Below, piece after piece: positions 1 through 27,408 of a stretch of 27,408 bases of DNA (positions within the stretch are counted from its first letter, which is position 1; every line of letters begins with the position of its first letter). Source of the stretch: a virus. The stretch lies in IMG/VR virus record IMGVR_UViG_3300044451_000365, positions 1 to 27,408 of that record; one strand, 5' to 3'. Below the pieces are notes generated by a model. That model saw only the letters and a list, made by a program, of their open reading frames with translations. It ran no database searches and was not told the DNA's origin. The translations under genes and the position numbers were made by a program.

Positions 1-634
1 ATTTTTTAAATAATTTAAGTGTAGTTTCTTCTAGACGTCTAGAAGGAGTGTTTTTAATTTTTTGATGCATTTTGGATATTTGTTCTTCTCGCAAAAGGCC
101 ATTATCCCATACCCATTGTTTACCTTCTAAAATGCCGTTGACAAATGCACCGGGAGCAGACGGATCTGCAACAATATCTATTGCAGACAACATAAAATCT
201 GGTTGAACTTCGTTTATTTCGTTGATTTTTTTCAATGAACCCATTCCACGAGAAGATACTCCGAGACGGGCTCCTTCTTCAATTAAACTCTTTGCGATAT
301 TGCCCATCGGAGTAGACAAAATTTTTGCTCGGCCGATGACATCGTTTCCGGATTGCCGTAATTCTGTTATCATGTGAGAGACACGATCCAAATTAACGGT
401 TGGACTCGACGGATGATTTAATTCGCCGAAAGATCGTTTTTCTCGAATAAGATCTTTGGAGTATCGCTCACACTCTTTCATTAAAATTTTTGTGGGATAT
501 TTTCTGCCATTGCGATTTACTGTTTCTGCCTGAAGCATTATACCTTCAATAAAATAAGACTTGGGTTTTCCTTCTGTTGCCTCTTCTATTACAGGTTTAA
601 CCCAGTCAAAAGACTGTTCTGTTATTAACAGCAT
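1..634 (-). CDS. 21: Prohead core protease, gp21-like (3' end beyond the left edge)
   Basis: This is the serine protease of the T4-type prohead, which cleaves core and shell proteins during head maturation. I translated it from the reverse strand. It starts at an ATG that directly follows the stop codon of the core-protein gene (TAAATG) and stays open to the left edge, giving about 211 residues. The family signature is clear: FGELNHPSSPTVNLDRV carries the catalytic histidine (His74), and LGVSSRGMGSL carries the nucleophile serine (Ser128). These match the His and Ser of the herpesvirus-assemblin-like gp21 fold. The early segment with ETVNRNGRKYP is also typical of gp21. The third catalytic residue cannot be assigned with confidence. 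T4 gp21 is about 212 residues, so little may be missing. Its place after the portal and core genes matches T4 order, and scaffold 22 and capsid 23 would be expected just beyond the edge. Confidence 0.93.
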   Translation of the reverse strand, partial: MLLITEQSFDWVKPVIEEATEGKPKSYFIEGIMLQAETVNRNGRKYPTKILMKECERYSKDLIREKRSFGELNHPSSPTVNLDRVSHMITELRQSGNDVIGRAKILSTPMGNIAKSLIEEGARLGVSSRGMGSLKKINEINEVQPDFMLSAIDIVADPSAPGAFVNGILEGKQWVWDNGLLREEQISKMHQKIKNTPSRRLEETTLKLFKK

Positions 635-946
635 TTATTTTCTTTCTTTTATGCTGTTTGCAATAGCTTTGCGTCGTTTCATCAAATATTGGTCTTGGCC
701 GTTTGTTTCACCATCGTTATTTATATCTTGGTCTTCTTGACCGACGGGATCTGTTTTGGGGGTGTTCTTACTATCGTGTGGCTTTTCTACTTTCTCAGAA
801 TATTCTAGTAAATTAGATCCTAATTCCTTTAATTGTTCTTCTAAAATCAATCCAATTTTTTGGGCCATAGCTTCTTTTAGTAATTTTTTAATTTCATAGG
901 GCTTGTTTAAAAAAGCTGATTCTATTATTTTTTGAGAGTAATTCAT
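635..946 (-). CDS. Prohead core (inner scaffold) protein, gp67/gp68-like, with EF-hand-like loop
   Basis: This is a 103-residue, highly charged, mostly helical protein between portal and prohead protease, where T4 has genes 67 and 68. The N-terminal half (KKLLKEAMAQKIGLILEEQLKEL) has the amphipathic pattern common in small core proteins of T4-like phages. It contains several Ile/Leu-x-Glu sites (IIE, ILE, LLE), the kind of site gp21 cuts in T4. After an acidic linker, residues 74-85 read DINNDGETNGQD, which fits the DxNxDGxxxxxD calcium loop of EF-hand or dockerin proteins. A basic tail (YLMKRRKAIANSIKERK) follows. What is seen is the motif and the synteny. The core-protein role is inferred from position and style, and calcium binding is untested. 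It abuts gene 21 without a gap, suggesting coupled translation. Confidence 0.68.
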   Translation of the reverse strand: MNYSQKIIESAFLNKPYEIKKLLKEAMAQKIGLILEEQLKELGSNLLEYSEKVEKPHDSKNTPKTDPVGQEDQDINNDGETNGQDQYLMKRRKAIANSIKERK

Positions 947-954
947 AAGTTCTC

Positions 955-1245
955 CTATTTATAATTTAAAATATTTTGAATTTGTTGTGGATTTTTTAAA
1001 AATAAATTATTTAGTTGTTTTCCCTTATATTTAATTCCTATATTATCTATATAGGTTTTTATTTTTATGGCATTTTGCGACGATATAAAATATGAGTTTT
1101 TTGTTCGAAATTTTAATTTTTTTGGAATTTTTGACTTGCTTGCAACTTTTAAAAATTCATAAAATCCGTTATCATAATAATTAAAAATATTACTATAATT
1201 ATTTGAATTGAATTTAAGATTCTTTTGTGTTGTTTTCATTTCCAT
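955..1245 (-). CDS. Small basic protein of unknown function between portal and core genes
   Basis: This is a 96-residue protein rich in Lys, Asn, Tyr and Ile, with no cysteine, no signal peptide and no membrane segment. I do not recognise the family. The ATG lies inside the last codons of the portal gene, overlapping it by 32 bases. A second ATG two codons later (1239) would shorten the overlap to 26 bases. No later Met exists, so the overlap is required if the gene is real. No strong Shine-Dalgarno sequence precedes either ATG, so translation probably depends on ribosomes finishing the portal gene. It ends 8 bases before the core gene starts, which supports it as a true operon member. The position corresponds to the small gene 67 slot of T4, but the strongly basic composition differs from the acidic T4 gp67, so I do not assign that name. 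Confidence 0.6.
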   Translation of the reverse strand: MEMKTTQKNLKFNSNNYSNIFNYYDNGFYEFLKVASKSKIPKKLKFRTKNSYFISSQNAIKIKTYIDNIGIKYKGKQLNNLFLKNPQQIQNILNYK

Positions 1246-2797
1246 TCATTTCTTGTTGTTGTTGCATTTCTCGTGCCTGTTGTTCCATTTGTTGTTGTAT
1301 TTTTATCTCTCGTTCTTCTGCCATTTCTTGATCCATTTGAATCATTTCTTCATCTGTTTGATTTAAAATTTGTTTTCTGATGTATTTATCCGAAAAAAAG
1401 GTTCCTGACATTTGACTCAATATTCCTAACATTTCAACCTTTTCTTTTAAAATTTCATTATCTTTTAATTCATCGAAATACGAGTCTTTATTGAATTTAA
1501 AAAATATGTCTTGGTTTATAGATTCCCAGTCCGTAATTGTCATTATTCCTTTAAGTATGCATTGTTTTTTAAGCAAATCTAAAAATAATGTAGAAAATTG
1601 TCGTCTAAGTCTTTCAATGAATTTAAAAAATTTAACCTCATCTCGGGTTATTTCTCCCATCCTGCCCATATTGAATCCGTTTTGAGCCTCAAGGCGACTG
1701 AGTGGAACATTGAGAGAACGAAACAATTTCTTCAACAAGTAATCTACGTCTTCCAATTGACCCAATTGTTGTCCGCCGTCGAGTGTTGTGATTTCTGTTC
1801 CTCGGCCTCCTTCTCTGCGAGGAATCCAAAAATCTTCCAACATGGAATTGTGATTCCAGTCGTCTCGTATCATTCCAGTTTTAGGATCATATGAAAGTTT
1901 GTTTCTGTATCGAACCATGAGATCTTTCATGTATTGTTCTGCCTTTTGTTTGGGCAAATTTCCCACATCCACATAAAAAATTCTTCGTTCTGGTGCGCGA
2001 GACATTCTATAGATCACAACAGCATCTTCGATTTGTCGAAGCATGTTCAAAGGTCTAATTGCTTTGTGCAAGTAACCGACAACTTTTTTGGTTGTTTGGT
2101 CGATGATTCCGGAATGTATATAAGTTATAGAATCTACTGAAATTTTCAAACCGGCATTGGTCGTTGGAATGAGACTGTCTACTGTCATGTCTGTATACAA
2201 AAAATGTTCGTCTATGGAGTTGATAACATACACCTGCGTGGTTTGGTTAATGTTTTTTAATTCTTTTTCCACTTTTCTTATTTTTGTAATTTTAGTGGGA
2301 TCTATTGCTCGTAATTCTTTTATTCCTCGTTCTGGTCTATCCGTGTCAATGACGTTATGAAAATATAAACGTCCATCGATATACCATCTTCTGAAATATT
2401 CATATCCCTTGTTTGTGAAATTTAGTAATTTGAGAATGTTTTTGTATTCTTCGTGTATTTTTTGTTTTATTTGAGGAGATAAATTCACTCGACTCAGATC
2501 CAATTTTGCAGCCTCACCGTCTTTATCGTATACTAAAGATTCGTTGATGATGTCTTCTATTGCTATGTCTACTTCCGGATAAAGAGACATGGAACGATAT
2601 TGTCCTATAGTTTGTGTGTCATTCGCGGTTGCTATTCCTCCTGCATCATACAAGGATGCAACGAGACCGCCACTTTCTATAATATAGGTGCCGTCATACG
2701 AATCCGGAGAAACAAAAGAAGAGACTGACTTTGTTTCTGCTGTTAATCCAGATTCATTGTTTTTTCCGAAAGAAAAACCAAATATTTCAAATGCCAT
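1214..2797 (-). CDS. 20: Portal vertex protein, gp20-like
   Basis: This is the dodecameric portal at the unique head vertex. It initiates head assembly, docks the terminase and is the channel for DNA. It is 527 residues, close to T4 gp20 (524). Family-typical stretches include IGQYRSMSLYPEVDIAIEDI near the N terminus and the central RRWYIDGRLYFHNVID block. Also typical are ELRAIDPTKI, AIRPLNMLRQIEDAVVIYRM, RRIFYVDVGNLPKQKAEQYM and a terminal RDEVKFFKFIERLRRQFS block. The C-terminal tail is unusually rich in Gln and Glu (many Q and M between about residues 490 and 520) and looks disordered. It starts 20 bases after the second tube gene ends. No purine-rich ribosome site is visible, but a TATAAATA sequence lies four bases upstream of the ATG. 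Its 3' end overlaps the next small gene. Confidence 0.96.
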   Translation of the reverse strand: MAFEIFGFSFGKNNESGLTAETKSVSSFVSPDSYDGTYIIESGGLVASLYDAGGIATANDTQTIGQYRSMSLYPEVDIAIEDIINESLVYDKDGEAAKLDLSRVNLSPQIKQKIHEEYKNILKLLNFTNKGYEYFRRWYIDGRLYFHNVIDTDRPERGIKELRAIDPTKITKIRKVEKELKNINQTTQVYVINSIDEHFLYTDMTVDSLIPTTNAGLKISVDSITYIHSGIIDQTTKKVVGYLHKAIRPLNMLRQIEDAVVIYRMSRAPERRIFYVDVGNLPKQKAEQYMKDLMVRYRNKLSYDPKTGMIRDDWNHNSMLEDFWIPRREGGRGTEITTLDGGQQLGQLEDVDYLLKKLFRSLNVPLSRLEAQNGFNMGRMGEITRDEVKFFKFIERLRRQFSTLFLDLLKKQCILKGIMTITDWESINQDIFFKFNKDSYFDELKDNEILKEKVEMLGILSQMSGTFFSDKYIRKQILNQTDEEMIQMDQEMAEEREIKIQQQMEQQAREMQQQQEMNGNENNTKES

Positions 2798-2817
2798 ACA
2801 TTATTTATAAGAGTTAG

Positions 2818-3381
2818 TTACAGATATTCGTGATAATCGTAGTTCATTGTCACAGTAAATTCAGAAAATGCGTCTGCCTGATCGTAACTTAAATCAATCG
2901 GACTGATATCGGACGGCCAACAATTGTATAATTTAAGCTTCTTTCTGTAAGAATTAGTACCGGCACCCATTGGTTGTCCTGTCGGCGGCGTATCTATTCC
3001 ACTAGTGTGGTTAATATCGTCCCAGTTAATAATCCAGTTTATTCCGGTTCCGATATCAAAACGGTGATTGTTATTTGCTGGATCATTTGCTAAAGTAATC
3101 CAGTTTTCGAATAATTTTCTAATACTTGTATTACTTATTGCGTCATAAATTTGAATAACCCATTCACCAAATTGTCGTTCTCCGCCAAACTTTATAACTC
3201 TTCCCTGGTGGCCCACTGGTATAAAATTAACAATAGAACCAGGAACAGATGTAGCTTTGGCATATATTCTGAATGTTCCAGCATCGAGAGTGCCTATACC
3301 ACCAGGTATTGTAAAATCGATACCGTAACGATTAGATCTGGATGCTGAAAATTTTTCTCTGAAAGTTTGTACATCTACCAT
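2818..3381 (-). CDS. 19: Tail tube protein, gp19-like, second copy
   Basis: This is a 187-residue paralogue of the neighbouring tube gene. Both carry FSASRSNRY or TASRSNRY near the start, an FAKAT/YAKAT...PG block, and a GRxIKFxGERQFGEWVIQxYD core. Both also share a conserved C-terminal block SPIDLSYDQADAFSEFT. In the T4 family this protein forms hexameric rings of the inner tail tube through which DNA passes. T4 has one gp19 of 163 residues; here two adjacent genes are present. The start ATG follows AAAGGAAAAAATAA, an acceptable ribosome site, 13 bases after the first copy's stop. Which copy makes most of the tube cannot be told. One could be a variant ring at the tail end or an alternative tube protein. 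Confidence 0.92.
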   Translation of the reverse strand: MVDVQTFREKFSASRSNRYGIDFTIPGGIGTLDAGTFRIYAKATSVPGSIVNFIPVGHQGRVIKFGGERQFGEWVIQIYDAISNTSIRKLFENWITLANDPANNNHRFDIGTGINWIINWDDINHTSGIDTPPTGQPMGAGTNSYRKKLKLYNCWPSDISPIDLSYDQADAFSEFTVTMNYDYHEYL

Positions 3382-3394
3382 TTATTTTTTCCTT

Positions 3395-3949
3395 TTATTG
3401 GTAAATATGATAATCGTATGCCAATGTAAGTGTAAATTCAGAAAATGCGTCTGCCTGATCGTAACTTAAATCAATCGGACTGATATCTATTGGCCAACAA
3501 TTATGTAATTCAAACGTTTGTGTAAAATCACCAGTGCCTTCTCCAAAGCCGTCATTGGTGTCAAACCACTCGACGGTCCATGGTGAAGTGGATGCAGTAT
3601 TTAATCGTACCTCATGATCTTTAGAAGAGTTTGTTAATTCGATCCAGTTTTCCATGATTTCACGGATATTGCCTTGGGGTTCTCCTCGAATAGTTCCATC
3701 GTAAACCTGAATAACCCATTCGCCGAATTGTCGTTCTCCAGCAAACTTGATTATTCTCCCCCGATAGCCCACAGGGATCATTCCTATTTGAGTTCCTGGA
3801 ATCGCAGTTGCCTTTGCAAACAATCTCATATGTGAAACATCTAGACCTAATTCTAAATCTTCTGGTGGATAGGGAGTGATTAGATATCGATTGGACCGAG
3901 ATGCTGTGAAAGCTGTTCGAAATGCATTGATGTTTTGGGGCCCTGACAT
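3395..3949 (-). CDS. 19: Tail tube protein, gp19-like, first copy
   Basis: This is a 184-residue tail tube subunit with the family blocks FTASRSNRYLITPYP, LFAKATAIPGTQIGMIPV, KFAGERQFGEWVIQVYD and a terminal NCWPIDISPIDLSYDQADAF. It lies directly after the sheath gene, the T4 arrangement 18-19. An AGGAGAATAAATTA sequence before the ATG gives a good ribosome site. It differs from the second copy mainly in the central variable region (about residues 85-140), which corresponds to the part of the subunit likely to vary in loops. No frame damage is seen in either copy, so both are probably expressed. Confidence 0.94.
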   Translation of the reverse strand: MSGPQNINAFRTAFTASRSNRYLITPYPPEDLELGLDVSHMRLFAKATAIPGTQIGMIPVGYRGRIIKFAGERQFGEWVIQVYDGTIRGEPQGNIREIMENWIELTNSSKDHEVRLNTASTSPWTVEWFDTNDGFGEGTGDFTQTFELHNCWPIDISPIDLSYDQADAFSEFTLTLAYDYHIYQ

Positions 3950-3983
3950 TTAATTTATTCTCCTATTCCTATTGTTGCAAAAA

Positions 3984-5342
3984 TTATGGAGTTTCTACTA
4001 TTATTCCGCCTTCGACTTCTTCACCCTTAGAAACAATAATTTCTACTTCTCGTATGAGTGTTCCAAACACTAAAAGAACCTTTGCTGCAAACTTTCCTGC
4101 TGCAATTACTTCTGGTGTATTGTTACTTTGGTCACAAACAATACTAAAGTTTTTTATTGCACCTGATGCCCTGATGCTTTCTATTTTAGATTCTGCCCGA
4201 GAGATGAATTGTGATCTTAACGTATCGTCGTTTACTTCAAACAACACTTCATATGCAAGAGGGACAAGTTCAATTTTAACTTCATTAATGGTTCGAATAA
4301 TGTTAATTCTTTCAGAATCTGATACCAGATCGTTCAATAATAAAGTACCAAATCCGTTAATGTTCTTGCAGTAATTTACTCCCTTGCTGGTCAATTTTGA
4401 TATTTGAGTGTCTGTGAAGTTTGTTTCAAGTGAAACTACGCTCTTTACAGTTCCTCGGTTTGTTCCAGCTGGAGATTGCCAATAATTTGTGTTGGCAATT
4501 ATTCCAGCAACATCTGGTGTCAAATGGGTTGTAAGTAAAACTGGACTAGTGCTAAAATCAAACTGAATACCATTGTGTTTCTTTTTACCAGCAATTGCAA
4601 TAATATGAGAATCTGCAGTTAACCCAATATCTGCTGTTGCGGTAATACTTCCAGTTAATCCAGCCGAAACTATGCCCACAGTAGGAGTTTCTTTTGACCG
4701 TAAAATTTCAATTGCAGAGTAAACGTCCTTGTGAGCTGTACTTCCCACATAAGAAGCTCCACTAAATCCGTTATCCGTTCCAGAGATTTGAAACAAACAA
4801 GAAAATTTATTGTCGGTATACATTGGAGCTTCTGCGGTCGCAAAGGCAACCAAAGATAAAGCTGGGGCACCACCTGTTCCTAATGGACCTAACGGGCCCG
4901 TAAAACCTTTGCCATCGATTAATCCGATGACAACAGTTTGTCCGTATTCTAAAGCATTTTTAACGTTCCACCATTCTTCTGCCCATTCTGAACTTAGGGT
5001 AAGTGTTCCACCAGAATTACCTATAAATTGACCAGAAGTTATACCATATGGTCCTGTTTTGTTCAATATTCCTTTTATGCTTGCACCGCCACTGACTCCA
5101 GTCAGAAGCTGACTGTCTGTGGTTGATGTTGCTTGAGTTATACCATATGCTGATTGAAGCAATAAACGAAGCCGTTCATACCAGCTGTTTTGACTTTTTT
5201 CTACGATATATGCCTTAGTTAATTCGCTAGCAGTTGCAAGTTTATCAAGACCATTACGGGAAATACATCCTATGTTAATATCGCCCCCATTAGTGGACGG
5301 TAAAATTACTGGATTTTCAGATTCGATAAATGTTATTGGCAT
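3984..5342 (-). CDS. 18: Contractile tail sheath protein, gp18-like, short form
   Basis: This is the sheath subunit that polymerises around the tube and contracts on infection. The C-terminal half holds the sheath signature: a TPDVAGIIANTNYWQSPAG-type block, then a run matching the family GVN-I...GxG pattern (SKGVNYCKNINGFGTLLLND), then the ERINIIRTINEV helix. The last 110 residues form the conserved C-terminal domain that exchanges strands between subunits. The protein has 452 residues against 659 in T4 gp18. The shortfall is in the middle and N-terminal half, so one or more outer protruding domains of T4 sheath are probably absent. The core contraction domains are present. It is preceded by the best promoter and ribosome site of the window and followed by the tube genes. 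Confidence 0.93.
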   Translation of the reverse strand: MPITFIESENPVILPSTNGGDINIGCISRNGLDKLATASELTKAYIVEKSQNSWYERLRLLLQSAYGITQATSTTDSQLLTGVSGGASIKGILNKTGPYGITSGQFIGNSGGTLTLSSEWAEEWWNVKNALEYGQTVVIGLIDGKGFTGPLGPLGTGGAPALSLVAFATAEAPMYTDNKFSCLFQISGTDNGFSGASYVGSTAHKDVYSAIEILRSKETPTVGIVSAGLTGSITATADIGLTADSHIIAIAGKKKHNGIQFDFSTSPVLLTTHLTPDVAGIIANTNYWQSPAGTNRGTVKSVVSLETNFTDTQISKLTSKGVNYCKNINGFGTLLLNDLVSDSERINIIRTINEVKIELVPLAYEVLFEVNDDTLRSQFISRAESKIESIRASGAIKNFSIVCDQSNNTPEVIAAGKFAAKVLLVFGTLIREVEIIVSKGEEVEGGIIVETP

Positions 5343-5425
5343 AAGATCTCCTTTAATAATTCAGTCTATTTATAAATATGAATATTTACAAAAAATTATA
5401 AACATCTATAACTATAAATAGAATA
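5343..5425 (-). promoter_or_regulatory. Intergenic region with T4-type late promoter and ribosome site for the sheath gene
   Basis: This is the only gap over about 45 bases between genes. On the minus strand it contains TATAAATA (complement at 5367-5374), the -10-like element recognised by the T4 late sigma factor gp55 with its clamp co-activator. After a 24-base interval comes the sheath ATG, with AAAGGAGA at 5347-5354 and six bases from GGAG to ATG. This spacing would give a normal short leader. In T4, sheath gene 18 is likewise expressed late. The 8-base motif alone could occur by chance several times in such AT-rich DNA. Its position in the one real gap and the correct leader make it convincing here. 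No terminator-like hairpin for gene 17 is seen. Confidence 0.7.
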
Positions 5426-7147
5426 TTAGAAGAACCCATTTTGCCTGTACAAATCCACCCATCGGTGATTATCTTTCAGGGAATTGGCATCCACATTCAT
5501 CCAATGATCTTGAGTTTTAGGAGAATTCAAGTCTTCAAATGAACTTTCTGCGGTTATTATATATCCGAAAGGAAGAAATTCTTCTTCTATTTTTTTGATA
5601 TCTTCTTCATAAATTTCCATTCGAACGTCGTGATTTGTTAAATTTTTAAAAAATTCCTGTCGTGTTGCCCACGAAAATAAAACAAGTGTCATTACAAGAT
5701 CATCGGTATATCCGTCTTCTGCACGATACGAAGAATGATCTGCGATAAAAGTGGTCAATTCTTCGATTATCTCTGCATCTTCCACTATAAGTTTGTCGTT
5801 TTCTATTAAGTTCTTCAAAACAGAACATCCTAATTTTTTAACAATTTGACTTGTTTTGATTCCTAATTGATGATTTTTAGAACTAGAAAAACCTTCAGTT
5901 AATATTTGGCCCTTTCTTCCTCTGATATTACTTCGAATAAGATTTTCGTAATTGAGATCTTGATGAAGAATGTCTGCAACCTGTGCTCCAATATCGTTTA
6001 ATTCTACCATAACATAACTATTATTATATTTTTTTCCAATAGAACAAATAATAGACGGGAACAACAGGGGAGAAACTGTATTATTTCTGTACTTGGCAAC
6101 AACCTTATAGGGCATCTCAGTTATATCGATAACTGTTAAGGCACTGTAATCCTTTCCTTGACCACGAGAAACATCTACTACTGTATAATAAATATGTTCT
6201 TCTGTTTTTTCTGTTTTTCTTATTGGTTCTTCGAATATGGTGATACCGTCATTTGATTTATATTGAGGTTTTTTCCAAACAAGACAATTTAATTTATGAG
6301 AAGATATCAAAGTATTAGTGGATCCTATAAAATCACAAACAAATTCTTCTTGAAATTGACGTTCTGATGAATTTCGTATTGTTTCTTGTTTCCATGCTTC
6401 ATCCCGCAACGGCCCTCCTGGATACTTTGGAACTTGATTCCATGAAACTTCTATAGGAATGTATTCGTTTTGTTTACTTTGGGCACCTTTCCAAAAGTGG
6501 TAAAACATATTTAAACCTTTTGGTGTGGAAATCATAATAACTCTTGTAGTTTGACCTGCTGTAATTGTGGGATAAACTGAACTGAAAAATTCTTCTGCAA
6601 CAGAAGTAGGAACGTGTGCATATTCATCTAATAAAATAACATTATACGATCCTCCTCGAATTGCACTGGATGAAGTTGCAGCTGCAATTATTTTTGCGCC
6701 GTTTTCCAATACAATAGAGTGTTTATTCCATTCTTTAACACCTTGTTGAATCCATTTGGGTAAATATTCGTATGACAATTTTAATCTTGCTAAGATATCT
6801 CTTGCTGTTGATTGTTTATTTGCTAATATTGCAACATTAACGCTTTGATTGAATAAAACATAATGCAACAAGTAAGATGCAACTGTTGTGGTTTTACCGC
6901 TCTGTCTTGGCAATTTTGCTATAACAAATCTATTTTCGTGTATAGTTTCAATCATATCTTTTTGATACGGATACAGATTAAAATCTACCAATCCTTCATC
7001 AAGAGAAATAACTTTAATATATTTTGTTACAAAATAAACAGGATCTTTAGAACATCGCAAATACTCTTCAATTTGTTCCTTTGTGAATTGTAAAGATTGG
7101 CCTTCTGGCTTGAGATTTGGATTTCCAAGGTAACCTGGTCTTTTCAT
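5426..7147 (-). CDS. 17: Terminase large subunit, packaging ATPase and nuclease, gp17-like
   Basis: This is the DNA-packaging motor that docks on the portal, pumps DNA into the prohead and cuts concatemers. It has 573 residues (T4 gp17, 610). The ATPase domain has Walker A LPRQSGKTT at 79-87, Walker B ILLDEYAH at 171-178 and the coupling motif STPKG at 207-211. The C-terminal RNase-H-fold nuclease has VDVSRGQGKDYS with Asp325, ELND with Glu382, and the TDDLV block with Asp482/Asp483. These correspond to the T4 catalytic acidic triad. All key residues are present and no intron or frameshift is seen. It starts two bases after the small terminase stops. The C-terminal 70 residues are acidic and less conserved. 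Confidence 0.97.
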   Translation of the reverse strand: MKRPGYLGNPNLKPEGQSLQFTKEQIEEYLRCSKDPVYFVTKYIKVISLDEGLVDFNLYPYQKDMIETIHENRFVIAKLPRQSGKTTTVASYLLHYVLFNQSVNVAILANKQSTARDILARLKLSYEYLPKWIQQGVKEWNKHSIVLENGAKIIAAATSSSAIRGGSYNVILLDEYAHVPTSVAEEFFSSVYPTITAGQTTRVIMISTPKGLNMFYHFWKGAQSKQNEYIPIEVSWNQVPKYPGGPLRDEAWKQETIRNSSERQFQEEFVCDFIGSTNTLISSHKLNCLVWKKPQYKSNDGITIFEEPIRKTEKTEEHIYYTVVDVSRGQGKDYSALTVIDITEMPYKVVAKYRNNTVSPLLFPSIICSIGKKYNNSYVMVELNDIGAQVADILHQDLNYENLIRSNIRGRKGQILTEGFSSSKNHQLGIKTSQIVKKLGCSVLKNLIENDKLIVEDAEIIEELTTFIADHSSYRAEDGYTDDLVMTLVLFSWATRQEFFKNLTNHDVRMEIYEEDIKKIEEEFLPFGYIITAESSFEDLNSPKTQDHWMNVDANSLKDNHRWVDLYRQNGFF

Positions 7148-7149
7148 TA

Positions 7150-7617
7150 TTAAATCTCTTCTTCTATTACTTTAAGTGGACTTCTTTCGTGATTTATAAG
7201 ATTCTGTAATTCTGTTGTAGATCCTACATATATGGAATTGTTTGTAGTATTTTTTATAGTGACCTTTTTAGATTGAGCGTCTGTTAGTTTTTCGTGAATT
7301 TCTATTAAATCTTTATTCATATCACTCATTGTTTTGATCATATTTGTTAAAACTTCGTATGCTCTTGGAGAATCAGATTCTGTTGCTACTTTTAATATTC
7401 CATCAACAGCACCCATTCCACTAGAAATAAGTTCTTTTATATTTTTTCTAGCAGCTTCAAAATCATTTTGTAAAGGAGTATCTTGTGTTTCCGTTTGTGT
7501 ATTTAAAATTTTATTTTCGCTAATAATAATTTCTGATTTTATCTTTTCTTTTAGATTTTCTTCGCCATCAAATGAAATATCTAATGCATCTGATATATTT
7601 TTATTTGATCTAATCAT
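7150..7617 (-). CDS. 16: Terminase small subunit, gp16-like
   Basis: This is a 155-residue regulator of packaging that assembles as a ring and stimulates the large-subunit ATPase. T4 gp16 has 164 residues. The central part is strongly helical (DFEAARKNIKELISSGMGAV, then LKVATESDSPRAYEVLTNMI and KDLIEIHEKLTDAQ), the usual two-helix oligomerisation core. The N-terminal 50 residues are charged and probably flexible. Identification rests on this pattern, the size and the invariant 15-16-17 order. The ATG overlaps the gp15 stop as ATGA, so translation is likely coupled. Confidence 0.88.
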   Translation of the reverse strand: MIRSNKNISDALDISFDGEENLKEKIKSEIIISENKILNTQTETQDTPLQNDFEAARKNIKELISSGMGAVDGILKVATESDSPRAYEVLTNMIKTMSDMNKDLIEIHEKLTDAQSKKVTIKNTTNNSIYVGSTTELQNLINHERSPLKVIEEEI

Positions 7618-8357
7618 CCTGTACCTCCTTGATAAAAATGAGCAGAAGTAAATCCAATCATAGGATTTCCTGTAAACCCAAAATCTGAAATAAAGTTAGA
7701 AAAGTTGTTTTTATAAAGATTGATATCTATATTTTCTATATACACTCTGTTATCTGTTAGTATAGGACTGTATATGTAACTTTTCATAGTAAAAGATAAA
7801 GTAGAAACTAAAGCCCTTCTGGAATCAAATGATCCTTCATATTCTTCATTCACATCAACATCGTTTAGTAATATGGGAATATCTACTTTAGTGTTTAATG
7901 GAGTCATGTTTACTGTTACTGTGAAATCTGGAGCAAAGTATGGAACTATTTGTTCTATAATTTGTAGATTATGTTCGGTGCTTCTAGAAAAACAATATAA
8001 GGCAATAGTAAAATTATAAGGAGCTTCAGAATATGACCTAAAAGGCACATTGTTTATTATTTTTCGTTTTTCTGTTAGTCTGTTTATTCTTCTTATTGGA
8101 TCATATTGTAGATTTACGATTTCAAATGCCATTCTTGGTAAATCTGCTTGGATGTGTGTTTTATCTGTGATGCCGCTCTCTTCTATGATAAGTCTAATAA
8201 ATTTTTCTTTTGGTCCATAACTTATCGGTACTCTTCTTTTTTGTATTTCTCCATTTCTTTCTGTTTTTGTGTAAATAGAATTGAACAAAGATCCAAAAAT
8301 TATAACATGTTTTCGTATCGAATCGTTAAATTGATTATCTAATATTTGAGTAAACAT
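7614..8357 (-). CDS. 15: Tail sheath terminator and head-joining protein, gp15-like
   Basis: This is a 247-residue protein of the family that caps the finished sheath and tube as a hexamer and joins the tail to the neck (T4 gp15, 272 residues). The segment FNDSIRKHVIIFGSLFNSIYTKTERNG followed by RVPISYGPKEKFIRLI is characteristic of gp15 in T4-like phages. So is the block MAFEIVNLQYDPIRRINRL. The C-terminal third is rich in Asn, Ser and aromatic residues. The start ATG overlaps the gp14 stop (TGATG), and its stop overlaps gp16 (ATGA), so genes 14, 15 and 16 form a translationally coupled set. Confidence 0.92.
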   Translation of the reverse strand: MFTQILDNQFNDSIRKHVIIFGSLFNSIYTKTERNGEIQKRRVPISYGPKEKFIRLIIEESGITDKTHIQADLPRMAFEIVNLQYDPIRRINRLTEKRKIINNVPFRSYSEAPYNFTIALYCFSRSTEHNLQIIEQIVPYFAPDFTVTVNMTPLNTKVDIPILLNDVDVNEEYEGSFDSRRALVSTLSFTMKSYIYSPILTDNRVYIENIDINLYKNNFSNFISDFGFTGNPMIGFTSAHFYQGGTG

Positions 8358-9286
8358 CAGTAATTGCCTTCGGAAAATGGATCTATATCAGTAAAATCAA
8401 ATATTTTAATTCCCCCTACTTGAGTCGAATCGTTGTCTCCTCCTAGTTTCGATGTGAAAGGATCTTGAGATACACTAGTATCACTTGGAGAAGTACTTCC
8501 TTTGAAATAGTATTCTGCACCAGATTCTGCTCCTCGTATAGTTTGATTCGAGGCAAAAGAAAATCCTCCACTTATTTCAATGAGATGGATTGCATTTTGT
8601 GTAGAACCTTTAATGAAATTAAGTAGTGTTGCGGTGCTTGTTGCATTTATAAAAGAACCTCCAGTAATTCCAATTATTTGAAATACTTGTTCTCCATTTA
8701 ATAAATTTTTTCCAGAAATTGGAGTTAAATTGATAAATGCATAGGTAGTTTTTTTATTTCTTAGTTTTTCAACTTCGTCAACATCTGTTATTCCAGTATT
8801 AATAACTTCTCCACTATATGTGAACAATTCTAGTGTTAGTGTGTAAGTAGACAATCCTCCCAATTGATAGAAAGGAAATTCATCTTCTACATAATTTATT
8901 TCAAACAAAGACTTAGAAAGAGGTAAGTAAATTAAATCGCCAGTTCTTGGTTTTGGTATTTCTGTTCTTTTAATTTTTACTTCTTCTTCGAATCTTTTTT
9001 TGGAAATAAGTATCGATGCACGATCTGTTATTTGAACCCCAAATTTCATTATGATATCTCTGTTTCCTTCAAATCGATCTACGTTTACTAAATATGCTTC
9101 TAGTGGATAACCTTCTGTAAATTTCGACTCTGGATCTTCGCCAAATAAATTATCGATAATGAGATAATCTCTAGGAATATATAAAATATCTTTTCCTGTA
9201 GCTTTAATTGTTTCTATAGTTAAATCGTCGATCAATTTTTGCTCGGTTAAAGAGTCATATGATTTAAAATACGGATTAGTTGCCAT
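8357..9286 (-). CDS. 14: Neck protein, gp14-like
   Basis: This is a neck subunit that, with gp13, closes the filled head and provides the tail attachment surface. The first half shows the marine T4-like gp14 pattern: YFKSYDSLTEQKLIDDL, IKATGKDILYIPRDYL, LFGEDPESKFTEGYPLEAYL, VDRFEGNRDIIMKFGVQI and a basic SKKRFEEEV strand. It has 309 residues against 256 in T4. The extra length is a Ser/Thr/Gly-rich C-terminal part (about residues 185-300) with ITGGSF-like strands resembling the fibre proteins. A weak GGATAAATAA precedes the ATG, which lies five bases after the gp13 stop. Confidence 0.91.
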   Translation of the reverse strand: MATNPYFKSYDSLTEQKLIDDLTIETIKATGKDILYIPRDYLIIDNLFGEDPESKFTEGYPLEAYLVNVDRFEGNRDIIMKFGVQITDRASILISKKRFEEEVKIKRTEIPKPRTGDLIYLPLSKSLFEINYVEDEFPFYQLGGLSTYTLTLELFTYSGEVINTGITDVDEVEKLRNKKTTYAFINLTPISGKNLLNGEQVFQIIGITGGSFINATSTATLLNFIKGSTQNAIHLIEISGGFSFASNQTIRGAESGAEYYFKGSTSPSDTSVSQDPFTSKLGGDNDSTQVGGIKIFDFTDIDPFSEGNY

Positions 9287-9290
9287 TTAT

Positions 9291-10094
9291 TTATCCTATA
9301 AAGAAATCAGAAGGCATCTCATGCGTGGATATTAGCTCTTGTTCAATTGCCTGTATTTCTGCAATCGCCTCTTGCATGATTACTCCTCCTCTCGTAGTTA
9401 TTCCTCCTGGCAATTGAACTCCGTCAAATTTTGACATGTTTGCACCCCATTGTCTTTTTATCAAAGCAGTAACATATTTTTTTAATAATCGGTCGTCATA
9501 TATTTCAGTATATATTTCTGGATTTAATGCAGCATACGCCTCTATAATCATATAATCTCCGACTCGAACATCTTCCATTGTTCCGTCAATGTAAATTCTA
9601 TTTTTGACTTTACTAAAACGTATTGCCTTTTCTGGAGAAAAAAATTGTTCAATGAGATTGATATATCTTTTTGTGGAAGCGTATTGTGGAAGTCCTAAAG
9701 AACTTTGTGATGCCAATCCTCTATTGATGCCAAAGTAATCTGTTAGTGCCATTTGATATCTAACATCAAACATGTTGATGTTTGCAAAATTACTATGACG
9801 AAACAGACGAATAACGCTCACTATAGTAGTACCGTTTGGTCCATCTCCTGTTATTCCTGATGGAGGAATTAATTGATCTGTGTCGATATATGCTTTTTTA
9901 ACATTATCCTCTGTTAATTGATGTTTGAAATAAACCTTTTCTACCCCGTCAAAATGTCGTTCTGCAAAAAGTTCTAATGCATCGTCTACTCGATCTTGAC
10001 ACTGTTGATAATCTACGTTTATTTCTATTACAGGGTGTCCCAATGCACGCAGTGCATATTTAATGATATTGTCTTTGGAATTGATATTTCCCAT
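9291..10094 (-). CDS. 13: Neck protein, gp13-like
   Basis: This is a 267-residue neck subunit (T4 gp13, 309) that acts as the head-completion connector below the portal. The N terminus (IIKYALRALGHPVIEINVDYQQ, then RVDDALELFAERHFDGVEK) is the typical start of gp13 in T4-like marine phages. The middle (DVRYQMALTDYFGINR) and the VGDYMIIEAYAALNPEIYTEIYDDRLLKKY block also match. A strong ribosome site AAGGAG lies six bases before the ATG, within a small inverted repeat and just after a TATAAATA motif. It therefore probably begins a late transcript that continues through genes 14 to 17. Confidence 0.92.
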   Translation of the reverse strand: MGNINSKDNIIKYALRALGHPVIEINVDYQQCQDRVDDALELFAERHFDGVEKVYFKHQLTEDNVKKAYIDTDQLIPPSGITGDGPNGTTIVSVIRLFRHSNFANINMFDVRYQMALTDYFGINRGLASQSSLGLPQYASTKRYINLIEQFFSPEKAIRFSKVKNRIYIDGTMEDVRVGDYMIIEAYAALNPEIYTEIYDDRLLKKYVTALIKRQWGANMSKFDGVQLPGGITTRGGVIMQEAIAEIQAIEQELISTHEMPSDFFIG

Positions 10095-10137
10095 ACATTC
10101 TCCTTATTTATTTATAAGGAAAATGAATTATATTAAA
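10095..10137 (-). promoter_or_regulatory. Candidate late promoter with hairpin over the gp13 ribosome site
   Basis: The 43-base gap between the cysteine-rich unknown and gp13 contains TATAAATA (complement at 10109-10116). It also contains an inverted repeat CCTTAT-6 bases-ATAAGG at 10102-10119 and AAGGAG at 10100-10105. The right arm of the repeat overlaps the ribosome site. The promoter would start RNA only about ten bases before the ATG, excluding the left arm. RNA reading through from the fibre genes would contain the full hairpin and could hide the ribosome site. The layout is seen; the regulatory effect is inference. Confidence 0.5.
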
Positions 10138-10932
10138 TTATTTTGGTTGTTCTGTTGGAGGAGTGGGAGGAGTGGGAGGAGTGGGAGGAGTGGGAGCTTC
10201 TGGTGTTGTAACAGAAACCAACTGAACATCTTCAAATTTCATATTTTCAATATAATATCTTCTGGTTATAGGAGAAATAGACTCTTCTGGAGAAGATTCT
10301 GTATAATTATTGAACCCTGGCATTTGTAGAGGACAGTTTAGTTTAGGATAATCTAATTTAGAGTACTCTGTTTCTGCAGCGTTCAACCAAGTCATAGGTT
10401 TGTCTCCGCATCCACAACCACCACAAAAAAATTTACCTTCTGTTTTACTTTTTCTCAAGAATTCACATGGAGGCAATTGTCCTTCTATATTTTTGTTTCC
10501 AAAACAACTTAAAACTCGCAATTGTTTGAGTTCTATTGATACTTTGTTGTTTTGAACCCCCCTCGACGCCAAAGCAGATACTAGACTTTTTGCCATTTTG
10601 AACATACCATCCGGATTTTCTATTTCTCTTGCTTTAAATTCTGGTTGAGGTTCTGGAGAAACAGAAGATTCAGATTGTGGTGTTGGTTTAGTTTGTTCTT
10701 TCATAGTAAATACCTCATATAATGTATTTATATTAGAAGAAATAGTTGGAGTAGAATTATATTTAAAATTATTTAAAATGTTTTCATCAATTGAATTGAC
10801 TTTTTTTACCACAGGAATAGATTTATTTTCTTGCACATTTTGTGTCGGTTGAATATCTTGCTTGATATTTTTTTCTTCTTTTTTGCAATGGTCTCCACTG
10901 CAAGGCTTATGTTTATTGCAACCACACGACAT
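10138..10932 (-). CDS. Cysteine-rich protein of unknown function with Thr-Pro-Pro repeat tail
   Basis: I do not recognise a named family. The reading frame allows a GTG start at 10938 overlapping the upstream stop (GTGA), but an ATG two codons on gives a natural MSCGCNKHKPCSG start and I prefer it. The N terminus has Cys at 3, 5, 11 and 16. A low-complexity Pro/Ser/Gln linker follows, then a compact region with Cys143, Cys156, the CGGCGCG cluster (170, 173, 175) and Cys200 before PLQMPGF. This pattern suggests a metal or Fe-S site. The protein ends in four Thr-Pro-Pro repeats and a short tail. It sits between the fibre genes and neck gp13, the T4 wac position, so it may be a virion or assembly factor. 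No fibritin-like coiled coil is seen, so I do not call it fibritin. Confidence 0.72.
   Translation of the reverse strand: MSCGCNKHKPCSGDHCKKEEKNIKQDIQPTQNVQENKSIPVVKKVNSIDENILNNFKYNSTPTISSNINTLYEVFTMKEQTKPTPQSESSVSPEPQPEFKAREIENPDGMFKMAKSLVSALASRGVQNNKVSIELKQLRVLSCFGNKNIEGQLPPCEFLRKSKTEGKFFCGGCGCGDKPMTWLNAAETEYSKLDYPKLNCPLQMPGFNNYTESSPEESISPITRRYYIENMKFEDVQLVSVTTPEAPTPPTPPTPPTPPTEQPK
10157..10192. repeat. Four perfect 9-base tandem repeats (Thr-Pro-Pro coding)
   Basis: Four copies of GGAGGAGTG stand head to tail, followed by a partial fifth. On the coding strand they give the Pro-Thr-Pro-Pro-Thr-Pro-Pro run at the C terminus of the cysteine-rich protein. The perfect identity implies slippage-prone copy number. 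Confidence 0.9.
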
Positions 10933-10934
10933 AA

Positions 10935-12074
10935 TCACTGTGTACTACACGGATCGTCACATAGAGTACCACAATTTTGCTGGGTTGTTCCACCCCATTT
11001 AAGGCATAAATTCAGCGGAACATTGGTGCATAATCCTTGAATACAACATGGAATCGATTCAAATGAGGTTCCACTGGGTGCAGCTTGTTGACATGTCACG
11101 TATGCATAAAAAGTGCTTCCTGGATTCTGACAATCTTTATAATTAATATAATCCAAACATGTTGTGTTGGTATGACAAGCTCCTTGAGTATAGGCCGAAA
11201 ATTTTGAACTTTCGTAGCCTGCATGAAAAACTTCTGCAGTTATACCGGAATCAGAACTATGTTTTGTACAAACTATAATATTTTTTCCTGGATATAATAC
11301 CGAACTCGACTGTCTAAATTTAACACTCGAAGGAAAACCAGTCAATCCATCCGATACTATAAGGGCAAAAGTAGATATTTCATTTGAGTTAGAACTATCA
11401 TTAAATCCAGTAAATCCTGTGATATTGTTTGCTTCAACAACTGTTATCGAATTAACATCGAGAATTGAATCACTGGATGTTTTACTTCTGTTTGTAAATA
11501 AAACAGAATTAGTAGATCCTGTTCCCGGATTTAAATGTAAATATAACGATTGAGTATTTCCAGTGAATCCGTAATCTGTGAATTTGGTTGTAGTACTAGT
11601 ATCGAGATATAAAATTCCTTTAACAGAATTTGGATTTCCAACAGGTAAATCTCCTGCAGTAGCGTTGATTGTTATAAAATTCGCATCCGATGTTAGTGAT
11701 ATTCCTGCTGTCTTACTTTCTATATTTCTGAAAGTAAATTTGGCTAGATTTGTTTCATTTGAAATTCCCAGAAATAAAGATGATCCCGGGGTAGCTGTTA
11801 TTCCGTCTCCAAAGAAAACAGTAACGCCCCTAATCAATGATGCATCGAAAGTAAATCCAATTGTTCCCGTGTTAATTGTTATAATATCAGAAGTAACAGA
11901 ATTTTGACTCAAATTTAAAATAAAACTTGTCAGAGTTGTTCCAGTATTTCCTGTGTTTCCGGTTACACTTGTACCAGGATCTCCAGTTAGTCCTGTAGGA
12001 CCCATTGGACCTTGAAGACCATCCAGACCCTTTGTTCCAGATTGAGAAAAAAAATGACTGCTTCCTATACTCAT
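10935..12074 (-). CDS. Collagen-like fibre protein with cysteine-rich C terminus (paralogue of next gene upstream)
   Basis: This 379-residue protein starts with a short leader and then Gly-X-Y repeats (residues 13-45, including GPMGPTGLTGDPG and GNTGNTG), expected to form a collagen-like triple helix. The middle 230 residues are Ser/Thr/Gly/Asn-rich beta-prone sequence typical of trimeric fibres. The last 80 residues are cysteine-rich, with CLDYINYKDC and a module CC-IQGLC-...-CLKWGG-...-C. This tail aligns with the C terminus of the 398-residue neighbour (CLDYVTQSHC, CC, ECLNFKG), so the two are paralogues. It lies in the slot of T4 genes 12 and wac. I infer a tail fibre or whisker involved in host recognition. 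There is no enzyme motif. Confidence 0.78.
   Translation of the reverse strand: MSIGSSHFFSQSGTKGLDGLQGPMGPTGLTGDPGTSVTGNTGNTGTTLTSFILNLSQNSVTSDIITINTGTIGFTFDASLIRGVTVFFGDGITATPGSSLFLGISNETNLAKFTFRNIESKTAGISLTSDANFITINATAGDLPVGNPNSVKGILYLDTSTTTKFTDYGFTGNTQSLYLHLNPGTGSTNSVLFTNRSKTSSDSILDVNSITVVEANNITGFTGFNDSSNSNEISTFALIVSDGLTGFPSSVKFRQSSSVLYPGKNIIVCTKHSSDSGITAEVFHAGYESSKFSAYTQGACHTNTTCLDYINYKDCQNPGSTFYAYVTCQQAAPSGTSFESIPCCIQGLCTNVPLNLCLKWGGTTQQNCGTLCDDPCSTQ
11940..12038. repeat. Collagen-like Gly-X-Y coding stretch in the 379-residue fibre
   Basis: This is a degenerate 9-base-scale repeat coding for about eleven Gly-X-Y triplets near the N terminus, rich in Gly-Pro-x, Gly-x-Thr and Gly-Asn-Thr. 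It is less regular than the stretch in the neighbouring fibre gene. Confidence 0.8.
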
Positions 12075-12094
12075 ATGCTTTATTTCTTTTATAT

Positions 12095-13291
12095 TTATGG
12101 ATTGTCACATGGAAGACAGATACCAAAACACGTATTTGACGGAAGCTGTGAACAAGGAAGAGTTTTTACTATTCCTTTGAAATTTAAACATTCTTCTGGT
12201 CTAGCATCTTGACACTTGAAACTTTTAGAAGTAAAGTCCCAATAACAACATCCTATTTTTCCTGTCGTTATTCCATCGCAAGTTTTTCCAACGAAAAAAT
12301 TACTGCCATTGGTGATACCTGTTATTTTTGTGCAATGAGATTGAGTAACATAATCCAGGCAATTTCCATTTGATAACACACAACTACCGTAAAATACTTT
12401 TGTATTTGCTAATGCTGTTCTACCCGATTCTAATAATGGTCGAAACCATACTATATGACTATTTGTAGATCCTGTACTGTATGTGTCAAATAAATATAAT
12501 GCGCTCTGAAGGGTTGATCCAGATATAGTTGAAATAGGTTTATTCAAAATCACAGGACCAGTTATTCCAGAAATAGGCATAGACTTGAATTGTGTTTCTG
12601 ATGCTAAAGTTCCCACAGAATCTTTTCTGTAATTGTCAAGTTGTCCAGTATTTCCAGATATATCTGTTTCTCTCATATAAGGAATAGACAAGTGTAATAG
12701 TCTTGCATCAGAATTCCAATTATTATTTTTGGTAAAATTAATTAGCGTATTGCCTGGATTAAATATAATTTCTTTTGCAAGATTACCAGCCGATGCACCA
12801 GAAGAGATAGGATTTGAACCAAGACATAGTCCAGTCAACTCAATTGTTGGGTTTGTAATATTTGTCGTTATGTTTTTGAACTTTAATGTTGAAAACTTTA
12901 TTATATCAAAACTATAACCACTTTGAGCTAAGTTTAACTCTCCTTTATAGGTCCTGCTGCTGTTTAATCCTAATATACTAAATCCTGTTGTAGTGATTCC
13001 TTTTAAATCCAAAAATACAATACTATTAGTTCCTTTTTGTGAAGAAATTCCACTGAAACCGGCTATATTGGTGAATAGTAATGTTGCACCAGAAACTCCA
13101 TTGATTCCAAAACTAAATCCTATTCCCGCACTAACCAGTTTAATTCCAGTTACACCAGAACCAGTGTTTCCGGGTGAGCCTGTTTTTGGTGGTCCTTGAG
13201 GTCCTTGGGGTCCTTGGGGTCCTTGTTCGCCTTGGGGTCCTCGGGGTCCCAAGCCGGTTGAGTATATTATAGGTGAACTGCCAGTGGACAT
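12095..13291 (-). CDS. Collagen-like fibre protein with cysteine-rich C terminus
   Basis: This is a 398-residue putative fibre. After 14 residues comes an uninterrupted collagen-like run GPRGPQGEQGPQGPQGPQG (from residue 15), then GSPGNTGSGVTG, then a long beta-prone body. That body has many Gly-Ile-Thr and Ser-Gly-Ile motifs and a CLG-containing strand. The C terminus (from about residue 305) is cysteine-rich: NGNCLDYVTQSHC, KTCDG, IGCCYWDF, FKCQDARPEECLNFKG and a final CFGICLPC. The tail order matches the 379-residue neighbour, indicating duplication followed by divergence of the body. A late-promoter-like TATAAATA lies four bases before the ATG. It is probably a trimeric, surface-exposed host-recognition protein. 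Confidence 0.78.
   Translation of the reverse strand: MSTGSSPIIYSTGLGPRGPQGEQGPQGPQGPQGPPKTGSPGNTGSGVTGIKLVSAGIGFSFGINGVSGATLLFTNIAGFSGISSQKGTNSIVFLDLKGITTTGFSILGLNSSRTYKGELNLAQSGYSFDIIKFSTLKFKNITTNITNPTIELTGLCLGSNPISSGASAGNLAKEIIFNPGNTLINFTKNNNWNSDARLLHLSIPYMRETDISGNTGQLDNYRKDSVGTLASETQFKSMPISGITGPVILNKPISTISGSTLQSALYLFDTYSTGSTNSHIVWFRPLLESGRTALANTKVFYGSCVLSNGNCLDYVTQSHCTKITGITNGSNFFVGKTCDGITTGKIGCCYWDFTSKSFKCQDARPEECLNFKGIVKTLPCSQLPSNTCFGICLPCDNP
13187..13249. repeat. Collagen-like Gly-Pro-Gln tandem repeats
   Basis: Near-perfect 9-base repeats (complement GGTCCTTGG) encode Gly-Pro-Gln triplets at residues 15-35 of the 398-residue fibre. This is the most regular collagen stretch in the window. 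Confidence 0.9.
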
Positions 13292-13303
13292 ATTTTATTT
13301 ATA
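13292..13303 (-). promoter_or_regulatory. TATAAATA motif just before the 398-residue fibre gene
   Basis: On the minus strand TATAAATA (complement at 13296-13303) overlaps the stop codon of the previous gene and ends four bases before the ATG. It matches the T4 late-promoter element. RNA starting the usual 5-7 bases downstream would begin at or inside the start codon, so it would be leaderless. It may instead just be an AT-rich translation start. Low confidence as a promoter. Confidence 0.3.
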
Positions 13304-15098
13304 AAGAAACAGGCAACTTTTTGTTTATTTGCGGTATAGAATTAGAATCACATCTGATGAATTTTATTGGTCTTACTTTGTTTTTTTCTGTTCTGTTGGA
13401 TTTTTTTGTTATGTATTTAACATTGTTTTCATACGGAAACGTGACTGTCCAGGCAACAGATCCTGCTGCAGCAGTTGATCCAGTAAATATACCTTGTGAA
13501 TCCGAGAAAGAACCGGTAGAAGACCAATGGGTTCCAGTTATTGGAGCTCCTTCTGAATTAATTAGTATTTGATTTAAATTTTTGTATTTACAAAGATAAC
13601 TGATATAACTTAATTCATCTAAAGCAGGAATATACCAAGAAGACTCGTTTTCTTGATTGATGATTAGTTTTCTATTTATTTCTCGCAATCCAACAATCAT
13701 TGGAGTAGTTGTTATTGAATCGAATAAGTCGTTTGCTTTGTAATCTTCAGAAGTAAGTTCTTGTAGCGTTAATCCAGCAACAGAAAATAATTCTGCAGAA
13801 TTAATTCTTGAAGTGTTGTTAAATCCCCAACTAGTAGACCAGTTTCCATTTACATCATGTTTTAAATCAATTCCATTGTTTCTTTTTTCATCACATCTAT
13901 ATGCTAATATATGTTTTTTGTTTAATTCTATTTCTATTGTTTGATTTAAATAATATCCTTCTTTGGTATTCTTTATCTCGTTGGGATTTGTTTCGAGTAT
14001 TCTTCCCGAAACTGATAATTGAGGACCCCAGTCAAGACCTCCTCTGGAAAAACTAAAAGTATCAATTTCTATGATTCTTCTTGTCAAATCGTCTACGTGT
14101 TCCACTGTCATCGAGTCTAATGATAAAATCATGGCATAAGAATCTTCTGTGTTGCATCGATTATTTCGTTCTGAACCGTATCCTCTCCAATCGTAACGTG
14201 AGAAATATAAAACACTTTCTTGTGTTGATCCGTCTAGAACTTCATTTATATTTGTAAAATTGTAAACATCTCTACCGTAACATATAGATCTACCTGGACT
14301 ATATACTCCTATGAACATGCCCCCAGCTACCAAATCTCCGAATTTCAGTTCTGTCAGCGGAACTGCAACATATTCACAGGACAAATTTTCTTTTCCTGTG
14401 TAAAATTCTTGTGCATTTCTTTGAATTCCGGTAAATATTTTTCCACTCTCTAAACAACTTGCTCCAACTACTCCTAATTCTAGTGTGGTTCCATCACAAC
14501 AACCTCCAGTTCCTTCGATACATATAGATTTTTCTCCCATGAAACATCGAGTTCCTATTCCTTGAAAAAACATTTTATTGTTTTCGCATATCGATTGTGT
14601 TGTTTCTGAACATAACCCCTTTCCATCACAACACGCTCCTAATCCAGAAACAGAACTGAAACAGTCTATGTCTTTGCAGGACTGACCAGCAAGAAATCTG
14701 GTCCAGTTGAATGCAAAATTAAATTTTGCAGCAATCGAATGACAACCACAATATGTGGTAGTCTGACACGGTATAATAGTGTTATTTTCTGTGTCGTACA
14801 TACAACATCCACCACTGTGTCCCTCCATAGCAGTCGCACCACAAAGAGATTCGGAAGACGGAATAAAATAACCAAAACAATCAGCTTGACTGGTTGGATA
14901 TGTGCAATTACATTCACTAGTTGAACCAGAAATCGTACTATTAATACAAGTTCCTTGTAATAAATTCTTGTAATTTACTTTATTGTCATGTGAATTCAGT
15001 TGTGAATTCAGTTGTGAATTCAGTAAATTTTTATTACTGTATTGGTTTAGTACATTTAATTCTGTTTCTGAAATTGTTTCTGATGTTTCATAAGGCAT
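13299..15098 (-). CDS. Cysteine-rich adhesin with DUF1566-like (C-type-lectin-fold) C-terminal domain
   Basis: This 599-residue protein is in three parts. Residues 1-50 are a Gln/Asn-rich leader containing a repeated LNSQ unit. Residues 50-250 are packed with cysteines, including two or three copies of a module of type GxCC-x-Gly-x-C-...-C-x-x-Gly-x-x-x-x-Gly (LGACCDGKGLC, TGGCCDGTTLE, SGGCCMYD). From about residue 250, FGDLVAGGMFIGVYSPG begins a domain resembling the start of DUF1566-type modules. The end from Trp488 has WYIPALDELSYI, HWSSTGSF, AWTVTFPY and VRPIKFIRC, which fits DUF1566 order (W-x-x-P-x-x-x-E-L, WSST, AW, VRCVR). Such folds present variable ligand-binding surfaces in phage and bacterial adhesins. 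I infer a receptor-binding fibre component. It has an AGGAC ribosome site 10 bases from the ATG. Confidence 0.75.
   Translation of the reverse strand: MPYETSETISETELNVLNQYSNKNLLNSQLNSQLNSHDNKVNYKNLLQGTCINSTISGSTSECNCTYPTSQADCFGYFIPSSESLCGATAMEGHSGGCCMYDTENNTIIPCQTTTYCGCHSIAAKFNFAFNWTRFLAGQSCKDIDCFSSVSGLGACCDGKGLCSETTQSICENNKMFFQGIGTRCFMGEKSICIEGTGGCCDGTTLELGVVGASCLESGKIFTGIQRNAQEFYTGKENLSCEYVAVPLTELKFGDLVAGGMFIGVYSPGRSICYGRDVYNFTNINEVLDGSTQESVLYFSRYDWRGYGSERNNRCNTEDSYAMILSLDSMTVEHVDDLTRRIIEIDTFSFSRGGLDWGPQLSVSGRILETNPNEIKNTKEGYYLNQTIEIELNKKHILAYRCDEKRNNGIDLKHDVNGNWSTSWGFNNTSRINSAELFSVAGLTLQELTSEDYKANDLFDSITTTPMIVGLREINRKLIINQENESSWYIPALDELSYISYLCKYKNLNQILINSEGAPITGTHWSSTGSFSDSQGIFTGSTAAAGSVAWTVTFPYENNVKYITKKSNRTEKNKVRPIKFIRCDSNSIPQINKKLPVSL
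14989..15024. repeat. Three perfect 12-base tandem repeats with EcoRI-type cores
   Basis: Three copies of TGTGAATTCAGT lie head to tail in the leader of the 599-residue adhesin, encoding the Leu-Asn-Ser-Gln tetrapeptide repeat. The perfect identity indicates recent expansion by slippage. Confidence 0.92.
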
Positions 15099-15116
15099 GT
15101 TATAGTCCTGGTTGTT

Positions 15117-18100
15117 CTAAAGATCTCCGCTAGATAAACAAGTACTTCCGGATCGTATACTAGGAGTACAACTAGGACAGTTAGAGTCAGGAACACTACA
15201 CGGTTCACATGATCTTATGACAAAATCATCCCGTGTTCGACATTCACAACACAGATTACAGTCTGGATTGTCTGGATCACATCCGATTGGATTACAAGAA
15301 CCCCTTGGCCCTAATTGTGTACATGCAGACCCACATTGAGGAGGATATATTCTTCCTTGTCCTGTGTGTATTTCCTCGTTGAAACTCTTATTGTATGCCC
15401 AATCTGTGATATATAGGAGTCTATTTGAACTTCCTATTGCATCAGGTTTAATCTCAAATCCGATCCAGCCGTAATAAATCTTCTCGACGCCCTCTAGTAG
15501 GTCGTTGTATATAAGTCGGAATCCAATAAATCCAGTAGAACAGTGTTTAGGTTGAAGAACATCATTCCAAACATAAGACTCACACGTTTTTCCTACGGTT
15601 GCTTTGTGATATGTGGTGCCGGTAACCCATCCAGAAGATACTGGATTTCCCTCGACCCCGATCGTGAAACCGGCAGGCAATCTCATTACATGTGTGGTTC
15701 CATTCGGGCCACCACGGGCAAATATCTCTGTAAAGGCTGCATCTAATTGAGATTTTTTTCTGGATCCTATTATAAACTGATCTCTATTGAGAGTATTGAT
15801 ACTGGTAGCGTTGCCCGTTAACCCTGAAACAATAATCCCATGAGTCAATCCGACTATTGAATTCATAAATGTAGTTTCCGACACCAGTGTGATTCCTGCC
15901 CCGCTGGTTATCCCGGTAAAATCGAAACGATTATAAAATCTCTGAAATTGTGAATTAACATTTGCCACTGTTATTCCGTTCAAATTAAATCCGCTCCACC
16001 AAATATTAGTTAATGGTGGCGGTTTAGAGATACACGCAGCACAATTAGGTTCACATGTCAAATTTCCGTATGCACAACACAATACACCACATTGTCCCGT
16101 ACTAGGATTACATGTGCAGCCAGAACATCCGGTTATTCCACCAACAGCAAGACAGGCACTCTGTTCAGCACTGTAACAAATGTTATTAAAACAACAATCT
16201 CCTATTGGTGTAATATTGCCCAAATGAATTGGCTTTAATGCACGAAGTCCAACACCAGTTCGAACAGGACCAGGCCAAATTACACCGTCACCTGTATTGC
16301 CTGTTAAACCAAACACGATGTCTCTTCTAGCAACGCTCCATATATCTTGTTTATCTGGTATTGAACTGGGAGTGGCATTAGTTATTCCGTCCATAGTATT
16401 TCCTGCGGTGTTTCCAAAGAAAAGATAGCCTCGTGTAACTAAATCTTTGCTTGCGCCGGCCAAATGAGAGGCGATACTACCAGAACTTCCTTTTATCAAA
16501 TATCCAGCACTTTCGGTTTCTTGACCACTTGGAATTCGAGGATTTACATCAAATCCAGTACCATAAGAGTATCCTGTATTGCCCATCAATTCTTTAACCA
16601 AACCGATAGTATCAAATAAACCAGTTATATTTGGTGCAGACCAAGTGATTTTATCAAAACTATATCCATTTGAAATATCAGTTCCTGAACGATATCGTTT
16701 ACTGCTATGATATTGTGTATTATCTAGCGTTGATCCGATGTATACTGAACGGGCAGCAAATTCCCATTCTGCCTCTACAGGCAATCTCATTCCTATTTGA
16801 TTGAATTTTTTATTTGCTTCATCGAATTTAGTCTGAGAATCAATAATATAAGGATTATATGTGTGTCCTGCTGTCCCTTGGATCATTTTTTCAGTCAATA
16901 CACTTTCTGAAATATAATAGGGATTAGTTAATGATACATATACTTGTTCTTTGGGTCTACTCATTGTGGCTCCCCAAAGACTAACTGGACCCCATGGGGA
17001 ACCGGTTGCTCCCATCGTGAATCCATCTGGAAGTACAAGAACCATAGTTATTCCGGTGGCTTCATGTCGAATTTTATACGGTAATTTCACATCGTTTACA
17101 TGTTCCAAATAATGAGAAGCATGTGCAAGTCTTTGTGTGAATCGATTAGAGTCGAGGGTAAGACTATTGGTGATGTCGTATCCCATTCGATAATCTCCAG
17201 TCGTAGACCACTGTGTTGTGAACCAATTGGCGATTATGTTTTGACCAATCGTCCAAGTAAATCCGTGTTGTGTTAAACCAGTATTTCCAAATAATTGATA
17301 AGCGAGTGGAATTGTTGGAGCAGGAGGAGGCGGCGTGATAACAGATATTTGGTCAAACAATTCCCAGGGCCCTGGCCGCTCACTCAGAGTCTCTGCCTTA
17401 ATCCGGTATGTCCCCGATGGAATATCATTTTCCACAGTGATTCCGATTTGGGTGTTGCTTAGTACGTTGTGGGTTACATTAAATTTAAATTGACTTTGAG
17501 AACTATTCTCAAAAAATACTTTGTTGACACTTAACAAAGAATTTCCTGTGATTGTGGCAGTGGAAGTGACTCCTTGTGTAAACCCCGACGGAGAAATAGT
17601 ACTGCCGGATGGTTGCAGATATATATGAATCGATGCCTGAGTAGTTCCAGCTGGATGTGTATAAGTTAAAAACCCGTTTCCCCATGTTGGGCCCAACCCC
17701 GGCACTGTTATCTGCAGCAAGGTATTTTGTGTATTTTCGTAATCAATAATGCATGCAGTGCCTCCGATACGAGCTGAGGCAAATTGAGTTATTCCGATAA
17801 AATTAGATGTTATGAAATTCGATCCGGAAAACCCCTTTGGTTGTGTACCAGTATTGCCTTGAATGAATCTTTGTTCTGGATCCAAAGAAAATCCTGGTTT
17901 TGCCAGAACAGCCGTTGTTATATTGGCAGATCTATTTCCCATAGTCACTCTTATTTCTGCATTCATTGTGTGTCCAATTTGATTTCCCTCAAGCGGATGA
18001 GCAATTATTAATGTCATACCGCCTGGAGGAGTAGACGAATCCAACTGAGGCAAAATAGAAGTCTGCTTTGTAATACTGAACTGTATGCCACTGGTTGGAC

Positions 18101-19391
18101 CAAGATTTATTCCTGTTATTGTTGTGGTAGCTCCAGGTACTTCGATATAATATGTTGCGCCAACAGCCCCCATGGAATGAATTTCAATTGCAGGGTGATA
18201 TTCAAATGCATTAGATTTTGTTATAGTTGTGTTAAAGTTAGAAGCGTTGATTGTTACACCCGGTGGAACATTCGACTGAAGCAAATTATTCAACTTTAAA
18301 GATATTCCTGTTCCTCCGGATGGAACTGATCCAGTATAACCAGGCAAAAAACCTTGAAGTTTATCAAAACTATCTCCCAGGGGTCTAACTTCAATGGGGG
18401 TAAAAGCCTGTGCGCCAGGATATTTTATAGATACTTTTTTTATGGTCTCTGCGTATAACTTTGGTTCTGTACACTGTATAGTAAAGGTGAATCCACTAGT
18501 GTTTCCGTGATTTACTCCAGTAACTGCATTGAAGAACGTGATACCTTCAGCACCTACTGTAATATCAGGAACAAACTTTAATCCTATTTCGGCTGTTTCT
18601 CCATCATTATTTGTTACAGTGAGTGTTTTGCCGGTAATCGAAGTGGCACCAGACAATCCCAGTTTATTAGTTAAATTATTTTCTGCTTGTGTACCACCTT
18701 GAAAAAAAACACTATCATTTTGTGACATTCCAATGATATTTTTTTGAACTTCACTGTTAATAGTATATGTAATTCCTAGAACACTATTCGCTTTTGTGTT
18801 AGGATTAGTACTAATGGATAAAGTCGTACGTTCTTCTTCTTCAGGAGTAGTCAGGTTTAGCATTCCAATGTATTCTGGCGTTTTATCTCTGGTCAGCTTG
18901 GGCGAATCATCCACGAGTATAATTCCAGCATTTTGAATCTTAAAGGTTGGAAATAAAGGATCAAATCCTTTACTAGAATCTAGACTGCCACTTAGGTCTG
19001 GTTGATCTGCAGATTGTATTCCGTAAATCAAATCGAATGTCGCTCCGTCCGAAAAGAAGTCCACTATTGATTGTCCATTGTGTGTCTTGCCTGTAGCGAA
19101 TTCTATTTCAGTGTATGCACATTGTGGATTTTGGAAGGAATTTGAAACATTCCAAGTCATTATATCGAATGTTCTTCCATTGTGATGAATTTTAAGCAAA
19201 GTGTGTTGATTGTTGCCGAAACAGTTATATGCGGAACATCCTTCAGAATCCGGATCAAAAGTAGAACCTTCAAGGTGAGGCTCTGTACCGGTTTCGTATG
19301 CAGAACTTATGAATGAAATTCCGCGAAGTATGAATGTCAATCCTGCCGGATCCGTACCCATGTTTTTGGTATCCAGAGTAAGTCCACTCAT
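15117..19391 (-). CDS. Giant adhesin with beta-sandwich repeats and two FGE-sulfatase-like (lectin-fold) domains
   Basis: This has 1424 residues and is the longest gene in the window. Residues 1-680 are beta-rich, with IPT/TIG-like units, the clearest at about 605-680 (TITGNSLLSVNKVFF...). A PPPPAP hinge follows near 690. Residues about 783-1052 match the formylglycine-generating-enzyme family: MVLVLPDGFTMG, YYISESVLTE, MRLPVEAEWEFAAR (Met868-Arg881), GLFDTIGLVKELMGN and GVGLRAL. The catalytic cysteine pair of true FGE is not seen, so a structural, ligand-binding role is likely. A cysteine cluster (GDCCFNNIC, CLAVGG) and a second Pro hinge (PPPLT) follow. A shorter second FGE-like region comes next (MRLPAGFTIGVEGNP, TGFIGFRLIY), then a tail of about 75 residues with some 13 cysteines. 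It starts as TAATG overlapping the gene upstream. Probable receptor-binding fibre. Confidence 0.78.
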   Translation of the reverse strand: MSGLTLDTKNMGTDPAGLTFILRGISFISSAYETGTEPHLEGSTFDPDSEGCSAYNCFGNNQHTLLKIHHNGRTFDIMTWNVSNSFQNPQCAYTEIEFATGKTHNGQSIVDFFSDGATFDLIYGIQSADQPDLSGSLDSSKGFDPLFPTFKIQNAGIILVDDSPKLTRDKTPEYIGMLNLTTPEEEERTTLSISTNPNTKANSVLGITYTINSEVQKNIIGMSQNDSVFFQGGTQAENNLTNKLGLSGATSITGKTLTVTNNDGETAEIGLKFVPDITVGAEGITFFNAVTGVNHGNTSGFTFTIQCTEPKLYAETIKKVSIKYPGAQAFTPIEVRPLGDSFDKLQGFLPGYTGSVPSGGTGISLKLNNLLQSNVPPGVTINASNFNTTITKSNAFEYHPAIEIHSMGAVGATYYIEVPGATTTITGINLGPTSGIQFSITKQTSILPQLDSSTPPGGMTLIIAHPLEGNQIGHTMNAEIRVTMGNRSANITTAVLAKPGFSLDPEQRFIQGNTGTQPKGFSGSNFITSNFIGITQFASARIGGTACIIDYENTQNTLLQITVPGLGPTWGNGFLTYTHPAGTTQASIHIYLQPSGSTISPSGFTQGVTSTATITGNSLLSVNKVFFENSSQSQFKFNVTHNVLSNTQIGITVENDIPSGTYRIKAETLSERPGPWELFDQISVITPPPPAPTIPLAYQLFGNTGLTQHGFTWTIGQNIIANWFTTQWSTTGDYRMGYDITNSLTLDSNRFTQRLAHASHYLEHVNDVKLPYKIRHEATGITMVLVLPDGFTMGATGSPWGPVSLWGATMSRPKEQVYVSLTNPYYISESVLTEKMIQGTAGHTYNPYIIDSQTKFDEANKKFNQIGMRLPVEAEWEFAARSVYIGSTLDNTQYHSSKRYRSGTDISNGYSFDKITWSAPNITGLFDTIGLVKELMGNTGYSYGTGFDVNPRIPSGQETESAGYLIKGSSGSIASHLAGASKDLVTRGYLFFGNTAGNTMDGITNATPSSIPDKQDIWSVARRDIVFGLTGNTGDGVIWPGPVRTGVGLRALKPIHLGNITPIGDCCFNNICYSAEQSACLAVGGITGCSGCTCNPSTGQCGVLCCAYGNLTCEPNCAACISKPPPLTNIWWSGFNLNGITVANVNSQFQRFYNRFDFTGITSGAGITLVSETTFMNSIVGLTHGIIVSGLTGNATSINTLNRDQFIIGSRKKSQLDAAFTEIFARGGPNGTTHVMRLPAGFTIGVEGNPVSSGWVTGTTYHKATVGKTCESYVWNDVLQPKHCSTGFIGFRLIYNDLLEGVEKIYYGWIGFEIKPDAIGSSNRLLYITDWAYNKSFNEEIHTGQGRIYPPQCGSACTQLGPRGSCNPIGCDPDNPDCNLCCECRTRDDFVIRSCEPCSVPDSNCPSCTPSIRSGSTCLSSGDL

Positions 19392-22300
19392 TAAAACTCT
19401 CCCGTTTCCCCGTCAATTTTCCAACCAGTAATAGTTTGTCCGGTTATTCCTCTTGGAGATTTAAATCCACTAACTCCAAAAGGAATGATGTACGGTCCAT
19501 TTGTGAGACTAAATCCTGTGGTACATCCATCCCTTAGCCACTCGACAGGTATATTTATAAACAGAGTTGTTCCAGATATCCATTGAGCTCGAGTTTGACC
19601 TATATGGTTTCCTACCGTGTATCCCACTCCAGAAGAAAATCCAGATCCATGTATTGTTATTCCATGTGTATCAACTAGCCCGCTAATATCAAACCATTTA
19701 CGATTGATAAATGAAAATCCGGGTCTGCCCAATACTTGTATATTTCTAGTAGCAGAATTAGTATTGATTTTTTGGAGTCGAATGGTTCGTGCGGAATCTT
19801 TAACACCAGAACTATCGTTTAGAGCATTATCTGCTGTGAATTGAATAAGGGTAGATCCTGTGAGTTGAAAGTTGTTTACTATTTCAATATCATTCCCCTC
19901 ATAACTTAGTGTCATACCCGAGACGAATCCAGTTCCTTTTATTTGCATTGGAGTGGTTAAATCAAATCCAATAACACTGGGAATTACTTCTGTTATTGCT
20001 AATGAACCCGCTATATTGATCGAAGTGGAACCAGTGGCGTACTGCGCATATTGAATTCCACCATTGATCGAGGTTATTCCTTTGGGACGCACTGTAATTG
20101 GATAATCACCTGCAGATAATTGTGGAATTTGGAATTCTATTACAGTGGGATTTAATGCATTCCATTGATTGATATTACATTTTGTTGATCCAACAAATAC
20201 ATCAAATGTGGTTCCGGTGAACGGCAAAAATAAATTCGTTCCAGATAAAGTACAATCGAAAAATTCGTTTTCTTGTCCATTTGGAGGTTCCAACCGGGTA
20301 ATTTCAGGAGTACACCAGAAACAAAACGGATTAGTCGATGTTGTTCCTGCCAATATTTTGCCGGATTCCTTCCAGAAATTAACATTTATGGCTTGCAAAA
20401 CGCACCAGTTATTGTTGTCTAATTTCATCCCATAGCAAGTATTGCAAGTTATTCCTGCTGATTGAGCATTGCCTGTTGTGAAGGAAACACCAGAAAATGA
20501 TTGTGTGGATGGATTGTAAGTTATTCCCGCAGTAAGTCCGTTTCCTGTTATTCCTGATTCGTCTCCAGAATCGATATTGTAAAATTTCAAATAAGTTGAA
20601 TTCAGTATATCATTATCTTTTCCTGACAATGCGGTTCCGGTTATCTGTAATTGAATTCCACTCTGAGTGACTCCAGCAAAATACGGCCCAGAGAAAGTGT
20701 GAAAGGGTCGGCGAACTATCCAAATGGCATCAGGAATCAATAATGTTTTTCCTGTTATGTCTTCGATCATCAAAGATCTCCAACCACCACATGCACCATT
20801 GGGAACATGTGGTTGTTGGGGTCCTGCAAAGGGTGCTGCTCCACGAAACCCCTTAATGAAAGTAATTCCTCGGTCACCTGGCTGCACAAAAGATGCCGTT
20901 GTTATTCCTCCATTGTTTATTTGATGTAAAGTTATTCCAAATGGGGCATTAGAAAAAGTTCCATGAATTATGAAGTTGGACTCTAGTGTTACGCCATTTA
21001 ACTGCCACGATTGGTCTTGTTCATTTAGTGTTGGACATTCAGATGAAGTTCCGTCTATGTAGATTGCCCCTGCAGCAAGTAAGTTGGTGGGGAACCCTTG
21101 GGTTATCACATTGCTTGACATTCGTGCAAAAGCGAATGCACTTTGCCGATCATCGTAAAAACTAATATTAAAAGAAATTCCAGCAGGATCATCCATCCAT
21201 ATGTTCGAAAAATTACACACGTGAATGCCAGTAGATTTTATTGGTATTTCAAATTTGGCAGTTTGATATCCGGTTGTTCCTTGACCAGACAGTGCAGTAC
21301 ATCCAGATCCTCCAACCAAAAGAGTTGCGCCGTTTGGTGTGGTTGGTAGGAGCCAATTTCCAAATAAAGTTATTCCTGTAGTGACACCAGTACTTGAATT
21401 TAAAATAATAAAATTCGAATCGATTGATTGAATAAATGGAGTTCCTGCACATATTTTAGTGGATCCTATATCCTTATGCCAGGTTATTACTGGAGGTGTG
21501 CCTATACCTGTTTGATCTGAAACAGGTTCCAGAGAACTAATTCCTGTGATTCCAGGTCCACTGATTGAATTTGTTGATGTATCCAGTGCATTAATCATTC
21601 CATATTGAATAGTGTCTGTTGCTAGAAATGAAAATACATCTAGATTTGAACTAAATCTAGGATTTCTATTTGCTGGCCATTTACAAGTAGCAGGCCATGT
21701 AGGAGAACCAGTAACTCCGCTTGGAACAATTAAAGTAAAAGATCGCCAATCACTAGTCAATCCAGAAAATGTAATAATTTTTTGGGAACCACTAGAACCA
21801 GATAATCCGAAAACATTTCCACTGTTAACTGGAATTGTCCAAGTTGCTGTCATTCCATTGACAGTGCTTGTTATTCCTTTGTATTTTTCATAGTAAGATC
21901 GAATGGGTACACTAAAATAATCAATTTCGTTCTGAGAAGTAATGCCAATTCCTGTAGCTCCAGCAAGTTCACTTGTTAATCCAGTAGTAAACAACAAGGA
22001 ATTGAAAGGTCCACCCGCAAAAGTAATAGAAGAATTTGATAAATATTCGATTACAATATCGTCGTTTGTATCATACGATAAAGTTATTCCATTTGATGTG
22101 GTTCTAAATTGTTTGAAAATTCCAGTTATTCCAGATATAAACCTTTTAGTTATTCCACTTGATTGTGTGATTCCAATAAATAAAGACTCTGCTGTTCCTG
22201 ATATAATAGAATTTGTTATTCCACTACTGATTAACTGTATTCTTGGTGCTCTATAACCTCTCGGCCCCAAATCAGAAAGATTAAACTCGTTTATTTTAAA

Positions 22301-22501
22301 TGAAATTCCGCTTTGACTAAATACTGCGTTTTGAGTCAGGGTGCTTCCTGTTATTTGAATTTCAATGTTACTTCCTGTAGGACCTGTTATTCCTTGGCCG
22401 GTATTACCGGTTGGACCCGTTGGACCTGTTGGCCCAATTGGTCCAGATGAACCTGTTGGACCCACAGTCGTTTCACTAGAAATTGATATGAAACTAGACA
22501 T
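19391..22501 (-). CDS. Large collagen-headed fibre with IPT/TIG-like domains
   Basis: This 1036-residue protein opens with a collagen-like stretch (residues 14-43, GPTGSSGPIGPTGPTGPTG). A very long beta-prone body of repeated Ser-Gly-Ile and Gly-Ile-Thr strands follows. At about 732 (PEITRLEPPNGQENEFFDC...) the first IPT/TIG-like beta-sandwich begins. A second starts near 834 (ITEVIPSVIGFDLTTPM, IKGTGF) and a third near 930 (PGFSFINRKWFDISG, IHGSGFSSG). TIG domains are common in cell-surface and phage tip adhesins. The body also has a cysteine pair region (ITCNTCYG, WCTPEI) just before the first TIG. No enzyme signature is visible. It has the same N-terminal layout as the 379- and 398-residue fibres, so all three may use the collagen end for attachment or trimerisation. 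Confidence 0.77.
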   Translation of the reverse strand: MSSFISISSETTVGPTGSSGPIGPTGPTGPTGNTGQGITGPTGSNIEIQITGSTLTQNAVFSQSGISFKINEFNLSDLGPRGYRAPRIQLISSGITNSIISGTAESLFIGITQSSGITKRFISGITGIFKQFRTTSNGITLSYDTNDDIVIEYLSNSSITFAGGPFNSLLFTTGLTSELAGATGIGITSQNEIDYFSVPIRSYYEKYKGITSTVNGMTATWTIPVNSGNVFGLSGSSGSQKIITFSGLTSDWRSFTLIVPSGVTGSPTWPATCKWPANRNPRFSSNLDVFSFLATDTIQYGMINALDTSTNSISGPGITGISSLEPVSDQTGIGTPPVITWHKDIGSTKICAGTPFIQSIDSNFIILNSSTGVTTGITLFGNWLLPTTPNGATLLVGGSGCTALSGQGTTGYQTAKFEIPIKSTGIHVCNFSNIWMDDPAGISFNISFYDDRQSAFAFARMSSNVITQGFPTNLLAAGAIYIDGTSSECPTLNEQDQSWQLNGVTLESNFIIHGTFSNAPFGITLHQINNGGITTASFVQPGDRGITFIKGFRGAAPFAGPQQPHVPNGACGGWRSLMIEDITGKTLLIPDAIWIVRRPFHTFSGPYFAGVTQSGIQLQITGTALSGKDNDILNSTYLKFYNIDSGDESGITGNGLTAGITYNPSTQSFSGVSFTTGNAQSAGITCNTCYGMKLDNNNWCVLQAINVNFWKESGKILAGTTSTNPFCFWCTPEITRLEPPNGQENEFFDCTLSGTNLFLPFTGTTFDVFVGSTKCNINQWNALNPTVIEFQIPQLSAGDYPITVRPKGITSINGGIQYAQYATGSTSINIAGSLAITEVIPSVIGFDLTTPMQIKGTGFVSGMTLSYEGNDIEIVNNFQLTGSTLIQFTADNALNDSSGVKDSARTIRLQKINTNSATRNIQVLGRPGFSFINRKWFDISGLVDTHGITIHGSGFSSGVGYTVGNHIGQTRAQWISGTTLFINIPVEWLRDGCTTGFSLTNGPYIIPFGVSGFKSPRGITGQTITGWKIDGETGEF
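22373..22462. repeat. Collagen-like Gly-Pro-Thr repeats in the 1036-residue fibre
   Basis: Repeated 9-base-scale units (complement GGACCTGTT-like) encode about ten Gly-X-Y triplets, mainly Gly-Pro-Thr, close to the N terminus. Confidence 0.85.
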
Positions 22502-22510
22502 TGGAATATA

Positions 22511-23191
22511 TTATGATGGATTTCTGTAACCAGTATAAGTTAATATTATTCCTGTGTAGGTGGATCCGTCTATTCCTGTGTGGGGCGCATGAAGATATAC
22601 AGGTTTCACAATGTCTCCTGATCCACCCGGAGCTGAGTTTTGCATTGCACCTGCTGTCATGGCAGACATGAACCATACATCATTTCCACCCGATCCTCCA
22701 TCTCCTGAAGTAAAACTAATTCCATTTGTTGGCCAAGAAATAGATCCGTTTGTAATAACTGTGGCTGTATTTCCAGATATTCCTTCAATTATTCCAATAA
22801 ATTCAGCCAATGCATTGTTATTTGCTTGACATTTAGTAAATCCATTTCCTTGAATATTGAAATTCACTAAATTTCCTGCGCTGAATCCATCAGCTGATAT
22901 TTGGATTGCAGTTCTGGATGAATTTTTAGACACGTTTGAGTTTGTTGTAACTTCTTTCCAATTCTCATTGGCAGTTCCACCCTGAAGATAATAAAATTTA
23001 TCTTCATTATCAACATATACCATCATTCCGACTTCTCGTCTTTTAGATGTTATACTGTTCCTGTTAGCAGTTGAGCCTACGCTTCTGAGGCCTCCGAGAC
23101 CATATTTTGGATTTGTTAGACCATAGTCATCCTGATCATCCATCGGACTTATCTGAGCGGTTAATCGTACTGTTCCTGTTATACCTGCCAT
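22511..23191 (-). CDS. Small virion fibre-associated protein with RREVGM...YYLQGG motif
   Basis: This 226-residue protein has a charged N-terminal third (SPMDDQDDYGLTNPKYGLGG). It then has KRREVGMMVYVDNEDKFYYL-QGG...NW at residues 50-78, a motif I know from phage fibre and baseplate-edge proteins where a short beta domain follows a shaft. Residues 85-226 are Gly/Asn/Ser-rich with repeated short strands and a GGSGGND turn, suggesting a compact beta trimer. No cysteine-rich module is present except one Cys. It ends 9 bases before the 1036-residue fibre and may be its adaptor or partner; this is inference. No strong ribosome site is seen, only GAAAGAA. Confidence 0.65.
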   Translation of the reverse strand: MAGITGTVRLTAQISPMDDQDDYGLTNPKYGLGGLRSVGSTANRNSITSKRREVGMMVYVDNEDKFYYLQGGTANENWKEVTTNSNVSKNSSRTAIQISADGFSAGNLVNFNIQGNGFTKCQANNNALAEFIGIIEGISGNTATVITNGSISWPTNGISFTSGDGGSGGNDVWFMSAMTAGAMQNSAPGGSGDIVKPVYLHAPHTGIDGSTYTGIILTYTGYRNPS

Positions 23192-23209
23192 ATTGATTCT
23201 TTCATTTTA

Positions 23210-24418
23210 TTATACTTTTGCTAGATTAAACAAAACATTGACGGAGGCTGCTGATTGCGGTTGCTCGCTTTTGTATTTTTTATAAAGACTAGGAAAATTA
23301 ACAGAGTTAGTAAACGTTCCAGTTGATTCAAGATTGAAAGGACTCTCATTGTTGGAGACCGTGAAAAGAGGATTTGAAACTAAAGTATATCCACTCGGAA
23401 TAAGTATCCACATGAATTGTTGAGTATCATTATTCTTTGTTAAATTGACAGTAATGGATTGTCCGGGAGAGCTGGTCAATGCAGTAGTAACGAAAGGTCC
23501 CGTTGGACCTGTAATGCCAGACTGATTAAGAATTAAATCTGCAGAACTGCCTGAAGTGAAACCAGCGTATACTTTATGATTCCAAGAAATCGTTGAATCA
23601 CTAGAAATACCCGTCGGAGGATTCTGCGTTGTAGTGGCCGACACACGCAACTTTGCAGTGTTGGCGTTTATAAGAGAGGCTCCTGTTTGTGGAGAACTAA
23701 AACTCCATCCACGAGGGGACACAGTAGGACCGGCCGATGAGACGTTGGCCCAAACACTAGTGTTTGGGCCTTGGAAAGAAATTCCTAAACTGTTTGCAGT
23801 AACATTCCCTGAGTTTGCAATACTAAAAGTGGTACCTCTCAATTCTGTTCCCAGTGTATGGCCCATTTCAAGTTGAGAAGTTATACCGGAAGAGGTAATA
23901 GTAATACTCGGAGACTGAAAAGGAAACAAAATCATTTCTAAAATTTGCAATGCAGTTTTTCCGTTGAAGGTAAGGCCCGACGATGATAATGGTCCAGTTC
24001 CTATCCGTGTATCGGCGAATGTTGCCTGGCTGACTTCTCCGGTGATCGAAGAAGCGATGGTTATTCCGGCAGGACCTTCTGTCAGAACGATACTGTTGCC
24101 TGCGTTCAATTTAACCGATAAAGTTATTCCACTGGTCGTTGAGGTCACTGCAACACCGGTTGATCCTTTTATAAACGAGGTATTCAGTTCTACTGTTATT
24201 CCTGAACCCTGAGTCAAAGAAATTCCTGGGCCTTGCAACAAAGACACTGATAAGGTTACTCCTCCCATGGTGTTTGGACTAGTCGCAGTGATTCCAGTAC
24301 CACCAGAAATAGTTCCTATTTCTAATAAATTTGTTCTAGTAATTATATTATTCTGTGAAATGAATAAATCATTAAATGTAGAAGTAGAACCTAAAGTAGT
24401 AAAATCGGTAAATGGCAT
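23210..24418 (-). CDS. Putative tail fibre or baseplate-attached shaft protein
   Basis: This is a 402-residue protein. Residues 1-130 are alternating short strands with Gly-Ile-Thr, Gly-Val-Thr and Ser-Gly-Ile turns at near-regular spacing, as in triple-stranded beta fibre shafts. A helix-like anchor follows at about 150-170 (LTFNGKTALQILEMILFPFQSPSITI). This resembles the GK-x-x-x-x-ILE-x-x-L-x-P-x-x-x-P signature of some phage tail proteins. The C-terminal half is beta-rich and ends in a conserved-looking basic stretch (LYKKYKSEQPQSAASVNVLF). It lies four bases downstream of the preceding gene's stop, in the region of T4 genes 9-10. I cannot assign it to gp9, gp10 or gp11. Confidence 0.65.
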   Translation of the reverse strand: MPFTDFTTLGSTSTFNDLFISQNNIITRTNLLEIGTISGGTGITATSPNTMGGVTLSVSLLQGPGISLTQGSGITVELNTSFIKGSTGVAVTSTTSGITLSVKLNAGNSIVLTEGPAGITIASSITGEVSQATFADTRIGTGPLSSSGLTFNGKTALQILEMILFPFQSPSITITSSGITSQLEMGHTLGTELRGTTFSIANSGNVTANSLGISFQGPNTSVWANVSSAGPTVSPRGWSFSSPQTGASLINANTAKLRVSATTTQNPPTGISSDSTISWNHKVYAGFTSGSSADLILNQSGITGPTGPFVTTALTSSPGQSITVNLTKNNDTQQFMWILIPSGYTLVSNPLFTVSNNESPFNLESTGTFTNSVNFPSLYKKYKSEQPQSAASVNVLFNLAKV

Positions 24419-24421
24419 AAA

Positions 24422-25060
24422 TTAATTTCCTGTTGGTATATTGACTCCATTGAGATATTTATGTGTTCCATTATCGTTTTTTGCAAAAATTTTGATATTC
24501 GGTGCAGTTAAAGTAGATCCGGTGGTTATTCCTGTAATATTTATTTGATATCTGTCTGCTCCAGGAATGGCAGATCCTATAGATCCTCCTGAATTGTCGT
24601 TTAAATTCAAATCTTCTGTGGGAGTGACGTACTCTGTCTCAATTATTATACCCGTGAATTGGCCAGGATCTAATTGTTGTAGTTCTTGATTATTATAAAT
24701 CCAAAACTTGAATCCACTGTCATCGATCAAATACCAATCTTTTTTAACTGTTATTGTAGTAGTAGTAGTAGAGTTGTCTAAAGAACAACTTGTTGTCTGT
24801 AACGGAACAGCACCTGTCCACGAAGGCCCAAAACTGCTGCCAGTTACACCGATCCAGTTTCTCATCAAAATACTGTGCAATGTAAGATCTTTATAATAAT
24901 TTTCTTGAATTTCATTCAACTCTGATGCTTGAAGTGCCTGGCCCGGTCGAAATGCCACCAGAACATAGTTTGCTGCAGTGCTTCCTAAAATTTCATTCTC
25001 GAATACTCTGCTATTGAACGGAAATTCACTCAGTGGTGTTTTGTTGAAAGGATATTTCAT
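24422..25060 (-). CDS. Baseplate-associated structural protein with FRPG...ASEL motif
   Basis: This 212-residue protein has VLVAFRPGQALQASELNEIQ (residues 33-52) near the N terminus. This matches the FRPG-x-x-x-Q-A-x-E-L-x-x-x-Q pattern found at the start of several phage baseplate and fibre-base proteins. The middle has a Thr run (STTTTTITVKKDWYLID) and the rest is beta-prone. The ATG overlaps the stop of the gp8-like gene as ATGA, so the two are translationally coupled and probably act together. I infer a baseplate component linking the wedge to the fibres. The family name is uncertain. Confidence 0.65.
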   Translation of the reverse strand: MKYPFNKTPLSEFPFNSRVFENEILGSTAANYVLVAFRPGQALQASELNEIQENYYKDLTLHSILMRNWIGVTGSSFGPSWTGAVPLQTTSCSLDNSTTTTTITVKKDWYLIDDSGFKFWIYNNQELQQLDPGQFTGIIIETEYVTPTEDLNLNDNSGGSIGSAIPGADRYQINITGITTGSTLTAPNIKIFAKNDNGTHKYLNGVNIPTGN

Positions 25061-26352
25061 GTGTTAGACCTAATAAATTGAATGGAATACGATACTTTAG
25101 ATGATTCTGATTGATTGAAATCAGAATACGGTATGGGTTGAATATTTGATATTTGAATTGGCAAAGAACCATTAATAGAATTAGTTATTAGGGAATAATA
25201 ATTGAAAGTTATTCCTTCTGGATTATGTGCCAATAAATTGTAATTCATCAATTTGACTTGATCAGAAAATTGTTGTGTTAAATTAAATAAATTATTAATT
25301 CCATCGATTGACTGTCCTTCATTATAAGAGCATACAAGAGTTATTGCAGATTCTAGTTGTGAAATTTCACCAGCGGTTAGTCCCACTGAAGTAATCACTG
25401 GAGATAAAATATTTGAATAATTATTACCTCTATTTATTATTTGAATTCCAGTAATTTCACCTGTATTTCCTGAAATATTTCCTAAAGTAAATCTAACATC
25501 AGCACCAGAACCTGTATCACTGGATACTCCTATTGATGTTGATGTTGATATTTGGAATCCCAAAATACTAGAGTTGATAAAAGCTCCTAAAATTGCACCT
25601 TCTACAAGACCAGAATTTTTTGCGATTGTTGCTGATTTTATTTCAAAATTATTTGTATATTTCCAATCGTTAATAATAGAATTAAATTTTTCTGTTCTGT
25701 TATTTAAAGATATAGAATTAGTTTCTGGTGTAGAATCAGAAAATATTGTATGATATCCTGTACCGGTATTGAGTATTTTTGATAAATTTTGACAGTCTAT
25801 GCAGGTGGTTTCTAAATATGTTGATCCGTTGTTTATTAAAGAACCAGTAATTCCTGAATCATTTTGTTTATAAATCAGACAATATCCTGTGATTCCTTCT
25901 GTGGTATTTCCACAGAAATTTTCTAAATCTGTATCAATTATTTTTTCTAATTCATCAAACGATGGTATTCTGGTCCAAGTTTCCGATTTTTTTCCTCTAT
26001 CTATTTCAAAAGCTAGAATCCACTGATAACCGTCCTCATTTTTTGTAGAAGACGGTGGAATGGTGGACGGATTATATTGGTTTAATATATTTTGTTCGTT
26101 ATTAGAAAGGCATATCCAGACATAATTCGTCCATTTTACTATGGATGAATGTGAATTTCCTAATGAATTTCCAAAAGATGAATAAACAGTCCCTCGTTCC
26201 CAAGTAGGAATATTCATAGCAGTGTAAATTTCTGTTATAGGGAAAATTTTGTGAGGATATTGATTAATTTGATTTGAGTTCAATACAGAATAATTCTGTA
26301 ATTCTGGCGGAAGGTAACCAACTAAAATTTGATATTTATTTATTAGTTGCAT
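25057..26352 (-). CDS. 8: Baseplate wedge protein, gp8-like
   Basis: This is a 431-residue protein. Residues 51-57 (WERGTVY) follow an N-terminal YxxxNxPTWERG region, and residues 73-83 (KWTNYVWICLS) come next. A DGYQWILAFEI block (107-117) after a PSTIPPS stretch corresponds in order to the gp8 block containing GDGYVWEYLFEI in T4. In T4 gp8 is part of the baseplate wedge and dimerises to bridge the other wedge proteins. T4 gp8 is 334 residues, so this copy is about 100 longer, mostly as Asn/Ser/Ile-rich sequence in the middle and C-terminal part. Position before the fibre genes also fits. The assignment rests on short motifs and synteny, so a search is needed to settle it. It overlaps the gene upstream by 10 bases. 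Confidence 0.6.
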   Translation of the reverse strand: MQLINKYQILVGYLPPELQNYSVLNSNQINQYPHKIFPITEIYTAMNIPTWERGTVYSSFGNSLGNSHSSIVKWTNYVWICLSNNEQNILNQYNPSTIPPSSTKNEDGYQWILAFEIDRGKKSETWTRIPSFDELEKIIDTDLENFCGNTTEGITGYCLIYKQNDSGITGSLINNGSTYLETTCIDCQNLSKILNTGTGYHTIFSDSTPETNSISLNNRTEKFNSIINDWKYTNNFEIKSATIAKNSGLVEGAILGAFINSSILGFQISTSTSIGVSSDTGSGADVRFTLGNISGNTGEITGIQIINRGNNYSNILSPVITSVGLTAGEISQLESAITLVCSYNEGQSIDGINNLFNLTQQFSDQVKLMNYNLLAHNPEGITFNYYSLITNSINGSLPIQISNIQPIPYSDFNQSESSKVSYSIQFIRSNT

Positions 26353-27408
26353 TCTGTATTATTTATATTGGGATTTGTTGTACCTTGACTATATTGTATT
26401 TTAAACATATCACGTATTTCCATGTTTTGAAATCCAGTTTGACCTGTCATACCAATACTCCATGACGGAAAAACATGTGTTGGTGCTTTGAATGGTGCAT
26501 TAAATGAACATCCTGGATTTCCACTCAGTCCGTAATAAGTTATGCCTCCTATATTGATTTCATACGAAACTCCTATATAGTTGGTATCGAGTATTTGATA
26601 TGCTGAATAAAATTTTATCTCTGGGGTTATGGATTGTTCAATTGTTGTTGTGGGCCCAGGATCCGCTGTTACTGTATCCAAATTAAAATTAAAATAAAAA
26701 TTTGTTCCGATAGGATGTAACATATTTTCATAAAATTCAATTAAATTTGGTGTTGCTGTTATTCCGGTTACTTTGATCGAATACGAATAATCTGTAAATT
26801 CTATTCCATTTTGCAATCGTTTTCTGTTTAGTAGACCTGACTCTGGATTTGCAGAAAATCCATTTGGCCCACAAAAAAAACCTCCATTTAATTTAATTAT
26901 TTTTTCTCTGGAATAATCTACAGCAAATCCAGTCACTCCAAACAATTTCGTGAAAAATAAATCACATGATTCTGGAGATCCTTTTTTAATTAAAAATTTG
27001 GTTTTAATACTTCGAATAAATTGAGAAACTAATCGTTTTCCTAAAACTCCACCGTCTTTTCGAAGGATATAACTGTTTTCATCAAAATATGGAAAATATA
27101 CAGAATTTAATCTGCTACTATAGGAATCTGTAATATTTTCTATATCGGTTATTTTTTCTAGATCTATATCCAGCAAATACCCAGAACCTCCTTGTTCTGT
27201 GTTTGAACAGTATAACCAATCATAATATTTTTGAATAAAATCAAAAATTGTTATTGCATTTGGGTTTTTACTTTTTTGTTCCAAAATCCAATCTGGAATA
27301 AATTCTTCTATATCTATAGAACGTTCACAACATAATTTTTTAGGTAAAATTTCTGTTTTTAATTTTAATAAATTTTGAAATATGATCTGCTGTGTTTGGG
27401 GTCCAGGA
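26343..27408 (-). CDS. Virion structural protein at the gp7 position (5' end beyond the right edge)
   Basis: The frame stays open from its stop to the right edge, about 355 residues. A TTG at 27284 could be read as a start. Upstream of it the frame continues without a stop (FIPDWILEQKSKNPN runs straight through it), and this matches the expected family pattern, so the real start lies outside the window. The recognisable part is FDFIQKYYDWLYC, then GYLLDIDLEKITDI, LVSQFIRSIKTKFLIKKGSPESCDLFFTKLFG and FAVDYSREKIIKLNGG. This matches a conserved structural protein of marine T4-like phages whose members share the YYDWL and KGSxxSxxFxFxxLFG pattern. By synteny it sits before the gp8-like gene, where T4 has gene 7, but I see no proof that it is gp7. 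Confidence 0.65.
   Translation of the reverse strand, partial: PGPQTQQIIFQNLLKLKTEILPKKLCCERSIDIEEFIPDWILEQKSKNPNAITIFDFIQKYYDWLYCSNTEQGGSGYLLDIDLEKITDIENITDSYSSRLNSVYFPYFDENSYILRKDGGVLGKRLVSQFIRSIKTKFLIKKGSPESCDLFFTKLFGVTGFAVDYSREKIIKLNGGFFCGPNGFSANPESGLLNRKRLQNGIEFTDYSYSIKVTGITATPNLIEFYENMLHPIGTNFYFNFNLDTVTADPGPTTTIEQSITPEIKFYSAYQILDTNYIGVSYEINIGGITYYGLSGNPGCSFNAPFKAPTHVFPSWSIGMTGQTGFQNMEIRDMFKIQYSQGTTNPNINNTECN

Follow-up and report, generated by a model that had tools for sequence, protein, structure and literature searches.

The stretch of DNA analyzed here (hereafter the window: 27,408 nucleotides, IMG/VR record IMGVR_UViG_3300044451_000365) comes from a T4-like virus record and encodes 22 proteins, several of them rich in cysteine. 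It raises the question of whether the cysteines mark copies of a single module and, if so, what that module is. The original prediction had described a recurrent cysteine module in the 379-, 398-, 599- and 1424-residue proteins (g379, g398, g599 and g1424), and we located all four of its quoted motifs there. The form proposed for them, CC-x(2-8)-C-x(6-8)-C-x(2-4)-G, holds for two of the four examples (g379 residue 343 and g1424 residue 1066) but not for the other two; a widened form, CC-x(2-10)-C-x(6-8)-C-x(2-8)-G, fits all four and no other site in the 22 window proteins. A count of four was never reached in 1000 whole-protein shuffles, and it was reached in 62 of 2000 shuffles confined to cysteine-rich stretches, so the pattern alone is weak evidence.

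Stronger evidence came from a leave-out profile, for which 44 modules were taken from related phages, none of them from the window or its closest relatives (L007-L013). With HMMER composition correction on, this profile recovered g599 (E = 1e-7), g398 (4e-6) and g379 (3e-5) and missed g1424; turning the correction off brought in g1424 as well (4e-8), and all remaining window proteins stayed at E = 1.5 or worse. In all four regions, the best profile score was higher than in any of 1000 full shuffles. When cysteine positions were held fixed and the other residues shuffled, g398, g599 and g1424 again exceeded 1000/1000, while the best copy in g379 was equalled by 10/1000 shuffles and its summed score by none. 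These results place the cysteines at equivalent positions in the four proteins, the very point on which the original prediction had said it could fail, and, judged from sequence, the four have a homologous module in common. The notion that the pattern is a chance product of cysteine-rich composition could appeal to the recurrence of the loose pattern in shuffled cysteine-rich stretches; we regard it as refuted, with a negligible residual probability, by the leave-out profile, by the cysteine-fixed shuffles and by relatives that have the same modules at the same places.

The module in these fibre or adhesin proteins spans 38 residues, has six cysteines (C1 to C6) and follows the consensus G-A-C-C ... 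G-x-C ... C-x3-G-G-x-[FYW]-x-G-x-G-[TS]-x-C ... C. Nine window copies were delineated, five with strong profile support and four that are weak when scored individually with an iterated profile (Table 1). Among the four quoted examples, three are strongly supported; the one in g398 (IGCCYWDF...) reaches 4.6 bits alone and is recognized by its position behind a strong copy and by its relatives. Copies beyond the four quoted, in single-C or degenerate forms, occur in g379, g398 and g599. The profile test placed no module in the cysteine-rich tail of g1424 (1350-1424), in g1036 or in g266. Total cysteines number 13 in g398, 27 in g599 and 33 in g1424, and some copies have odd or extra cysteines.

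Table 1. Module copies and neighbouring domains in the window (positions in the window; aa, amino acids)
Feature	Position	Strand	Support
g379 module 2, residues 342-376, at the C terminus of the 379-aa collagen-like fibre protein	10947..11051	-	18.0 bits, iterated profile
g379 module 1, residues 298-330, lacking C2 and C6	11085..11183	-	16.5 bits; cysteine pattern
g398 module 2, residues 347-388	12128..12253	-	4.6 bits alone, weak; L011 and L026 have corresponding second modules
g398 module 1, residues 302-340, lacking C2 and C6	12272..12388	-	23.0 bits; cysteine pattern
g599 module 4, residues 198-241, lacking C3	14376..14507	-	2.4 bits alone, weak; aligns with second module of relatives; modelled
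g599 module 3, residues 154-193, most canonical window copy	14520..14639	-	30.9 bits; model block pLDDT ~91
g599 module 2, residues 96-146, long variant	14661..14813	-	3.8 bits alone, weak
g599 module 1, residues 49-90, degenerate	14829..14954	-	0.4 bits, very weak; position and cysteine spacing only
g1424 module, residues 1064-1101	16089..16202	-	20.2 bits, composition correction off; missed with correction on
g599 C-terminal domain, residues ~240-599	13299..14380	-	Conserved with relatives, 27-49% identity
g1424 FGE-sulfatase / TvpA-like domain, residues ~853-970, upstream of the module within the protein	16482..16835	-	Pfam FGE-sulfatase E = 6e-6; PDB 2y3c E = 3.5e-4
g379 collagen-like N-terminal stretch, residues 13-45	11940..12038	-	Pfam Collagen E = 0.0015, below cut-off; PHROG tail-fibre matches

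Collagen-like N-terminal stretches and PHROG tail-fibre matches are found in g379, g398 and g1036, although the known collagen-like phage tail-fibre families are without the cysteine module. Residues 853-970 of g1424 match a C-type-lectin-fold adhesin, TvpA (PDB 2y3c), the variable protein of a diversity-generating retroelement; the 16 related records contain no reverse transcriptase and thus give no sign of such an element. The L026 counterpart of g599 weakly matches Lcl_C (E = 0.0065, below cut-off). A likeness to T4 gp8 had also been suggested, but it is not supported: with the module profile, six PDB sequences come up to a limit of E = 10, and gp8, which is represented in the PDB, is not one of them.

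A profile search of viral contigs and bacteria, as the original prediction had proposed, found the module both in related phages and in Planctomycetota. The viral relatives were obtained by using gp13 as bait in viral contigs, where g599 as sole query retrieved none; the module lies upstream of gp13 in 16 of the 20 gp13-related virus loci with at least 2.5 kb of upstream sequence. In the proteins scanned, no Pfam, NCBIfam or PHROGs family matched the module regions. Among named phages (50,697 records), tblastn with g599, g398 or a viral multi-module protein gave no match, a negative weakened by low-complexity filtering. A single-module query reached 23 named-phage records, all at E = 8-10: one from a Salmonella phage (90% of the query covered) and 22 from Pseudomonas phages; we judged these to be chance. 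A search of plasmids with a query that includes a VWA part gave 13 records, with matches inside that part. The best of 10 matches in a fold search of BFVD was no better than E = 4.7. The 16 related records, which are partial, contain no thioredoxin and no psbA; the latter is uninformative on the host. Literature searches found nothing on cysteine-rich myovirus fibres, and, at the level of titles and abstract starts, no link to the module in work on phage disulfides or planctomycete T4-like phages; passages of a paper on Far-T4 phages make no mention of cysteine or tail fibres (PMC4360716).

On the bacterial side, 69 of the 80 module loci kept bear Planctomycetota titles, one chromosome has more than 130 module matches, and the bacterial copies form long tandem arrays. 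An example is the 520-residue, four-module Planctomycetota protein of L038, of an unnamed family with the same module and consensus as the phage copies; a module of phage L016 is up to 74% identical to L038. The two settings differ in that the Planctomycetota proteins mostly have a signal-peptide-like start and some a dockerin-like end, whereas the phage copies sit in fibre proteins without signal peptides: by a crude rule, such a start was present in 57/77 bacterial module ORFs, 1/36 viral ones and 0/4 of those in the window. Occurrence is patchy. With a single viral profile, a threshold of E = 1e-5 and the centre genome counted, we found the module in 4/99 genomes of a phylum draw around the L108 genome (titled Planctomycetaceae), in 9/61 of a class draw around the L075 genome (titled Phycisphaeraceae) and, in a phylum draw around the L076 genome (titled Lewinellaceae), in 1/98, the centre itself. 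Nine planctomycete module proteins matched no cysteine-rich Pfam family. The literature on planctomycete cysteine-rich repeats, covered by titles and abstract starts, gave no link to the phage module or iRhom; one report speaks of a cysteine-rich YTV family of planctomycete cell walls (PMC8567305). We read the module as a member of an unnamed extracellular module family, expanded in secreted proteins of some planctomycetes.

The original prediction had left two roles for the cysteines, metal binding or disulfides formed after release. All six cysteines are retained in 516 of 572 modules, and where they are lost, they are lost chiefly in complementary pairs: C1-C4 in 23 modules, C2-C6 in 6 and C3-C5 in 3, with minor joint losses of C3-C6, C5-C6 and C1-C6 (2 each). 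Independent events are few, at 4, 4 and 3 clusters for the three main pairs, and the count scores g398 module 1, by eye without C6, as keeping it (its tail enters the next module). Pairwise loss predicts three disulfides, C1-C4, C2-C6 and C3-C5, by which the module is probably held together, and it argues against metal. Zinc or iron-sulphur binding that stabilized the fibre tips during assembly would suit proteins made in a reducing cytoplasm, with a secretion-type start in a single viral ORF; yet metal ligands would be retained or lost in sets of four, no histidine or other ligand-type residue is conserved in any module column, and the relatives include proteins with secretion-type starts and the iRhom luminal domain described below, in which all cysteines are paired. 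We reject metal binding and hold it to be very improbable. Disulfides are favoured, and their formation after release would fit the missing signal peptides of the phage copies. A further reading is that the cysteines chiefly bond between chains as locks of the fibre trimer, or exchange thiols with the host surface, making the module a carrier of reactive thiols. The odd or extra cysteines in some copies and the terminal location of modules in collagen-like proteins that are presumably trimers would agree with this, but six canonical positions so widely kept fit three internal pairs, and the bacterial relatives stand in long tandem arrays; we consider it an outside chance, though cysteines beyond the canonical six could still connect chains.

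A search of the PDB with the module profile retrieved the luminal domain of iRhoms as the first family among all PDB sequences, ahead of every other cysteine-rich family (iRhom1 at E = 4.8e-6 and 6e-6, iRhom2 at ~5e-4, next match at 0.25); a profile of module pairs retrieved iRhoms only. With either profile, the iRhom score was reached by 0/5000 cysteine-fixed shuffles. All six cysteines align in the register CC-x5-C-x7-C-x12-C-x3-C, within the iRhom homology domain (IRHD) of iRhom1/iRhom2 (PDB 9xy4, 9q7y, 8snl and 9o58; approximately residues 596-637 and 568-609). In models (pLDDT 82.3 for the window pair and 92.5 for the pair of a relative), the predicted fold of the module is beta-beta-alpha-beta. 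The model of the relative L028 aligns to iRhom with VIA-align at Z = 4.3-4.8 and 2.0-2.1 A over 39-40 residues (30-32% identity), where a Z below 8 can reflect a common arrangement; the window's own model reaches just Z = 2.1-3.2, and Foldseek gives E = 0.8-1.4, not significant.

The iRhom domain is extracellular or luminal and is reported to be stapled by 8 disulfides; one paper calls it unprecedented (PMC11248996), and another holds that no other known structural domain is like it (PMC8233286). The animal protein, which controls an inflammation-related protease, has seven membrane helices and a ~240-residue domain with large loops, whereas the phage proteins are soluble fibre proteins. In Pfam, the four window proteins have no rhomboid match at E up to 1 and so no rhomboid-like membrane core; they are therefore not iRhoms. 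Titles and abstract starts on iRhom bacterial homologues or evolutionary origin contained no link to the module. Convergence of a small cysteine-rich fold, with the phage and planctomycete modules still forming one family, draws on the short length compared (~38 residues), the PDB as the only source of eukaryotic sequences and the insignificant Foldseek values. Against it stand the rank of iRhom in the PDB, the cysteine-fixed shuffles, a structure comparison that locates the same iRhom stretch and a weaker second module copy earlier in the same domain. We consider convergence unlikely, if far from negligible; homology with the iRhom domain, as judged from sequence and models, is likely but not proven.

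Our preferred reading, which we hold with reasonable but not high confidence, is that the module is a homologous, independently folding unit of ~38 residues with three disulfides, belonging to an extracellular family to which one or more units of the iRhom homology domain also belong. The phage lineage may have gained it from planctomycete-type secreted proteins, perhaps those of its host. Collagen-like fibres have it at their C terminus, presumably the distal end, and in adhesins it adjoins lectin-type domains. Its thiols would be reduced during cytoplasmic assembly and would oxidize following lysis; with the phage copies lacking signal peptides, the disulfides probably form after lysis. The oxidized modules could then act as rigid, protease-resistant spacers or binding tips, a putative role as oxidation-hardened adhesin modules. 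A bolder proposal, tentative and with the balance somewhat against it, is that the iRhom luminal domain goes back to an extracellular disulfide repeat of bacterial or phage origin, probably through two copies in tandem into which its loops were inserted, and that T4-like phages of aquatic bacteria make fibres with reduced modules that lock only after lysis, an extracellular redox finish of the virion.

These results point to an extracellular module, missing from the family libraries we searched, whose range would extend from the fibres of phages through proteins secreted by planctomycetes to a signalling cofactor of animals. Relatives are offered for part of the iRhom homology domain, so that the origin of this domain becomes testable, and the specific disulfide topology predicted is checkable against deposited structures. 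For phage biology, the question is how proteins of up to 233 cysteines are assembled in a reducing cytoplasm by such a virus, and the module itself may serve as a lead towards phages of Planctomycetota.

The minus strand of the window, a virus record of 27,408 bases, carries a T4-like structural cassette in the order gp21, gp20, two copies of gp19, gp18, gp17 and gp16-gp13, and past gp13 lie genes for proteins of 266, 379, 398, 599, 1424 and 1036 residues (g266, g379, g398, g599, g1424 and g1036). The window gp17 resembles those of T4-like phages, its best named matches (52-56% identity) being mostly from cyanophages; the other cassette names are provisional assignments from gene order. Each cassette protein from gp21 to gp13 contains 0 to 5 cysteines, while g379, g398, g599 and g1424, the fibre or adhesin proteins that carry a six-cysteine module of about 38 residues, contain 12, 13, 27 and 33, respectively. 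The protein g266, without a match in Pfam and PHROG searches, contains a separate cysteine cluster that resembles a metal or iron-sulphur site more closely than the module does.

Positions of features in the window and in related viral records (L-numbers)
Record	Positions	Strand	Feature
Window	1491-27408		Fibre proteins; Thr-Gly dipeptides (GITG, TGNTG) strikingly abundant by eye outside collagen-like stretches
Window	2818-3949	-	Adjacent gp19-like (tail tube) gene pair, retained in several close relatives, e.g. L007-L009 and L012
Window	10138-10938	-	g266, adjoining gp13; own conserved cluster (C145, C158, C172, C175, C177, C202, including CGGCGC), distinct from the module and retained in most relatives
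Window	15117-19391	-	g1424, phage adhesin; FGE-sulfatase/TvpA-like domain of C-type lectin fold at residues 853-970
L022	4413-5249		gp13-gp14 gap of about 0.8 kb; almost no gap in the window
L016	1931-6151		Related T4-like phage protein; BACON domain adjoins cysteine modules
L030	1-2658		Related phage protein; von Willebrand factor A domain (E 4e-13) between tandem cysteine modules
L122	3910-9960		Proteins (with L129) of 1424 to 2017 residues, about 12% cysteine; no gp13 match within the fetched stretch
L129	3883-8154		As for L122

The original prediction was that a pattern CC-x(2-8)-C-x(6-8)-C-x(2-4)-G recurs in the four proteins. Read literally, it matches two of the four examples quoted for it; a slightly wider form matches all four and nothing else among the 22 window proteins. 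Shuffles restricted to cysteine-rich stretches produced four matches to the wider pattern in 62 of 2000 cases, making it only mildly unusual. A leave-out profile of 44 modules from related phages, excluding the window and L007-L013, detected g599, g398 and g379 significantly under the default composition correction of HMMER, and g1424 was not significant under that setting; with the correction off, all four were significant and each beat 1000 of 1000 full shuffles. When the cysteines of g379 were held fixed, the score of its best copy was reached in 10 of 1000 shuffles and its summed score in none. An iterated profile scored five copies at 16-31 bits (two in g379, g398 module 1, g599 module 3 and the g1424 copy) and four at 0.4-4.6 bits (g398 module 2 and g599 modules 1, 2 and 4), and these four rest on order and relatives. 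No Pfam, NCBIfam or PHROGs family matched over the modules of the scanned proteins; the families named beside them were collagen, FGE-sulfatase, VWA, BACON, dockerin and, weakly, Lcl_C.

With gp13 as bait we recovered 31 viral loci; several of them derive from one and the same virus or are near duplicates, and the module counts are therefore not independent. At least one module lay upstream in 18 of the 31, and in 16 of the 20 whose upstream sequence spans at least 2.5 kb; the remaining four (L033-L036) are among the most distant by gp13. Both modules and the C-terminal domain are common to g599 and its relatives (27-49% identity), and counterparts of g379 or g398 are present in L011, L016 and L022. 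Cysteine content reaches 233 in 2017 residues in the L122 module protein and 199 in 1643 in that of L030.

Using a small alignment as query, we also scanned genomes of bacteria and archaea, obtaining 292 stretches, 256 of them encoding the module, and kept 80 loci. By record title, 69 of these are Planctomycetota, six are unassigned bacteria and five bear other names (Bacteroidia, Lewinellaceae, Limnohabitans and two Eisenbacteria), some of which are possibly misbinned. Even inside Planctomycetota the module is patchy. The genomes of L108 and L097, both complete chromosome records, give 136 and 131 matches at an E cut-off of 1e-3. Many of the bacterial proteins have four modules and a length of about 520 residues; L093 has 30 modules in one frame, the L038 protein ends in a dockerin domain, and the first module of L099 directly follows a signal-peptide-like start. 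A module of phage L016 and one of the Planctomycetota contig L038 share 74% protein and 69% DNA identity, a likeness that suggests module transfer between phage and planctomycete, in a direction that is unproven; the two data sets may both originate from one African lake.

All six cysteines (C1-C6) are retained in 516 of 572 unique modules. C1 and C4 are lost jointly in 23 modules (C4 never without C1, C1 without C4 in three), C2 and C6 in six, and C3 and C5 in three; together these three pairs use every cysteine once. C6 is lost with C2 retained in 14 modules, and minor joint losses occur for C3-C6, C5-C6 and C1-C6 (two each) and for C1-C5, C4-C5 and C4-C6 (one each). Most C1-C4 losses trace to a single module in a single planctomycete protein family, which leaves few independent events (4, 4 and 3 clusters). 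Judged from these sequences, such pairwise loss is what three disulfides (C1-C4, C2-C6 and C3-C5) would predict, and it argues against a four-ligand metal site.

The modules close the collagen-like g379 and g398, precede the conserved C-terminal domain of g599 and follow the FGE/TvpA-like domain of g1424; no reverse transcriptase was found in 16 related records. In these positions they may act as rigid tips or spacers of adhesins. By a crude rule, a signal-peptide-like start is present in 1 of 36 viral module ORFs and in none of the four window proteins; this scarcity suggests that the cysteines would be oxidised after lysis. No phage thioredoxin was found in 16 partial records.

A profile of 23 modules, of which 22 come from relatives and one from the window, was compared with 177,635 distinct PDB sequences. 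The first four matches were all to the luminal iRhom homology domain of animal iRhoms (iRhom1, E 4.8e-6 and 6e-6; iRhom2, E 4.7e-4 and 5.3e-4), followed by two lysine-tRNA ligases at 0.25, and all six module cysteines align with iRhom. A pair profile matched iRhoms only (9.5e-5 to 4.5e-3). With the non-cysteine residues of the iRhom module shuffled, its score was reached in 0 of 5000 cases with each of two profiles; for a weaker second copy, located earlier in the iRhom domain, shuffles reached the score in 76 of 5000 with one profile and 1 of 5000 with the other. AlphaFold2, given g599 residues 149-246 and 63 related rows, predicted a beta-beta-alpha-beta arrangement twice over (mean pLDDT 82.3, with ten-residue blocks up to 92 within modules); a canonical module pair from the relative L028 reached 92.5. 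Against 350,542 PDB chains, Foldseek matched both models to iRhom chains alone, at non-significant E values of 0.8-1.4. VIA-align, confined to chains ranked by Foldseek, superposed the second L028 module on iRhom with Z 4.3-4.8 (2.0-2.1 Å over 39-40 residues) and the window model with Z 2.1-3.2, values low enough to reflect a common arrangement. A published AlphaFold model pairs each of the 16 cysteines in the iRhom domain (PMC10148629), and cryo-EM studies report eight disulfides (PMC11248996, PMC13277793, PMC12184519).

Because sequence and structure point to the same iRhom stretch, we consider the module and that stretch to be probably homologous; a search of open-licence papers returned no published link between them. 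Small disulfide repeats are of a known kind; the probable kinship with iRhom is the surprising part.
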